Source of the DNA: Candidatus Nitrospira neomarina
GTDB taxonomy: Bacteria > Nitrospirota > Nitrospiria > Nitrospirales > UBA8639
Length of the DNA: 64,000 bases
Direction: 5' to 3'
NCBI RefSeq assembly: GCF_032051675.1
Contig: NZ_CP116968.1
Location: forward strand, 992,001 to 1,056,000
Shown here: positions 1 to 64,000 of the stretch, in pieces
How the letters are laid out: the number at the start of each line of letters is the position of its first letter
Numbering within the stretch: the stretch's first letter is position 1
The notes under the pieces: generated by a model
The model's input: only the letters and a program-made list of their open reading frames with translations
What the model was told of the DNA's origin: nothing
Database searches by the model: none
Made by a program: the position numbers and the translations under genes

Positions 1-216
1 GTATTGCACCGGATATTTATTGGGAAAGGGGAGGCCAAAAAGCAGAAGACCGAGTTATGGGTTCTCTCTGAAACACTAATTCCCAGAGGCAAAGGGTATG
101 ATTTTAATCAGGCGTTAATGGATTTTGGGGCTATGATGTGTACGGCCAGAAAACCCACGTGTTTATTGTGTCCAATGAGGAATATTTGTCTCACCGTTTC
201 TTCGGACGAAAGGTAG
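1..216 (+). CDS. mutY: A/G-specific adenine glycosylase MutY, C-terminal fragment (5' end outside window)
   Basis: Only the last 71 codons lie in the window, and the frame is open from base 1. MutY removes adenine mispaired with 8-oxoguanine. The visible part ends in the [4Fe-4S] loop of the MutY/Nth family, with four cysteines spaced CX6CX2CX5C, preceded by the helix containing FNQALMDFGAMMC. The protein stops about ten residues after the last cysteine, so it lacks the C-terminal Nudix-like 8-oxoG recognition domain of E. coli-type MutY. A separate Nudix gene follows directly. Family membership is secure; MutY rather than endonuclease III rests on the FNQALMDFGA sequence and on the Nudix neighbour. 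Confidence 0.85.
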   Translation, partial: VLHRIFIGKGEAKKQKTELWVLSETLIPRGKGYDFNQALMDFGAMMCTARKPTCLLCPMRNICLTVSSDER

Positions 217-244
217 GGATCTGCAACAGTCGTCGACAATTGTT

Positions 245-631
245 GTGGCTGCCGCCATCATCTGCCGGAAAGATATGATTCTTTTGGCAAGGAGAAAGCC
301 GGAATCCCATCTAGGGGGACTTTGGGAATTTCCAGGAGGAAAAAAGGAAGTTGGAGAGACTCTGGAAGATTGCTTGCGCAGGGAGGTGAGAGAGGAGTTA
401 GGAGTGGATATTAGTGAGCCTCTTCCGTTCCATGCTCTCCATTATCAGTACCCAGAAAAAGTGATGGAGTTGAATTTTTTTACCTGTTCCATCATTCAGG
501 GCATTCCTCAAGCGTTAGAGTGCGCAGAGATCGCCTGGGTTTACAAGCATGAACTGAATTCCTTTGCTTTTCCTCCTGCAGATATCCCTGTTGTACACAA
601 AATCCTTCAATCTGGGTCCCTGGCCGGATGA
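245..631 (+). CDS. mutT: MutT-type Nudix hydrolase (probable 8-oxo-dGTP diphosphatase)
   Basis: The 128-residue protein has the usual MutT length. A complete Nudix box (GX5EX7REVREELGV) starts near residue 31, so all metal-binding glutamates are present and this should be an active pyrophosphohydrolase, not the inert Nudix-like tail of MutY. It starts 28 bp after mutY on the same strand. Pairing MutT (pool sanitation) with MutY (mispair repair) makes a compact oxidised-guanine defence unit. The GTG start at 245 is the first plausible start, but the frame stays open back into the end of mutY, so a few more residues, or an ancestral fusion with mutY, are possible. Substrate is inferred from family and context. 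Confidence 0.85.
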   Translation: MAAAIICRKDMILLARRKPESHLGGLWEFPGGKKEVGETLEDCLRREVREELGVDISEPLPFHALHYQYPEKVMELNFFTCSIIQGIPQALECAEIAWVYKHELNSFAFPPADIPVVHKILQSGSLAG

Positions 632-768
632 GTTTCTTTGGCTTTCTTACAACGTATCCATGAAGGAAATTAAGGGTTGACGCTTTCAATTTGATCGAGC
701 CATCGCGCAATTCGTGCTCATTGGAACCGTGGGTTCCTCAGATGCCATGGTTCCCCAATTGGCAATTT

Positions 769-966
769 TCACGCTTCCCCCAATAAGCAGACAGTTCGTA
801 AGTAGAGTGGTTGGCTGTATGACGTTTGTGAAACCTCCCCGAACTTGACCGCTCCATGTTGGATATGCGATGCCTTCTGCAGTCCGGCTTGAGATGCCTG
901 TTCGGCCAACTCCTGGGGCGTGAGATTCCCTAGTGGCCAGTGCGCCCGGTCTTCATTGTCGTTCAC
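769..966 (-). pseudogene. IS3-family transposase (OrfB) C-terminal remnant
   Basis: The minus-strand frame begins with NDNEDRAHWPLGNLTPQELAEQ, which matches the conserved end of IS3-family OrfB transposases (form YNEDRPHSALGNLTPxEFAEQ). The integrase catalytic core that should precede it is absent. The codons just upstream in another frame (SEAEEPRRERQ) look like the preceding helix displaced by a frameshift. No terminal inverted repeats were recognised. This is the relic of an old insertion and cannot encode a working transposase. Confidence 0.6.
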
Positions 967-1359
967 GCCTCGGTTCCTCCGCCTCGCTCTGGGCTGCTAT
1001 TCATCCCCATACAAACAAGGGACTTTTTGGCAGGTTTAGATAAACGGCCGTTTGAAATCAATCTGGAAAATTTCGGACTGAACTCAAGTACGAGATGGTG
1101 CCATTTGGAGTAATGGGGATATGCGGAATGAGAAAATGGACGCACATTACCCATGCATTGCCCTGAATGTGGAGAAATGGGCGGACACGGCGGATAAGTG
1201 GTAAGGGATAAAAGAAACAGCCCAATATTGTTTCTGGAATACCTATGTAATCGATGATTGCCAGTGTCCAATGACGTTTCGATATGATATGGCCGGAATG
1301 AGGTCTTCCAGGTCGTCAACCTATGGAGGTAGGACTATGAAGGTAGGATCATGATTTAT
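967..1359. other. Intergenic region, no convincing gene
   Basis: The stretch lies between the IS3 remnant and the next minus-strand gene. A 118-codon minus-strand open frame covers most of it, but its composition (many Ser, His, Pro and Arg) and the lack of any recognisable motif suggest a chance frame. It may be further decayed insertion-sequence DNA, which I could not confirm. Confidence 0.4.
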
Positions 1360-2214
1360 CTATTGACCGGAGGTGTCTTGAAGACGACGAATTTCCTCAG
1401 CCTGTTGGTCGACGATTTTTTGAAGGTCTCGCAACTGGGAGTTCAGTGAATCTATGGTCATGGGTGGTTCGATATTTTTATGAGGGGTCGTCTGTGTGCG
1501 AGGCTGGGTACGTTTCTTCTCGTTGTTGACTGGATTTAAAGATTCCAGGCTTTGATAGTTGATAGTAATCCCATTGGACGTCGAGGGAATTGTCATGAAG
1601 TTTTGTATCTCTTCTGTCCTTATGCTAGCTTCCTGATGGGTAAAGACCAGAGAGGTTGGCTGGAATTTTTGCGGAGAATTTTGCATTTTTGGAGATACCC
1701 CAGGGTAGGATTTTAAATTTTCCAAAGTCAACAGAAGAGTGGATGGAGGAAAAGCGGCGAGCATTCCCTGGGTCGGAAATTGCTGCTCGTTGGTCGGTGG
1801 ACACTTAAAATGAATTACTTCTTCTGGTGTGACCTGAGAAAATGCCATGGATACGTGGGGTGCCAAAAAAATTATTTGAGATGGAGAGAATGCTGGAACG
1901 GGGTGGCGATTTGAAAGCAGTAATTGTTGGAGTATGCCTTCATCTTGGCTGATGGTCATGCCATTTAAAATCTTGGCAATAAGAGATTCAGAAAGAAATG
2001 CTGGATGCGTTGGAGCCTGCTTTAGCGCATCAGATGTTTTTAGGGAAATAACGCACTCAGACCCCTCATAGAGAACCGTTTCTACTTCAGGAGTCCAAGA
2101 GCACTGCAAATTGAAGATTGCCAGGATAGCGATAATCAAACATCGTGTAATGAATTCTAGCGGCTTGCAATGATCTAAAGACCGTGTGAATGAATGTGGC
2201 AGTGCGTGGATCAC
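1360..2214 (-). CDS. Hypothetical exported or membrane-anchored protein with C-terminal coiled coil
   Basis: I do not recognise this 284-residue protein. A hydrophobic segment (about residues 25-36, CLIIAILAIFNLQC) near the N-terminus suggests export. The Cys could be lipidated, but Gln before it is unusual for a lipobox. The middle is Pro/Ser/Thr rich. The last ~35 residues (MTIDSLNSQLRDLQKIVDQQAEEIRRLQ) form a predicted coiled coil, as in proteins that oligomerise at the envelope. The start is a GTG and is uncertain: the ~22 residues before the hydrophobic stretch are unusually long for a signal peptide. It lies downstream of the heme-oxygenase-like gene on the same strand, 73 bp away. Confidence 0.55.
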   Translation of the reverse strand: MIHALPHSFTRSLDHCKPLEFITRCLIIAILAIFNLQCSWTPEVETVLYEGSECVISLKTSDALKQAPTHPAFLSESLIAKILNGMTISQDEGILQQLLLSNRHPVPAFSPSQIIFLAPHVSMAFSQVTPEEVIHFKCPPTNEQQFPTQGMLAAFPPSTLLLTLENLKSYPGVSPKMQNSPQKFQPTSLVFTHQEASIRTEEIQNFMTIPSTSNGITINYQSLESLNPVNNEKKRTQPRTQTTPHKNIEPPMTIDSLNSQLRDLQKIVDQQAEEIRRLQDTSGQ

Positions 2215-2287
2215 TTCGCCAGGTGTTCAGGAAACAAAATCCAGATTTTTCGTGACGGCAATGAAGACCAAAAACAAATGGAAATGA

Positions 2288-3034
2288 TTAGGCTTGTCGA
2301 ATACCACAGGCACGGGCAATTCCCTCCTGATATCGTGACCACAAGTTCAATGCCTCTTCTAATAGCGAGAGCACCTTGATCTGATCACCGCTTTCATCGG
2401 TATGATGCGTCACCATGTCATACACCGTTTTCCGAGATCCTGCGGAAAACATATGTTGGGCACGAATATAATCCATAAATGCCGGTGATAAGCCTTGGTG
2501 CTGACTGAGATAATGTTTCCGGACAATATCTTCAATCTCATCCTGGTTTTGTGCTGGCTTGGGATATAGCACTTCTTCCGGATCGTTGGCCGTTCCTTTT
2601 ATAAAAATTGAAAGAACCGCCGCTCCCACCGACCACTCTTCTTCCTGGCATATTTGATTTAACCATTCTCGATAGCCACGGCTTGAGGCCAACAGTTCCA
2701 CATCCCGAAATCCAGCCCTATCAAATCCCAATCCATTCATCATGTGAAGGAATAGTTCTTGGTGAGGTTGTCCAAGGGAGAACCCTCCGGTTTCCTCTTC
2801 GTAGATAATAGTGGCAAGCAGTCGGCGTGCCTCCCATGGAGGATTTTTCCCAAGAATCTGAGCGAGGAGTACAGAGAAATCGCGAACATAGACGACGTAT
2901 TCCTGATGAAAAAAAATATTCAATTTTTCTTTGGTAATCGTGCTACCTTCAAGAAAGGGAGTGGCCCAATGGTGTTTTCGGCGCAGCACATCAAATATTC
3001 GGTCACGAAATTGTTCTGGTGAAAGTTTTCTCAT
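2288..3034 (-). CDS. Heme-oxygenase-fold (TenA/PqqC/HDO-like) protein, degenerate metal site
   Basis: The 248-residue, mostly helical protein resembles the PqqC/TenA/iron-containing redox enzyme superfamily, with the typical opening FRDRIFDVLRRKHHWATPFLEGSTITKEKLNIFFHQ split over two helices and a YEEETGG stretch near residue 80. Comparison with the HDO ligand pattern (EX6H, E, then HX3[D/E]X2H) shows a difference: the last helix reads AQHMFSAGSR, with Ala and Arg where the acid and second His should be, and the first E-to-H spacing is longer. It may therefore be a cofactor-independent PqqC-like enzyme or a non-catalytic member, not a diiron oxygenase. A second, ligand-complete member lies at 62312-63079. 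The ATG start is at 3034. Confidence 0.7.
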   Translation of the reverse strand: MRKLSPEQFRDRIFDVLRRKHHWATPFLEGSTITKEKLNIFFHQEYVVYVRDFSVLLAQILGKNPPWEARRLLATIIYEEETGGFSLGQPHQELFLHMMNGLGFDRAGFRDVELLASSRGYREWLNQICQEEEWSVGAAVLSIFIKGTANDPEEVLYPKPAQNQDEIEDIVRKHYLSQHQGLSPAFMDYIRAQHMFSAGSRKTVYDMVTHHTDESGDQIKVLSLLEEALNLWSRYQEGIARACGIRQA

Positions 3035-3173
3035 ACAGAGGGGTTATCCCTTATGGCGGTCTATTTGCTTGAAATGAATAGGTGGGCTTTTTAGTAAATA
3101 TGGAATTATGATAGACATCCTACGTGCCTATGTATTGATATCATATTATCACATATCAAAGGAGTCAGTAACA

Positions 3174-3458
3174 ATGCAACCAATTAATCTGGCCGATCCT
3201 GATGCCATTTTAGAATTTTTAGCGAACGTAACTCTACGGGGGGAAGGGGTCACAGCCGAAAATTTAATGGAATATGTTATGGATGAGGGATTTACCGAAC
3301 CCACGTACTTAAGTGCTAAAGGCGAAGATCCTCTGGCATTTTACCAGGGACAACCCAATGCCTGGGGGATATATCAAATCCGGGAATGGAAACGGGTTTT
3401 AATTATTTCTGGGGGAACAGGAAAGATAAGACGAGCCCAGATTACCGAAACTCCTTAA
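3174..3458 (+). CDS. Hypothetical protein, 94 aa
   Basis: The ATG at 3174 is preceded by a clear ribosome-binding site (AAAGGAG at 3158-3164, about nine bases upstream), so this start is preferred to the in-frame start 66 bp earlier. The product is acidic at its N-terminus (LADPDAILEFLANV) and has a conserved-looking C-terminal half with AWGIYQIREWKRVLIISGG. There are no transmembrane segments and no family I can name. It is a single gene, divergent from the heme-oxygenase-like gene, with a 139-bp AT-rich space between them that should hold both promoters. Confidence 0.65.
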   Translation: MQPINLADPDAILEFLANVTLRGEGVTAENLMEYVMDEGFTEPTYLSAKGEDPLAFYQGQPNAWGIYQIREWKRVLIISGGTGKIRRAQITETP

Positions 3459-3558
3459 GGAAATCCAAACTTTGAGTAAGGTTTAGTTAGTGAGGAATAG
3501 TGCAATTTTTCTGATGAGCCGCGTTTCACTCCAACCTTTTGTTGGAACAGAACGTTTC

Positions 3559-3999
3559 TCAATACCAGCCTCCTATTAATTTCCCTTCTTCAAAGTAGAG
3601 ATATCTGTGCTTAATCGTGCTTGAGTCCAGCCAGTCTTCATAGATCCATTCTTCTCGTCGTATGCCTTTTTCTGTATAGCTGACATTCATTTGATAAGGG
3701 GAACCCCAGGCATCCATCACTTGCTCGCGACTCATCCCAGCCATGACAGATTTATCTTGTAGGTGCTGTTCAAAGGTTGGATCCAGTAATCGTGGTACAA
3801 CGCCCCATCCGACCATCCAGAGCCCAAAAGCTACCAAAAAGCCATATATTGTGAGCCGAACCGGGCGTCGACAGATCCATGGAGTAATGTGAGATTCGTT
3901 GTTTGTCGACTGGGAGAGCTGTTCAGTCTCCGGACAGGAAATGTTTCTCTCTGCAGATAATGACGGTGAGGACATTTTTGGATTTTCGTGTGTTATCAT
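3559..3999 (-). CDS. Membrane-anchored SmpA/OmlA-like hypothetical protein
   Basis: The 146-residue product has a cytoplasmic N-terminal tail, one transmembrane helix (about residues 50-70, LTIYGFLVAFGLWMVGWGVV), and a small extracytoplasmic domain. That domain has the pattern MSREQVMDAWGSPYQMN...EEWIYED...YLYFEEGKL. The GM(S/T)xEQVxxxWGxP turn followed by W-Y and YLYFxxGKL resembles SmpA/OmlA (BamE-like) and DUF2845 folds, which often stabilise envelope complexes. The assignment is by motif only. The start is uncertain (no strong ribosome-binding site at either candidate ATG). Confidence 0.6.
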   Translation of the reverse strand: MITHENPKMSSPSLSAERNISCPETEQLSQSTNNESHITPWICRRPVRLTIYGFLVAFGLWMVGWGVVPRLLDPTFEQHLQDKSVMAGMSREQVMDAWGSPYQMNVSYTEKGIRREEWIYEDWLDSSTIKHRYLYFEEGKLIGGWY

Positions 4000-4029
4000 A
4001 ATTAAGGTAATTTACTCATTAATCTAACA

Positions 4030-4416
4030 GTGGATTTCCAGGCGGGTCAAGGTAGAATTGGGATGTTTCTGGAAGTTGAACAGAACCCGAATTTTGAGGG
4101 TTCATATTTCATAAGGTTTAAGGAGTTGGGACCTCCGCGGCGGGTGTCCCATATAAAATCCTATGATCGGATTTCCCAGGGAGAATGGTGTGTGGTAACG
4201 GGGTGGTGTGATGATCCTGATCAACCACTTTGTCCTGCTTATGCGCAAAGGGTAGAAGATTCAGGTGCAGGTTCAGCCTTTATTGTTTTTGGAGGAAATT
4301 GGGGTATTCGACTAAAACTCGCAACCGATGACAATGATTGGAATATTGAGGACGCCAATCAATGGGGCGAGGGCTATTTATCATTAGGAGAAGAGCGGGA
4401 TCTTAGATTTGAGTAA
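4030..4416 (+). CDS. Hypothetical protein, acidic, ~128 aa
   Basis: This cytoplasmic-looking acidic protein has no recognised family. Visible features are two Cys in WCVVTGWCDDPDQPLC and a repeated aromatic/Gly texture (FIVFGGNWGIRLKL), suggesting a small beta-rich domain. The start is a GTG at 4030; an in-frame ATG at 4063 would shorten it by 11 residues, and neither has a strong ribosome-binding site. It is divergent from the SmpA-like gene and convergent with the exported protein at 4459-5268. Confidence 0.5.
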   Translation: MDFQAGQGRIGMFLEVEQNPNFEGSYFIRFKELGPPRRVSHIKSYDRISQGEWCVVTGWCDDPDQPLCPAYAQRVEDSGAGSAFIVFGGNWGIRLKLATDDNDWNIEDANQWGEGYLSLGEERDLRFE

Positions 4417-4458
4417 GGTCGAGGAAGGGTCAACCTCCAACAAAATTTTGGCAGAAGA

Positions 4459-5268
4459 TCAATCCTCATAGTGGGGTTGAGGAACGGATTTGATCGGTGC
4501 CGATGGAGCAGGAATATGTTTCTGGAATTCTGGTGAAAAGGGGTTGAGGATGGGTTCATGAGTTAATCGTTGCTGAGTCCTGACGAGTTGCAGGCTTTGA
4601 GTTGTAATTTCCAGCCGGTCAATGGGGATGTCGACGGAGAGGATATTGGGAATTCCATTAATGGCAAACATTTGGTAGGCCAGCGACCAGGCAAGCTTTT
4701 CTTTTCCTTGTTCTTTAACAATGAAATCGGCTTCCGGTGAAGGAGCTCCCTTAAACAGCAGGACCCAGAGATTGGATCGGAAGGTTGGCGCTGACGGTTC
4801 TGTCGGAGGAACAAATTCCGGGACAAGGGAAGGAATATCTTGTAAGGGAACCGCAGGGGAAAATTCCACTTCGCATCGCTGAACATACAACGTCGGAATG
4901 TTCTTGCCTTCATTTAAATCGGGAATATAGGAGAAGGAATAGCGAACTTGGATGCCATTCCGAGAAAAGGTGTAAACATCTTCGCCATTTCCTGGTGAAA
5001 CCAAATTTTTGAAATATCTTTGCCAATCGGGGAACGTATAGTAGCTGAAAACACGGAGGGCGGCTTTTCGGGATCGAACCGCCATCGGAGTTCCTAGTGT
5101 TTGGCGTAATTCTTCTTGTGTTAAACCTAAATAGCCGTCTTCAAAATAGGGTTTGGCCGAACCTGGGGTAGGCCACAAGATTCCCCCTATGCTAAAAAGG
5201 ATTGTAACTAATGCGGCAAAGGCCACCCATGAAAGTGGCCTTTTACAAAATGGGAAGGAAAATGTCAT
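4459..5268 (-). CDS. Exported hypothetical protein with SmpA-like N-terminal repeat
   Basis: The 269-residue product has a signal peptide (basic start, hydrophobic core about residues 13-32, AxA-type cleavage after PGSA). The mature N-terminus reads YLGLTQEELRQTLGTPMAV, the same GLTxEELRxxLGxP turn seen in small outer-membrane assembly and DUF2845 proteins. The rest has no known motif; the C-terminus is Pro-rich. It is divergent from metH. Probably periplasmic; function unknown. Confidence 0.6.
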   Translation of the reverse strand: MTFSFPFCKRPLSWVAFAALVTILFSIGGILWPTPGSAKPYFEDGYLGLTQEELRQTLGTPMAVRSRKAALRVFSYYTFPDWQRYFKNLVSPGNGEDVYTFSRNGIQVRYSFSYIPDLNEGKNIPTLYVQRCEVEFSPAVPLQDIPSLVPEFVPPTEPSAPTFRSNLWVLLFKGAPSPEADFIVKEQGKEKLAWSLAYQMFAINGIPNILSVDIPIDRLEITTQSLQLVRTQQRLTHEPILNPFSPEFQKHIPAPSAPIKSVPQPHYED

Positions 5269-5401
5269 AAAAAGATAGTGAATTTCGTAATCCTATTTCT
5301 TGAAATTCCTAGAAGTCAAGAATGGGGAATGAGACATTGCTGATAAGTCTTGAGTTGTTGACCGTGAGTTGGGATGTTTTTTGAATGATGAGGGGGTAAG
5401 A

Positions 5402-8400
5402 ATGAGCACATTAGAAGCGGCCTTAGAATCTCGAATCCTTGTGCTGGATGGAGCCATGGGTACCATGATTCAGGCCCATAATCTCAGTGAAGGGGATTTT
5501 CGCGGAACGCGTTTCGCAGACCATGCTTGTGATGTCAAAGGCAATAATGACCTGCTAAGCCTGACGCAACCAAAAATTATTGAAGATATCCATGTGCAAT
5601 ACCTTCAGGTTGGCGCCGATATCATTGAGACCAATACCTTTAATTCCAATGCCATTTCTCTAGCCGATTATCAGATGGAGGATTTGGTCTATGATTTAAA
5701 TCTAGCAGCGGCACAATTGGCCAAGCGTGCGGTGGCTCGGGTACAGGCAGAGAAACCTGGTCGGACGTGTTGGGTCGCCGGGGCCTTAGGCCCCACCAAT
5801 CGTACTGCATCGATGTCGCCTGATGTAAATAATCCGGCATTTCGAGCGGTCACCTTCGATGACTTAGCCGCAGCGTATTATGATCAGGTTCGGGGATTGG
5901 TGGAAGGTGGCGTCGACCTTCTTCTGGTCGAAACCATTTTTGATACGTTGAATGCGAAGGCCGCTTTTTATGCTATTTCCCAGTACAGCGAAGAAGTGCA
6001 CCGCCAATTCCCTATTATGGCGTCGGTCACGATTACCGATCTCAGTGGCCGGACGTTATCAGGGCAACTGATCGAGGCGTTTTGGAATTCCATTTCTCAT
6101 GCCAATCTTTTGAGTGTGGGGATTAATTGCGCGTTAGGGGCCAAACAAATGCGCCCCTATATTGAAGAGCTTTCCAAAGTGGCGCCCGTCTATATCAGTT
6201 GTTATCCCAATGCGGGATTGCCCAATGCCTTCGGCGGGTTCGATGAGACGCCAGAGCGAATGGGCGAAGATCTTCGCGATTTCGCCAGCCAAGGGTGGGT
6301 CAATATTGTGGGTGGGTGCTGCGGAAGTACGCCCGAGCATATTCGAGCGATTGCGGGAGGGGTTAAAGATTATGCTCCGCACAAAAAAACACATGTTCCG
6401 CGTCTCACTCGGTTGAGCGGATTTGAACCACTGACTATTCGACCAGAAGGGAATTTTGTCAATATTGGTGAACGGACCAATGTAACGGGTTCTCCGAAAT
6501 TTTCCAAATTAATTCTCAACGGGAATCTTGAGGAGGCCTTGGCTGTGGCGCGCCAGCAAGTCGAAGGAGGTGCGCAAATCATCGATGTGAATATGGATGA
6601 AGGGCTCCTGGATTCCCAAAAAGCCATGGTGGAATTTTTAAATCTGATCGGATCCGAGCCGGATATTGCCCGTGTACCCATTATGATTGATAGCTCTAAG
6701 TGGTCGGTCATTGAGGCGGGACTCAAGTGTATTCAAGGCAAGGGTGTGGTCAATTCCATTAGTCTCAAGGAAGGCGAAGACCAATTCCTGGAGCAGGCTC
6801 GGAAGATTCGTCGCTTTGGTGCGGCCGTGGTGGTTATGGCATTCGACGAAACAGGTCAAGCAGATACGCTTGACCGAAAAGTGGAAATCTGTACGAGGGC
6901 CTATCGTCTCCTGACTGAGAAGCTGAACTTTCCGCCGGAGGACATTATTTTTGATCCCAACATTTTGACGGTCGCAACTGGCATGGAGGAACACAATGCC
7001 TATGCCGTGAATTACATTGAGGCCACGAGGCAAATCAAAGCCACGTTACCTTTCTGCAAAGTCAGTGGTGGAGTCAGCAATATTTCCTTTTCCTTTCGAG
7101 GAAATAATACGGTTCGCGAAGCTATACATTCCGCGTTTCTCTACCATGCCATCAAGGCGGGGATGGACATGGGAATTGTGAATGCCGGCCAATTGGGAGT
7201 GTATGAAGAAATTCCCAAAGATCTCCTCAAATTAGTAGAGGATGTCTTGTTGAATCGTCGGCCGGAAGCTACTGAGGAATTGGTTACCTTCGCGGAGACG
7301 GTCAAACAACAGGGCAAAGCAACTGTGATTGATGATGCGTGGCGCCAGGGTACGGTAGAAGAACGTCTCTCGCATGCGTTGGTGAAGGGATTGGTCGAAT
7401 TCATCGATGCCGATGTGGAGGAAGCCCGTCAGAAATACCCTAAGCCTCTGGATGTCATTGAGGGGCCTTTAATGGATGGGATGAATGTGATCGGGGAGTT
7501 GTTTGGCGCGGGGAAAATGTTTTTGCCTCAGGTGGTCAAAAGCGCGCGAGTCATGAAGAAAGCTGTGGCGTATTTGTTGCCGTTTATGGATGCGGAAAAA
7601 GTTGAAGGTGAGAGTCGAAGCCAGGGTAAGATCCTGCTCGCGACCGTCAAGGGCGACGTGCATGATATTGGAAAAAACATTGTCGGTGTCGTGCTGGCGT
7701 GCAATAACTATGAAGTTCTCGATCTGGGTGTGATGGTTTCCTGTGACAAAATATTGCAAACCGCTCGCCAAGAACATGTGGATCTGATTGGCCTGAGTGG
7801 TCTGATTACTCCTTCCTTGGATGAAATGGTTCATAATGCACGAGAAATGGCTCGAGAAGGCTTTACCATTCCTCTGCTAATTGGCGGAGCCACCACCAGC
7901 AAGGCCCATACAGCGGTGAAGATTGCGCCTGGGTATACCAGCCCAGTCGTGCATGTATTAGATGCGTCTTTAGCGGTGAACGTCGTACGCAAGTTAATGA
8001 GCCCGGATGATAAAAATGCTTTTGTGGAGGATGTACAGGCGAAACAACAGAAAACGCGGGAAGCCTATCTATCCAAGACAACGGCCAAAAAATTTGTATC
8101 ATTGGAAGAGGCCAGAAAGCAGTCCTTCGACATTCATTGGGAGACGGCGTCCATTGCCAAGCCGAGTGTCCTTGGTTGCAAAGTTCTTGAGGATGTGGCA
8201 CTTGAAACGCTTGTTCCCATGATTGACTGGTCCCCCTTTTTCCACGCATGGCAATTGCGCGGGAAATTTCCGAAAATTTTTGAAGACTCCGTGGTTGGGC
8301 CAAAGGCCAAAGAACTCTTTGACGATGCTCAAAAGCTCTTGCAGGAAATCATTGATCGAAAATTGCTTACGGCCAAAGGTGTCTATGGATTATTTCCAGC

Positions 8401-9073
8401 CAATAGTCAGGGCGATGACATTATCATCTACAAAGATGAGGCGCGTTCGGAGCGTGTGTCAGTCTTTCATACTTTGCGCCAGCAAATAGAAAAGCCTCAA
8501 GGAGATTTTTATTATGCATTGGCTGATTTTGTAGCCCCGCAGTCCAGCGGAAAAGCGGACTATATCGGTGGTTTTGCCGTCACGGCCGGCATCGGTATCG
8601 AAGCCCTCTGTCAGCGCTTTGAACAGGATCATGATGACTATAACGCTATTATGGCTAAGTCTTTGGCCGATCGATTAGCCGAGGCCTTTGCCGAATGGCT
8701 CCACCGTGAAGTACGACAGAAATGGGGATTTGGCCAAGATGAGCAATTGACCAACGAGGCGCTCATTCAAGAAAAGTATCGTGGAATTCGCCCCGCGCCG
8801 GGGTATCCGGCCTGCCCGGACCATACTGAGAAACAGCATTTGTTTGAGTTATTGCAGGTTGAGAAAACTGTAGGTATTCAGCTGACAGAATCCTTTGCCA
8901 TGTATCCGGCTGCGTCAGTCAGTGGTTTCTATTTTGCGCATCCCCAAGCCAAATACTTTTCCGTTGGAAAAGTGCAACAGGATCAAATCCAAGATTATGC
9001 CAAGCGGAAAGGGATGGATGTCTCGGTGGTGGAACGCTGGCTTTCCCCAAACTTGTCCTATGACCCTACTTGA
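5402..9073 (+). CDS. metH: Cobalamin-dependent methionine synthase MetH
   Basis: The 1223-residue protein matches full-length four-module MetH. Module 1 (about residues 1-320) is the homocysteine domain, beginning [12 protein letters not shown], with zinc Cys in INCALGA and GGCCGS. Module 2 (about 345-610) is the folate domain with [11 protein letters not shown]. Module 3 has the four-helix cap and the B12 domain with DVHDIGKN, whose His (about residue 754) is the lower cobalt ligand. Module 4 (about 890-1223) is the AdoMet reactivation domain with [15 protein letters not shown]. It transfers methyl from 5-methyl-THF to homocysteine. The ATG at 5402 follows GAGGGGGTAAG and is preferred to an upstream TTG. 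No cobalamin riboswitch is visible upstream. Confidence 0.97.
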
Positions 9074-9184
9074 GGATATGGAGAATGTTAACTTTCGATT
9101 TTGGTGAGTAGCGGGATTCCTCTATTAAACCTTCGAAAGAGGGACAGGAGGAGTGTACTGAAGGTGGTCTGAAATCTACGAGTG

Positions 9185-9403
9185 CTAATCCGGATCAGAA
9201 TATCGTTGGCCACTTTCACCCGACCAACGGCTGATCCCGATTTCTTGAGATTCCCATAAAGCCTGAATTTCTTGAGCTGCCAAATCCGCTTCTTTTGTCC
9301 GCTCTTCACCTTCTGGAAATTCTTGAGTTTCTTTTAAAAGAGCTTGGCTTGGTTCTGGACCGCGCCCTCGGGGGGAGTTTTTGAGTAATACATTGATTGG
9401 CAT
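9185..9403 (-). CDS. Small hypothetical protein, 72 aa
   Basis: The short charged, hydrophilic product (MPINVLLKNSPRGRGPEP, then Glu-rich) shows no domain. Support comes from a good ribosome-binding site, GAGGT six bases before the ATG at 9403, and from its position as an independent unit convergent with metH. No transmembrane segment. Function unknown; it could still be a chance frame. Confidence 0.45.
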   Translation of the reverse strand: MPINVLLKNSPRGRGPEPSQALLKETQEFPEGEERTKEADLAAQEIQALWESQEIGISRWSGESGQRYSDPD

Positions 9404-9686
9404 AGTTACCTCATGTTGTATCCTAATGTTTCATGGATAGCGCCACGTCCTGTGGCCTGTCAAGCTGACAAAGGAAAGGACTTGTCTGGCTAGAATGGCC
9501 GGTTGTGTATGTCTCATCTACGTGGGACTTTGTTTGTCCCTGGGGCATCGTACATTTCAATGAAACCCATGAAAATTATTTTTCCGGGCTGGTAGCGTTT
9601 TAGCCCAGGCTTCCTTTTTGTCCCAATAGTGGAGAAAATTCTGCCAACTCGGCTCTACCGTCTATATCCTGATAAGCATGCTTAGG

Positions 9687-10199
9687 CTAGACCAGAATCG
9701 GTTGGAGGTTGTCGGGGCATTCAAGCATTGAAGATTCAATTGGGTGGCTAATGCTCTGAAGGGCTTTCACGATCCATTGATATCGTTCTTCAGCCCAATT
9801 ATCGAAAGCAGAAGAATTTTCAAATACCAAGTCCCAGGCGGGAACTGAGTCCAATAGCAATAATTGATGGGGAGCGTTATGTCCTGGAAAAAACACCACC
9901 AAGACTGCCGATTTTCCCATGAGACTGATATCCGTAAACATATGTATCATGGCTTGGGCTGGAAGCTCATTTGTACGGGAGGCGGCTTCAACGATTGGTC
10001 CATAAATACGATGGAGGAGTTGTTGTGTCGTTTCATAAGGCGATTTGCTTTGATGGAGGTGGGGATTTGGCGCCTCACCCAGCAGGTTCGTCACTAGATA
10101 TTGGAGGGCTTCCCAGGAGGGCATTGCCCCAGAATTGACTAACGAATCCATTAAGTACGACATCCAGTTGCGACATTCAGGCATGATTGTATTGCTCAT
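9687..10199 (-). CDS. Hypothetical protein, ~170 aa
   Basis: The product begins MSNTIMPECRNWMSYLMDSLVNSG and contains a hydrophobic core strand (KSAVLVVFFPGHNAPHQLLLLDS) around residues 95-120, with no signal peptide. I do not recognise the family. The ATG at 10199 is eight bases downstream of GAGG, so it is preferred to the ATG at 10205. The gene is single, with AT-rich DNA on its 5' side shared with the divergent radical SAM genes. Confidence 0.6.
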   Translation of the reverse strand: MSNTIMPECRNWMSYLMDSLVNSGAMPSWEALQYLVTNLLGEAPNPHLHQSKSPYETTQQLLHRIYGPIVEAASRTNELPAQAMIHMFTDISLMGKSAVLVVFFPGHNAPHQLLLLDSVPAWDLVFENSSAFDNWAEERYQWIVKALQSISHPIESSMLECPDNLQPILV

Positions 10200-10541
10200 G
10201 GTCATTTCCTCACAGCCATTTCTTAGGGATTCTAAGAAATTTTAGAGTTGTTGATGAAGAGTACGCTACCAGACAAGGAAGGAATTCCCAGGGCAGATGA
10301 GTGATTCTAATATGAAGATATTATTCGGTCAAATATTAATTTCTTACAATACTGTTTGACCGTGCGATTGGCCTTGACCATTGTTTTTTCAAGGACTTAG
10401 AATGTGGAATCTATCTAATGAAAAAAACTAATAAAAATCAATGGGTTATTTTTTGATTAAAAATAGTGATGATATAGGTTGTTCAAGATGTCAGATTGAT
10501 TGACTTAAACGCGAATAAATAATTTTACCTAAGGTGTTAAA
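10200..10541. other. AT-rich divergent intergenic region
   Basis: This region separates the minus-strand hypothetical gene from the radical SAM pair and is much richer in A+T than the neighbouring genes, as expected for promoters in both directions. I did not find a convincing -35/-10 pair or a named operator. The ribosome-binding site AAGGTG lies just before the ATG at 10542. Confidence 0.4.
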
Positions 10542-12437
10542 ATGAGGATAAATTATGATAAAGGTGGGTTGATTCGCCCCTCTAAGATTCATTCCCCAAG
10601 AGCGACTGATTCCAAAGAGTCCATTAATAAGGCCAAGATTCTGTTGGTCTTTCCCCCAGACTGGTACCCCTCAGAACCCTATTTGAGCCTTCCGACCCTA
10701 ACGGCCTTTCTTCGATCTGCCGGCCATGACGTAGTCCAAAAAGATGTCAATCTAGAAATGTACGACTGGTATTTTAGCCGGGACTTCCTCCGTCGCATTC
10801 TTAAAAAAGTTCCCCAGCAACTTGATCGTCTCAAAAAAATTAAAAAGAGCCGTGAATTAACGGATGAGGAAGTGGATCTTCAGTTAGCTCTCTGCAATTG
10901 TACCCGAGGCTACATCAGCGACTTAGCGGAAAGAGCCGAGAAAGCAAAGGAAATTGTTCGAAGCCAAGAGTTTTACGAGAGTGACAAGCTGGAATGGGTG
11001 ATGAACACATTCAGGGAAGTGACGGCCACGATATCCTTGGTGTATGCCCCGGCAAGAATCTGCATGCCTCCAATGGAAACCGATTTATCCTATAAACTGT
11101 TTATGTCGTCTGAAGTGCTTGAGGCCGTTGAGGATACCCAAGTCAATATTTATCGGGATGTATTTGAGGAAATTCTGAAGCCGGCCATTCTGGCCGAAAA
11201 GCCTGATGTCATTGGGATTTCAATTGTTCTTCGTCAGCAATTGTTTTCTTCTATGACATTTTGTGCACTCATTAAGGAGCAATTTCCCGATATTCATGTG
11301 ACCATCGGAGGCAATACTGTCACCCGCCTGAGAGAAGTGCTTCCAGATATCCCCAATCTCTTCGCATTATTTGATAGTGCGATTGTCTATGAAGGTGAAA
11401 CGGCCCTGTTGCGATTAGTGGAAGCCATAGGCTCGGATGGGGATTTATCACATGTTCCTAATTTACTGTTCAGAGATGCAGCGGGGATTCATGTGAATTC
11501 CGAATCCTACGCCGAAAATATGGGCGAGTTACCTCCTCCAGATTTCGACGGATTGCCATTAGAGAAATACTTTGTCCCTGAGCCGATTCTTCCCTACTTA
11601 GCCACTCGTGGATGTTACTGGGGGCGGTGTGAGTTCTGTGATCATGGTGAGGGCTATACCGCAGGGTATCGGACCAAAAGGGATTGGCAGATTATTGAAG
11701 AACTGACATATTTGAAAAATAAGTATCAGGCCCGAAATTTTCATTTTACAGATGAGTCATATCCCCCTGCCTTATTTCGGAAACTCACCAAAAAATTGAT
11801 TGAGTCAAATTTAGATATTGCCTGGACCACACATATCCGTTTCGAAAAGAGTCTTCTTGAGGACCAAGTTTGGGCGGATGCCAGGACATCGGGATGTAAG
11901 TTCCTTCATATGGGTTATGAATCCGGAAGTGAGCGGGTGCTTCAACTCATGGATAAGGCGACCACGACGGAAGTGATCCAGCGAAGCTTGGAGTTGTCCT
12001 CTAAACATGGGGTTTGGAATCATGTCATGGGATTTTTTGGATTCCCAGGGGAAACTTACCAAGAGGCCAAATTCTCTATTCAATTTTTGGAGGATAATCG
12101 AGAACACGTTCATTCGATTGGATTTGGGACCTTTGATTTGAGTAAACATACCCCCGTCGCGAAGAATCCTGAAAAATTTGGCATTACCTATTATAAAAAT
12201 CCGGAATGGGATTTGGCCTTGGATTACTATTTTACGGTAAAAGAAGGATTGAGTATTGAGGATGCCGAACGGGTTTTCGAGGAGTTTGAGCAAAATCATT
12301 ATGCTGGGTGGGATTTAAAAATTTTCGTACGGGAGTATGTGTTCTTGTACGTGGCCCACTTCGGGACCAATAAATTACCTTCGCTGCAATTTCGGCTCGA
12401 CTCGCAGGATTCCTCAACGAAATTAGCCTCTGTCTAA
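10542..12437 (+). CDS. B12-binding-type radical SAM protein with CX4CX2C cluster motif (paralogue 1)
   Basis: The 631-residue protein has an N-terminal region like the cobalamin-binding domain of class B radical SAM enzymes: KILLVFPPDWYPSEPYLSLP, GHDVVQKDVN and, around residue 250, DIHVTIGGN. It lacks the B12 DXHXXG histidine. The radical SAM core begins YLATRGCYWGRCEFCDHG near residue 350. Cysteines are spaced CX4CX2C instead of CX3CX2C, confirmed in the codons. Such enzymes use [4Fe-4S] and SAM to alkylate or rearrange unreactive carbons; the substrate is unknown. It is followed 19 bp later by a paralogue. Good ribosome-binding site AAGGTG. Confidence 0.85.
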   Translation: MRINYDKGGLIRPSKIHSPRATDSKESINKAKILLVFPPDWYPSEPYLSLPTLTAFLRSAGHDVVQKDVNLEMYDWYFSRDFLRRILKKVPQQLDRLKKIKKSRELTDEEVDLQLALCNCTRGYISDLAERAEKAKEIVRSQEFYESDKLEWVMNTFREVTATISLVYAPARICMPPMETDLSYKLFMSSEVLEAVEDTQVNIYRDVFEEILKPAILAEKPDVIGISIVLRQQLFSSMTFCALIKEQFPDIHVTIGGNTVTRLREVLPDIPNLFALFDSAIVYEGETALLRLVEAIGSDGDLSHVPNLLFRDAAGIHVNSESYAENMGELPPPDFDGLPLEKYFVPEPILPYLATRGCYWGRCEFCDHGEGYTAGYRTKRDWQIIEELTYLKNKYQARNFHFTDESYPPALFRKLTKKLIESNLDIAWTTHIRFEKSLLEDQVWADARTSGCKFLHMGYESGSERVLQLMDKATTTEVIQRSLELSSKHGVWNHVMGFFGFPGETYQEAKFSIQFLEDNREHVHSIGFGTFDLSKHTPVAKNPEKFGITYYKNPEWDLALDYYFTVKEGLSIEDAERVFEEFEQNHYAGWDLKIFVREYVFLYVAHFGTNKLPSLQFRLDSQDSSTKLASV

Positions 12438-12456
12438 TGTCAGGAGTGTTGACCCT

Positions 12457-14424
12457 ATGACTGATACCTTAATTGAAATTGAGCGTGGTGGTTCGACCGA
12501 TAAATCCAGACGGACGTTTAAAACGATGTTGCTCTTTCCTCCGGAATGGGTTCCTACCGCTCCATACCTTGCTCTCCCCAGTCTGACTGCCGTACTTCGG
12601 TCCTATGGCCATGACGTGGTACAGAAAGATGTCAACATTGAAATGTACGACTGGTTTTTCAGTGATTCCTTTTTAATCTGGGTAAAGCTTCGAATGGATC
12701 AGCAGCGGCGAGGTTTGAACGAACGGAAAGCCCGCAAGGAATTGACCGATTTAGAACGAGACCGATTGGCGTGTGTGACGTCGCAAGATGCTATAGATGT
12801 TATGGAATTGGCTGAACGAGCTATAGAGGCCAAAGCCATTGTGCGAGGCGAGTCATTTTATGATGCAGGAAAACTGGAATGGGCCCTACAAACATTTCGC
12901 GATGTTATGCAGTTTATTTCTGCCGCCTATTTCCCCGCTTCCCTCGTTTTCTATCCCATGGAAAGTAATCTGGGGTATCGCTCGGGAGTTTCGACTGAAG
13001 TGTTGGCATGCCTGGATGACGATCTTGTTAACGTGTATCGGGATGTGTGTCGTCAGTTAGTGCTTCCTGCTATTCAGCGAGAACAACCGGAAGTGATTGG
13101 AGTTTCCGTCGGAACCCAAATGCAACTCCTGGCGGGTATGACCTTTTGTAAAATGATTAAAGAGGAATTTCCTGACATTCATGTGACCGTGGGTGGCAAC
13201 GTGATTACTCGGTTAAAAGATGATCTCCCAAAGCGGAAGCAATTTTTCACGCAAGTCTTTGATTCGGCCATATTGTACGAAGGCGAACATGCGTTGGTTT
13301 GGTTGTTGGAAGCCCTGGCGGGTGAACGAGACTGGGGCAAGGTCCCTAACTTGATGTGGCATCAAGAGGGGGAGGTCCGTGTGAATGAGGAAATATATAC
13401 GGAAAAGACGACGGCCTTGCCTCTTCCGGATTTTGAAGGGTTACCCTTGGATGCCTATTTTGTCCCGGTTCGAATTTTACCTTATTTGGCCACTCGAGGG
13501 TGTTACTGGGGACGATGTACCTTTTGTGATCATGGGCAGGGATATTTCGATCAGTACCGTGGAAAACCCGCGCATGATGTAGTCCGAGAAATCAAAGCCT
13601 TGAAGGAGAAATACCAGGCAGAGCACTTTTTATTTTCAGATGAATCCTATCCTCCCGCCTTATTAAAAAAGGTTTCGCAATTGCTGATTGAGGAGCAGGT
13701 GGGGATAAAATGGACGACCTTGATTCGGTTTGAAGAATCATTGCAGGATCCCGAAATATGGAAACAAGCCGTTCAAGCTGGGTGTTGCACGCTGTATTAT
13801 GGGATGGAATCGGCAAATGAGCGTGTATTGGAACTTATGGATAAGCATGCGAAAAAGGCGGTGATTGAAAATAATTTACGGGAAGCTGCCAAAGCCGGAA
13901 TCTGGAATCATGTGATGGCTTTCTATGGTTTTCCGGGCGAAACACGGGATGAAGCCGAGGAGACACGGGAATTTCTCCTGGAAAATAAACGGTATATTCA
14001 TTCGGTGGAATTATTTTATTTTGTGGCCTACCGACATACACCAATGGTTCGGAATCCTGATAAGTTTGGTATCACCATTCACAAGCAGGAAGAGTATGAT
14101 ATGCCTCTCGATTACTATTACACGCTGAAAGAACCAGGCGGGATTACTTGTTTGGAGGCGATGCAATTAGCAGAGGAGTTTTATCAGAAGGATTTTGAGC
14201 CATGGGCTGTGAGAGTTAATGCCCGTGAACATGTATTCCTCTATATTTCCAAGTTTGGTACGAATTACCTGCCCCAGATCTATGCGATGAAAGCCGGGCA
14301 GGATGAACCACGAACTGATGGGGTTCAAGGGTTGATTACCTGGCCTGTGGCTAATGCGCCTTCCGAGAAAAATTCAAAAGGTGAGTCAGGAATGTCCCGT
14401 GTGGTTAGTCATGCTGCTCCGTGA
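12457..14424 (+). CDS. B12-binding-type radical SAM protein with CX4CX2C cluster motif (paralogue 2)
   Basis: The 655-residue product aligns along its whole length with the preceding gene: PPEWVPTAPYLALPSLTAVLRSYGHDVVQKDVN, split by small changes, then DIHVTVGGN, and YLATRGCYWGRCTFCDHGQGY carrying the same CX4CX2C spacing. Conservation of the unusual spacing in both copies argues that it is functional. A tandem duplication with clear divergence suggests two related steps or a heterodimer. It has a longer C-terminal tail than its partner. AGGAG lies 11 bases before the ATG. Its last 20 bp overlap the end of the convergent gene at 14405. Confidence 0.85.
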   Translation: MTDTLIEIERGGSTDKSRRTFKTMLLFPPEWVPTAPYLALPSLTAVLRSYGHDVVQKDVNIEMYDWFFSDSFLIWVKLRMDQQRRGLNERKARKELTDLERDRLACVTSQDAIDVMELAERAIEAKAIVRGESFYDAGKLEWALQTFRDVMQFISAAYFPASLVFYPMESNLGYRSGVSTEVLACLDDDLVNVYRDVCRQLVLPAIQREQPEVIGVSVGTQMQLLAGMTFCKMIKEEFPDIHVTVGGNVITRLKDDLPKRKQFFTQVFDSAILYEGEHALVWLLEALAGERDWGKVPNLMWHQEGEVRVNEEIYTEKTTALPLPDFEGLPLDAYFVPVRILPYLATRGCYWGRCTFCDHGQGYFDQYRGKPAHDVVREIKALKEKYQAEHFLFSDESYPPALLKKVSQLLIEEQVGIKWTTLIRFEESLQDPEIWKQAVQAGCCTLYYGMESANERVLELMDKHAKKAVIENNLREAAKAGIWNHVMAFYGFPGETRDEAEETREFLLENKRYIHSVELFYFVAYRHTPMVRNPDKFGITIHKQEEYDMPLDYYYTLKEPGGITCLEAMQLAEEFYQKDFEPWAVRVNAREHVFLYISKFGTNYLPQIYAMKAGQDEPRTDGVQGLITWPVANAPSEKNSKGESGMSRVVSHAAP

Positions 14425-14698
14425 TCAACCTGTTTCGAGAGGGACGGCTATTCTGCAGATGATTGGTTAGAATTTGATAGGCTGCATGTATTTCTTTAGT
14501 TTTGGCCTCTCCCTTTTTATACATTTCCATATACTTCGCTGGATTATTGGTGAGGCCTGCGTAACGTGACGGATACCAGACTCGCCTGGCTTCCTCAAAT
14601 CGTTGCTGTAAGGCATCAGGCGAAAATGGCTCTGTGAGATTTAGGAGCAGCAGTGCCCGTTCGACGGTCATTGAGTTTGGGTCGCTTGAGGAGATCAT
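14405..14698 (-). CDS. Degenerate J-domain-like protein, 97 aa
   Basis: The product follows the helix pattern of a J domain: TVERALLLLNLTEPFSPDALQQRFEEARRVWYPSRY, then a loop and AKTKEIHAAYQILTNHL. The HPD tripeptide that activates Hsp70 is replaced by YPS, so it should not stimulate DnaK in the usual way. Such J-like proteins often act as scaffolds. The 3' end overlaps the second radical SAM gene tail-to-tail by 20 bp. The ATG at 14698 is chosen; a TTG at 14761 would add 21 residues. A classical J protein is encoded at 36397-37074. Confidence 0.55.
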   Translation of the reverse strand: MISSSDPNSMTVERALLLLNLTEPFSPDALQQRFEEARRVWYPSRYAGLTNNPAKYMEMYKKGEAKTKEIHAAYQILTNHLQNSRPSRNRLITEQHD

Positions 14699-14832
14699 GA
14701 ATCTTTCATCAGAAGGTTTTATGGTGCTCAGCAGCCTGATTGATATGCTCAAGTGTTTCAAAAGAGCAGTGATACTGTCAATTGGATTTCAGAGCTAACC
14801 ACAGCCGGTCTTTTCCTTATAAAATTTTTTCG

Positions 14833-16071
14833 ATGCTACGTGAACTCCCCATCTTAGAAGCTCCAAAGTTATTTGGCAGCCAGGATTATCGCGATGTGTT
14901 GAAGGGGGAAATGGATGCAGGGAAAATACCGTTGAGCCTGGGGAAAGAATGTCCCGTCAAATGTGCATTTTGTTATGAATTAGATCATTCCTACCGAGAA
15001 ACGCTGGATCCACCAAAAACCTCCCAGGAAGACTGGGAGTTTATGTTGAACTATATTAACTCCAAGCCAACAGATCCTCTTCAGTTCTGGTGTCTGGGCG
15101 GGAATGAATATATGGAATGGACCGATTTGTTTCTTCATCCAAAAGCCATGGAGTGGGTCGAAGATTTTTTGAAATTTACCGATAAAAGCATTCAATTTTT
15201 CACAGTTGGTTTTGTCCATGTTCCCAAGATTCATCGATTGGTCGAGCAATATCCCGGGAGAATAAATTTTGAGTTATCCGTTATTACCCTTGGGGAGTAT
15301 AGGCAAAAACTGATGCCGCATGCTCCATCAGTTAAACATCTGATGAAGGTTTTGGATGGCCCTGCAGTTTCCTCTGCAAATTTTTATGCCTTTGATGAAA
15401 ATACGATGTCGGCAGATGCGAAAACGATTTCCAGAATCAATTCCCGGTGTGTACTGTGGATGGGATGTTTGACGCCGGTTGGCGGAATTCAAGAGGCAAC
15501 CAGACGTGTGATGAGGCAAGGTCGAAACTATCTTGCTGTTGAGGCGGAAAAGATATACGATGCCGACCTTCCAAATCTTACGACAATCCATACTGAAGCC
15601 TATGTGACGGCTTTTTTGAACCGAAAGCGAATTATTAGTCTATTTGACTCTTTGGAATTGGAAAAACGGGATTCGGTCGTCATGGCGGGAAGTGTGTATC
15701 GGATATTGTCTATGTTCAGGAAGAATCGAGCCAGGTATCTCCATGTGCCGAATACCACCCTCGGAGGGGATTCTGATTGTACGGTTTTGTTGACCTTAAA
15801 CGACATTGCCAAACGGCTGACAAAAGAGAAATATATTTATGTCCCCCAATGTATTGTGGAGTCTGGAAGAGGTCCGAATCGCGATATTGCCGGGGTTCAT
15901 ATTGACGACTTTGTAAATAAAACCGGAGTGAAGGCGCGGATTTTGCCAAAAATTAGCACGAAGTTTGCCAATAATCGATTATATCGAAATGGGTCCCTAC
16001 AAAATTATGTGGAGGATTATGTGCGTAATCCCTTGGCACGTTCTTATGAAGCGACCTCATTATTAGCGTAA
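14833..16071 (+). CDS. Radical SAM protein, canonical CX3CX2C
   Basis: The cluster motif KECPVKCAFCYE (CX3CX2C) lies near residue 38, close to the N-terminus, followed by a region matching a radical SAM barrel (FWCLGGNEYMEW; INFELSVITLGEYRQKLMP). The C-terminal ~130 residues (YIYVPQCIVESGRGPNRDIAGVHIDDFV) form an extra domain that I cannot name, possibly substrate-binding. The substrate is unknown. It follows the CX4CX2C pair on the same strand with a short minus-strand J-like gene between. The ATG at 14833 is assumed; a TTG at 14782 would add 17 residues, and neither has a strong ribosome-binding site. Confidence 0.8.
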   Translation: MLRELPILEAPKLFGSQDYRDVLKGEMDAGKIPLSLGKECPVKCAFCYELDHSYRETLDPPKTSQEDWEFMLNYINSKPTDPLQFWCLGGNEYMEWTDLFLHPKAMEWVEDFLKFTDKSIQFFTVGFVHVPKIHRLVEQYPGRINFELSVITLGEYRQKLMPHAPSVKHLMKVLDGPAVSSANFYAFDENTMSADAKTISRINSRCVLWMGCLTPVGGIQEATRRVMRQGRNYLAVEAEKIYDADLPNLTTIHTEAYVTAFLNRKRIISLFDSLELEKRDSVVMAGSVYRILSMFRKNRARYLHVPNTTLGGDSDCTVLLTLNDIAKRLTKEKYIYVPQCIVESGRGPNRDIAGVHIDDFVNKTGVKARILPKISTKFANNRLYRNGSLQNYVEDYVRNPLARSYEATSLLA

Positions 16072-16373
16072 AGTTGATAGGAAAATGGGTGATTCAGAAA
16101 TACTGAACTATTAATGAGTTGGAGTTTATATGGTGAAAAGAGTAAGAGGATTGTTCTTTTTTAAAGACAACAATTTGTTCATGTGTGAAAAAAAATGGCT
16201 GATGGAAAAATGGGGGTAGAGGAGTTCCTCGCTTCAAAGGGCTTATGAGGAATGCATGGTGACGGGAGGTCAGTAAAATTTCCCTCTACAGATGAGATAC
16301 CTCCTATGGTTTTTGTGATTTTGAGATTCGTCTAATATATCTTAATCCCACCTAAAATGTTTTCCTGTTGATT
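16072..16373. other. Intergenic region between radical SAM and phzF-like genes
   Basis: About 300 bp of AT-rich sequence without an open frame of note. It presumably holds the promoter of the PhzF-family gene. I see no clear terminator hairpin with a T run. Confidence 0.4.
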
Positions 16374-17306
16374 ATGGATTCTTCTAAAAACTGGCTTCAA
16401 TTTTATCAGGTTGATGTATTTACAAGTGAGCCATTTGGCGGCAATCCTTTGGCAGTATTTCCGTCCCCAGGAGAGCTTAGCGAGCGGGAGTTTCAGCAAA
16501 TTGCGCGTGAAATGAATTTGTCTGAAACGGTATTTGTACTCCCGCCCTCCGATTCCAAGGCTGCGGCCAAGGTGAGAATCTTTACTCCTCTTCAAGAAAT
16601 TCCGTTTGCGGGCCATCCTATTTTGGGAACATTTTATGTGCTTGGGACACTCAAGCATCTTGCCTTGCAGGAGCCCGTGACGAAAGTTTTTTATGAATGT
16701 ACCCTGGGCCTGTATGCGCTTGACCTTATTGTCCTGAAGGGACAAATTGAACAGGTCATTATGTCGCAACCCTCTCCGCAATTTATAGATGTCATCACAC
16801 AGGCGGAGGCTATTTATGATATTGCCAAAGCTTTGGGAATACACAGATCGCTCATTGCCGATACCCTTTTCCCTGTTGAATTGGTATCGACGGGATTGCC
16901 GGTACTAATTGTGCCTATTCGGAGCCTGACAGCCGCAAAATCCATGGAGGTTGATCATTCTGAAGTCTTAGAGATTTGTGCTCGATTTGGGGCTAATGGA
17001 ATTATGATCTTTACAACGATGACGGTGGAGGAAAGCGCCACTGTTCACACGAGAATGTTTGCCGATCCCATTGGTATTTCGGAGGACCCTGCAACAGGCA
17101 GCGCAAGTGGCGCCCTTGGTGCCTATTTAGTCAAGAATGGGGTTGTAGAAGTTGGTCCGACCACTGAAGTGGTTATGGAGCAAGGGTATGAAATTGACCG
17201 TCCGTCCCGTATTTTGGTGCAGATTTTTTCTGATGATGATGTGATTAAAGAAATTAAAGTTGGAGGCCAGGTGGTAATGGTGGCGGAAGGAAAGATGGTC
17301 TATTAG
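16374..17306 (+). CDS. PhzF-family isomerase/epimerase
   Basis: About 310 residues. The family signature is complete: FYQVDVFTSEPFGGNPLAVF at the start, the catalytic Glu in NLSETVF, IPFAGHPILGT, and EDPATGSASGALGAYL near residue 240. PhzF-type proteins fold like diaminopimelate epimerase and catalyse proton shifts on small metabolites; in phenazine pathways they isomerise dihydrohydroxyanthranilate, but no phenazine genes are present. Lying next to three radical SAM genes, it may act on the same unknown metabolite; that link is inference from position. The ATG at 16374 is preferred to a TTG six bases upstream. Confidence 0.85.
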   Translation: MDSSKNWLQFYQVDVFTSEPFGGNPLAVFPSPGELSEREFQQIAREMNLSETVFVLPPSDSKAAAKVRIFTPLQEIPFAGHPILGTFYVLGTLKHLALQEPVTKVFYECTLGLYALDLIVLKGQIEQVIMSQPSPQFIDVITQAEAIYDIAKALGIHRSLIADTLFPVELVSTGLPVLIVPIRSLTAAKSMEVDHSEVLEICARFGANGIMIFTTMTVEESATVHTRMFADPIGISEDPATGSASGALGAYLVKNGVVEVGPTTEVVMEQGYEIDRPSRILVQIFSDDDVIKEIKVGGQVVMVAEGKMVY

Positions 17307-17391
17307 CCAATATAACTGTTTCTCGCCTGCTTTACTTTCTTAATGGAAGGTTGTCTGAAGGGGAATGGAAGAGGAATGTTCCTTAAGATGC

Positions 17392-17949
17392 CTATTTGGT
17401 GAGTTCTCCAGCTATATGTCCCATTTCAGGTAGAATAAGTTTCTCCATTGCGAGGCGAACAGCCCCCTGAGATCCTGGAATAGAAAATACCACCAATTTC
17501 CCGTAGGTTCCTGCGGTGGCCCGACTTAACATGGCAGAGGATCCAATATCTTGATAGCTCAAATACCGAAAAAGCTCTCCAAATCCATCTAGTCGTTTTT
17601 CCAATAAATCATCAACGGCTTCAAATGTGGAGTCTCGCCGGGAAATACCTGTCCCGCCATTGATAATAATGACCTGAAGCGCTTCTTGACCACTGGCTTT
17701 GAGGAGCATGGCTTTGATATCGGCCGGTTCATCTTTAATGATTCGGTACTCTGAGATGGAGTGTCCCTGCTCTTTTAAAAGATGGCAGATTAGCTTTCCA
17801 CTGGTATCGGAATCTGGCGTTCGGGTATCACTACATGTGAGCACCATGCAGACCAAAGATGATGACCTCTGTACTTTGTGTGTGAGATGAGACGGTTGAA
17901 AATGGTCAGTATGTGATCCATGTTCTTTATGATCTTGATGTTCATCCAT
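17392..17949 (-). CDS. moaB: Molybdenum cofactor biosynthesis protein MoaB/Mog family
   Basis: The MoaB/MogA fold is visible: CSDTRTPDSDTSGKLI, an EYRIIKDEPADI strand and the signature IIINGGTGISRRDSTFEAV, ending with a glycine-rich IPGSQGAVRLAM loop. The family adenylylates molybdopterin before molybdenum insertion. The first ~30 residues (from MDEHQDHKEHGSHTDHFQPSH) are a His/Asp-rich extension unusual for MoaB, perhaps metal-binding. The ATG at 17949 leaves 29 bp after the upstream ferredoxin gene, so the two are probably one operon. A molybdoenzyme partner is not in the window. Confidence 0.88.
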   Translation of the reverse strand: MDEHQDHKEHGSHTDHFQPSHLTHKVQRSSSLVCMVLTCSDTRTPDSDTSGKLICHLLKEQGHSISEYRIIKDEPADIKAMLLKASGQEALQVIIINGGTGISRRDSTFEAVDDLLEKRLDGFGELFRYLSYQDIGSSAMLSRATAGTYGKLVVFSIPGSQGAVRLAMEKLILPEMGHIAGELTK

Positions 17950-17978
17950 GCTTAACCCATATAGGCAAAACCTGGCAA

Positions 17979-18305
17979 TTACGACCAAACGGAATCCGGT
18001 TTGAGCTGAGCAGCAGGCTCTCCTTTTTTGATGTGCTCATCCAAAATTACCGCCACATCGGAGTCTTTGACCTGAGAGTACCAGGTTCCTGTCGGATAGA
18101 CGACAACGTTAGGGCCACTTTCGCAAGGCCCGAGGCACGTCGTCCCAGTCACTAATACCTCGCCAGGTTGAACGCCACGTTCAATCAATCCCATATTGAG
18201 TGCCATCAATAAATTTTGAGCGCCCGCAGCTCCACAAGAAGGCTTGGGATGACCAGGAGGACGGGAATTCGTGCATACCAGAATATGATACTTCGGTTTT
18301 GGCAT
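17979..18305 (-). CDS. Thioredoxin-like [2Fe-2S] ferredoxin
   Basis: The 108-residue protein begins PKYHILVCTNSRPPGHPKPSCGAAGA and carries TTCLGPCESGPNVVVYPTGTWY. The four cysteines (CX12C...CX3C) match the [2Fe-2S] site of the NuoE/Shethna-type thioredoxin-like ferredoxins. It carries single electrons in the cytoplasm; the partner is unknown. It is encoded immediately upstream of moaB on the same strand, which may mean that it serves a molybdoenzyme or the cofactor pathway, as an inference from position. Confidence 0.88.
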   Translation of the reverse strand: MPKPKYHILVCTNSRPPGHPKPSCGAAGAQNLLMALNMGLIERGVQPGEVLVTGTTCLGPCESGPNVVVYPTGTWYSQVKDSDVAVILDEHIKKGEPAAQLKPDSVWS

Positions 18306-18370
18306 AAATACTCCTTCTCAACGAATAGGTGAAAGAGAGAAAAATTCAATCGAAAAAATGAACGAAGGGC

Positions 18371-18814
18371 TCATTGAGAGCGAAACAGATTCCACATGTC
18401 CACGCATTCATCCGGTAACTTCCAATGCGTAACTCCCGCAAGAATCCAATCTAAATAATGATCTTTGGCTTTAAATTTTCCAATGCTTTGGGCTACGTGC
18501 GTGCTTACGAACTCTTTTTCTCCTTCCTGAGTGAACACATGGATCTCAACATGACGAAATGCTCCCTCTGGAAGATCGCCCTCGAATTTGTCCATTTCTT
18601 GGACATCCTCCTGGGTGAGCTCAAAAACCCCTCCCCACACCCTCTCACCAGCAGAAGGGGCAATGGTAGCTAATCCACAGCGCCATTGGTTGGACCAGCG
18701 CCCGAATTTGATGGTGTGGTCTGGCACGTATGCCATAAATAAAAATTGTGCTTCAGGTGCACGTCGTTTGAGCTGTGTGGGATTCAAATTGTCCGCATAA
18801 ATGAAAAAACGCAT
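18371..18814 (-). CDS. Gamma-glutamylcyclotransferase-like protein
   Basis: The 147-residue product has the GGCT-like fold markers: FFIYADNLNPTQLKRRAP at the N-terminus (the YxxNL loop), a GGVFELTQEDVQEMDKFEG segment whose Glu is the usual catalytic acid, and HYLDWILAGVTHW near the C-terminus. Members release 5-oxoproline from gamma-glutamyl amino acids or related amides, but many have unknown substrates. It is probably cotranscribed with the ferredoxin-moaB pair, lying 65 bp upstream on the same strand. Confidence 0.8.
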   Translation of the reverse strand: MRFFIYADNLNPTQLKRRAPEAQFLFMAYVPDHTIKFGRWSNQWRCGLATIAPSAGERVWGGVFELTQEDVQEMDKFEGDLPEGAFRHVEIHVFTQEGEKEFVSTHVAQSIGKFKAKDHYLDWILAGVTHWKLPDECVDMWNLFRSQ

Positions 18815-19049
18815 GGGTTAAGTCCTGTCTGTTTAGGGGAAAGGTAGTATTACCATACTGCCTTCGAGAACTGTCAAGGACTGATTCTCTGAATCCTAAA
18901 GGTAGGAGCTTTTTTTTAGGGTTCGGAAGGATCGGAGAAAAGTTTATGCCCTGGCCCCAAACTCCAAGTCAAGGGATGGGGGATGGAGCCTAAGCTCAAG
19001 ATTAATAGCCAATGAACATCAAGGTAGAGCTAAAAAGGGACTCTGGGGA

Positions 19050-19598
19050 CTAAGTTCTTGGCGAGAGATGTAACTGTTTGTTGGAATGGTCCAAACGAAC
19101 AAGAAAACGATCAAAAAAACTGAGTCCGAGGAGGCCATCAATCCCATCCGGGAGGTTCGGTATGGTATGTATGACCACTTGGACATCATCTCTGCCTGCA
19201 TTTCCCACACGAATTTTTCGTGCGACGCCTAGCTCGGCTTGAACCCTTCCCCCGACAGTAAGGAGGTTAATTGGCGAATTGGCCGAATCTGAATGAATTC
19301 CCGCATCAAATGCCAAATTTTCTGAAATGGTGGTAAAGGTTGCCCCTGTATCAACGATGAGTCTGGCTTCATGGAAATCATTCACCTCCACGTTAGCGAC
19401 CCAAACACCTCCTAACTGCTCCAGGGAAATCACAGAATCCTCAGCTCCAGCGGCTATTTGGTCTGATTTGGGAGGTAGCGAGCGAGTGAGAAGAAGAGAT
19501 TGGTCTAAAGGTAATCGACTGAGAATAGCCTGCCCACCCACCACTGTACCGATCGCTATTAACATAAAGACGATTAAAAGTTTGTTGGCAGTCCCCAA
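19050..19598 (-). CDS. Membrane-anchored retropepsin-like aspartic protease
   Basis: The 182-residue product has one N-terminal transmembrane helix (LLIVFMLIAIGTVVGG) followed by a periplasmic retropepsin-type domain. The active-site motif is LIVDTGATFTTIS near residue 82, and the C-terminal flap region reads IDGLLGLSFFDRFLVRLD, both typical of the clan AA (TIGR02281-like) family. Such single-domain proteases dimerise to bring two DTG motifs together. The natural substrate is unknown. The start is a TTG at 19598 and could be a few residues off. Confidence 0.82.
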   Translation of the reverse strand: MGTANKLLIVFMLIAIGTVVGGQAILSRLPLDQSLLLTRSLPPKSDQIAAGAEDSVISLEQLGGVWVANVEVNDFHEARLIVDTGATFTTISENLAFDAGIHSDSANSPINLLTVGGRVQAELGVARKIRVGNAGRDDVQVVIHTIPNLPDGIDGLLGLSFFDRFLVRLDHSNKQLHLSPRT

Positions 19599-19839
19599 TT
19601 CTTAAATTCCTCGATCAAAAAGCAGATTTTAACGCTAGTATCCTTAGGGTGAGCCTCAGTAGGCTTTTCGGTTGGAACAGAGGAAGCCTTGAAGACTGAG
19701 TTGAACATTGGAAATGGTAATGGTTTATCTTAATGGGATGGTCTGTGAATTTTATTGACTTATGGCCTTTGACAGATTTTCATCGAAGTATGATCAATGC
19801 CAGGCAATGTTGTAGTTTCCGTATATTCAGAAAATCTCT
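19599..19839. other. Divergent intergenic region upstream of the metal-uptake cluster
   Basis: There is no open frame here. The region separates the aspartic protease from the metal-uptake cluster. Its right end leads into the operator-like direct repeat and the promoter given separately. Confidence 0.4.
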
Positions 19840-19858
19840 ATTGCAATTTAGTTGCAAT
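19840..19858 (+). promoter_or_regulatory. Candidate Zur/Fur-family operator (TTGCAAT direct repeat)
   Basis: Two copies of TTGCAAT (19841-19847 and 19852-19858) are spaced with an 11-bp period; the first, with its preceding A, is the palindrome ATTGCAAT. The same arrangement, TTGCAAT-N4-TTGCAAT, occurs before the Fur-family gene at 28665-28682. It ends five bases before a -35 box. Regulation by that Fur-family protein is inferred from the shared motif and from the metal-related genes downstream. Confidence 0.6.
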
Positions 19859-19863
19859 TAATG

Positions 19864-19892
19864 TTGACACTCCTAGAGGCCTTTGGTATTTT
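19864..19892 (+). promoter_or_regulatory. Predicted sigma-70-type promoter of the TonB receptor cluster
   Basis: A consensus -35 TTGACA (19864-19869) is followed by a 17-bp spacer and a -10 TATTTT (19887-19892). It lies ~30 bp before the ATG of the His-rich exported protein and is on the correct strand to drive that gene and probably the receptor. Confidence 0.55.
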
Positions 19893-19924
19893 TGCCCGCA
19901 AGGAATTTATAGGCAAAACTCTTC

Positions 19925-20260
19925 ATGATCCGAAAACCGCTATCTCTCATCTCTCGATGTAATATCAGCTTGGCCCTAGCGCTTGCTTTGGTATTATTGA
20001 GTGCCATACCGTTTGTGCAGGCCCTAGAAATCCATCATGTCTTTGCTGAGGTAGATTATGATGGGCATGAACATTCTGATGATGACTTGTGCCAATGGGT
20101 ACAGCACCACACATCCAATTCCCTAGTTTGGGATGCCTCGGGTTTATCTCATTGGTCTGTTGTTGCCGGTTTCCTTTCCTTTGATCGAATAGAGACGTAT
20201 ACGTCTCTGACCCTTCCTCTCGGTAACCCTCGCGGTCCTCCAGCTTTTTCTTTCTCCTAA
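19925..20260 (+). CDS. His-rich exported protein, zinc-chaperone-like
   Basis: The 111-residue product has a signal peptide (NISLALALALVLLSAIPFVQA) followed by a metal-binding stretch with many His and Asp: EIHHVFAEVDYDGHEH, then SDDDLCQWVQHHTSN. The HxH...C...HH pattern resembles small periplasmic proteins annotated as zinc chaperones of zinc-uptake systems. It is first in a likely operon with a TonB-dependent receptor (129 bp downstream) and a TonB-domain protein. The role is inferred from His content and neighbours; binding of another metal is possible. Confidence 0.65.
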   Translation: MIRKPLSLISRCNISLALALALVLLSAIPFVQALEIHHVFAEVDYDGHEHSDDDLCQWVQHHTSNSLVWDASGLSHWSVVAGFLSFDRIETYTSLTLPLGNPRGPPAFSFS

Positions 20261-20388
20261 TTTTCCTTTTTTACAACTGTCTTCCCCCTCGGTCAGACTT
20301 GCGCTGCTCTCCAAAGCGGAAGGGTGCTTGTGACTGACGCAAGGGGAGACATGCGGCTAATCGACTATTAGATGCTGGAGGTTTCTGG

Positions 20389-22830
20389 ATGTTGAATGGG
20401 GATGATAAATGGATGGTATGGTGTGGACTTGTTCTCTGGATTTTCGGATTGGGGACGTTTGTGAGTGTTAGCCTTGTTCAAGCTATGGAAAAAGACAATA
20501 ACAAAATCTGGATTGTAACCGGTTTAGTGCAATATGAGGATCTTCGCCGAGTCCATCAGGCAACAGTAGAATTGCGGGATCAAGAAGGCACGCTCATTGA
20601 GACTCAAGTGACGAATGAAGGGGGTGAGTTTATTTTAGCTCCTCCGGAGGCTGGTATTTATTCTATTCGAGCCATTCAGTCAGACTTATCGAGTGAATCA
20701 ACGATTCTTAAGATTGAAAACGATCCAATCCTTGAGGTCAAGTTAACCCTGGCACATCGTCAGGAGTTAACTCTTGAGGTTGTGGCTTCTTTGCCTCCTA
20801 TTCAGCATCGGCTCTCCGGAGAATCCTATTCGGTTAGTCGCAAGGATATCGAGGAATTACCCAGAGGGAATAATATTGCTCTGAATGATCTGCTTTTAAC
20901 CCTTCCTAGCGCGGTAGACGGGGGATTGAAGCAAGTTCACATTCGTCAAGATCATGCCAATTACCAATTCCGGGTTGATGGGGTTCCTATTCCCGATACC
21001 GTCTCTTCGGTGTTTACAGATGTCATTTCTCCACGAACCTGGGAGCGTGCAGACATTATTTTAGGTGGCCCGGAAGCGCAATTCGGAAATAAAACCGCAG
21101 CCGTGATTGACGTGACCACCAAAAGCGGGACCAAGCCTGGCTTTGGGTCTGTCCAATATTTTGGAGGTTCGAATGAAACCATTAATCCGGCTTTTGAGTA
21201 TGGGGGGACGGTAGGGTCAAGCTTTCGCTACTATCTGCAAAATAGCTTTACATCCACAAACCGAGGGATTAATCCTCCGACCTTGGGAAAAACGATTTTT
21301 CATGATCAAAGTAACCAAAATCAAACCATGGTGCGGGGGGACTTGCAAATCGATAATCAGAATACCGTGACGTGGCTATTTCTAAACTCAGTTGCCAAAT
21401 TTCAAATTCCAACAAAACCAGGGCTAGTGGCAAATCCCACTATTGTCGGGCTTATCCAAGAGACTGATTCGGGTTTTGAACCGGTGACTTCTCAAAATAT
21501 CGATGAATTCCAAAAGGAGAACAATCAGTATTCACATCTTGTTTGGCGACATGATTGGAGCCAGGATCAATTTCTCAGCCTATCGGGGTTTTTCCAGCAT
21601 TCCCGAGCCACGTTCACGACTGACCCTTTCAATGCCTTATCCTATACGGAAGATACAGACGAGCCCTTTTCGGCAAGCGATCAGGACCGGTGGGCCTATG
21701 CAGGAGGGATACGGTTTGATTACAGTCATCGATTAAATCCCGATCATTTAATTAAAACGGGATTCCAGATTCAAAGGACCCAGGCTGTCAATAAAACCCG
21801 GGTGTCGGCTTTTTTGAGGGATGGAGCAGGCGATCCGATAGGGGGAGTCATTTCTCGCAATGCCGATAACCGCACCATTGGATGGCGCGAGGAATTCTGG
21901 ATTCAAGACCAATGGACCCCCTGGGCTCAATGGACCTTTAACCTTGGCGTCCGCTTCGATCAAATCCAGGCGTTGACCAATGATGGACAAGTAAGTCCAC
22001 GGGTAGGCGCCACGTATGCCATGACTCCCAATCATGTCTTTCATGCCTTTTATGGAAGATTATTTACTCCTCCAAATCTTGAATCCGTTCCATTCCTTCA
22101 GTTGAATACCATTGGTACTACCGCCCAGCCAGAAAATTTGACGAATCGAACCGTTGAACCTGAGCGGGCGCATTATTTCGAAGTCGGCTCCGCCCATGCC
22201 TTGGGGGATTCATTGTCCATAGAATTAACCGGTTATTATAAATTGAATAAAAATCTATCAGATGCGGGCCAATTCGGAACCTCCCCGCTTCTTAATTATT
22301 TTGCATTTAAACGTGGATGGCAACGGGGAATCGACCTGACGGTTAAGGCTAAATTTTTAGAAAACCTGTACGGGCGTGGTAATGTCGCTTGGGGTCAATG
22401 TCGAGGAAAAAAACTGCAGTCAGGTTATTTTTTGTTGGAGCAAAACGAAATTAATGATATAAATTCCAACAGCGGAGTATATTGTGATCATATGCAATTG
22501 GTCACGAGTTCGGCTGTGCTTACCTATCGCCCTTTTTCACATACGACGTTCTCCGGCCAAATGTTGTTTGGATCTGGCCTTCGGTCATCGGATCCCGGTG
22601 GGAAAACCAACGCGACTCACAGCCCGTCGTACACCACCTATAATCTTTCCATCGAACACCTTCTACCTCTTTGGGATAACTATAAAGCGCTGTTGGGTTT
22701 TGATGTCATCAATCTCCTGGACCAACAAGTTTTTCTAAATGATGGGGAGGGGAGTATTGGCCTTGGTGTAGCTCATGCCAACATGCCCCGTTCATTTTTC
22801 TTTCGTGGACAATTCTTTTTTGGTGGATAA
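20389..22830 (+). CDS. TonB-dependent outer-membrane receptor (probable metal/metallophore uptake)
   Basis: The 813-residue product has a signal peptide (about residues 8-32), then a small carboxypeptidase-regulatory-like domain (about 42-130, TGLVQYEDLRRVHQATVELRDQEG), a plug domain (about 140-245 with VRQDHANYQFRVDGVPIPDT and GPEAQFGNKTAAVIDVTTKSG) and a beta-barrel to the C-terminus with NLTNRTVEPERAHYFEVG. GGAGG precedes the ATG. The ligand is not shown by sequence; the His-rich neighbour and the operator shared with a Fur-family gene point to zinc or another metal. The downstream TonB-domain gene starts 4 bp after the stop, so they are cotranscribed. Confidence 0.9.
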   Translation: MLNGDDKWMVWCGLVLWIFGLGTFVSVSLVQAMEKDNNKIWIVTGLVQYEDLRRVHQATVELRDQEGTLIETQVTNEGGEFILAPPEAGIYSIRAIQSDLSSESTILKIENDPILEVKLTLAHRQELTLEVVASLPPIQHRLSGESYSVSRKDIEELPRGNNIALNDLLLTLPSAVDGGLKQVHIRQDHANYQFRVDGVPIPDTVSSVFTDVISPRTWERADIILGGPEAQFGNKTAAVIDVTTKSGTKPGFGSVQYFGGSNETINPAFEYGGTVGSSFRYYLQNSFTSTNRGINPPTLGKTIFHDQSNQNQTMVRGDLQIDNQNTVTWLFLNSVAKFQIPTKPGLVANPTIVGLIQETDSGFEPVTSQNIDEFQKENNQYSHLVWRHDWSQDQFLSLSGFFQHSRATFTTDPFNALSYTEDTDEPFSASDQDRWAYAGGIRFDYSHRLNPDHLIKTGFQIQRTQAVNKTRVSAFLRDGAGDPIGGVISRNADNRTIGWREEFWIQDQWTPWAQWTFNLGVRFDQIQALTNDGQVSPRVGATYAMTPNHVFHAFYGRLFTPPNLESVPFLQLNTIGTTAQPENLTNRTVEPERAHYFEVGSAHALGDSLSIELTGYYKLNKNLSDAGQFGTSPLLNYFAFKRGWQRGIDLTVKAKFLENLYGRGNVAWGQCRGKKLQSGYFLLEQNEINDINSNSGVYCDHMQLVTSSAVLTYRPFSHTTFSGQMLFGSGLRSSDPGGKTNATHSPSYTTYNLSIEHLLPLWDNYKALLGFDVINLLDQQVFLNDGEGSIGLGVAHANMPRSFFFRGQFFFGG

Positions 22831-22834
22831 TTCT

Positions 22835-23281
22835 ATGAACGTTTCCCGGAATCTTGGTTTCTTTATGCAGGTGTTTTGGCTATTAAGTAGTCCCGCGCTT
22901 TCCTATCCGGCTGAATCAGATTTCGCGACGCATCAATCTGACCACGAAGAAGACGTACAGGTGGAAACCCTCGATACCGTCCATGTCCATGGGCTACGAC
23001 TCAATAAAGATCAACAAATTGGGCCTGTCCCACAACGAACTCCCTGGCCGACCATTCCATCTACCTTAGATGGGCAGATCTTAGATGATTGGCTTAAAGC
23101 TCGAATATTGGTCAGTAAAAATTCAGATGTGACCGTAGTTATTCTTCAACCTGCCGCACATCAGGAACTCACTCAAGCTTCTTTACTGGCTCTCAAGCAA
23201 TGGACGTTTTTGCCTCAAATGAATGGCGAGGAACCTATCGATGGTGAGGTCTCGCTCCGTATTCACTTTCGTACTCAGTAA
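22835..23281 (+). CDS. Exported protein with TonB C-terminal-like domain
   Basis: About 148 residues. After a signal-like N-terminus (LGFFMQVFWLLSSPALSYPA) comes a His/Asp/Glu-rich linker (DFATHQSDHEEDVQVETLDTVHVHG), and then a domain matching the TonB C-terminal fold: SDVTVVILQPAAHQELTQASLLALKQWTFLP, ending GEVSLRIHF. A normal TonB keeps an uncleaved inner-membrane anchor and a Pro-rich arm; both seem replaced by the short acidic, His-bearing linker here. It may be a receptor-dedicated energy transducer or a periplasmic accessory. It is coupled to the receptor gene (4-bp gap). Confidence 0.65.
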   Translation: MNVSRNLGFFMQVFWLLSSPALSYPAESDFATHQSDHEEDVQVETLDTVHVHGLRLNKDQQIGPVPQRTPWPTIPSTLDGQILDDWLKARILVSKNSDVTVVILQPAAHQELTQASLLALKQWTFLPQMNGEEPIDGEVSLRIHFRTQ

Positions 23282-23600
23282 ATCATTTCTGACCCGTATA
23301 GGCACCAAACGGGTGGCAGAATAGTTTTCTCAAGATGGTTAAGCCTTCATGTTTGATGGGGATGTAGAATCCTGAGTAGGGCTTTTGTCTTCCTTCTTCC
23401 CGTGTTGGAGTTTTGAATAGACATTTTTTGCGCAAAAGCATAAGATATTCTCTTCGCTTTGTGGATGGTTGGTGGCTTCCATTCGGTTGAGGGAGGGAAT
23501 CATTGGTTCTCTTTGGCGTTCTTCCTCGTGCTTTCACGCATGGTTCCTGTAGACCTGCTGCTTGTCCTGCCTTTCTTTTCTGTTCCATTCCCGGTGCTTG
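23282..23600. other. Intergenic region upstream of the hybrid histidine kinase
   Basis: About 320 bp. Open frames occur on both strands, but they run out of frame into the kinase gene or lack start signals and motifs, so I treat them as chance. No promoter pair stands out. Confidence 0.35.
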
Positions 23601-26600
23601 ATGTTTCCTGCTCAGCAAAGAACCCTGAAAATCGTTCTGATGGTGACAGGGCTGATCCTGTCCCTTAACGTTTTTGTGTTTATTTGGCTTTATGTTGAAG
23701 CCGTCGAAGATGAAAAAGATCGACTGACTCATCTGACCAGCATATACGTTCATAATTTGGAATCCGTAAATCAATTGACTCCCGGGTGGGACGAAGGGGC
23801 AATGCCTCAAGAATTCTTCGCCAATCGCATTCAACAGGAATTTGATTCTCTGAGGGATCAACATCACTTTGGGCAAACAGGAGAGATGCTTCTAGTTCGC
23901 CGGCATGAAAATGGAGGGCAGAGTTCTTCTCAATTTCAACCGGATTTATCCCTCGATGGTGGGACGCAAATTTTGCCTGATAGTCGAGGGAACAGGGTTT
24001 TACTAGCCTATCAACCCCTTGAGGGTCTTCCTCTGGGAGTGATAGCGAAAATTAATATTCAGGAAATCCAATTTCTCTATGTTCTTGGTGGAGGAGCCAT
24101 TGCATTACTGGAATTAGGGATCATAATGGTGGTCGGATTGATCCTGGTTCAAGGTAAAAAAGGCAGTAGGCAGCATTCGGCTAAAGACCGAGAAAAAATT
24201 CGAGGATTCGTAGCGAGTGGGGGCGAGGGAATTGTGACTTTTAATGAATATGGGAAGATCAAAACATTTAATGAAACGGCGGAAGCGATGTTTTCCTGTC
24301 AGGCCTCAGAAGTCATAGGCCGGCCGTTTAGAAACCTGGTTGTTCCCCCGGAACAAGACGTGTGGGATCTATTTGTCTTGTCCTATGGGCAATCGAGAAT
24401 ACAACGTATGGGTGGTGTGCTGAAAGAATTCAAGGCCCAAAAAAAAGATGGAACAGTTTTCCCTCTGTCGTTGACCTTGAGCGAGTCGCTGCTAGCGGAC
24501 CAGCGCATGTTCACAGCGTTTTTACGGGATGAGACAGAACAAAAACTCGCTGAACGCCGGTTAGCCGCACAATATGCGATCGCCAGGGTGTTGGCCGATT
24601 GCACGACCATTCAACAAGCCACTCCTGAAATTCTTCAGGCGGTCTGTAAAAGTTTAGGATGGCAAGTGGGGGTACTCTGGCAGGTGAAGCCTGGGACCAA
24701 AATCCTGTTTTGTGTGGAAGTGTGGCGAACCTCACACGAACGGTTTTCTGAATTTGTTGCTGTGACGCAAAGTATGTCCTTTTCAAAGGGAGTTGGCCTG
24801 CCTGGACGGATCTGGGAGACAGGTAACCCGATATGGATTCCTGATGCGGTCAAGGACCCTAATTTTCCTCGTGCACCAATGGCCGCTCAGGAAGGGTTAC
24901 ATGCGGCATTTGCTTTTCCTATCAGGCTAGGCGAGACAATTCTTGGAGTAATGGAGTTTTTTAGCCGGGAAATCCAGGAGCCGGATGAAGCCTTATTGCA
25001 CCAAATGGTATCTGTTGGAAGCCAGATTGGGCAGTTTATGCAACGAAAAGAGACAGAGATGGCTCTACGGGAAAGTGAAGAACGAACACGGCTCATTTTG
25101 GACACGGCCCTTGATGCGGTGATCACCTTAGATGAACAGGGTTATGTTATTGGGTGGAACTCACAGGCGGAACGCATGTTTGGATGGTCCAGGGAAGAAA
25201 TCATCGGGCAACAAGTCGTAAACACTATAATCCCACCCAAATACCGAGAGGCCTATCCACAGGGAATTCAAGGCTATCTCACGTCAGAGGTCGGTGCAAT
25301 ATTAAATAAACGGATTGAATTGTCCGGGTTGCATCGTGATGGCCATGAGTTTCCCCTGGAATTGGCGATTACGGCTGTTCAATCACAAGGAAAAACAATT
25401 GTGAGTGGGTTTCTCCGCGATTTAACCGAGCGACGACAGACAGAAGAAGCCCTGTTGAAAAGTGAAGAGCAGCGTCGGCAAGCCCAAAAAATGGAAGCGA
25501 TAGGGACATTAGCCGGTGGGATTGCACATGATTTCAATAATATCTTATCGGCCATAATAGGCTATACCGAACTGGCCATGACTCAAATTGGGGTGGGCAG
25601 CCCAGTTTTGCCCCGATTACAAGAAGTCTTACGAGCAGGTTATCGCGCCAAAAATCTTGTTCGGCAAATCTTAACTTTCAGCCGGCGAGATGAATCTGGG
25701 AAAAAAGTGATGTATTTACAGCCGATTGTGCAGGAAGCATTGAACCTTCTTCGTGCTTCTCTTCCGTCTACGATTTATCTACATGCAGAACTCCAACCAA
25801 GCACTGCGCCGGTTCTGGCTGATGCGACTCAGATCCATCAAGTGGTCATGAATTTGGGGGCTAATGCAGAATATGCCATGAGGCCGATGGGCGGAAGGTT
25901 GACGGTCACATTAGATGAAGTAGCAATTGATGAAACGACAGTTTCTCTTGTTCAAGGGTTGCATGCTGGGCCTTATATCCGCCTGAAAGTTGCTGATTCC
26001 GGGCAAGGGATGTCACCGAGTGTTACGAAACGAATTTTTGATCCGTTTTTTACTACCAAGGATGTGGGGGAGGGCACAGGGATGGGGTTGGCCGTTATTC
26101 ATGGGGTCGTGACGAGTCATGGAGGAGTGATTCGGGTCGATAGTCGGAAAGGCCAGGGCACGACCTTTACCATTTACCTCCCTTGTTCCTCTCTCCCAGT
26201 CGAAGTTCAGCAGGTCCTGTCAACGTCTTCTTCCTATGGTAGGAAGGGAACAGTGATGTTTGTGGATGATGAGGTGTCTATTGCCAAATGGGCCAAGGAT
26301 ATGTTGGAAAATATGGGCTACCTGGTTGTCGTATTTACCAATGGTCCTGAAGCGCTGCAGGCATTTAAAGAAAATCCTGATCAATTTGATGTCCTTGTGA
26401 CGGATCAAACCATGCCAGGCATGACGGGAGAATTGCTGGCTCGTCAAGTAATGAGCATACGTCCAGGGTTCCCCGTTATTTTGTGTTCAGGGTTTAGTTA
26501 CACAATGAATAAAGACAAAGCCTTGTCGATGGGTTTCCGAGCCTATTTAGCCAAGCCGGTGTTAATGGGGGATATGGAGCAAGCGCTTCAAGTTGCGTTG

Positions 26601-26621
26601 ACTCCCTCTGTCCCTCATTGA
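23601..26621 (+). CDS. Hybrid sensor histidine kinase with PAS, GAF and receiver domains
   Basis: About 1006 residues. Two transmembrane helices (about residues 10-33 and 155-180) flank a ~120-residue periplasmic sensor region. A PAS domain (about 200-320), a GAF domain (about 345-490) and a second PAS domain (about 505-625) follow. The HisKA motif is LAGGIAHDFNNILSAIIGY, the His being the phosphorylation site. The ATPase domain has DSGQGMSP and GEGTGMGLAVIHG. A C-terminal receiver carries VDDE and the Asp in LVTDQTMPG. There is no DNA-binding output, so the signal must go to another protein, not found nearby. The ATG at 23601 is preferred to one 39 bp upstream. Confidence 0.93.
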   Translation: MFPAQQRTLKIVLMVTGLILSLNVFVFIWLYVEAVEDEKDRLTHLTSIYVHNLESVNQLTPGWDEGAMPQEFFANRIQQEFDSLRDQHHFGQTGEMLLVRRHENGGQSSSQFQPDLSLDGGTQILPDSRGNRVLLAYQPLEGLPLGVIAKINIQEIQFLYVLGGGAIALLELGIIMVVGLILVQGKKGSRQHSAKDREKIRGFVASGGEGIVTFNEYGKIKTFNETAEAMFSCQASEVIGRPFRNLVVPPEQDVWDLFVLSYGQSRIQRMGGVLKEFKAQKKDGTVFPLSLTLSESLLADQRMFTAFLRDETEQKLAERRLAAQYAIARVLADCTTIQQATPEILQAVCKSLGWQVGVLWQVKPGTKILFCVEVWRTSHERFSEFVAVTQSMSFSKGVGLPGRIWETGNPIWIPDAVKDPNFPRAPMAAQEGLHAAFAFPIRLGETILGVMEFFSREIQEPDEALLHQMVSVGSQIGQFMQRKETEMALRESEERTRLILDTALDAVITLDEQGYVIGWNSQAERMFGWSREEIIGQQVVNTIIPPKYREAYPQGIQGYLTSEVGAILNKRIELSGLHRDGHEFPLELAITAVQSQGKTIVSGFLRDLTERRQTEEALLKSEEQRRQAQKMEAIGTLAGGIAHDFNNILSAIIGYTELAMTQIGVGSPVLPRLQEVLRAGYRAKNLVRQILTFSRRDESGKKVMYLQPIVQEALNLLRASLPSTIYLHAELQPSTAPVLADATQIHQVVMNLGANAEYAMRPMGGRLTVTLDEVAIDETTVSLVQGLHAGPYIRLKVADSGQGMSPSVTKRIFDPFFTTKDVGEGTGMGLAVIHGVVTSHGGVIRVDSRKGQGTTFTIYLPCSSLPVEVQQVLSTSSSYGRKGTVMFVDDEVSIAKWAKDMLENMGYLVVVFTNGPEALQAFKENPDQFDVLVTDQTMPGMTGELLARQVMSIRPGFPVILCSGFSYTMNKDKALSMGFRAYLAKPVLMGDMEQALQVALTPSVPH

Positions 26622-27397
26622 GCCAAGGGATCCAATCCTGTATTCAATTATCTGGCGGATTTTCATCTTGATTTTTTCCTAGTTTTTCTCCGTTATTGAT
26701 TGATCCTATGTTATGACTCAAATATATCCGGTTTCACTATCGTGAAGGTTAGGAACACAGGTCTGGAGAATCCCTGGTAAAAGCTGCGTGAGGAGGATTA
26801 TTTTGATCCGCCACCAGGTGGTGGTGACTTCATTTGAATTCAATGCCTTTGAGAAAGCTGTCCATATGGGTTGCAATTATCCTTATCACAACGAGTGGGG
26901 GGGGAATCTCAAAACATACTTTTTCATTCCATGACATGAGGGGTGGGAATGCTCGTTCCCAGTGGATAGAGATTATCTTGGAATTTCAGATTGCTCTGAG
27001 GCATCATCAACTATATTTCTTTTTTTCCTCTCTTTTGCACTTATTTTTAAGGTCCATTATCTATTAGGCCTTTTGGGGCATTCATTTCAAATTCGTCGTG
27101 TTGTTTGACAGTTTCTGTGGTTGTTTCTTTGACTATCAGAAACTTCGCTTTAGATGCTGGTGAAATCACCTGTGCCATTCCCGAAAGCGTCAAAGTGTTT
27201 GTCAAAAAGGCAAAAGACGCCTGACTTAACGTCTTCCTCGTAAGGACTAGGTGGGAGAAAAGAGTCCAGACAAGCAAGGGAAATTGATGAAAATGGGGCG
27301 CCGTGTATGTTCGGTTTACCTTTTGCATACTGCATATAAGGTTGGGTGGCGGAAGTCCCACAATTGAGAGAACGTAGTTTCACAAGGAGATTGCAAA
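26622..27397. other. Long intergenic region between kinase and pilin genes
   Basis: About 780 bp with only weak coding candidates. Visible elements are an inverted repeat TTCAC-TATC-GTGAA at 26733-26746, a strong ribosome-binding site GAGGAGG at 26791 before a 43-codon frame (listed separately), and a CCACC/GGTGG hairpin inside that frame. A minus-strand frame at 27047-27361 has no start signal and no recognised motif. Confidence 0.4.
26803..26934 (+). CDS. Possible 43-aa small protein (low confidence)
   Basis: The only support is translational: GAGGAGG lies six bases before a TTG that opens a 43-codon frame (begins MIRHQVVVTSFEFNAFEKAV). There is no hydrophobic segment and no family. It would be a monocistronic microprotein; chance is at least as likely. 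Confidence 0.2.
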   Translation: MIRHQVVVTSFEFNAFEKAVHMGCNYPYHNEWGGNLKTYFFIP

Positions 27398-27586
27398 ATG
27401 GGTGAATTTTTATTCAAAGAGCATGGGGCGGCAGCGACGGAATATGCCTTACTTCTGAGTTTAATCGGTATGATCGTTATCGGATCTCTTCAGGCACTAG
27501 GTTCCAATCTGTTTGATGGGCTTTCGGCGCTAGACCATGTTTTTGTATCGACCCAAATGAAGGATGACCTGTTGAATCATCCATAA
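27398..27586 (+). CDS. flp: Flp/Fap-type type IVb pilin
   Basis: The 62-residue product shows the Flp pilin pattern: a short leader (EFLFKEHGAAATEYALLLSLIGM) with Gly/Ala before the hydrophobic N-terminal helix and the conserved Glu-Tyr (TEYALL) at the start of the mature helix. It would be processed by a TadV-like prepilin peptidase and assembled by a Tad apparatus, none of which is encoded in this window, so it is an orphan pilin. AGGAG is eight bases before the ATG. Confidence 0.85.
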   Translation: MGEFLFKEHGAAATEYALLLSLIGMIVIGSLQALGSNLFDGLSALDHVFVSTQMKDDLLNHP

Positions 27587-27853
27587 GTAGAAAGCTCCTA
27601 CCATTTCTTAGCACTCTGCCCACTAAGGTTGTATCTCCCATCTGCTTTTCCTCACTTCGATTCAAAAAATCAGATTTAATTCGTTATTTTTAGTGAAAAG
27701 GGTTTTGGAATTTTTGGAGGTGGTAAAGCAGCATTTTCTCCTCAAATCTGTACATAGGATGAAATCGTCCACTTAAAATATGACTCTCATCTTTAAATCT
27801 TAAGTCTCGGGGATGGTTTGCCGAAAAAATGAGAAAAAGAAGGGAGTTCAGAT

Positions 27854-28408
27854 ATGTTTGTACGATTTCTTGGGATTCTTATGGTGTGTGCGACATGGGG
27901 CTGTGAATCGCTTTCAATGACCCATCAGTCTGCTGATGGCTTGGCGACAGGGCCACCCCCGGCCACTTTGACCTCTCTTTCAACAAGAGAAACTGAAGGC
28001 TCCTCGACACTTGCCCAACGCATGAGCATTCCTCAAGGCCCGAAGACGGAAATATCTCAGGAAAAACCCTCAGTAGATCCTTTCCCCACTGTGTACTTTC
28101 CATTCGATAGTTGGGAGATTTCATCAGAAGTTCAAGATCGTCTGGATGCCACGGCTAGTTGGATGAACCGCTTTCCGAATTATGAACTCATAATTGAGGG
28201 CCATACGGATGTACGTGGAACAGAAAGTTATAATATGATTCTGGGGGTAAGACGAGCAAAAGCCGTCAAAGAATATCTGGCCAATTTAGGAATTTCACGC
28301 AAACGTCTTGATGTGGTTTCCTTTGGGAATACCTTGGTCCTATGTGAAGTCGATGACGAACATCAATGCCATCAATTTAACCGACGTGCTGACCTGCTTC
28401 TGGAGTAA
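27854..28408 (+). CDS. OmpA/Pal-family outer-membrane lipoprotein
   Basis: About 184 residues. A signal peptide ends in a lipoprotein-like ATWGCES sequence, followed by a Ser/Thr/Pro linker and an OmpA domain: TVYFPFDSWEISSEVQDRLDATASWM, then IIEGHTDVRGTESYNMILGVRRAKAVKEYL and NRRADLLLE. The Asp and Arg that hold diaminopimelate of peptidoglycan are present in HTDVRG and in the RRA motif. It anchors the outer membrane to the cell wall. It is Pal-like, but no tol genes are adjacent. An internal pair of Cys (CEVDDEHQC) is unusual and could form a disulfide. Confidence 0.88.
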   Translation: MFVRFLGILMVCATWGCESLSMTHQSADGLATGPPPATLTSLSTRETEGSSTLAQRMSIPQGPKTEISQEKPSVDPFPTVYFPFDSWEISSEVQDRLDATASWMNRFPNYELIIEGHTDVRGTESYNMILGVRRAKAVKEYLANLGISRKRLDVVSFGNTLVLCEVDDEHQCHQFNRRADLLLE

Positions 28409-28638
28409 AGCTTTTCCTACTGGTAAATGCCTTTCCCCTAGTCGAACCGTGAGTTTGACTTTTTGTAAATTCCCTTCTGAATAGGTCTTCCAGTCTTTCT
28501 TCCGGGATTTCCCCGGGTCCCAATCAATTCCTGAGAACTCAATTTGTAAAAGTTCTATGTATGTGTTGAGGTATGGCATCGAGTCCTTCTTGATGAGGAG
28601 ATGTTTTGGGCCGGCTTTCCCGGGTTTTTTCCTCGGAA

Positions 28639-28667
28639 TTGACAATCATTTGTCGATGTGTTATTTG
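28639..28667 (+). promoter_or_regulatory. Predicted sigma-70-type promoter of the Fur/Zur-family gene
   Basis: A perfect -35 TTGACA (28639-28644), a 17-bp spacer, and a -10 TATTTG (28662-28667). The -10 box overlaps the first TTGCAAT copy, so a protein bound there would block RNA polymerase: an autoregulatory arrangement. Confidence 0.6.
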
Positions 28668-28682
28668 CAATAAACTTGCAAT
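28665..28682 (+). promoter_or_regulatory. Candidate Zur/Fur-family operator (TTGCAAT direct repeat)
   Basis: TTGCAAT occurs at 28665-28671 and 28676-28682, with the same 11-bp period and the same four-base spacer length as the repeat upstream of the TonB receptor cluster (19841-19858). Placement over the -10 box of the regulator's own gene supports autoregulation. Which metal controls it is inferred, not shown. Confidence 0.65.
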
Positions 28683-28711
28683 AAGGAATCAAAAAGTCAG
28701 GCTTACATCTC

Positions 28712-29140
28712 GTGTTGAAATTAGAACCTAGCATCAAAAAAGACCTGCGAGCTACAGGGCGACGCATGACCCGTACTCGCCAAGCCGTCCTGGCATTACT
28801 GCAAAAGACTCGCCAACCAATAAGTGCCACGGAAATTTTTGAACAATTGCACCAGGAAAAAGTGGCGATTGATCTAGTGACCGTGTACCGAACCTTGCAT
28901 GTACTGAAAGATTTAGGTCTGGTTCTCCAATTGGACCTTCACCAGGAAGGTCTCGCCAGATATGAACTGAAAGAGGGGCGGGAACATCACCATCATATTC
29001 GTTGCCAGATCTGTGGTCAGATCGAGGATTTGTTGTTATGCCCGTTAAAAAAAGTCACAAAATTAATTGAACAACGGACCCAATTTGTCGTGGATGATCA
29101 TACATTGGAATTCACGGGATTGTGTCCACAATGCCAATAA
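28712..29140 (+). CDS. zur: Fur-family metal-responsive repressor, probably Zur
   Basis: The 142-residue product has the Fur winged helix (RMTRTRQAVLALLQ, then SATEIFEQLHQEKVAIDLVTVYRTLHVLKDLGLV) and dimerisation domain. Structural zinc Cys pairs are CQIC and CPQC, and the metal-sensing loop is EHHHHIRCQIC. The start is a GTG. Zur rather than Fur is proposed because the gene lies one base upstream of a MerC-like gene and shares an operator with a His-rich protein/TonB receptor cluster; the sequence alone does not separate Zur from Fur. Autoregulation is suggested by the operator over its promoter. Confidence 0.82.
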   Translation: MLKLEPSIKKDLRATGRRMTRTRQAVLALLQKTRQPISATEIFEQLHQEKVAIDLVTVYRTLHVLKDLGLVLQLDLHQEGLARYELKEGREHHHHIRCQICGQIEDLLLCPLKKVTKLIEQRTQFVVDDHTLEFTGLCPQCQ

Positions 29141-29141
29141 A

Positions 29142-29627
29142 ATGATTAAAACTCTTGGACCGAGGCTTTCAAAAGCCGGCTCTATCGCTTCTCTGGTATG
29201 TGCTGTGCACTGTGCGGTGACGCCTTTGGCATTGCTTGCCCTTCCCGTCATAGCTGCACATTCCTCGGATGGTCTTGATGGAATAATAGGAGCCTTTTGG
29301 GCCGATACTACTGAATGGATGTTTTTGGGAGTGATAGCCTTATTGGCAGGCTTTGGATTGTTAGCGACCTATCCTAGGCATCGAGATAGCCGTCCTGCTC
29401 TTTTGACTGCTTGCGGAATTGTGGTGTTAATGGCCGCTCATCTCCTGATCGAATCAGGCGGTGGGTTAGAGATAGTTCTTGATGTAACTGGAGCCTCTAT
29501 GATCGCACTGGCTGGATTTTGGAATCGCCGGTTATGTCACCATTTAGGCTGCCATACTCATGAGCACACGCATGAAACCAGCGGTTCTAAGATTCAGCCC
29601 CTTCCTGATTTATCCTCCAATTCTTAG
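29142..29627 (+). CDS. MerC-domain membrane protein with His-rich tail
   Basis: The 161-residue product has four hydrophobic segments and the MerC motif SLVCAVHCAVTPLALLALP (CX2HC) in the first. MerC proteins carry mercury, but chromosomal relatives sit in zinc regulons. The C-terminal tail is His/Cys-rich (RRLCHHLGCHTHEHTHE), suited to binding zinc or another soft metal. It starts one base after the regulator's stop, so the two are translationally coupled. A role in zinc movement under Zur is inference from position. Confidence 0.8.
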   Translation: MIKTLGPRLSKAGSIASLVCAVHCAVTPLALLALPVIAAHSSDGLDGIIGAFWADTTEWMFLGVIALLAGFGLLATYPRHRDSRPALLTACGIVVLMAAHLLIESGGGLEIVLDVTGASMIALAGFWNRRLCHHLGCHTHEHTHETSGSKIQPLPDLSSNS

Positions 29628-29847
29628 GGTTCCATACCTTTAGCTTGGCTACCGCAGGCTTCATCTAATGAAATTTTCTTTATTAATTCCCCGGAATCAC
29701 GGTGTTTCTTTTTTATACCGAACCGAGGCCTATGGGGGTATGTTAGGGTTGGATTGAAACGCCCGTTAATAAAATAAGGGCAGGTGTCATGAGTAACTAA
29801 GAGGAATCATGAAGATTCTCGATACTCGTCAAGGAACATTAAATTGG

Positions 29848-30924
29848 TTATGAAGTCAAAATCTTACTTTTAGCCGACTTATCCAAGGCTTCCCCCAAAT
29901 CATCAAGAAGTTGTTCTGTCTCTTCCCATCCGATGCAGGCATCTGTAATTGATATTCCCCATTCCAAGGGTTTCCCTGCTTCCCATTTTTGATTGCCCGG
30001 CTTCAGATTACTCTCAATTAACAAGCCCATGATGGAGAGTTGGCCCTTGGTGAATTGCTTGATAACAGATTGAGCCACGGGAACCTGACGCGTATGGTCT
30101 TTCTCTGAATTGCCATGAGAGCAATCAACCATTACCGGACGACGGATCCCTTCATTCGTTAAGCAACGCACGGCCTCAGAGATATCTTCCGGATTATAAT
30201 TGACTCGTCCACCGCCTCCACGAAGAACAAGGTGTCGGTCCGGATTGCCATTTGTTTTGATTATTGAGGTGAGGCCGTCTGCGTTCACTCCAATGAAACT
30301 TTGAGGATGTCGGGCTGCAATCATGGCATTGAGTGCGACTTGGAGTCCCCCATCCGTACCATTTTTAAGCCCAACGGGCATGGATAGGCCACTGGCCATT
30401 TCTCTATGGGTTTGGCTTTCGGTGGTGCGGGCGCCAATAGCCGCCCAACTAATTAAGTCGGAAATATACTGGGGCGTGACAGGATCCAGAAATTCCGTAG
30501 CGCATGGCAATCCTAGATTATTGATCCGGAGTAGAATAGAACGGGCCAGTTCAAATCCTCCCCCGATTTCGCAAGAGCCATCCAAATGGGGGTCGTTGAT
30601 AAGTCCTTTCCAACCCACCGTTGTGCGGGGCTTTTCAAAATAGGTTCGAAGGACAATCAGGGCATGCTCCTGGATGCGGTCAGCGACCAGTTTGAGGCGT
30701 TCAGCATAGAGAATGGCCGCTTCCGGGTCGTGTATCGAACATGGCCCAATTATAACTAACAGGCGATGTGAGTCTCGTCCATGAAGTATATCTCGAATGG
30801 CTTGCCGAGATTGGAGGACCATCTGTCCGGTTTTTTCGGGCAAGGGGAGGGAACTCTGCATCTGTTTTGGGGTAGGAAGTGGGGTAATATCGATAATGTT
30901 TCGGTTATTAATGGGTTCGGCCAT
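29848..30924 (-). CDS. aroG: 3-deoxy-7-phosphoheptulonate synthase (class I DAHP synthase)
   Basis: The 358-residue product matches AroG/AroF/AroH in length and motifs: LLVIIGPCSIHDPEAA, LRTYFEKPRTTVGWKGLINDP, RTTESQTHREMASGLSMPVGLKNGTDG, and GNPDRHLVLRGGG, and the C-terminal CIGWEETEQLLDDLGEAL. It joins phosphoenolpyruvate and erythrose 4-phosphate, the first step of aromatic amino acid synthesis. Feedback specificity (Phe, Tyr or Trp) cannot be read with certainty here. AGGA lies eight bases before the ATG. It is a single gene. Confidence 0.95.
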   Translation of the reverse strand: MAEPINNRNIIDITPLPTPKQMQSSLPLPEKTGQMVLQSRQAIRDILHGRDSHRLLVIIGPCSIHDPEAAILYAERLKLVADRIQEHALIVLRTYFEKPRTTVGWKGLINDPHLDGSCEIGGGFELARSILLRINNLGLPCATEFLDPVTPQYISDLISWAAIGARTTESQTHREMASGLSMPVGLKNGTDGGLQVALNAMIAARHPQSFIGVNADGLTSIIKTNGNPDRHLVLRGGGGRVNYNPEDISEAVRCLTNEGIRRPVMVDCSHGNSEKDHTRQVPVAQSVIKQFTKGQLSIMGLLIESNLKPGNQKWEAGKPLEWGISITDACIGWEETEQLLDDLGEALDKSAKSKILTS

Positions 30925-31212
30925 GCGAGACGTCCTGGGTAAAATGAGAGAAGATCTGGAATTGCAGAATTTAATACCGTAACCAAATTATGCGGGAATT
31001 AACAACAGTGTAATAAGAAACCCTCTATAGAGGCAACTGTCAACGGCAAACTGTAATATGTCAGATAGAACAGGATTGTTGAGATTGGCTAGTAATCCAT
31101 TCAAAAAGGTTGAGATGTGAGGCAGGCGAAAGAAACTTCCTGGCAATTAAATGGGAGGTAAATGGGAACGGGATTGTGAGAGGACAATGAGGGGGCTAGG
31201 CGTCAAAACCCG

Positions 31213-31872
31213 TCAAGCTGTGGTGTTAATCAAATTGGCTTGTTGAGAAGTATACCATCCCATGACATCCTGATTGGCGGGGTCTTGAGTTGAGGTAAAT
31301 GAAAATTTGGTGCCAATGACGAGATCCGTCGTGGGGTCAACCCACTCAATCGTTCCAGAAAATTTGGAAAAGTGGCTGTATCCTGGTAAACGACAACTAA
31401 TGTGGAGATGTGATGAGGAGACGAGTGGCCATGAAGAAGGGGCGACGCGAAATTGGCAACCCGTCGGGGAAAGATTGCTGAGCTGAACAGGGAGCACAGC
31501 AAGGATTTTCCCCTTGTCACTAAGGGGTCGAACGGCTCCAGTCATATTAACCGTCAAACGAGGAAATGAGCGAGGGTGTTGACGTGAAACATTTGGTGGG
31601 GCAGCTAATCGAATCGTCGGGGGCTGTGTGAGAATTTCTTGGATAACTGTTTCAAATTCATAAATGTCTTCATCAATACATGAACGACCTTTACAGGGAA
31701 TCCCGCATTTGAGATTGCTGAGGGCCGGATCTTTAGGGAGTGCACAGAGGAGGGAATGATCGGCTCCCAGTCCCAATAAATATGTCTGGATTAACAATTT
31801 CTCAGGTGTGGAGGGAAAGGTTAACCAAATGGAGTTTGAGCCTAAGGCAAGGTGCGGAGATGGCGAATTCAT
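31213..31872 (-). CDS. PilZ-domain protein (putative c-di-GMP effector)
   Basis: 219 residues in two parts: an N-terminal YcgR-like region, then a PilZ domain with QHPRSFPRL (RxxxR type) at the domain start and LSNLSPTGCQF (the [D/N]xSxxG motif) about 45 residues later. Together these form the c-di-GMP pocket. Likely a regulator of motility or surface behaviour; it sits 0.2 kb upstream of a FlgM gene on the same strand. The N-terminal part has two Cys-containing stretches (LKCGIPCKGRSC) of unknown role. Confidence 0.8.
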   Translation of the reverse strand: MNSPSPHLALGSNSIWLTFPSTPEKLLIQTYLLGLGADHSLLCALPKDPALSNLKCGIPCKGRSCIDEDIYEFETVIQEILTQPPTIRLAAPPNVSRQHPRSFPRLTVNMTGAVRPLSDKGKILAVLPVQLSNLSPTGCQFRVAPSSWPLVSSSHLHISCRLPGYSHFSKFSGTIEWVDPTTDLVIGTKFSFTSTQDPANQDVMGWYTSQQANLINTTA

Positions 31873-32090
31873 GATCCCCTTTTCGGTTGTGTGAGGCCAT
31901 GTTACAAGGCTAATTTCAGACCGGCAAGATGAGAAGGAGAGAACAGAAAAAGACTGACCTTAATATACAAGAACAGGTTAAAAAATCTAGAATGTTTATT
32001 GATGGCTTGTTGCCCATGCGAGGGTCGACATTCCATCGGCTTGGAAGGGCAGTAAGGGAAAGACTCTGTTGTTAGGCAGTCCTGAAATTA

Positions 32091-32510
32091 TTATGTGGTT
32101 GGCGGTCGGGTTTCCTTTGGGTGAGGATGAAGTTCTTTAAGGAGTGAATTCGCTAATTTTTCAGCAGAAATGCCATAGTTCTGTGAGTCAATGGCTTTTT
32201 GGAAATGTGCGATTTTATCTTGTCGAACATCCGGAACCCGAGACATTTGTTCGAGGTAGAAAGAAACCTCTCGGCCAGGAGTGGAAAGGGATATTTTGTC
32301 ATCTTTGGGAGAGTCTGGAGCTAAAGCGGAAACCTCGTGGCTAACATCGGGAGAGGACAAGGCCGTTTCCTTAGGAGGAAACGATGAGGAATCTCCTGGT
32401 GGTGTTGGTGGGGTGGAGGAACGTTGGTTCATTGGTTCATTGGTTGTTAAAGGATACCCCAGGGTGAGATGAAATTCTAAATAAATATGAATAGAAGAAT
32501 CAAATGGCAT
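32091..32510 (-). CDS. flgM: FlgM-like anti-sigma-28 factor
   Basis: The C-terminal half fits the FlgM domain: SFYLEQMSRVPDVRQDKIAHFQKAIDSQNYGISAEKLANSLLKEL, in which the RxxKIxxxxxAIxxxxYxIxxxxLAxxLL pattern binds FliA. The N-terminus is a long disordered Ser/Pro-rich stretch. The chosen ATG at 32510 follows AGAGGG; an ATG at 32432 gives the ~110-residue FlgM size and lies in an ATTGGTTC tandem repeat, so the true start is uncertain. No flagellar genes are in the window. It is divergent from the reductase-like gene. Confidence 0.7.
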   Translation of the reverse strand: MPFDSSIHIYLEFHLTLGYPLTTNEPMNQRSSTPPTPPGDSSSFPPKETALSSPDVSHEVSALAPDSPKDDKISLSTPGREVSFYLEQMSRVPDVRQDKIAHFQKAIDSQNYGISAEKLANSLLKELHPHPKETRPPTT

Positions 32511-32593
32511 CGTCGTCCCTCTTGGCCGTCTAATTCTTCCGATGAAATCCCTCGTCACCTTGTGAGTGGTTCTCATAAAGAATTGAGATAATA

Positions 32594-33493
32594 ATGGAAC
32601 ATGTTGTCGGCGCACGTATTCATCAGTTACGGACCATAGATCCAGGAGAAATCCGGTTGATCCAGTTAGCACTGCCTGAGGAGGTTGAAATAGCCGGAAA
32701 ACGATATGCCCTCCGAGATACCATGCGTCCAGGTACAGCCTTTCTCGCAAAACCATGGGGAGACCGGACGGGCAAATATCGAAGACGAATGTATACCCGG
32801 TCAAATGCCTCTTTCAACGAGCCACGATTATTGGAAACGTTCATCAATTATACCCATCTCGACCAGTCTGATACCTCCAGTTGGTGGCAATCGGAAATGG
32901 CAACCGAATGGTTTGAGAACGGAAAAACTGTAGAAGTTCGTCTTCAATTGGATGAAGAGACGGGGGGCGTGTTGGTATATGAAAATACCAAGGTATGTAA
33001 GGCTACGAATCTTCGCCTGGAAGACGATGGGATATGGGAGGGAATGCGAATGGTCTGTGTGGCCTTCGGCACGGGTATTACGCCATTCTTATCGTATGCC
33101 CGATATTTAAAAGCCAAAAATTTTGGTCGAAATGGAGGGAGAGTTGGAGCCCACCTGACGCTGGTGGCTAGTGTGCGCCATGAGGGGCAGTTAATGCTTC
33201 ATGAGGAAATGGTCGCTCTTGAGCAACAATTTCCCGAACATTTTCGATATCAACCAGTGTTAACTCGATCCTGGCCGATTACCTGGGGATATCCGAAAGG
33301 TCGAATCCAGCGAGTGGTTCACTCCGTGTCCGGAAACGAACAAATCGACATTTCACCGTTTCAAACTATTGTGCCGAATTTAGCCCAATCGCATTTACGG
33401 ATATGTGGGAGCGTCACGGCCTGCCGGCAACTCACTCTTGGACTTGAACAAGGCGGGTTGGTTCCGATTACGTTGCGCACGGAGTCCTGGTAG
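32594..33493 (+). CDS. Ferredoxin-NADP reductase-like flavoprotein
   Basis: 299 residues. The N-terminal flavin domain contains KYRRRMYTRSNAS, matching the RxYS flavin motif, and the C-terminal nucleotide-binding half has VCVAFGTGITPFLSYARYL, LTLVASVRHEGQLMLHEEM, and HLRICGSVTACRQLTLGL, the usual GTGxxPF and CGxxxM-type motifs. It probably moves electrons between NAD(P)H and a carrier; the flavin loop carries a longer insertion than in typical members. The partner is unknown. It is divergent from flgM, with an 83-bp gap. Confidence 0.75.
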   Translation: MEHVVGARIHQLRTIDPGEIRLIQLALPEEVEIAGKRYALRDTMRPGTAFLAKPWGDRTGKYRRRMYTRSNASFNEPRLLETFINYTHLDQSDTSSWWQSEMATEWFENGKTVEVRLQLDEETGGVLVYENTKVCKATNLRLEDDGIWEGMRMVCVAFGTGITPFLSYARYLKAKNFGRNGGRVGAHLTLVASVRHEGQLMLHEEMVALEQQFPEHFRYQPVLTRSWPITWGYPKGRIQRVVHSVSGNEQIDISPFQTIVPNLAQSHLRICGSVTACRQLTLGLEQGGLVPITLRTESW

Positions 33494-33538
33494 AAAAAAT
33501 CCATGCTGAAAGGCAGAGGAATTTGTTGTGGATGATTC

Positions 33539-33823
33539 CTATTCCCCTGCGGGCCGTGTAATGGAATCTGGAATCGTGACATTGGGACGACGTAATAAGC
33601 GGATTACGGGGCGACCAAGGAAGGTGTAATGTCCACAAATCAGACAGTGCAAGCTGAGTGTGACAAGAAGTTCCTGCTCCAACTGTTCTAAGTGTACTGT
33701 TCGCGATCCACATCGAGAACAACGAGGATACTTGTCGGTGGAGACCTTTTGGGTCACGGTCTTTTTGGGAGAGGACTTGCGGGCCCTGCCGTTTGGTTGG
33801 TCCGGCCGTGCTGACTTTTTCAT
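33539..33823 (-). CDS. Zinc-ribbon hypothetical protein, 94 aa
   Basis: A very basic Lys/Arg/Pro-rich tail (KKSARPDQPNGRARKSSPKKT) precedes a zinc ribbon with CSRCGS and, 20 residues on, CLICGH. This suggests nucleic-acid or ribosome binding, but the family is not known to me. The ATG at 33823 has AAGGA eight bases upstream and is preferred to a start 36 bp earlier. Confidence 0.6.
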   Translation of the reverse strand: MKKSARPDQPNGRARKSSPKKTVTQKVSTDKYPRCSRCGSRTVHLEQLEQELLVTLSLHCLICGHYTFLGRPVIRLLRRPNVTIPDSITRPAGE

Positions 33824-34020
33824 GAATGAATCCTTGGTCAAGGTAATAGAAGAACTCATCTGGTTATAACCAATTCCTGTGCCAAAATTTTAGTTTAAAA
33901 AGTGACAGGAAAGTCCAAAAACGACCTAGAAATAGGAGGAAGAAGGCTGACACTGGGTAAAATTTACCCGAGGAACAGGGTCAAAAATGCTGAGCTGGAG
34001 CGCTGTTGGCGGGCTAAAGA

Positions 34021-34491
34021 TTATTGACTGGGAATGGGAGCCGAAGGGCGAGAGAGGATGGCCTCAGAACGAAGGCGGAGATTGGCGGCTTCCGATGGTC
34101 GATTAGCTGCTTGCATCATTCGAGCATATCGTTGAAGAATGGCAGCCACGTCTGGATGATTTGGGCCATTCGCGGTTTCCTTTAATTTGAGGGCCCGTTC
34201 ATATTGCGCAGCGGATTTGTCATATTCTTTCCGATCTTCGTAATAGGTGGCCAAACTATATAGACTACTTAAGAGCAGGGGGTTTCCCGGTCCTAACCCT
34301 TCAGCATGTTTAACTGTGGCCAATAACTGGTTTTCTAACGCAGGGGTGGTTGCCTCTCCGGTTGTTGCCGGCAGCGAGGACCTAGAAGAAGGCGAAGAGG
34401 TCCGTGAAGGGGAGGTACATGCGCCGAATAGGCCGATCAAAAGCATGATGGTCCACATCATCCTAAAGATAGATTGTATATTCCGGTTCAT
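34021..34491 (-). CDS. TPR-containing lipoprotein
   Basis: A lipoprotein signal (MMWTIMLLIGLFGACTS, lipobox LFGAC) is followed by a Ser/Thr-rich linker and about two tetratricopeptide repeats (LLLSSLYSLATYYEDRKEYDKSAAQYERALKLKE, then HPDVAAILQRYARMMQAANRPSEA). It probably scaffolds an envelope complex. The ATG at 34491 is preferred because it sits closest to the signal sequence. The gene is single. Confidence 0.75.
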   Translation of the reverse strand: MNRNIQSIFRMMWTIMLLIGLFGACTSPSRTSSPSSRSSLPATTGEATTPALENQLLATVKHAEGLGPGNPLLLSSLYSLATYYEDRKEYDKSAAQYERALKLKETANGPNHPDVAAILQRYARMMQAANRPSEAANLRLRSEAILSRPSAPIPSQ

Positions 34492-34646
34492 AGAACTCCA
34501 CCCTGACAACGCATCTTCAAAAAAGCCCCGGATAAAAAATTAGAAGTGATTCTATGAACTCTGGGCCTGTTTTCGCAAGTGAACTCCCCGGTTTATGATT
34601 TATCAAAAACCAATTCATAATGATTTCTAATGGAGAAGAATACACG

Positions 34647-35735
34647 ATGCCGGTCCTGTGGTGTTCGATTTCGGCCCATGGCTTTGGTCATGCCGCACAA
34701 TTAATGCCAATCTTGAATGAATTAGGTGGGGCGGTTGAGGACCTGCATGTGATTCTACGCAGCCAAGTACCTGCCGATTTCTTTCAACGTCATCTCCGCG
34801 TGAGTTGGGAGCTGCAAGATGTCCAACAAGATGTTGGATGTGTCCAGCGAGGGCCTTTGGATATTGATGTGGAGGAAACATGGGAGGCCTACACCAAATT
34901 TCACACACAGTGGGAGTCCAAGGTTGAGGAAGAAGCTCAGGCCATCCGATTGTCCAAGGCGCGTCTAGTCATTTCCAATATTTCGCCTCTTGCCATAGCT
35001 GGCGCAGCTCAAGCGAAGTGCCCGGTGGTGGGAATTGCCTCACTATCCTGGGATCGGGTGTTAGAGCCATTTGCCCAGGCCGATTCCGTTCTTCATCGTT
35101 CGATTCTCGAAACCATTCGTAACAGTTATGGGTTGGCAGACTCTCTCATCCGACTACATCCGGGTATCGAGATGCCGGCCTTTGGTTCGACAGTTGACGT
35201 AGGACCTTCGGCACCCTTGAGGAAACCGAATGGCTACGATCTGCGAAAAATCTTGGGGGTGGGAGAACATGAATTGATCGTCCTCATTGCCTTTGGGGGT
35301 GTGCCGCTCAACCGTCTTCCGCTTGAGCAAATGTCCGCAATGGCCGGGTTCCACTTTTTAGTAAACGAACTCCCATCTTTGTCTTCTTATGCCTCGGTGC
35401 ATCGTGTCGAAGATCTTGCGATGCCATTTGGAGAAATCAGTCAACAGGCGGATATCATCATGACTAAGCCGGGGTATGGTACCGTAATCGCTGCGGTCCA
35501 GGACAAGACGGCACTGGTCTATGTCCGGCGAAATAATTTTATTGACGAACAGAGTTTAGTGGATTATATCCATCGACACGGACGAGGATTGGAGTTATCC
35601 CGTGATGACTTTGAAACAGGTAATTGGGAACCGACTCTTCGAGCTGTGCTAAACGTAGCGGTTCCGCCTGAGGCACATCCGTCACCGGGCACGGGTGACG
35701 TTGTTCATCAGTTAAAAACATATTTGTCGTGCTAA
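34647..35735 (+). CDS. Glycosyltransferase-like (MurG/GT-B fold) protein
   Basis: About 362 residues. It starts MPVLWCSISAHGFGHAAQLMPIL, the GxGHaxxxxPL loop of GT-B enzymes, and has a C-terminal nucleotide-sugar region with VLIAFGGVPL and IIMTKPGYGTVIAAVQDKTALVYV, resembling the MurG and PelF-type donor site (GYGT, then a hydrophobic run). The acceptor and sugar are unknown. The GGAG 11 bases upstream supports this ATG over one 27 bp earlier. Confidence 0.72.
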   Translation: MPVLWCSISAHGFGHAAQLMPILNELGGAVEDLHVILRSQVPADFFQRHLRVSWELQDVQQDVGCVQRGPLDIDVEETWEAYTKFHTQWESKVEEEAQAIRLSKARLVISNISPLAIAGAAQAKCPVVGIASLSWDRVLEPFAQADSVLHRSILETIRNSYGLADSLIRLHPGIEMPAFGSTVDVGPSAPLRKPNGYDLRKILGVGEHELIVLIAFGGVPLNRLPLEQMSAMAGFHFLVNELPSLSSYASVHRVEDLAMPFGEISQQADIIMTKPGYGTVIAAVQDKTALVYVRRNNFIDEQSLVDYIHRHGRGLELSRDDFETGNWEPTLRAVLNVAVPPEAHPSPGTGDVVHQLKTYLSC

Positions 35736-35758
35736 AGAGAAACGGGCCGGGCATCTTT

Positions 35759-36286
35759 TCAAGCACTATCCGGGATCAGAGAGGGATAGGGAGAGACGGT
35801 AAGGGCCTCAATGGTATTGAAAACACGTGATCCATTCAATTCTCGTTCTTTCCAAAACACTCCGATCACTTCCACGGAAAGATCCAGTGAAATTGACGGG
35901 GAGCCTTGCGTGCGATCGTGTTGACCAAAAACGACAATGGATTGTTCCCCATCGGCCAGACGAAAGACAAAGCGTATGGCTAACTCTAAGTCAGTAAGGT
36001 GCATTTCCGGTTGAGTGACCACTCCACGAACGGCCACGAGTTGTTGATGATAGGAAGCTGGTTGACTGAGCAGCATGGCAATGGAGACAAGTTCGGGCGA
36101 TGTGGTAAAAGTGGAGGAGGGTAGGGGAGACGAGAGTGGCCAGAGCGGCCTGGGTGTGGGTGGTGCCGAGGCAACTCCCTCAAGGGAAGCTTCCAAGGGA
36201 GATAGCGGGTGATGCGTCATGTCCGTTTCAACGAACAAGAGAGCAGCCCATCCTCCAATCAACAGAACTTTTGAAAAAATGGTCAT
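35759..36286 (-). CDS. Secreted or anchored OB-fold-like hypothetical protein
   Basis: 175 residues: a hydrophobic N-terminal segment (SKVLLIGGWAALLFVE), a Pro/Ser linker, and then a beta-rich domain with YHQQLVAVRGVVTQPE, FVFRLADGEQSIVVFG, and DLSVEVIGVFW. The order of strands resembles an OB fold, as in small envelope or cytochrome-maturation proteins, but I cannot name the family. It is convergent with the glycosyltransferase-like gene. Confidence 0.5.
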   Translation of the reverse strand: MTIFSKVLLIGGWAALLFVETDMTHHPLSPLEASLEGVASAPPTPRPLWPLSSPLPSSTFTTSPELVSIAMLLSQPASYHQQLVAVRGVVTQPEMHLTDLELAIRFVFRLADGEQSIVVFGQHDRTQGSPSISLDLSVEVIGVFWKERELNGSRVFNTIEALTVSPYPSLIPDSA

Positions 36287-36396
36287 GAAGGTATGGCTGT
36301 TTTTTTAAAATAGTATTCAGGGCCAAGCTAAGGTAGATATTCGCAAAAGCTGCGCAAAGAACCAGGTAAGAATTTTCTTCTGTAAGGAACAAGTCA

Positions 36397-37074
36397 ATGC
36401 CAATCGTCGATTATTATGCGGTTCTCGGTGTTGTTCTTCAAGCATCGCAAGATGAGATAAAAAAAGCCTATCGCGCATTGGCCCTTCAATATCATCCTGA
36501 CCGCAATCGAGGAAATCGTCAGGCTGAACAAAAAATTCGTGAAGTCAATGCAGCCTATGAAATTTTGGGTGATCCGGATGCCAGAAAAACGTATGATCGA
36601 ATGCGTTTGGGCTATGTCGAGCCGATGGTGCACCGACGGGATGGGTATCCGGAACCTGAGCCGGAAGTATCCATTTCTCCGTCAGTGGTCTTGCAACGAA
36701 TGGAAGAAACCCTTCGAGAGGAATCCCGCAAACAACTGTTTATGGTCTTGATACGCAATACACAAAGAATCAAAGAAGAATTAGGCATTATTCGGGAACG
36801 GGTCATTCATGCTCAGGGGTATGATACCTTTCTGGAAAAAATTGTCATGCAGCGAGGCCAGGAAGTGTTAGATGAATTCGTGTCCGTGGAGCTCAAACAG
36901 CGCCGAGAGCGGCTCGTGGATATAGCCGTGGAGATGGTGTGCTCGGCCGTTCCAGGTTCGTTTCGAGGCCAAGAGCAAATGGATCAGGTTCGACGAAGTT
37001 TAGGACAGGCGTATCAGGAAGGATGGATCCAAGGATATGAGCAAGCGTGTGAACTCCTCTACGAGCGCCGGTAA
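36397..37074 (+). CDS. DnaJ-domain protein
   Basis: The first ~70 residues are a complete J domain: [33 protein letters not shown], with the HPD motif and [17 protein letters not shown]. Hence it should stimulate DnaK. The remaining ~150 residues are helical and charged, with no Gly/Phe or zinc domains, so this is a type III J protein with a client-specific role. AAGGAAC lies nine bases before the ATG. Confidence 0.9.
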
Positions 37075-37906
37075 TCAGGACGGATACATTGAGAAAAGCA
37101 CAAATGGAAGTGGATAAGGGAAATGATAAACAATGGAAAGAGCCTTGCTTAAAATCCGAAGTCAGCAAATGGGGGACGCCCCATTTGCCGGATCATGGCT
37201 CTTTCACAATTCTCAGTGATCAAAGGGAGAAGAGGGTTGCTGAAAGGAATTGCCTTTTGAGGCGGCGGGATGCCTTGATGTGGATAATGCCTGAGCCTCC
37301 TTCGACAAGGTCACCTGGTCCTGGATGGGAGAGGGTACGCCTCGCTCCCGATGGCTTTTGGCTTTACCACTTTCTTCATCGGAACTCACGGCGGTCACCT
37401 GTTTTCGTGAATGATCCCCCGAGGATGCGGGTTGCAGAAATTGAATAGCTCCTATTTCCGGTAAAGTCATGGTCAATACTCCTTTACTCTCCTGAATGAG
37501 TTCGAGACTTCCCTTACAATCTCTGTATCGGTATGAACCCATATTGCTTGCGGCGAGGGAATGAGGGGATTTATCGAAACGACATAGAATGTGAACTATT
37601 TGCCAAAAAGGACAAAGAATCAATTGAAACGCCCACAACATCAATATCGAGTGAATGGGCTATAGAAGAGCAACAGGCAAGTCAAAACAACGGTGTGATT
37701 GGGCTATCTTTGAAGTCGAGCAGTACAAAGGAAGGGTCAGTTTACTTAAACATGTGCTTCCCTTTCATGAAATTCACGAGCCTATCACTACCTCCCGGTT
37801 ATTGTGCATGTAGGAAAAGTGGTGATTAGATTGAGCAGGAATCCTTCAAACCCAATGGATCCATCCCCCTTCGTTTCCTGGCAGGGTCGCTAAAACACTT
37901 GGAGTA
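37075..37906. other. Intergenic region with only a weak small gene
   Basis: About 830 bp. Several short frames occur on both strands; apart from the weak minus-strand candidate listed separately none has a ribosome-binding site or a recognisable motif. I see no repeat or RNA gene. Confidence 0.35.
37213..37542 (-). CDS. Possible small hypothetical protein (low confidence)
   Basis: A 109-codon frame beginning MGSYRYRDCKGSLELIQESKGVLTM whose first third looks protein-like, while the remainder is Ser/Pro/Lys-rich and probably disordered. No ribosome-binding site. It could be a genuine small protein with a disordered tail, or chance. Confidence 0.3.
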   Translation of the reverse strand: MGSYRYRDCKGSLELIQESKGVLTMTLPEIGAIQFLQPASSGDHSRKQVTAVSSDEESGKAKSHRERGVPSPIQDQVTLSKEAQALSTSRHPAASKGNSFQQPSSPFDH

Positions 37907-38695
37907 TCAGAGGTCCTTGAAATGCGGAGTACGCTTTTCTAAAAAAGCCGCCAGCCCTTCTTGTTTATCTTCGGATTCGCAAAGTTTGCCAAACAAAGTT
38001 GCTTCTACCAGCAATCCCTCCCGAAGTTTCAAATCCGATCCCCTTTGGATGGCCTGAAGGGCTGCTCCAACAGCACTTTGACTTTTTGAGGCAATCCGGC
38101 TGGCGAGTCCGATAGCCTGAGGCATCAAATCTTTATAAGAGAAAACCTCAGATATCAGTCCACATGTTTTGCCATCCTCTGCCGAGAGAGAATCCCCGGT
38201 CAGAATCATTTCAGTAGCTTTCGATTCGCCGATGAGACGAAGCAGGCGTTGGGTCCCGCCGAACCCAGGGATCAGACCAAGATTTACCTCCGGTAGCCCG
38301 AGTTGAATTCCTTCAGCAGCTAATCGGAGATGACAACACAATGCCAATTCCAAGCCTCCGCCGAGGCAGATGCCATTGATGGCTGCGATAATAGGTTTCG
38401 GCGAAGTCGCAATTTTATTAAAAATTCTTTGGCCGGTGATGGCCAGTTTTTTGCCTTTTGGCCTGGACCCGATTTCTGCCAACATCCGGATATCGGCTCC
38501 TGCAATGAAAAACCGTCCTGTTCCGGTGATGATGATGACCTTGACTTGATCATTCTTGGCCAGATCGTCCAGGGTTGATTCGAGTCCACTAAGCCCTTGG
38601 GGTGTAAGCACATTTGCGGGAGGATGGTTGATCGTCACCGTCGCGACATGATCTGCCACCTGTTCGGTGAGCCATATGCGAGGAGGTGCGCTCAT
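37907..38695 (-). CDS. Enoyl-CoA hydratase/isomerase family (crotonase)
   Basis: About 262 residues. The crotonase pattern is complete: FFIAGADIRML (oxyanion hole), GICLGGGLELALCCHLRLA with the first catalytic Glu, and LGLPEVNLGLIPGFGGTQRL with the second. It should hydrate crotonyl-CoA or a related enoyl-CoA. The ATG at 38695 follows GGAGAC. It lies divergently from the acyl-CoA dehydrogenase; the two supply the middle steps of the butyryl-CoA route proposed for the cluster downstream. Confidence 0.92.
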   Translation of the reverse strand: MSAPPRIWLTEQVADHVATVTINHPPANVLTPQGLSGLESTLDDLAKNDQVKVIIITGTGRFFIAGADIRMLAEIGSRPKGKKLAITGQRIFNKIATSPKPIIAAINGICLGGGLELALCCHLRLAAEGIQLGLPEVNLGLIPGFGGTQRLLRLIGESKATEMILTGDSLSAEDGKTCGLISEVFSYKDLMPQAIGLASRIASKSQSAVGAALQAIQRGSDLKLREGLLVEATLFGKLCESEDKQEGLAAFLEKRTPHFKDL

Positions 38696-38773
38696 GGTCT
38701 TGTCTCCTCTGGAGAGTCGTGCATCCTTGGCCTGCATGTCTTAGCCGAATCCGTGATGCATGGGGCCACACTT

Positions 38774-38797
38774 TGATAATATAAATTTATTATATCA
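38774..38797. promoter_or_regulatory. Imperfect inverted repeat in the crotonase/acyl-CoA dehydrogenase divergent region
   Basis: TGATAAT...TATATCA arms lie around a central AAATTT in an unusually AT-rich stretch between the divergent crotonase and acyl-CoA dehydrogenase genes. A TetR- or similar-type regulator could bind it, but no such gene is in the window. Confidence 0.3.
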
Positions 38798-38959
38798 TAA
38801 TGATAGAATATTATGGGTTCAATATCATTGCTTGCGGACGGTAAAAAAGGAATTTTTAACAGACCATCTGGCTGTAAAAACCTATCGACTATCCGGCCAG
38901 AATGTAGTGTCAGATATAATGCTGGTTTCCCCCAGAATTCACAATAAGGAGGTCCGGAC

Positions 38960-40945
38960 ATGTCCCAGCTTTTCAAAGGCATGGAGCGAATAGAAGAAGC
39001 GCGCCAGGAAGTGGCCGGAGAGAGTTTTATGGCGGGCCTGTTTATGGGAAATCCGGACTTCAACCTGCTGTTTCCGCCGGAAGAGCCAGATGAAGAAAAG
39101 CAAATCGGGGAAGAATATTGCCAGAAAATTGAAGAATTTCTGAAGCAGCATGTGGATCCGGATGATATCGAACGAACCGCTAAAATCCCGGAGCATGTGC
39201 TCAAGGGCCTGCTGGACCTTGGGGCATTCGGGATGAAAATACCCAAGGAATACGGCGGGCTGGGATTCTCGTATACGAACTACGGGCGGGTGCTGATGCT
39301 GATGGCCAGCTGGAGTAATATCCTGGCACTTACAGTTGCGGTGCCTCAGTCGATCGGGATCGCCATGCCGATTCTTCTGTTCGGAAACGAGGATCAGAAA
39401 AAGGCCTTTCTCCCGCGGGTGGCGAGAAAGGAAATCTCGGCTTTTGCGCTCACGGAACCGGACACAGGATCGGATGCGGCCAATATTCAAACAAATGCCG
39501 TCCTAAATGCATTGGGCACACATTTTGTGGTCAACGGCGAAAAACTCTGGTGCACCAATGGCTCCCTCGCCAGCCTAATAACACTGGTGGCCCGCGTGCC
39601 GGCAAAACGGATATTCCTGGATGGGAAAACCAAATGGGTCCCCGTGAGCGAAGGCAAGGGGGCAGAGGCTTCTGTCCACACGGCGTTCATCCTGGACATG
39701 TCCAGCCCGGGGGTGAAGATTCAGCAACGATGTCAATTTGAAGGATGTCGGGGCATTGAAAACGCCCATATGACATTTACCGACGTGCAAATTCCAGTGG
39801 AAAACCTCATTGGAGAAATCGGGAAAGGCTTGAAATATGCGTTGACCATTCTGAACGTCGGGCGGGCAATCAGTATTCCGGCTGTGTGTTTGGGGATGGC
39901 CAAGCAGGCTTGGCAACCCACGTTGGATCGGGCAAATTCACGCGTGACCTTTCAGCAGCCGCTCAGCCGGCGGCAAACCCAAATGAGGCGCGTAGGCCAG
40001 ATGGCTGCGGATCTTTTTGCCGTCGAGGCCCTGTCCTGGCTGGTGTGGCGTATGGCCGATCAACATGCGTATGACATTCGTATTGAAGCCGCCATCGCCA
40101 AAATTGCGTGCTCAGAAAAGGCGATCAATTTTCTTAAAGGTGCGCAAACAATCTTTGGAGGAATGGGATACGAAAAGGCCGATTCCAAGCGGGTACGGAG
40201 AGAGCCGGCCTTCGGGATTGAACAATTGGTTCGGGATATCGAAATGTATCGTATCGGGGAGGGAGCCACGGATATTCTGCGACCCTTTGTGGCCCGTGAA
40301 GCCCTGAACCCGCATTTGGAACAAGCCAGGAATTATCTGGATGCAAAAGGCAAATCTCTGGAACGCATCCGTGAAGGGATGCAGGTCGCGCAATGGTATC
40401 TTCCCCGATACCTTGATCTGTGGAAACGGAAACCACTCCCTTCCCGTCCAGCGTTAGATCATCCCAAAGTCCGCAAGCACCTTACGTATGTCGAACGGGC
40501 AAGCCGCCGTCTGGCCAGAGCCATTTTCTACATTCTGGCGATTCACCAGGAAGGGATTCGTGATGATCAGGGCAGGCAAAATAGAATTGAATCGGTGGGG
40601 GAAGATATCTTGATCATTGCGGCCACGGCGTTATGGGCTGAACGGCAGTATAGCCGGGAGGGGGATCCCCGTGTATGGGGCCTGGCCGATGAGGTGTTTC
40701 ATGCGGCGCGTGAGCGGATTGACCGGATGATTCCGGAAATCATCCACAATGACGATCATGTCACGGCCAACGTCGGAAAACGGGCATTTCTCGGTCAATA
40801 TCCGATGCTGAATCATGGCATCATTTACCGGGACCTTTTCGACTATATCCCGAAGGGGCCAGCCGGAACTTTGAAGGAGAAAGGATTATATGAAAAAACC
40901 AATCAGAAGGATGAGGTTTTCACGATGCTGACCGATTCGGGATAG
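38960..40945 (+). CDS. Acyl-CoA dehydrogenase
   Basis: 661 residues, long-form (VLCAD/FadE-like) with a C-terminal helical extension. Motifs: FALTEPDTGSDAANIQTNA (FAD/substrate loop), KLWCTNGSLASLI, and the catalytic region IEMYRIGEGATDILRPFV with the Glu that abstracts the alpha proton. It oxidises an acyl-CoA to the enoyl-CoA, passing electrons to ETF; chain-length specificity cannot be read directly. The ATG is preceded by a perfect AAGGAGGT. Its pairing with the divergent crotonase suggests the butyryl-CoA to crotonyl-CoA step. Confidence 0.93.
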   Translation: MSQLFKGMERIEEARQEVAGESFMAGLFMGNPDFNLLFPPEEPDEEKQIGEEYCQKIEEFLKQHVDPDDIERTAKIPEHVLKGLLDLGAFGMKIPKEYGGLGFSYTNYGRVLMLMASWSNILALTVAVPQSIGIAMPILLFGNEDQKKAFLPRVARKEISAFALTEPDTGSDAANIQTNAVLNALGTHFVVNGEKLWCTNGSLASLITLVARVPAKRIFLDGKTKWVPVSEGKGAEASVHTAFILDMSSPGVKIQQRCQFEGCRGIENAHMTFTDVQIPVENLIGEIGKGLKYALTILNVGRAISIPAVCLGMAKQAWQPTLDRANSRVTFQQPLSRRQTQMRRVGQMAADLFAVEALSWLVWRMADQHAYDIRIEAAIAKIACSEKAINFLKGAQTIFGGMGYEKADSKRVRREPAFGIEQLVRDIEMYRIGEGATDILRPFVAREALNPHLEQARNYLDAKGKSLERIREGMQVAQWYLPRYLDLWKRKPLPSRPALDHPKVRKHLTYVERASRRLARAIFYILAIHQEGIRDDQGRQNRIESVGEDILIIAATALWAERQYSREGDPRVWGLADEVFHAARERIDRMIPEIIHNDDHVTANVGKRAFLGQYPMLNHGIIYRDLFDYIPKGPAGTLKEKGLYEKTNQKDEVFTMLTDSG

Positions 40946-41273
40946 GTGGTATGATCAATGACGGATTGTGTTTCTTCGAAATGGGTACGAATATTCATTG
41001 AGGGGGCATTGGGGGGCGCCAAAAAACTAAAATTTGGCAACGGTTAGTCTCACAATCAATGTTCTCTGCCTATGAAAAGGCAACAAACATATCCAAAAAG
41101 GCCAGCCCAGAAATGCCGTGGGACGTGCGAATTCCCGACAGAAGTGTACGTTTAGAGGGATCGGGCGGTGATATACCGCTGGCGGACTTTTTCACGATCC
41201 TGTTAGAATTTTCCTTCCTATCTCCTAGATATTGACATTAGGGTAGGCATGCACCTTTGCTTAGGAAGAGCAC
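40946..41273. other. Intergenic region upstream of the sigma-54 activator
   Basis: About 330 bp. No open frame worth reporting; no -24/-12 element or clear -35/-10 pair was found. AGGAAG lies seven bases before the ATG at 41274. Confidence 0.35.
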
Positions 41274-43364
41274 ATGGTGTCCTTTCCACTGTCCCACACG
41301 TTCTTTACTTCCTCAATACACTGCCGGTTGCATGGTCTTCTTGCCTTGTTTCTTGCCGGCCTTTTCGGGATGGTCGCGTTTACGATTTCAGGAATCCAGG
41401 ATCAGGAAGTTGATGCCCTGATTATAGATCTGGCGGGTCGGCAGCGTATGCTGCAAGAACGGCATATGAAAGAGGTTCTGCTGGCCCGGCAGTATAGGAA
41501 TGCCAATTCTACCCCTACAAGAACAGAACTGCTGGAAACATTGGAAACTCTGCTCTTTGGAAGAAAGATCACGGTCGGTTGGGACAATAATCATGAGGTA
41601 ACAGTTCCTCCTGCTCCAACCGAAGCGATCCGACTCGCCATTCAAGGGCAGCAGGAACTTCTTGTCCGATTTATCGCCAAATCTGACGGCTTTTTGGAAG
41701 GGACGCAGGACGGACCTGGGGAAAACGCTTCAGCCTTGGAATTGCTACAACTCTCCGACGATATTGTCGCCAAGGCGGACACACTGGTGACCCTGTACGA
41801 CGCCTGGGCACGCGCAAGAATTTCCAGACTGGTTCAATGGCAAATTCTGCTCGGTGTGATTGTGGGGTTACTGGGAGTCTTGCTGATAAAGCAGATCAGG
41901 GCAGGCAACAGAAATTTGGAGTCGGAAGTCCTTGAGCGCAAACAATCCGAACAGATCCTCCGTGAAAGCGAACAACGGCATATCCAAGTCCTCGATTCAG
42001 CTATGGATGCAATCATAACCATCGATCAAGAGCGCCGCATCACGTTTATAAACCGCGCAGCTGCCACCACATTTCACATATCGGCTCTGGATGCGAAAGG
42101 GGAGCCTTTGCAGCGATTCCTGACTCCACGATCGTGGAAAATCCTACATCAACATATTGAGGCTCATCATTCCACTTCTCAGGTGGAAAGCTATATTTGG
42201 GAACAAGAAGGATTCATGGCCAAACGGGCCACCGGTGAAGAGTTTCCGGTCGAGGCAACTCTCTCTCGGGCGAATATCTCCGGACACAACAGTTATACTC
42301 TCGTTATGCGGGATTTGAGCCTGCGTCATCGTATGGAATCCTCCCGCCCTCACCCGGTCACTCCATGTTTCAAGGGAACGCTCGCGCATACCCCCTCGTT
42401 TGAAGACATCATCGGAGTCTCCCCGCCCTTGCAGCATGTATTCGAGCAAATCCGCAAGGTGGCGCAAACAGATGCCACCGTGCTCATCACCGGAGAAACA
42501 GGGACGGGCAAGGAATTAGCCGCCCGAGCCATCCATCGGTTGAGTCTCCGGAAAGACCATGTCTGGATGAATGTCAATTGCGCCGGACTGCCAAGCGGCC
42601 TGGTAGAAAGTGAACTCTTCGGCCATGAAAAAGGCGCGTTTACCGGCGCCACAGACAAAATGAAGGGGCGTTTCGAATTGTCGCACGGGGGTACGATTTT
42701 TTTAGACGAGGTGGGCGAACTCCCACTGGAAACGCAAAGTAAATTACTTCGGGTCCTTCAAGAACATGAATTTGAACGGGTCGGGGGAACCCAAACCCAT
42801 CATGTCGACGTGCGCATCATCGCGGCTACGAATCGGAATCTCGAAGAAGCGGTGGGCCTCGGTGCGTTTCGGGCTGACTTGTTCTTCCGGCTCAACACGT
42901 TTCCTATCGCGATGCCGCCACTGCGGAATCTCAAAGACGATATTCCCCTGTTGACCCAATATTACGTTGAACCTTTTAGCAAGCATCTGGAAAAGCGAAT
43001 CGAAGAAATTAACCCGGCCGTCCTGGATCGGTTGGTTCATTATGAATGGCCTGGGAATGTCAGAGAACTCGCCAATATTCTCGAACGAGCGGTTATTCTT
43101 TGCGAGAAAGGTGTGCTGCTTGCTCACCACCTCAGCTTTCCTCAGTTTCCAGGTATGCATCCCATGGAAGAGAAGATCCAGACTCTTCAGGAAAACGAAC
43201 GCCTTCATATCCTCAGAGCTCTGGAAAAGACTGGAGGGCTGGTGAGTGGACCCCATGGAGCAGCCGCGCTTTTGGGACTCAACCGGAGCACGTTGCTTTC
43301 TCGAATGAGAAAATTCGGGATCGTCCCTTCCTCCTCTCGCTCATTTCATGAGAAAGAATCGTGA
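41274..43364 (+). CDS. Sigma-54-dependent transcriptional activator with PilJ-like sensor and PAS domains
   Basis: 696 residues. An N-terminal TM helix (~20-40), a PilJ/NarX-type periplasmic domain with VDALIIDLAGRQRMLQERHMKE, a second TM helix (about 188-207), a PAS domain (~225-350), then an AAA+ domain with GETGTGKELAARAIH, the sigma-54 contact GAFTGA, and GTIFLDEVGELPLETQSKLLRV, and a C-terminal Fis-type HTH (GPHGAAALLGLNRSTLLSRMRKFGI). It is therefore a membrane-bound activator, rare because most members are soluble. It should act on a -24/-12 promoter, none of which I could place confidently. Confidence 0.92.
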   Translation: MVSFPLSHTFFTSSIHCRLHGLLALFLAGLFGMVAFTISGIQDQEVDALIIDLAGRQRMLQERHMKEVLLARQYRNANSTPTRTELLETLETLLFGRKITVGWDNNHEVTVPPAPTEAIRLAIQGQQELLVRFIAKSDGFLEGTQDGPGENASALELLQLSDDIVAKADTLVTLYDAWARARISRLVQWQILLGVIVGLLGVLLIKQIRAGNRNLESEVLERKQSEQILRESEQRHIQVLDSAMDAIITIDQERRITFINRAAATTFHISALDAKGEPLQRFLTPRSWKILHQHIEAHHSTSQVESYIWEQEGFMAKRATGEEFPVEATLSRANISGHNSYTLVMRDLSLRHRMESSRPHPVTPCFKGTLAHTPSFEDIIGVSPPLQHVFEQIRKVAQTDATVLITGETGTGKELAARAIHRLSLRKDHVWMNVNCAGLPSGLVESELFGHEKGAFTGATDKMKGRFELSHGGTIFLDEVGELPLETQSKLLRVLQEHEFERVGGTQTHHVDVRIIAATNRNLEEAVGLGAFRADLFFRLNTFPIAMPPLRNLKDDIPLLTQYYVEPFSKHLEKRIEEINPAVLDRLVHYEWPGNVRELANILERAVILCEKGVLLAHHLSFPQFPGMHPMEEKIQTLQENERLHILRALEKTGGLVSGPHGAAALLGLNRSTLLSRMRKFGIVPSSSRSFHEKES

Positions 43365-43541
43365 TGATATTTCGGCACTTTGGTGAAATACCACCAATCC
43401 GTCAACACATCCCTTCCAATTTTCCACATTCTCTTCTTTGAAAAAACCCTGAAAAAATCTGCATCCTTTGGCTGTCTCTGTCTGCCAATAGGACCGGTTC
43501 AATTTTTGCTCCTTCTCATGATTCCTGAAGGGTGAATTTCG

Positions 43542-43568
43542 TCAAGTGTATCAAGTGTATCAAGTGAG
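43542..43568. repeat. Tandem repeat, 9-bp unit, three copies
   Basis: The unit TCAAGTGTA occurs at 43542, 43551 and 43560 (the last copy with one or two changes), just before the STAS-like gene, within its possible GTG start. Slippage here could change the leader. Confidence 0.7.
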
Positions 43569-43584
43569 GGAGTCCACGCTGTCG

Positions 43585-43902
43585 ATGCAAAGTTGGACGG
43601 AAACATTGGTTCCACTTTTTCGGATGCGCAAGGTCTTCGAAAACGAACAACTTACGTTGTTTAAGATTGAGGGTGCACTTACCACACAAAACGCAGAGTT
43701 ATGGGAAGAAGAATTCACCCTGATTATGCAACGTCTTGATCATCCCGTCATTTTTGATTGCGCGTCTCTGAGAACCACCAACCATGCGCTGACCGGTATT
43801 CTCCAACATCTCATGTCCGACAAAATGTTTTTTTTGAATCTTTCAACACCGGTCAGGAATATGTTGCGATCCGCAGGGTTGGGCGCGAAGGTGCTGGATT
43901 AA
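43585..43902 (+). CDS. STAS-domain-like protein
   Basis: 105 residues that follow the STAS (anti-sigma antagonist) secondary-structure pattern: FENEQLTLFKIEGALTTQNAELWEEEFTLIM, then LDHPVIFDCASLRTTNHALTGILQHL and VRNMLRSAGLGAKVLD. The position usually holding the phosphorylated Ser in SpoIIAA-type proteins is not clear. Possible role in switching of a regulatory pathway next to the sigma-54 activator; inference. The ATG at 43585 is used; a GTG at 43546 inside the repeat would add 13 residues. Confidence 0.55.
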   Translation: MQSWTETLVPLFRMRKVFENEQLTLFKIEGALTTQNAELWEEEFTLIMQRLDHPVIFDCASLRTTNHALTGILQHLMSDKMFFLNLSTPVRNMLRSAGLGAKVLD

Positions 43903-43927
43903 TTGCTGGATTAATTGCTGGATTAAT
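43893..43927. repeat. Tandem repeat, 12-bp unit, ~3 copies across stop codon
   Basis: The unit GCTGGATTAATT begins at 43893 and recurs at 43905 and 43917, the first copy containing the stop codon of the STAS-like gene. The 12-bp period is a multiple of three, so an expansion would not change reading frame; each copy carries the same in-frame TAA. Confidence 0.7.
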
Positions 43928-43945
43928 AAGAAGAGTGCCATCACC

Positions 43946-44416
43946 ATGACTCATCAGAAGGTTCAGAGGAATAGGGAAAACAGGGCCTTGGAAAAGAAGG
44001 AAAATTCTATGACCTGTATGGCGATCATAGTCATTCTCGTCGTAGGAGGAATTCTTTGCGACCCTTCATCTCTTGCCAATCCTTCTCTGTTACCAGATTA
44101 CCCAGGCTATCAAACGAGAGCGGCTGTTGTTCCCGAATTTGGTTCGCCGGGAGCCAATGAACCTGGGCAGTCAGGTTTTGATGTGTCTCCGGTTCCCAGA
44201 GAGGCATCAGCGTATCAAGATGTCGACGCTGTCAACCCTATGGCGGAAGATCCATCAAGTTTGGAAAGTCGGGGCGAGAGGGTGCTCCCCAACGTCATGG
44301 TACATCCGGATAGTAAAATTATCTCCCAGTCTTTGGGGCGGTTCATCTCAATACATAGTCGGAGAGGGGAATGTGAAATTTCCCATCCGATGGAGAGGAA
44401 AAGGTGGCGTTTATGA
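43946..44416 (+). CDS. Exported hypothetical protein
   Basis: About 156 residues. A long N-terminal hydrophilic stretch precedes a hydrophobic segment (MTCMAIIVILVVGGILCD) that could be a signal anchor or lipoprotein signal; the rest is Pro/Ser/Glu-rich (LANPSLLPDYPGYQTR, GSPGANEPGQSGFD) and probably unstructured. No family. It overlaps the next gene ATGA-wise (stop TGA at 44414, ATG at 44413), so the two are translationally coupled. Confidence 0.45.
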   Translation: MTHQKVQRNRENRALEKKENSMTCMAIIVILVVGGILCDPSSLANPSLLPDYPGYQTRAAVVPEFGSPGANEPGQSGFDVSPVPREASAYQDVDAVNPMAEDPSSLESRGERVLPNVMVHPDSKIISQSLGRFISIHSRRGECEISHPMERKRWRL

Positions 44417-45402
44417 AGCCCAGAGTGGATCCCTTAGATGTGATAGTCGCAGTAGGAATGTTCGCCACGATTGTGGGAGGGTTGTTTCTTGTCGTGGCCA
44501 GCTATGGGTCATGGGAAGTCCCTACCCCATCCAGTGCGAATAATCCCATAACGGCAACGAGTGTCATGCAATCCCTCCAAACCAGCATGGGTGAAGGGAT
44601 TGTGGAATTGGCGAAGCTGGACTATGCCTTTGACAACTCTATTGATCATGTCGCGGCATCTCTGACTCACGCTTCCAAGAATCTCCACGCGTTTAACAAC
44701 AAAGCCCCCACACCCGAAATCGTGCAATCCCGCCTGGTCCAGGCACAAGCGGAACGTGAAGGTCGACTTCAATATCTCATGGGGAAATCCATTGTCACCT
44801 TAACGGGCCAAGGTGTCCGGTCTGGTCTGTTGACGGCCAATACCCTCAATGCGCCTGTCAATGATCGGATAATCAAGACTGCGGCCAAATACGGTGTGTT
44901 GGGACAAGAACGGTTCAATGGCGAAAGCCAGGCTATATTGGGGCGATGGATCATTCAGGAAAGTCAATCCCGGCAACGCCTGCATGCCCTTCTTCAGGAA
45001 CGGATGGGCCAGGCGATTGTACAGAAAGCTTCAATGGAGCATGCATACGGGACGAAACACTCTGCCCTCCAAACCCAGTTGCAGGCCTTGACCGTCGCTT
45101 CCATCCGATCGGAAACCCCGGGGATGCGATTGGCACAACTGTCACAATCGGAGCAGGGCATCAGGCCATCCCTTGGAGCCACACCATCGGCTGCTGGGGT
45201 TCAAATTTCCTTTTCTGGGCTTTGGAGCGAGAAGGCTTTCATTGCCTATGGCATCGCTTTCCTGGTCCTGCTTCCGGGCGTTCTGATCTGGAGCCTGACC
45301 TTTCCCAGGGCATCCTTGGAAAAGACAGTGAACATGGATCGCATTCTGGAGCTGACCATGGAATTGATGCCCCGGGCGACGGTGAAAATTCGTCAGGGGT
45401 GA
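44413..45402 (+). CDS. Inner-membrane protein with long periplasmic helical domain
   Basis: About 329 residues. An N-terminal TM helix (DVIVAVGMFATIVGGLFLVVASYG), a ~210-residue periplasmic region rich in Ala/Gln/Leu that looks alpha-helical, and a C-terminal TM helix (FIAYGIAFLVLLPGVLIWSL) with a short basic tail. Family unknown. The periplasmic part with flanking TM helices resembles sensor modules. The ATG at 44413 overlaps the preceding stop codon; AAAAGG lies eight bases upstream. Confidence 0.5.
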   Translation: MKPRVDPLDVIVAVGMFATIVGGLFLVVASYGSWEVPTPSSANNPITATSVMQSLQTSMGEGIVELAKLDYAFDNSIDHVAASLTHASKNLHAFNNKAPTPEIVQSRLVQAQAEREGRLQYLMGKSIVTLTGQGVRSGLLTANTLNAPVNDRIIKTAAKYGVLGQERFNGESQAILGRWIIQESQSRQRLHALLQERMGQAIVQKASMEHAYGTKHSALQTQLQALTVASIRSETPGMRLAQLSQSEQGIRPSLGATPSAAGVQISFSGLWSEKAFIAYGIAFLVLLPGVLIWSLTFPRASLEKTVNMDRILELTMELMPRATVKIRQG

Positions 45403-45572
45403 TGGACGCCAACAATACAGTATCGACCACCTGACACGGGTGTATTGAGGAATGGGGTAGCCTTGACGCCCTGTGAAAGCCGGCAAGGGGGCAATGGAAA
45501 AATGGTTTAATGTGCTTCAGACCGAGCAGATGGAATCGAGGCAAATTGACGGTTTTGGAGGAAGAAAACGCT

Positions 45573-45629
45573 ATGACGTGGGAAATAAACGAAACCCTAT
45601 CCTATGATGATAATCGCCGAGGGCCATAA
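45573..45629 (+). CDS. Possible 18-aa microORF (low confidence)
   Basis: The sequence MTWEINETLSYDDNRRGP is preceded by GGAGGAAG eight bases upstream of the ATG, which is unusually good for chance. It could be a leader peptide or the start of a decayed gene. Nothing else supports it. Confidence 0.25.
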   Translation: MTWEINETLSYDDNRRGP

Positions 45630-45894
45630 CCGGAGGCTTTTTCCCGGGGGAAGCTCCAAGCAGTCCGGGGACTCCATTCCCAATATCTGGAGGAGAACAG
45701 AAGAGAGGAGGTCGGATACTCCCAATCCAGCTCCGGGAGGAATCATTGGAGCAGCCCTATGTGCGAAGGAAAATCCCTTGTGGGTGATGGTCTCGCTCGC
45801 GGAGAAAGTGATGTTGGGTTGAGCCACTTCTACCTCCGGCTCGTCTCAACATCGTCCCTCCGCAGGTACGGCCTCATCCCCGCCCTTGGTGGCC

Positions 45895-45926
45895 AGGGGA
45901 CGGGACGGATTGTCTCCCTGTCCCCT
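45895..45926. repeat. Hairpin-forming inverted repeat
   Basis: Arms AGGGGAC-GGGA and TCCCTGTCCCCT pair with one unpaired base. No T run follows, so it is not a typical terminator; perhaps part of a small repeat element. Confidence 0.4.
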
Positions 45927-46001
45927 GAAAATTTCTGTTAACCGTTCTTTCTTTGCAGGAATGGGCAGGAGTCATGAGTGAAGACGGGGAGAGGGACCTA
46001 T

Positions 46002-46424
46002 CTATGAGGTGATATACTTCTCAAGTTGCCGAATCAGTTCTTCCTTCTCCTCAAGTAACAGCACGACCAGGTCCCGGACTGACACGATCCCCACAAATTC
46101 TTCGCCATCGTAGACCAAAAGATGTCGGCAATGGTGTTCCCTCATCAGATCCAAACAGTGGCCGGCATCAACATTCGGGCTGACCCTTAAAGGATTGGGA
46201 GTGCTCGTATCCTTAATTGTAACTTGCTCGGGATCTTTCCTTTCCCTACGACATTTTAATCAATTCGCGTTCCGTCAACAGTCCCCGGATTTCTGTCGCA
46301 TTGGTCACAACGAGCGATCCAATAAACTCCTCAGTCATGAGCTTGGCTGCCTCGAATATTCATGGCTCGTCTTCCCCTCATCACTTACTTGGATCATGAC
46401 TCGGACATGTTCCCGTACCCCCAT
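46002..46424 (-). pseudogene. CBS-domain protein, broken by frameshifts
   Basis: Reading on the minus strand, three frames together give a typical two-CBS-domain protein. The start reads MGVREHVRVMIQVSDEG; after a frame change, IFEAAKLMTEEFIGSLVVTNATEIRGLLTERELIKMS; and after a single extra base, RERKDPEQVTIKDTSTPNPLRVSPNVDAGHCLDLM, ending with HLLVYDGEEFVGIVSVRDLVVLLLEEKEEL. The second domain is intact to its stop codon at 46002. At least two frameshifts make it non-functional unless sequencing errors are the cause. CBS pairs bind adenosyl nucleotides and regulate other proteins. Confidence 0.75.
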
Positions 46425-46585
46425 TTAGGCATAGTAGAAAGGGTTTCCATTCAGACTCACTCGATAGAGTGGAGAACCACTAGCGTTGCAACAACCTGGA
46501 TTGAACGGTTCCGTTGGGACGGTTTCCGCACATTATTCCTTTAGGGTAATTCCGCTGAACTGTCCCACGGGCAGGATACTGTACT

Positions 46586-47071
46586 TCAATGCCCCGGGAT
46601 TCCCGCTGCCAGATGGAAATTGGTCACTTTGGGATGGACCAAGTCGGCAAAATCCTGATACCGGAGCTTTATCACCCTGAGATGGGTTCCAGCTTGAAAG
46701 ACGATCTCCTCATCCTCTGTGAGCGATTCGTCAACAAACACCTCCAGGCCATAAAGATTCCCGAATGGCGGCATGGCTCCCACACCACAGTCAGGAAACA
46801 ATTCCTGGAATTCCCCTTCTGTGGCCAGCCGCACATGTTCCCCTCCCAGCACATCAGAGAGACGTTCGAAATCCACTTTGTGATTGGAGGGTAAGACCGC
46901 CATCACAAAACGATCGTCCGCTTTGATAATCACGACCTTCGCTAACAGTTTTCCGGAAATATGGAGAGTATGGGCAATCTCCGAGGCGGTATACGCTTCT
47001 TGATGCCGTATTAGCTGATAGGCAACCTTGCGTTCATCGAGATAGTCCTGCAATCGTGTCAATATAGGCAT
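46586..47071 (-). CDS. YbaK/EbsC-type aminoacyl-tRNA deacylase
   Basis: 161 residues, the size of a free-standing YbaK domain. Motifs: HQEAYTASEIAHTLHISGKLLAKVVIIKAD with the conserved Lys, then FERLSDVLGGEHVRLATEGEFQELFPDCGVGAMPPFG, which contains the Gly-rich GxMPPFG loop of the family. It edits mischarged tRNA (YbaK: Cys-tRNA-Pro; relatives Ala). The exact substrate is not shown by the sequence. A single gene. Confidence 0.88.
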   Translation of the reverse strand: MPILTRLQDYLDERKVAYQLIRHQEAYTASEIAHTLHISGKLLAKVVIIKADDRFVMAVLPSNHKVDFERLSDVLGGEHVRLATEGEFQELFPDCGVGAMPPFGNLYGLEVFVDESLTEDEEIVFQAGTHLRVIKLRYQDFADLVHPKVTNFHLAAGIPGH

Positions 47072-47836
47072 GGCGACCTCCTTGGTGTGAACCCGCCGGT
47101 GTCCTGCAATGGTCTAAGCTGAAATCATGCAACCTCCTTTCTTCTGTCTGAAAATTCTTTTGTCACGAAATTGTGCATCAATCCCAGAAAATGGGCAAGT
47201 CGAATATCTCTGTCTCAAAATAGCCAACACAGAGAGAAGTCTCATGACAGTCCCCTTTAATCCGGGGAAATTCCCGGCCTTTGGGGATGCCTTGCTGAAT
47301 TCAATTCCAGCCACCGCATATCATGTTTGAGTTTCGCTGCACAGCCGACATTGTTGAAGTCGGGCTTTGCTCGTCCTTATGGAAATCACTGACTTTCATC
47401 GGGCGGCCCGGATCGACGGGTCTTCCGGTCCACCATTCAGCTGAAGGACTCTCTTAGGCGTTGAACGGAATTTGATATGGATAGTATTGGATGATGCAGC
47501 ATACCCCTTAAGCGGTCCGAGAAAAATGATAACCCCTTCCTTGATTTGGCCTCGCGACGTAGAAGCTCAATTGTGGAAAAAGACCGGCCTGTGTCCGTAT
47601 ATGGCAACGGTGCTATTGAAATTATTTTTGGAAAGAAGTGAAGCGGCATAACAACCAACTGGACCGGACGACCGGCCTAGGTATTTTGTTGCTGTTGTGT
47701 TAGGACATTCCGACTGGTCGACGATGACCTTCTCGCTCTGATTCATCCTGCCGAATCGACACGGATCCCATCGCTCTCAACACATTCAAAAAGATGAATT
47801 GATACGGCTTGCCCCACAAGGGATTCATAGCCTTGA
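47072..47836. other. Long intergenic region, no convincing gene
   Basis: About 765 bp. A plus-strand run of ~48 codons ending at 47641 (NPFLDLASRRRSSIVEKDRP) faintly recalls a nitroreductase N-terminus (FxDLxxxRRSxR) and may be a relic; no start codon or ribosome-binding site accompanies it. Other open frames on both strands lack motifs. No RNA gene recognised. Confidence 0.4.
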
Positions 47837-49039
47837 TCACGGTCCGATCGCCTTGGTTTCTTCCAGGTGTTTCTTCAGGTATTCCATAAACGGGGTGCCG
47901 CCGGTGCCTACGGAGGTGGGATTAGTGGATTGTTTCTCGCTTTGCTGATGAATATAGGTCGCGGCATAGTCCAGATGTGTGGCCCGAAACCGTGCCAGAA
48001 GTTGTACACATTCGTGATAGGCCTGCCATAGGGCGGGGGTGCGGGATTTGTGGTCCATACTATATCCGGACAGCAAGGGACGGCCGGCATGGTCCTGTTG
48101 ATGTTCCAATCTTTCGAGAAAAGCGCGGTGGGCAGGCGGCATGTACTGGCGCATCTCGGCGAGATACACGGTTAAGGGATCTTCCGCGTGTGTAATGCCC
48201 AGTGCGGCATCCAGTGCAGGAATGATTGAGCTTTGGGCACCCGTTTCTCCTCTGAAGTATTGTGGTTCCTCCCGGTACTCTTCAACACTCTCATATACGA
48301 GTCCATTGGGAAGGGCCGGATTGTTTTTCCAGCCGTGAATAAACGGTCTCACGCGGTGATAATACATATAGGGATCACACCGCTCGGGCATGCGATCCAG
48401 CGTTAGGCACATGCCTTCTATCGTCGAAGCCAAAGTCATGAGTGCTTTGGTCACCTCATCGGCATGATCCCGTCCCGCAGCTTCCTGCGCGCGAAGAATA
48501 GCGGCCATCGCAGGTCCTGCCTTCGCTTCAATGTCCACGTGGACGGCCACGAACCACTCTTCATCCAATCCACCCAGAAAGTTTTGCAGCAATACAACAT
48601 TATCGAGTTCGATGGGGCGTTTAGGATCGAGACTACGCCAGTTGTCCAACGCATAGGAGGCATACGACAAAACGGGAGGTCGGCCTAACCGGCGTGACAC
48701 CTCACACCAGGGCACGGCCAGGTTGGACGGGAGACGGTCGAGGGGGTGGTCCGGATTTTCCCAAATGTAGCCATGCGCAGCAAAAGAAAGAATGCGGTTG
48801 GCATATCGGTAGGTGGCGAGGGTCCAGTCGTCTTTTTTGGCGGGAATGAGGTCCTGCATCGTGTGGATGGTGTTTCGGAGTTGGCGGGCCGCCAGTAGCT
48901 TGGGTAGTTGCCGGCCGAGCCATTCAAGCTCAGGACAGAGTGAGCAGGAAGAAAGAGGGTCGGGGACAGGCAAAAATCCGCGCTCTTCGGACATCTCAAA
49001 ATGTGAGAACGAATGTCGTTGAAGTGGTGCAGGTAGCAT
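47837..49039 (-). CDS. Indoleamine 2,3-dioxygenase-like heme protein
   Basis: 400 residues, the usual IDO length. Signature stretches are RGFLPVPDP near the start, RPFIHGWKNNPALPNGLVYE, YFRGETGAQSSIIPALDAALGI, and FRATHLDYAATYI, whose His should be the proximal heme ligand, then TSVGTGGTPFMEYL. IDO oxidises tryptophan to N-formylkynurenine. IDO is less usual than TDO in bacteria. It is the last minus-strand gene of the catabolic cluster, 450 bp after meaB, so cotranscription is doubtful. Other kynurenine pathway genes are absent. Confidence 0.88.
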   Translation of the reverse strand: MLPAPLQRHSFSHFEMSEERGFLPVPDPLSSCSLCPELEWLGRQLPKLLAARQLRNTIHTMQDLIPAKKDDWTLATYRYANRILSFAAHGYIWENPDHPLDRLPSNLAVPWCEVSRRLGRPPVLSYASYALDNWRSLDPKRPIELDNVVLLQNFLGGLDEEWFVAVHVDIEAKAGPAMAAILRAQEAAGRDHADEVTKALMTLASTIEGMCLTLDRMPERCDPYMYYHRVRPFIHGWKNNPALPNGLVYESVEEYREEPQYFRGETGAQSSIIPALDAALGITHAEDPLTVYLAEMRQYMPPAHRAFLERLEHQQDHAGRPLLSGYSMDHKSRTPALWQAYHECVQLLARFRATHLDYAATYIHQQSEKQSTNPTSVGTGGTPFMEYLKKHLEETKAIGP

Positions 49040-49491
49040 GATTCGTGATTTTCAATAAAGATCCCTCAGCCAGACTGTGGGGTATTCAGAAGAAAATGGG
49101 AACCAGAAAATCCCCCTCACCCCCTTTTTTTAAGTTCTTCCGGGTTATGCGTGGGCAACCTCATCGGATATTGTTGAAGCCCATGTGCCTCGGAGATGAG
49201 GCCACGGCACATTCCTCCCTTTTGTAAGGGGAGGATTGAGGTGGGGTAGAGTCTTGGATCCGTACGCATCTTGATGGGCATCGGAAAATTTTGGTTACAG
49301 TGGCAATGTGATGCCTCTACCTCCTCCTGCCCCCTCCTTACAAAGGAGGGGATTCTCTTCGCAGATCTGTCTAGTTCGAACAATCCACACGATTTCCTAA
49401 AGAGCCCTTTTTCTAAAGTGGGAACCTTTCGATAAAACTCAGGCCAGGCCCAATTGTTCAGCCCGTAACACGCTACGGGGAATATGTTCGT
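49040..49491. other. Intergenic region containing the palindromic repeat
   Basis: Apart from the repeat element, it shows no open frame with coding character. It separates the IDO gene from the meaB end of the cluster and may serve as a terminator region. Confidence 0.4.
49111..49352. repeat. Intergenic palindromic repeat element
   Basis: The spacer between the IDO gene and meaB holds several related G/C-rich inverted segments: CCCCCTCACCCCC near 49112, CCTCCCTTTTGTAAGGGGAGG at 49214-49234, and a perfect palindrome CCCCTCCTT-ACA-AAGGAGGGG at 49332-49352. The two hairpin stems share nearly the same sequence in opposite orientation. This resembles REP/MITE-like intergenic elements, whose copies elsewhere in the genome could be counted. 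Confidence 0.6.
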
Positions 49492-50268
49492 TTACCCGGA
49501 AACGGGTGCCTCAATTTCAAGGGACTGTTGGTGGCGGGTAATGGCCTCTACCAACGATGGAATACCTTCTCCGGTTGTGGCGGTCACCAGCAACACCTGT
49601 GGCACCCATTCCCGCAACGACTGAAGGGTTTCGTGCGCGCCGGCATGATCGGCCTTATTGACGACGACGATATGGGCCACTTCCAGGATTCCAGCTTTCA
49701 TGGCCTGCACGTCATCACCAAGACCGGGAGCGACGACATCAACTACCGTTTGGGCTATCTGGGCAATTTCACCCTCTTCCTGTCCCATCCCGATGGTTTC
49801 AATCAACACGACATCAAACCCGGCCGCATCGAGAACGTGAATGGCGTCCTGTGTCGCCAGGGCCAGGCCACCCCGGTGTCCTCTCGTGCCCATGCTCCGG
49901 ATGTAGACACGATCATCCAACGAATGGTGCTGCATGCGAATGCGATCGCCCAGAATGGCGCCGCCGGTTAACGAACTGCTGATATCCACGGCCAGCACAC
50001 CGACCTTTTTCCCTTGTGAGCGATACGCCGTAATCAATTGATCGATCACGGTACTTTTTCCCGCGCCGGGATACCCGGTGATCCCGATAATGCGTGCATG
50101 GCCGGAGAAAGGCTCGAGCCCCTCCAGGACCGCTATTCTTTCCGGCCCATCGGATTCCAACAAGCTAATGGCACGGGAAATTGCTCTGATGTTTCCGGTT
50201 CGGACTTCCTCGATTACGGAGGGAATCGTTAAGAATTTATGTGAGGCCGAGGGGTTCGAACCAGACAT
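49492..50268 (-). CDS. meaB: MeaB/ArgK-type G-protein chaperone of a B12-dependent mutase
   Basis: 258 residues. GTPase motifs: Walker A GYPGAGKS near residue 66, the Mg-binding DISSSLTGGAILGDRIRM, ETIGMGQEE (Walker B/switch) and VVNKAD (the NKxD base motif). MeaB loads or protects cobalamin in acyl-CoA mutases. It is shorter than typical MeaB (~320-330), missing most of the C-terminal dimerisation arm. It overlaps the OB-fold gene by 32 bp and is in the same cluster as both mutase subunits, fitting its role. Confidence 0.9.
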   Translation of the reverse strand: MSGSNPSASHKFLTIPSVIEEVRTGNIRAISRAISLLESDGPERIAVLEGLEPFSGHARIIGITGYPGAGKSTVIDQLITAYRSQGKKVGVLAVDISSSLTGGAILGDRIRMQHHSLDDRVYIRSMGTRGHRGGLALATQDAIHVLDAAGFDVVLIETIGMGQEEGEIAQIAQTVVDVVAPGLGDDVQAMKAGILEVAHIVVVNKADHAGAHETLQSLREWVPQVLLVTATTGEGIPSLVEAITRHQQSLEIEAPVSG

Positions 50269-50734
50269 CGGTCACCTTAAATGTTGGAGCTTTGGCGAAA
50301 CGCGGACGGATCGGTAGCCCAATGTGAACGTGATCAGGTGAAATATTTTTCAGACGGGTGAGAAAGAGGGTGTTCACATTTTTAAATTCCACCAGAGTCA
50401 GGATAAACGGGGTTTCTTTGAGAAAACTTTCGCTACCATAATGACAGACTGTGAAGGTATGGACGCATCCGGTCAGTGGAAGCTTTTCCCATGTGGTGGC
50501 TGCCCCACATTCCATGCAATGAGATCGGGGTGTGGCGTACATATATTGACAGCGTGTACACCGTGATCCCAACAGATCTCCTTTACTCAATCCAACAAAA
50601 AAGGGAGAATCCTGGGCATAACTGTGGCGGTAATCAATGTCGTAGTGGTCCTGGATGATTAATGGATCGACCCCAAAGAGATTGACCCCTTTGTGTTCCG
50701 GCAAGGTTTGTTCTGAGGTTTCGAAGTGTTTCAT
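50237..50734 (-). CDS. DUF35-type Zn-ribbon/OB-fold protein (thiolase partner)
   Basis: About 165 residues. A zinc ribbon (LLGSRCTRCQYMYATPRSHCMECGAA, cysteines CX2C and CX2C) is followed by an OB-fold with FTVCHYGSESF and LTRLKNISP. Members pair with thiolase-like or HMG-CoA synthase enzymes and pass CoA intermediates in a channel. It starts 8 bp after the stop of the thiolase-like gene, supporting a complex. The ATG at 50734 is used; its 3' end overlaps meaB. Confidence 0.85.
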   Translation of the reverse strand: MKHFETSEQTLPEHKGVNLFGVDPLIIQDHYDIDYRHSYAQDSPFFVGLSKGDLLGSRCTRCQYMYATPRSHCMECGAATTWEKLPLTGCVHTFTVCHYGSESFLKETPFILTLVEFKNVNTLFLTRLKNISPDHVHIGLPIRPRFAKAPTFKVTDVWFEPLGLT

Positions 50735-50741
50735 GATGTGG

Positions 50742-52025
50742 TTATGTCCTCTCCAAGATCGACACCGTGATAGAGGTCCCGGTGCCCGCATGACTATGGA
50801 TGAGTCCACGTCGAGGATCGCGAAGTTGTAATGCCGGACTGCCTAAATGCCTCTCGATCGTGTCTTGTAATTGCCAAAATGCAAAGACGGCCTGCATCAG
50901 ACCTGTGGCTCCGATCGGATGGCCGCAGGCCAAGAGCCCTCCGGATGGATTCACGGGGAGTCGTCCTTGGTCCGGTAACGGCAAGCCATACTCAATCCCC
51001 GGCATAAACGGGGTACCCTTTTCAATAAAACTGCCGCCTTCCCCATATTTACACAACCCAAGATCTTCATAGGATTGAATTTCAGAGGAGGTATAGGCAT
51101 CGTGAAGTTCGACAAAGCTTAATTCTTCCAGTGGATTCCGGATGCCGGCCATTTCGTAGGCCAGTTTTGCTGCCATACGCCCCCCGCGATAGGAATGCAC
51201 CCCGGGGTATTTGAGCCGGGCATAATCGGATTCCTGCTCGTGCGGAAGCAGCGGAACTTTTCCATGCGGCCGGTCAGCCATGCGCATGGCATCTGACCCT
51301 GAGCCTATGCCGGTGATGTGCACCGGCCGGTCACAGACCTGTTCCGCAATGGTTTCGTCCGCCAGAATGCAGACGGCTGCTCCATCGGACATGGTGCAGA
51401 TATCTTCCATGGTCAATGGGGTGGCCACCATGGGCGATTCCCGAACCTGTTTGACGGTGAGCCGTTTCGCTTTTTGCGCATAGGGATTGTACAGAGCATT
51501 CAGATGATTTTTGACGGAGACCATGGCCATCTGTTCAACCGTGGTGCCAAATTCATGCATATGGCGATTGACCATCATGGCATAGTACCCGCTGTAAAAC
51601 CCTCCAACCGGAAAGTCGAAATTCGTATCGGAAGCCAACGCAATAAATTCGTTCCCTTTCCAGGTGTTGACCCGGGACATGGTTTCAAACCCGAAGGCGA
51701 CACAACAATTCATCCGCTCCGAAGCAATCGCTTCCCAAGCCGATTGGAAACACAACCCTCCCGTGGCCCCGCCCCCTTCGACGCGTTTGGAGGGTTTGGG
51801 ACATAGGCCCAGATAATCGTGTGCCATGCTGCCGGCCATCGATTGGCGGGTGAAATGATCTGAAAAATAGGAGCCGACCCCTCCATCGATCATGTCTTTC
51901 GATAATCCGGGTACGTCCTGGAGGGCGGCGTCATAGGCTTCTTTGACCATCAGACGAAAATCTTTTTCCGGATGGGCTTTGGCGAATTTTGTGATCCCGC
52001 CGCTGATCATATAGACGGGTCTCAT
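50742..52025 (-). CDS. Thiolase-superfamily protein without the usual nucleophilic Cys
   Basis: 427 residues with SCP2-thiolase-like motifs: [39 protein letters not shown] and [11 protein letters not shown]. Where catalytic thiolases have (N/E)xxC[AS]SG, this one reads [11 protein letters not shown] (about residues 82-92), so a Gly takes the Cys place; Cys92 is out of register. It might act in carbon-carbon bond cleavage (as in the Ltp2-type aldolases that also use a DUF35 partner), not as a true acetyl-CoA thiolase. A canonical thiolase is separately encoded in the cluster. ATGA overlap with icmB. Confidence 0.8.
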
Positions 52026-52423
52026 CGGGGCAGTCCTTTCACGAATTCCACAATGCGTGACATCGAGGTGCCGGGAGGGAACAGGGCCCGCACACCGGTT
52101 TCCATTAGAGGGCCGACATCATCAGAGGGGATAATGCCTCCACCGAAGACGGCAATATCCTCGGCATGATGCGTTTTCAGTAATTCCAGGACCCGTGGAA
52201 ACAGAGAGGTATGGGCACCGGAATGAATGCTGAGGCCTATCGCGTTCACGTCCTCTTGAATGGCGATATTGACGACCTGCTCGGGGGTTTGGTGCAACCC
52301 GGTATAAATGACCTCCACGCCGGAGTCTCGCAGGGCCCGGGCTACCAGTTTCACGCCGCGGTCGTGGCCATCCAAACCAACCTTTCCGATCAGGACTCGA
52401 ATGGGCGTCGTTGCTGTGGTCAT
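52022..52423 (-). CDS. icmB: B12-dependent acyl-CoA mutase, small (cobalamin-binding) subunit
   Basis: 133 residues, the usual size of a small mutase subunit (IcmB ~136). It carries [21 protein letters not shown], whose DXHXXG His is the lower cobalt ligand, then [18 protein letters not shown] and VFGGGIIP. It binds adenosylcobalamin with the large subunit encoded at 53418-55085. ATGA overlaps tie it to the MBL gene before it and the thiolase-like gene after it. Named for isobutyryl-CoA mutase because of the large subunit's active-site residues; MCM small subunit is the alternative. Confidence 0.88.
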
Positions 52424-53274
52424 GCTGTTCTCGCTTCCTCTGCAGGTTTCAAGAAATATTTGCCTTCCGGGTCTTTGTGGACGTACCCCATCTCAATCCG
52501 GGGGTCATGTTCGAAAATCAGGAGCCATCCTTCCTCGTAGGCTTGATCGAGAATCCATCGTTTGGTTTCCAGCGTCTGTAGCGGAAAGAGGTCATAGCCC
52601 ATAATATAGGGGAGGGGCAGGTGAGAGACCGTGGGAATACAATCACCTAAAAAGAAGGCCGTGTGTCCTTCGGATTCAATCTTGACGCTTTGGTGGTATT
52701 TGGTATGGCCGGGGGTGACCACCATTGAGACACCGGGAAGCCACTCGGTCGTGCCTGTGACAAACTCACATTGGTGATGTTCCAGAATAGGAATGAAATT
52801 TTCCTGACGGTAACTGGCCTTGGTCCGTTCATTCGCCTTGATGGCATCTTCAAATTCTCCGCGTTGCACCAGATAGCGTGCCATCGGAAACGTCGGGATC
52901 GTCCGTCCTTTTTCATCACACCGCGTGTTGCCTCCGGCATGATCGAAATGAAGATGGGTATTGATCACCATATCGATATCCTTCGGGGCAAGGCGGTAGT
53001 GGTGTAAGGCATCATGAAGCGAAGAGGATTGATCCACGGCAAACATTCGATGAAATTTTTTGTCTTGTTTTGAGCCCAGTCCCGTATCGACGAGGATGTT
53101 CTTCCCATGTGCCTGAATCAGCAGACAGGTCAAGCTGAGCGGGATGCGGTGGTGATCGTCGGCCGGACAACATTTCTCCCAGATTACCCTGGGAACCACC
53201 CCGAACATCGCTCCGCCGTCAAGCCGGAACCGGCCGTCTGTCACAGGATAAATGTTAAATTGTCCAAGTTTCAC
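52420..53274 (-). CDS. Metallo-beta-lactamase-fold hydrolase
   Basis: 284 residues with the binuclear metal motif [13 protein letters not shown] near residue 105, VDTGLG before it, and TPGHTKYHQ and GDCIPT after it. Members hydrolyse lactones or thioesters; here, encoded between the two mutase subunits and overlapping icmB by ATGA, it may hydrolyse an acyl-CoA (thioesterase-like glyoxalase II type) or a lactone. The substrate is unknown. Confidence 0.85.
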
Positions 53275-53417
53275 AGGATTGGTCCCTTCTGTGTTGAGGA
53301 AAAGGGTTTTCGGCTACAGGAATATTGGTGAAATCCGTCTGCCGGTTTGCTCTGTGACCTCCTTACGGATCAAGTCCTGAAGGCCAACATGGCTTGTGGT
53401 CCTCAGGCTGAGACAAC

Positions 53418-55085
53418 TTATAAGACAACCGGTTCACGATAGGTTCCAAAGACTCCCTTTAAGGCTCCACATATTTCTCCCAATGTGGCCCTGGCTTTGA
53501 CGGCGTGCATCAGGTGTGGCAACAGATTTTCGCCGGATTGTGCGAACCATTGAATTTCGTGAAGCGCTTCAGCCACTTTCTTGGGGTCCCGGTTGGCGCG
53601 AAACGAACGTAAACGTTCCCGCTGATACTGTTCGACTTCCTTTCCGATTCGCAGGGTGGGAATGGTGTACTGCTCCGACTCAACGTACTCATTGACCCCG
53701 ACGATGATACGTTCTTTCCGTTCGATTTCCTCCTGGTAGTGCTGGGACGCTTCCAGAATCTCTCGTTGTGGGAACCCTCGTTCGATGGCGGCCAACATGC
53801 CTCCCATGGCATCCAGCTTGCGAAAGTATTCGCGGGCACCTTCTTCCATCCGGTTGGTGAGGTGCTCAATAAAGTAGGAACCGGCCAGAGGATCAACCGT
53901 GTTGGTGACCCCGCTTTCATGAGCAATGATTTGTTGGGTACGTAACGCCAGCGTCACAGCCTCCTGAGTGGGCAGAGACAGCGTCTCATCCATGGAATTG
54001 GTATGCAGTGATTGCGTGCCGCCGAGCACGGCTGCCAGAGCCTGAAGGGTTGTGCGCACCACATTGTTCATGGGTTGTTGCGCCATGAGGGAACAGCCTG
54101 CTGTCTGGGCATGGAAGCGGAGCTGGAACGAGCGTGGATTGTTGGGGTGGTATCGGTCTTTCATCTCCTGCGCCCACACGCGTCGTGCCGCTCGAAACTT
54201 GGCAATTTCCTCAAAAAAGTCGTTATGCGAATTAAAGAAAAAGGACAGTTGTGGGGCAAAGGCGTCAATCGGCAATCCTGCCTGAACGGCGGCTTCGACA
54301 TAGGTCAGCCCGTTATACAGGGTAAAGGCCAGTTCCTGCACGGCGGTGGATCCGGCTTCCCGGATGTGATACCCGCTAATGCTGATGGGATGCCATTTCG
54401 GCACGTGTTCACTGCAGTAGCCGATGGTGTCCGTGATCAACCGCATGTGGGGTGCAGGGGGGAACAACCATTCTTTTTGTGCGATATATTCTTTGAGGAT
54501 ATCGTTTTGCAGGGTGCCATTGAGCCGAGTCAGCGGGATGCCTTGCCGTTCAGCCAGAGTGAGATACATGGCGAATATCACGGCGGCCGGGCCATTGATC
54601 GTCATGGAGACCGATACCCGATTCAAAGGGATTCCGTCGAAGAGTGTGGCCATGTCTTCCAAAGACGAAATTGCGACCCCACAATAGCCTACCTCCCCAA
54701 GAGCCTGCGGATCATCTGAATCCAGGCCCATGAGGGTCGGCATATCAAACGCGACGCTCAGACCGGTTTGTCCCTGATCCAGGAGATATTTGAAACGGGC
54801 GTTGGTGTCATGAGCCGTCCCGAACCCTGCGAATTGCCGCATCGTCCATAGCCGACTGCGGTACATCGTCTGGTGAATCCCACGTGTGTAAGGAAAGTCT
54901 CCAGGATGCCCGAGGTCACGTTCAGGATCCCAATCTCTGAGGTCTTCCTGCGTATATTGTTCGGCAATCGGCAGTCCGGACAAGGCCGTACAGGGCGTCT
55001 TCCGGTCCTGAGGATAATGAGAGGCCGGACGTTTTTCAGCCGAATCCTTCTGATGGACCACCGGTGAATCGTGAGCAATCTTCAT
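53418..55085 (-). CDS. icmA: B12-dependent acyl-CoA mutase, large subunit, isobutyryl-CoA mutase-type active site
   Basis: 555 residues; a barrel mutase large subunit ([59 protein letters not shown]). The substrate residues differ from methylmalonyl-CoA mutase: P. shermanii Tyr89 aligns with Phe85 and Arg207 with Gln203; the spacing (118 residues) and His244/His240 match exactly. IcmA has this Phe/Gln pair. So isobutyryl-CoA to n-butyryl-CoA is predicted. Lacks the C-terminal B12 domain, supplied by icmB. The ATG at 55085 follows AGGA; the longer 605-aa reading lacks support. Confidence 0.88.
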
Positions 55086-55108
55086 GGCGTCATATCCTGA
55101 CAAGGGGG

Positions 55109-55972
55109 TCAAGGTTGATAGGTGTAAAATCCTCTTCCTGACTTTCGACCCAACCAACCCGCCTCGACATATTTTCGAAGAAGCGGACACGGGCGAAACT
55201 TTTGATCGCCGAATTCTTGATATAAAATTTCGCAAATGTTGAGCACGGTATCCAAACCGATACGATCGGCTAAGGCCAGTGGGCCTACAGGGTGGTTGGT
55301 GCCATAAGTCATGGCCTTGTCGATCATGTCGACGGTCGCGATGCCTTCGGCTAAGGCAAAAATGGCTTCATTGACCATCGGCATGAGCAGGCGATTGACA
55401 ATGAAACCCGGAGAATCTTTGGATTCCACCACAACTTTTCCCATGCGGTCGGCAAGTCCGGCGAGAAGCGAGATGGTCTCATCGCTGGTTCGCAAACCTC
55501 GAATGAGTTCGACCAATTTCATGACTGGGACCGGATTCATAAAATGCATGCCGGCGACCTGAGCGTCTCGCCCCGACATGGCCCCCAGTTTTGTGATGGA
55601 TATCGAGGAGGTATTGCTGGCCAGGATCACCTCCGGTTTGCAGATTGCGCCAAGCTCTTGGAACAGCTCGCATTTCATTTCAAAATTTTCGGGGGCGGCT
55701 TCCAGGATCAGGTGACGATCAGTCATATCCCCGAGGGATTGGGTGGTCCGGATTCGTTTTAAGGCCGCTTCGCCCTCCGAAGCCGGGATGATGCCATCCT
55801 GAATTTGTTTGGCGAGTCCCTTGTGAATGCGTTCAAGAGCGGCTTCCAGGGATCCGGTGTGGATATCGTAGAGGAAGACCTCACAGCCTGCGAGCGCAGA
55901 TACGAACGCAATGCCCGCACCCATTTGGCCGGCTCCTACGACACCAATGGTTTGTATGGCCTGTGATGGCAT
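55109..55972 (-). CDS. hbd: 3-hydroxybutyryl-CoA dehydrogenase
   Basis: 287 residues; NAD-binding [14 protein letters not shown] at the N-terminus, [29 protein letters not shown] (catalytic His and Glu), [18 protein letters not shown], and [15 protein letters not shown]. It oxidises (S)-3-hydroxybutyryl-CoA to acetoacetyl-CoA, the step before thiolase, whose gene lies 56 bp upstream on the same strand. Strict homologue of PaaH/Hbd; not fused to an enoyl-CoA hydratase. Confidence 0.95.
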
Positions 55973-56028
55973 GTACGCTTCTCCTCCAGTCCAAACCGAA
56001 ACGTGATCGGGGGCGTGAATACCATGTG

Positions 56029-57219
56029 CTAGGGCATGCGTTCGATCACGACAGCCAGGGCCTCGCCTCCACCAATACAGAGACTGGCAAGCCCCAAACG
56101 GCCACCTCTGGCTTCCAGTGCGTAGAGCAGGGTGGTCATCATCCGTGCGCCGGTAGCTCCGATTGGATGGCCAAGCGCCACGGCACCTCCGTTCACATTG
56201 ACTTTTGCCGGGTCCAGGTTGAGTTCCCGGTTAATGGCGAGAGACACCGAGCTAAAGGCTTCATTGATTTCAAAGAGATCAATCTGCTCGATGGTCAGAC
56301 CTGTCTGCTTCAGAACTTTTTGGATGGCGTGAACCGGGGCGATGGTAAACCACTCGGGTGCTAATGCGGCGCCGGCATACCCGATGATTCGTGCCAACGG
56401 TTTGATGCCATGGCGTTCGGCCTCTCTTTCTTCCATCAGGACAAGGGCTGCCGCACCGTCATTGCAAGATGGGGAATTGCCGACCGTCAGCATGCCGTCT
56501 TCTTTAAACACGGGTTTCAAACTGGACAGTTTTTCAAGATTGACACGATTCGGTTCCTCATCGTCGGTCACGAGAATCGGCCCGCCTTTTTTTTGAGGCA
56601 CTTCGACGGGTACGATTTCCTGTTTGAAGGCACCGGTCGCGATGGCCATGCGGGCCCGGCGATAGCTTTCAATCGTAAAGTCATCAAGGGCCTTCCGGCT
56701 GAGTTGATACTTGGACGCACAGAGTTCCCCACCCTGACCCATGTGAAAATCGTTATAGACGTCCCAGAGGCCATCCTTGATCAGGCTATCGACCAGTTCC
56801 CCATGACCAAGCCGATAGCCTTGTCTGGCCCTGGTCAAGAGATACGGGGCGCCGGTCATGCTTTCCATGCCTCCGGCAACCAGAATGCGGGCTTCTCCCA
56901 ATTTAATGGCCTGAGTGGCCATAATGATGGCCATAAGACTGGACCCGCAGACCTTGTTGATGGTGGTTGCGCCCACCGAGTCGGGCAGGCCGGCTCCAAG
57001 CGCGGCTTGCCTTGCGGGTGCCTGTCCGAGTCCGGCAGCCAACACGCAACCCATATAGACCTCGTCCACCAACGCCCCTGACAGGTGAACCCGATGTAAG
57101 CTTTCGGCAATGGCCAGACTTCCAAGTTTCGTAGCGGGAACCGGGCTGAAGACGCCCTGAAAGCTTCCCATGGGAGTGCGGACCGCGCTCACAATGACCC
57201 CGTATTTGGTCTCAGTCAT
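56029..57219 (-). CDS. atoB: Acetyl-CoA acetyltransferase (thiolase II)
   Basis: About 396 residues with canonical catalytic residues: TINKVCGSSLMAI (nucleophile Cys), [18 protein letters not shown] (His), and ASLCIGGGEALA (second Cys). It cleaves acetoacetyl-CoA to two acetyl-CoA. Its ATG overlaps the stop of the E2 gene (ATGA), and GGAGG lies eight bases upstream, so translation is coupled. The ATG at 57219 is chosen over one 15 bp earlier for that reason. Confidence 0.95.
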   Translation of the reverse strand: MTETKYGVIVSAVRTPMGSFQGVFSPVPATKLGSLAIAESLHRVHLSGALVDEVYMGCVLAAGLGQAPARQAALGAGLPDSVGATTINKVCGSSLMAIIMATQAIKLGEARILVAGGMESMTGAPYLLTRARQGYRLGHGELVDSLIKDGLWDVYNDFHMGQGGELCASKYQLSRKALDDFTIESYRRARMAIATGAFKQEIVPVEVPQKKGGPILVTDDEEPNRVNLEKLSSLKPVFKEDGMLTVGNSPSCNDGAAALVLMEEREAERHGIKPLARIIGYAGAALAPEWFTIAPVHAIQKVLKQTGLTIEQIDLFEINEAFSSVSLAINRELNLDPAKVNVNGGAVALGHPIGATGARMMTTLLYALEARGGRLGLASLCIGGGEALAVVIERMP

Positions 57220-58391
57220 GAGGTGACCTCCCATGCCGGTTGTTCCAGGACAGATTTCACCATGAGCATAAATTGATCGGCTGTGGCTCCATCGATGACC
57301 CGATGATCAAAGGCAAGGCTCAAGTAGGCCATGGAGCGAATTTCAATGGACTCGTTCACGACTACTGCTCGCCGCTGAACAGCGCCAACGCCAAGAATGG
57401 CGATTTGCGGTTGGTTGATGATCGGGGTGCTGAAGAGGCTGCCGGTCCCTCCATGATTGGTGATGGTAAATGTCCCTCCTTGGACTTCCTCGGGCTGGAG
57501 TTGTTTGCTTCGTGCCCGTTGAGACAGATCGGCGACTTCCGTACCCAATTGCCGAAGATCTTTTTGATCGGCATGCTTGATGACTGGAACCAATAATCCT
57601 TCTTCTACGGCGACAGCTATACCAATATGAACGGCATGCTTAATGATGAGACCTTTGGCAGACCAGGAGGAATTGAGAATCGGAAAGGCGTGAATCCCCT
57701 GCGTGACCGCTTTGATCACAAAAGGCAGATAGGTCAGATGCAACTCCTGTCTGGTGTGTTCGACTGTTGTGAAGTCGGCTTCAAAGAACGTCACCACGTG
57801 GGCTGCGGTCTGTCGACTCTTGACCATGCGTTCCGCAATTGTTCGTCGCATGGAGCTCAGCGGAATTACCTCTTCTTCAGGGGAAGAGGTCACTGATGCG
57901 GGCTGTCCCTTTAGCGACTCGCCGGACTCTTTTCCGGCCAGACCTTGTTTGTCCAGAAATTCCAGAATGTCCTTTTTGGTAATCCGTCCATTCATGCCTG
58001 TTCCGGTGATGAGGCTGAGGTCCACCTGGTGCTTCGCGGCAAGGTCTCGAACAGCCGGTGAGAGGAGGTCAGGGGATCCTGAGATTGTTGAGTGGCCGTG
58101 ACCGGACGATACCGGAATTGTGCTTGTCGCGGAATCACCGTTTCCGGATTCGGAATGGTAATCGAGTCGCGCAAGAAGGGTGCCCACCGGGACCGTTTCC
58201 CCTTCCTGAATCAAAATCTCGGTTAAGGCTCCGGTCGCCGGGGAAGGAATATCCAATGCGACTTTATCGGTTTCCACCTCTAACAGGGAATCATCTTTTT
58301 TTACCTGGGCCCCCAGCGGAACGAGCCATTTCACGATGGTACCTTCGGCAATGCTTTCACCTAACTGCGGCATGACGATGTCGGTGGCCAT
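57216..58391 (-). CDS. 2-oxoacid dehydrogenase E2 (dihydrolipoamide acyltransferase)
   Basis: 391 residues. One lipoyl domain (about 1-78, lipoyl Lys in VETDKVALDIP), a linker, a peripheral subunit-binding domain (about 110-145, LLSPAVRDLAAKHQVDLSLITGTGMNGRITKKDIL) and a catalytic domain with FDHRVIDGATADQF (His-Asp catalytic pair). It forms the core of the complex with the two E1 subunits. E3 is not encoded here and must come from elsewhere. BCKDH is favoured over pyruvate dehydrogenase because of the IcmA neighbour, an inference. Confidence 0.93.
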   Translation of the reverse strand: MATDIVMPQLGESIAEGTIVKWLVPLGAQVKKDDSLLEVETDKVALDIPSPATGALTEILIQEGETVPVGTLLARLDYHSESGNGDSATSTIPVSSGHGHSTISGSPDLLSPAVRDLAAKHQVDLSLITGTGMNGRITKKDILEFLDKQGLAGKESGESLKGQPASVTSSPEEEVIPLSSMRRTIAERMVKSRQTAAHVVTFFEADFTTVEHTRQELHLTYLPFVIKAVTQGIHAFPILNSSWSAKGLIIKHAVHIGIAVAVEEGLLVPVIKHADQKDLRQLGTEVADLSQRARSKQLQPEEVQGGTFTITNHGGTGSLFSTPIINQPQIAILGVGAVQRRAVVVNESIEIRSMAYLSLAFDHRVIDGATADQFMLMVKSVLEQPAWEVTS

Positions 58392-58410
58392 GAATTACTC
58401 CCCTGTGTAC

Positions 58411-59403
58411 TCAATAGGCCGCCAATTGGCGGGCGGCGGTGATGACGTCATGAGCGTTCGGAAGAAAAAAGTCCTCCAGCGGGGGACTATAGGGCACGGG
58501 AATATCGGGGGCTGCGATCCGCATAATCGGCGCATCAAGTGCGTTGAAGCATTCTTCAGCCAGGATCGCAGCAATTTCACCACCGATTCCTCCGGTCTTC
58601 GTATCTTCGTGGAGAATAATCACTTTCCCCGTTTTTCGAACCGAGTCTTTGACGGTGTCGGTATCAAGAGGGCTCAGGGTGCGAAGATCCACGACTTCCA
58701 TGTCGATCCCTTCCTGATCCAAGGCCTCGGCTGCCTCTAATGCCACGTGGACCATGGCTCCATAGGTGATGACGGAGATCTCGCTTCCTGTCCGTTTGAT
58801 CTCGGCTTCCCCGATCGGGACGATATACTCTTCAGCAGGAAGCACCTCCTTCACGCGCCGGTACAAAAATTTATGTTCAAAATAAATGACGGGGTTATGA
58901 TCCCGGATCGCGGCCTTCAACAATCCTTTGGCGTCATAAGCAGTTGAGGGCGCCACCAGTTTCAACCCGGGGGTATGAAAGAACCAGGCTTCCGGGCACA
59001 CGGAATGGAAGGGCCCTCCATGAGTCCCTCCCCCGAAGGGTGCGCGGATGACCAGAGGCACCTCTGCTCCCCAGCGATAGTGATTCTTGGCGGCCATCTC
59101 GGTAATTTGATCGAACGCACAGGAAATGAAATCCGCAAATTGCATTTCAACCACGGGTCTCATGCCCATCATCGCCGCTCCAATTGCGGCGCCGACAATT
59201 CCGGATTCCGCCAGAGGGGTGTCCAGCACTCTCCATTCACCATACTTATCTTGAAACCCTTCCGTGACACGAAATGCCCCGCCGTAAGGGCCGATATCTT
59301 CTCCCATCAGGAAGACCCGTTCATCCTGGCTCATTTCTTCATCAAGGGCTTGGGAAATGGCTTCCAGATAGGTCACTTCATGTGTGATAGCGGATGTGGT
59401 CAT
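58411..59403 (-). CDS. 2-oxoacid dehydrogenase E1 beta subunit
   Basis: 330 residues. Motifs: VFLMGEDIGPYGGAFRVTEG, DTPLAESGIVGAAIGAAMMGMRPVVEMQFADF, and SVCPEAWFFHTPGLKLVAPSTAYDAKGLL, ending in FDAPIMR-like NALDAPIMRIAAPDIPVPYSPPLE. It holds the pyrimidine of ThDP with E1 alpha. It begins ATGA-overlapping with E1 alpha. No visible residue fixes the 2-oxoacid specificity. Confidence 0.95.
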   Translation of the reverse strand: MTTSAITHEVTYLEAISQALDEEMSQDERVFLMGEDIGPYGGAFRVTEGFQDKYGEWRVLDTPLAESGIVGAAIGAAMMGMRPVVEMQFADFISCAFDQITEMAAKNHYRWGAEVPLVIRAPFGGGTHGGPFHSVCPEAWFFHTPGLKLVAPSTAYDAKGLLKAAIRDHNPVIYFEHKFLYRRVKEVLPAEEYIVPIGEAEIKRTGSEISVITYGAMVHVALEAAEALDQEGIDMEVVDLRTLSPLDTDTVKDSVRKTGKVIILHEDTKTGGIGGEIAAILAEECFNALDAPIMRIAAPDIPVPYSPPLEDFFLPNAHDVITAARQLAAY

Positions 59404-60383
59404 ATCAGTACCTCCACGGGATTAGCCGCAAAGACGCCTTCCAACGCTTCTGAACCCTCCGGAAGAGGGCTTTGTTCCGCGAACTCCAAGGCGGATTCAA
59501 TTTCCTTTTCAACCCTCATATGAATTTCCTGAAATTCGGGTTGACCGGCATACCCCAATTCTTTCAGCCGACGTTCCGCCTTCAGAATGGGATCTTTCTT
59601 CTTCCACTCCTCCAAGAGTTCTCGAGGCACATATTTGGCGGAATCATGCTCCGAATGCCCGTGCATACGCATGGTTTTGCATTCGATAAAGGTGGGACCC
59701 CCTCCGTTCCTGGCACGTTGAAAGGCCCGTTGTGCCGTCAGAAAGACGGAGGCGACATCGTTTCCGTCCACAATTTCACCGGGTATGGCATAGGCTTTTG
59801 CTCGTTCGACGACATCTTTGATGGCCATCTGATGGTGAAGAGGGGTGGAGTAGGCGTACTGGTTGTTATTGCAAAAGAACACCACCGGCAGCCGGCGAAC
59901 GGACGCGAAGTTCAACGCTTCATGAAAATCTCCCCGACTGGTCCCTCCATCTCCTGTATTGGCGGCGACAATACGGGATTCACCGCGCAGCTTAAACGCC
60001 AGAGCCACTCCGGTCGCAACGGGAAGATTGTCAGCCAGATGACTGACAAAGGCGATGATGCCACGTTTCAGGTCGCCCATATGCACGTTGCCGTCCTTTC
60101 CTTTGGTGGGTCCGGTGCGTTTGCCAAGATATTGCGCTAAGACTTCACCCGGCGTAATGCCTCTGACTAAGAACGCGCCCATATCCCGGTGGAAGGGGGC
60201 GATAATGTCATCGGTCTGAAGGGCGGAAGCATAACCCACCGAAATCGCCTCCATTCCATGGCTGGTGTATGCACCACCGACGATGCGACCTTGCCGATAC
60301 AAAGTGGTCACTCGTTCCTCCAACGCTCTGGTGAGTTTAAGGAAATAATAGAGGTGGAGAAATTCAGATTGTGAAATCTCCAT
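59400..60383 (-). CDS. 2-oxoacid dehydrogenase E1 alpha subunit
   Basis: About 327 residues with ThDP and Mg motif GDGGTSRGDFHEALNFASVRRLPVVFFCNNNQYAYSTP (GDG...NN type) and the phosphorylation-loop-like RMHGHSEHDSAKYV. It decarboxylates the 2-oxoacid and acylates lipoyl E2. The ATG at 60383 has AGGAGA eight bases upstream and is preferred to one at 60407. First of the dehydrogenase genes; the acyl-CoA synthetase gene ends about 100 bp before it. Confidence 0.95.
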   Translation of the reverse strand: MEISQSEFLHLYYFLKLTRALEERVTTLYRQGRIVGGAYTSHGMEAISVGYASALQTDDIIAPFHRDMGAFLVRGITPGEVLAQYLGKRTGPTKGKDGNVHMGDLKRGIIAFVSHLADNLPVATGVALAFKLRGESRIVAANTGDGGTSRGDFHEALNFASVRRLPVVFFCNNNQYAYSTPLHHQMAIKDVVERAKAYAIPGEIVDGNDVASVFLTAQRAFQRARNGGGPTFIECKTMRMHGHSEHDSAKYVPRELLEEWKKKDPILKAERRLKELGYAGQPEFQEIHMRVEKEIESALEFAEQSPLPEGSEALEGVFAANPVEVLI

Positions 60384-60486
60384 AACACTCTCCTTTTGTC
60401 TAGACATGAATAGTTATCCTCTTGTTGGTCATTGGGTGTGGTATGGGTGATACGTTATGTCACTCTCCTATTCGCTGACGACCTCC

Positions 60487-62226
60487 TCAAGCCGTCTGAT
60501 GCTTTGGAGTTGAGCCGCGTTGCACAGAGCGGAATTGGACGTCGCAATAGCGTGCCAATGCCGAGCTCAACCTCGCCTTTAACTCCAAACGTTTGGGCTT
60601 CCCCGTTGTCGTATAGGGCACTTCCTGGCCAAACATAAAGACCTTGGGACACTTGGCAAAGGGCAATGTCTTGCGGCACCATGTGACCATTTCATCTTCC
60701 GAAGGTTGCGGCATATGTTCTTTGACCACGAGGTATCCGGCAATTTCTTCTCCGTAGAGACGGTTTTCGAATGAAACGGCCATACCGAATTTGACGGAAG
60801 GGTGTTTTCTGAGTACTTCATCAATTTCCAAGGGTGATATATTCACACCCCCGCGGATGATTAATTCCTTCAGTCGCCCGGATATGAAAAAATACGGGCG
60901 ATCAGCCTGATCACGAACGAAGAACCCCTCATCTCCCGACCGGAACCATCCCCACCGGAAACTTTCCTCATTCGCATCCGGTCGTTTCAAGTAACCTGAA
61001 CACACCGTTTGTCCGCGGATACAAATTTCCCCCCTTTCCATCTCGCCGACCGGTTGTCCCTGGGGATTGAGAATCGCCATGTCGTTGTAAGGAATGGCGA
61101 GGCCAATGGATGGATAGTCATAGTCCGTGAGCCAGTGCCTGTGTTCTTGTGCGGAAAGGTTAACGGGGAGAAAACTGGCATAACACGTGGTTTCAGATAG
61201 TCCGTACCCATGACGAACCGGAGCATGAAATTGATGCTCAAACCGTGACACCGTGTCCTTTAGGAGAGGGCCGGCCCCGCAAATCAATCCTTGAAAATGG
61301 TCAAGCCGGTATTGCCGGTTATCCCGAGCTCCTTCCAGCAGGAACTCCAGAATGGTAGGGACCACGCTCACGCAGGTAACCCCTTCATCCTGGATTCGGT
61401 TCCAAAACGCGGACTGACGAAAACGCCGGTTCAGCACGGACCTGCCCTGTCCGTAAAATGGGGTGAGGAGTGTGACAACAATTCCGTTCACATGATGGAT
61501 CGGCAGCACACACATGAGGCAATGACCTTTTTCCAATCGGTGCCATTTTGCAATGCCGTGGGCATCGACGAGAAGATTTTCAATCGTGAGCACGACTCCT
61601 TTCGGCGGTCCCGTCGTTCCGGAGGTGTAGACAATCAATGCGTCATCCTGGAGAGCAGCTTGATCGAGAGTTCCGTGGTTGTGTGTTTGAGCTGGGCGAG
61701 GTTGACCCATCATGTTCATGAGCGGTGAGGTTCCATTCCCGAGAGAGACGAGATGCCGAAGATGGGGGAGTCGATTCCGGATATCCTGGAGGGCTTCGTA
61801 TTCGGTTCCCCAGCAAAAGGCCACGCAGGCCTCTGAATGTTCCAGAATGTAGGAGCGGCGGTCTTCGGTTTCATTGATATCAATCGGCACCACCACGGCT
61901 CCCAGGACCCAGGCGGCATAATACATCACCACAGTAAAGTCATGATTAAACAGCAGGGTGGCAATGCGATCGCCCCGTTGGACCTCCAGTTGCTCACGCA
62001 GGAAGGTCACGGTTCGATTGACGGCGTTTCCGAATTCCTCATAGGTATAGCTTCGAACCATTCCGGAATCGTCGTAATATGTTAAGTACACCTCTTTCCT
62101 CAGTGCCGGATCGGCCACCCGCTGCTGAAAAAAATTCGCAAACGAAGAATAGGGGATTTCGAGGAGCGGGTTTTCGTTCCGATGGGCCTCTTGAATATGT
62201 TTATTCAAGGAAATCGTTTCAATCAT
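60487..62226 (-). CDS. AMP-forming acyl-CoA synthetase (ANL superfamily)
   Basis: 579 residues. Adenylation signature LIVYTSGTTGPPKGVVLT (about residue 210), HGYGLSETTCYASF, DEGFFVRDQADRPYFFISGRLKELIIRGGVNISPLEID, and the C-terminal catalytic Lys in TTTGKPKRLEL. It activates a carboxylic acid to acyl-CoA. The substrate is unknown; branched or short-chain acids such as isobutyrate would fit the neighbours. GAGGG is nine bases before the ATG. The upstream HDO gene ends 85 bp before. Confidence 0.9.
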   Translation of the reverse strand: MIETISLNKHIQEAHRNENPLLEIPYSSFANFFQQRVADPALRKEVYLTYYDDSGMVRSYTYEEFGNAVNRTVTFLREQLEVQRGDRIATLLFNHDFTVVMYYAAWVLGAVVVPIDINETEDRRSYILEHSEACVAFCWGTEYEALQDIRNRLPHLRHLVSLGNGTSPLMNMMGQPRPAQTHNHGTLDQAALQDDALIVYTSGTTGPPKGVVLTIENLLVDAHGIAKWHRLEKGHCLMCVLPIHHVNGIVVTLLTPFYGQGRSVLNRRFRQSAFWNRIQDEGVTCVSVVPTILEFLLEGARDNRQYRLDHFQGLICGAGPLLKDTVSRFEHQFHAPVRHGYGLSETTCYASFLPVNLSAQEHRHWLTDYDYPSIGLAIPYNDMAILNPQGQPVGEMERGEICIRGQTVCSGYLKRPDANEESFRWGWFRSGDEGFFVRDQADRPYFFISGRLKELIIRGGVNISPLEIDEVLRKHPSVKFGMAVSFENRLYGEEIAGYLVVKEHMPQPSEDEMVTWCRKTLPFAKCPKVFMFGQEVPYTTTGKPKRLELKARLSSALARYCDVQFRSVQRGSTPKHQTA

Positions 62227-62311
62227 CCGTTTTACCCTCTAAGTACTCATCCCCGGATTAGCATGAGGTCTCGTGAGCGAAGGCCATTTTCATCCTTAAC
62301 CAAGGGTTCTT

Positions 62312-63079
62312 TCATCGCGCATCTCCGAGTGTGACATGCCTGTTCCTGGAATGCGCCCCGTGATGGTTGGGGATGTTCATCGTGCGTTGACGCTCAAGAC
62401 CCATCCAGAACCCCTCTAAATAGTTCAGAACCTGTCGGACGCCGTCGTGAAAATCCTGTTGCTCCTGAACAGAGAGTGTCCCCTGAGCAGAGCCATGTCC
62501 TTCCATGGCCGCAACTGCATGCACCATGGCTTCCTCATGAGTGGATTCCAGTTCACGATGGAAGGTGAAATACCTCATATCAAGGTCGGGAAATCTTTGA
62601 CGACGCAAAGCCTGTAAGCCGGGAATGAGGTGATCCCACATGGTAATTGCCATGTTTTCCAGGCCAAATGAAGCTCCCATGGCTTGTTCATGGAGTCCGC
62701 TGCTGTACAATTCTTCCAACCCCTCAATATAGGCCCGGGTAGAAGGCATCATCGGTGTAGTCAGGGCTTGATGAAGATCGATGTCGAGGGAACGCAGGAA
62801 ATGCCGATAGAGCAACTCATGTCTGTTCTCAGGATTTCCCTCCCCTAATTCTGAGTACAAAACCCGTGTCAATTCCTCCGCTATGGATTCGTCCTCGGTG
62901 TTGACCAGTTGTGCGACAAGAATTTTTGGAAAGAACCGGGCAAAGTTATAAAACTCCACTGCAAACGCATAGAGTTCTTCATCGGATGCGACACCCTTTT
63001 TAAACCAATTTAGGTAAGAGTTGTTAATGGCACCATGATGAAGTACGAACTCCCGCATCTCCCGATAAAATCCTGACAT
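62312..63079 (-). CDS. Heme-oxygenase-like diiron (HDO) oxidase/oxygenase
   Basis: 255 residues. All six expected HDO ligands are present: EX6H (ELGEGNPENRHELL), a Glu (ASFGLENMAIT), and HX3EX2H (TFHRELESTHEEAM), the pattern of the diiron CADD/UndA/SznF-type enzymes. Such proteins oxidise fatty acids, amines or amino acids with O2. Located just upstream of the acyl-CoA synthetase gene on the same strand, it may act on a carboxylic acid or its CoA ester; unconfirmed. Contrast the homologue at 2288, which lacks the last ligands. Confidence 0.83.
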   Translation of the reverse strand: MSGFYREMREFVLHHGAINNSYLNWFKKGVASDEELYAFAVEFYNFARFFPKILVAQLVNTEDESIAEELTRVLYSELGEGNPENRHELLYRHFLRSLDIDLHQALTTPMMPSTRAYIEGLEELYSSGLHEQAMGASFGLENMAITMWDHLIPGLQALRRQRFPDLDMRYFTFHRELESTHEEAMVHAVAAMEGHGSAQGTLSVQEQQDFHDGVRQVLNYLEGFWMGLERQRTMNIPNHHGAHSRNRHVTLGDAR

Positions 63080-63394
63080 GGTGGCCTCCTTAATCGGAAC
63101 CTATAAGTAAGTCCAATTCCAGTAGCTTTCTGTGGTGATTGCCAGTCATGAATTAAATGATAAAATGTTATTATCATAATAAAACTTTTATAGATAACAA
63201 GCAATGATTGCATATAGTAAGGATATTGTAGGGACCATTTTAATTGATAATTTAATAAAAGATTGCCAATGATTATTTTTTAATGGTAAGTTATAATTAA
63301 TTTGCTGGCTAAGGCTAATGACAGACCGGACGACACTGAGATTTATGAGGTCTGCAGGAGCCGTTTCATATTCCTGATAGGGAAGGAGAATCCA
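63080..63394. other. AT-rich divergent intergenic region
   Basis: About 315 bp between the HDO and VOC genes, strikingly AT-rich (poly-A/T runs). It must drive both genes. A regulatory inverted repeat is listed separately, and a second short palindrome-like GCAATGATTGC is at about 63202. No clear promoter boxes. Confidence 0.45.
63157..63177. promoter_or_regulatory. Inverted repeat, candidate operator
   Basis: Perfect 7-bp arms ATGATAA (63157-63163) and TTATCAT (63171-63177) separated by seven bases, in the divergent promoter of the HDO and VOC genes. The 24-bp repeat near 38774 has similar TGATAA/TTATCA-type arms, so the same regulator might control both sites; this is a speculation. Confidence 0.4.
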
Positions 63395-63946
63395 ATGGGT
63401 GACACGGTTGGAATTGATCACATTACCCTTTGTGTGAATGATCTTCATGCTGCCGAACACCTGTTTAACAACATTCTCGGTTTCCGAACGATCTGGTCTG
63501 CCGATGATGTGGGATCCGACAGATCTAGCATGGACACCATTGTGGTTCAGCGGAACAACATTCGAGTGGCCCTTATGCAAGGCCGGGATAAAACCGGGAA
63601 ATCACAGATTACGGAGTTTGTCGAACGGTTTGGGCCAGGCATTCAGCATGTCGCGTTGGAAGTGGACGACATCGAAACCGTGTGCCAGGAATGGGAAGCC
63701 CATGGCGTGAAATTCAGCGGACCCGTAAAAGAAGGTCGGGATGGATTCGGTCCGCTCCGTCAGCGTTTTACGTATCCCCTTTTTCCCGGCAGTGGAATTT
63801 TCTTCGAATTGACTCAGCGTAGACAGGGACAGGAGGAGTCAAAGACTTTTGTGAAGAGCACGGTCGAGTCCTTATATCAGGATATTGAGCGGGATCAAAC
63901 GCAGGGCGTCGAACAGACCATTATTGATTTTGGGCATATCCCCTAA
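63395..63946 (+). CDS. VOC-family (HPPD-like, glyoxalase/dioxygenase) protein
   Basis: 183 residues. Two VOC beta-alpha-beta units: GIDHITLCVNDLHAAEHLFNNILGFRTIW (first metal His), then GPGIQHVALEVDDIETVCQEW (second His) and GSGIFFELTQRRQG (Glu). The 2-His-1-Glu triad and the VVQRNNIRVAL strand resemble 4-hydroxyphenylpyruvate dioxygenase N-terminal/C-terminal halves, but it is half that size. Could be a dioxygenase, isomerase or epimerase. GGAAGGAG before the ATG at 63395 decides the start. Divergent from the HDO gene. Confidence 0.8.
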   Translation: MGDTVGIDHITLCVNDLHAAEHLFNNILGFRTIWSADDVGSDRSSMDTIVVQRNNIRVALMQGRDKTGKSQITEFVERFGPGIQHVALEVDDIETVCQEWEAHGVKFSGPVKEGRDGFGPLRQRFTYPLFPGSGIFFELTQRRQGQEESKTFVKSTVESLYQDIERDQTQGVEQTIIDFGHIP

Positions 63947-64000
63947 GCAAGCATGGCCATAGCGGATTCATGCTGACAGAAAGGACCCCCATGTACTTAA

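Follow-up and report, generated by a model that had tools for sequence, protein, structure and literature searches.

A heme-oxygenase-like diiron protein (HDO) of Candidatus Nitrospira neomarina is very probably part of a homogentisate-type module of aromatic amino acid catabolism, and its link to that module across the Nitrospirales is strong. The gene lies in a stretch of 64,000 nucleotides (the window) within a 4.80 Mb single-contig genome. Our interpretation starts from five observations, namely, the fold, the conservation of metal ligands, the fixed gene linkage, the co-occurrence across genomes, and the absence of PF00351. From these it can tentatively be proposed, at somewhat less than an even chance, that HDO is an O2-activating diiron oxygenase of aromatic amino acid catabolism, plausibly a pterin-free phenylalanine hydroxylase. 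About a dozen HDOs have been characterized, and a 2026 review describes them in natural-product or cofactor biosynthesis (PMC13108848); the protein analyzed here is tied to a degradative pathway across an order of nitrite-oxidizing bacteria. A catabolic HDO would be new to the superfamily, and the homogentisate context narrows the possible substrates to a short list.

Fold, metal ligands, and relatives of the protein

The open reading frame occupies exactly positions 62312-63079 of the minus strand, starts with ATG, and encodes 255 amino acids. Over 60 orthologues are 58-96% identical to it (96% for the nearest named relative, from MAG NPIRA03), so that it is not a chance frame. The protein matches PF14518, "iron-containing redox enzyme" (E 1.8e-24; 87 bits, cut-off 28.9), and its AlphaFold model is confident (pLDDT 87.6), of the seven-helix type, and related by Foldseek to known HDOs at E 2e-7. 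The best structural matches are HrmI, BesC, and CADD (VIA Z 24.8-26.1), followed by weaker matches to UndA, FlcD, RohS, PolF, and AetD; the fold is common to the model and UndA (4wwj), for example, at Z 22.5 and 12% identity.

The sequence-only reading described a complete EX6H/E/HX3EX2H pattern, and most of that pattern stands. In an alignment of 19 orthologues and three remote homologues, H87, E141, H174, E178, and H181 are invariant, the last three forming the HX3EX2H motif (H174-X3-E178-X2-H181), which fits the HX3(E/D)X2H pattern of core helix 3 in the superfamily. The glutamate of the EX6H element is the exception: position 80 is Asp in 15 of the 19 orthologues and thus varies between Glu and Asp, whereas E77, spaced EX9H from H87, is invariant. 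E77 also aligns by sequence with the corresponding Glu of BesC, while CADD aligns nearer position 80, and the first carboxylate ligand may be E77 rather than E80. With either residue, the alignment indicates a complete set of three histidines and three carboxylates. By modeled fold and aligned ligands, the protein is placed in the HDO superfamily, as had been claimed, and is predicted to be a diiron, O2-activating enzyme that would be expected to load iron.

HDO falls outside those characterized families that could be checked by profile. It scores 55.6 bits against the BesC equivalog NF042919 (cut-off 500) and 45 bits against TIGR04305 for CADD/PabS (cut-off 200), so that neither family assigns a reaction, in keeping with the earlier suggestion of a new one. 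BesC, the 4-chloro-allylglycine synthase (7twa), is the best solved relative by sequence (E 1.1e-14). Its fold matches along almost the entire length (Z 26.0, 212 residues aligned, rmsd 1.9) and its ligand types are the same; it differs in its low identity of about 22% and in its role, as BesC serves amino acid natural-product biosynthesis and HDO sits in a catabolic module. HrmI, an L-lysine N-oxygenase (9nh9), is an equally good structural match (Z 26.1, 222 residues aligned), but is only 15% identical, carries about 115 extra N-terminal residues, and performs N-oxygenation in biosynthesis.

Resemblance to the self-sacrificing p-aminobenzoate synthases CADD and NePabS (1rcw, 8va9, 9pj4) extends to the fold (Z 24.8, among the nearest), to the pattern of three histidines and three carboxylates, and to the sacrificial tyrosine itself, as Y22, present in 18 of 19 orthologues, aligns with CADD Tyr27. 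The amine-donor position, Lys152, is instead matched by L151, an invariant leucine, and the profile score given above lies far below its cut-off. The gene context also differs, HDO is confined to genomes with HmgA and does not occur in all, and the genome encodes two chorismate-binding proteins of the PabB/TrpE type. We consider the chance of such an identity to be negligible and rejected it on the missing lysine donor and the presence of PabB/TrpE-type genes.

A further comparison concerns aromatic residues. Seven of them, F43, F46, F50, W148, F171, F210, and W225, do not vary across HDO and the remote HDO, and the i,i+4 spacing of F46 and F50 is that of F44 and F48 in AetD (8tww), residues in contact with the side chain of tryptophan (PMC11611611). 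AetD shares the fold (Z 18) and acts on an aromatic amino acid, converting Trp to a nitrile, although it is only 12-13% identical and serves cyanobacterial toxin biosynthesis. The match between the two Phe pairs, in auxiliary helix 2, was drawn from residue offsets and is suggestive only.

Gene neighborhood and co-inheritance

To place HDO in context, 60 orthologous loci were retrieved, and counts for the divergent operon refer to those with enough sequence. A divergent VOC gene stands opposite HDO in 56 of 57 testable loci; in the lone exception, L062, the upstream sequence covers just 1.3 kb and includes an intervening regulator. The divergent operon then carries an HmgA-like gene (54/54), a FAH-like gene (53/53), and a PRTase-like gene (49/49). 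The fixed partner of HDO is therefore this operon of VOC protein, HmgA homologue, FAH-family hydrolase, and PRTase-like protein. In most loci, a conserved distance of about 200-400 bp separates HDO from the VOC gene. In the window, the intergenic region (63080-63394) is 315 bp long with 34% GC, and a promoter scan of it returned promoter-like matches on both strands that were not significantly above chance.

The acyl-CoA synthetase and the VOC protein that the sequence-only reading had placed beside HDO are both there, the former an AMP-forming ligase (60487-62226, minus strand; PF00501, E 3.7e-71) directly downstream after a gap of 85 bp and the latter at about 63395-63946 on the plus strand. 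The idea that these neighbors could make or consume the HDO substrate fared unevenly in the proposed look at homologous neighborhoods: the VOC protein may share the pathway, but an orthologue of the ligase lies downstream of HDO in only 4 of 53 loci. In 27 of 60 loci an unrelated ligase takes that position, and in 17 of 60 the gene there encodes an XRE-type regulator. The ligase is thus a lineage-specific neighbor and is ruled out as the defining partner of HDO. These counts bear on whether HDO could be a biosynthetic enzyme, forming an alkene, an N-nitroso group, or a modified lysine with the adjacent synthetase serving it. An AMP-forming ligase of any kind does follow HDO in 31 of 60 loci and BesC is its nearest solved sequence, but the ligases belong to different families, the invariant partners are catabolic, and no biosynthetic cluster genes were seen. 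We regard this reading as very improbable; as the VOC protein is an HPPD-type barrel that opens an operon with HmgA and FAH homologues, the context points to aromatic amino acid catabolism and not to alkene or N-nitroso biosynthesis.

Beyond the ligase, the minus strand of the window carries 2-oxoacid dehydrogenase E1alpha, E1beta, and E2 genes (57216-60407), a thiolase with a 3-hydroxybutyryl-CoA dehydrogenase (55109-57234), which could handle acetoacetyl-CoA, and the large subunit of methylmalonyl-CoA mutase (53418-55235), listed as a TTG frame whose true start probably lies inside it. In most Nitrospira, the genes of the 2-oxoacid dehydrogenase, the thiolase, the 3-hydroxybutyryl-CoA dehydrogenase, and the methylmalonyl-CoA mutase instead extend the divergent operon, and 40 of 44 loci have E1alpha at the distal end of VOC-HmgA-FAH-PRT. 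In the lineage of the window they lie on the side of HDO; there the operon, as read from sequence, runs on into prpD, prpB, and prpC. We also observed that the mutase reads as split (49492-55235, minus strand) into a large subunit, a B12-binding subunit, and a MeaB-like GTPase, with a lactonase-like metallo-beta-lactamase of the YtnP family between its subunits (52420-53274, minus strand; 211 bits against 425). Two propionyl-CoA routes accordingly flank the module, the split mutase and the genes read as methylcitrate-cycle prpD-prpB-prpC (L091/L092, past the window).

Co-occurrence agrees with the linkage. Among 98 Nitrospirales genomes, 27 have both HDO and HmgA orthologues, 69 have neither, and two have HmgA only (Fisher p 4e-22, not corrected for phylogeny). 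Both HmgA-only genomes break at contig ends: in G004 a contig of 3784 bp ends 56 bp past the VOC match, before HDO, and in G063 the contig starts within HDO, so that the sample holds no clear case of HmgA without HDO other than at contig ends. At genus level the module is present in 12 genera and absent from 11, and one genome (G064) has the whole module in a genus otherwise lacking HDO and HmgA. Nitrospira moscoviensis (L040) is among the carriers of the module. In a phylum-wide sample of 158 genomes, HmgA was found in 16, all of them already known HDO carriers, and no HmgA without HDO was found elsewhere in the phylum. As co-inheritance as one cluster gives the same pattern, co-occurrence shows a functional unit and not a step; linkage and co-inheritance together show that HDO shares a pathway or regulon with the module, not which step it takes.

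It could also be that HDO is an accessory of the module, removing a toxic intermediate such as an oxidized homogentisate product, sensing or supplying iron or O2, or acting as a metal-binding regulator. HDO is divergently transcribed and lies outside the HmgA operon, and the related PqqC/TenA folds have non-diiron roles. Against this, neither the 19 aligned orthologues nor the remote family has lost the diiron ligand positions, which argues for catalysis, and we judge an accessory role to be decidedly unlikely.

Components of the homogentisate-type module

The VOC protein (63395-63946, plus strand; 183 amino acids) appears to be a single-barrel "half-HPPD". It matches TIGR01263 (E 1.9e-26), although at 93 bits against a curated cut-off of 277, and it matches HPPD structures in the PDB; it has one barrel where full-length HPPD, at about 360 amino acids, has two. 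In alignment with full-length HPPD, the His/His/Glu ligands (H9, H85, and E138, invariant in 21 sequences) and the SQI, GIQH, and FFELTQR motifs are common to both, while half-HPPD has no N-terminal barrel and lacks a loop segment in its C-terminal barrel. Its model is of moderate confidence (pLDDT 70, low at the C terminus) and shows one barrel, with hydroxymandelate synthase and HPPD as its nearest structures. By this alignment, the protein corresponds to the catalytic, iron-binding C-terminal barrel of 4-hydroxyphenylpyruvate dioxygenase, and it may form homogentisate. It is conserved throughout HDO-bearing Nitrospirales and, as no full-length HPPD was found elsewhere in genomes with an HDO orthologue, it is the only HPPD candidate there. 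HPPD is a herbicide and drug target, so a one-barrel form is of interest in itself.

The next gene encodes an HmgA-like cupin of 375 amino acids, which starts at 63970, passes the window end at 64000 on the plus strand, and spans 15970-17097 of locus L091 (G000:C1:1040001-1060000). It scores 81 bits against a curated HmgA cut-off of 511, with PF20510 and PF04209 above their cut-offs. A FAH-family hydrolase (L091 17082-18077; PF01557) follows, and this protein and the HmgA homologue are both distant from the curated families. The fourth gene in every module tested encodes the PRTase-like protein, here of 262 amino acids (L091 18074-18862, or G000:C1:1058074-1058862), which has weak pyrE similarity, no Pfam match, and a C-terminal CPNC.

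Judged by homology, the operon would be a homogentisate-type module with a reduced HPPD. Like the established pathway of pterin-dependent phenylalanine hydroxylase, HPPD, HmgA, and FAH, it has HPPD-like, HmgA-like, and FAH-family genes; unlike it, its HPPD is cut to the catalytic barrel, HDO is always attached, and neither a phenylalanine hydroxylase nor a maleylacetoacetate isomerase was found with it. The isomerase was not detected in the genome of the window at all, and the pathway may consequently depart from the textbook route. The HDO/half-HPPD version of the module encodes no obvious electron donor. A separate, differently ordered cluster with full-length HPPD occurs in three genomes (G032, G034, and G039) and ends in a remote HDO of about 27% identity; it further contains FAH, an HmgA homologue (about 36% identical), a flavin reductase, a thiolase, and an AMP-forming ligase with an acetyl-CoA-synthetase N-terminal domain.

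Candidate reactions for HDO

Breakdown of phenylalanine to fumarate and acetoacetate has three oxidative steps in the textbook pathway, phenylalanine hydroxylation, HPPD, and HmgA. As the latter two have candidates in the operon, phenylalanine hydroxylation has none, and an O2-activating HDO is always attached, we propose that HDO oxidizes an aromatic amino acid or keto acid. The pterin-dependent phenylalanine hydroxylase family, PF00351, was absent from all 98 genomes, whereas a Caulobacter control was found. Since many bacteria break down tyrosine without a phenylalanine hydroxylase, this absence alone demands no replacement.

The proposed module would run from HDO to half-HPPD, the HmgA-like ring-cleaving dioxygenase, the FAH-family hydrolase, and finally the thiolase and acyl-CoA enzymes for the C4 products. 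HDO would most likely work upstream of half-HPPD, with an aromatic amino or 2-oxo acid as its target, and that its substrate is an aromatic amino acid or the keto acid derived from one comes just short of an even chance. Among the possible reactions, 4-hydroxylation of phenylalanine (or of phenylpyruvate) is the first candidate. The substrate would be bound to Fe1 through its carboxylate, and oxidation of the ring by way of a peroxo-diiron(III) species would stand in for the missing pterin-dependent enzyme. HDO lacks the Biopterin_H fold of PF00351 and could be a functional stand-in only. Taken by itself, phenylalanine 4-hydroxylation, with this regiochemistry, is possible but doubtful. To our knowledge, no characterized HDO hydroxylates an aromatic ring. 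Searches for literature linking heme-oxygenase-like enzymes to homogentisate or to a diiron phenylalanine hydroxylase gave no matches, and titles and abstracts on Nitrospira with homogentisate or tyrosine degradation held nothing apparently relevant.

The main rival follows from the geometry of related enzymes. In AetD and PolF, the amino acid chelates Fe1 and the C-alpha and C-beta, rather than ring C4, lie near the cluster (PMC11611611, PMC12614342), which favors chemistry at the root of the side chain over ring chemistry. HDO could in that case attack the amino, alpha, or beta position of tyrosine or of the corresponding keto acid, as AetD, PolF, and UndA do, for example, by oxidative deamination, decarboxylation, or N-oxygenation, within a variant module whose half-HPPD takes an unusual substrate. 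The missing barrel and loop segment of half-HPPD, the distance of the HmgA-like and FAH-like proteins from curated families, and the lack of a detected maleylacetoacetate isomerase would all suit such a variant. Conversion of tyrosine to 4-hydroxyphenylpyruvate, however, normally takes just a common aminotransferase, and as the three genomes with full-length HPPD also have an HDO, an altered HPPD substrate is unnecessary to explain its presence. We consider tyrosine-directed oxidation unlikely.

Returning to phenylalanine hydroxylation, the fullest form of the proposal is that pterin-free hydroxylation of phenylalanine or phenylpyruvate by HDO opens aromatic catabolism in the Nitrospirales together with a one-barrel HPPD, which would make it the first degradative and the first ring-hydroxylating HDO; we think this improbable as a whole. 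If HDO does open phenylalanine and tyrosine breakdown, it would represent a new reaction in the superfamily and a pterin-independent entry to homogentisate, and it would explain amino acid use by chemolithoautotrophic nitrifiers.

Outside the phylum, a plasmid search returned relatives of only 22-33% identity (Kovacikia, Gloeothece, Burkholderia, Pantoea, and Scytonema), and homogentisate genes were absent around those on the Gloeothece and Burkholderia plasmids. The Gloeothece verrucosa plasmid relative, 33% identical to the remote HDO, belongs to a row of genes (L116 8902-11797) that also encodes a 2OG-Fe dioxygenase and a cysteine-desulfurase-like enzyme, likely a small biosynthetic cluster. 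Within the Nitrospirota, many genomes carry a separate HDO/TenA-like family, 25-29% identical (L106 9785-10606, L107 7725-8456, L108 8930-9661, L109 9274-10005, L113 9733-10434, L114 9806-10528, and L115 9437-10159), which in these loci always adjoins a protein of about 494 amino acids that contains a methyltransferase domain, the two forming a conserved pair.
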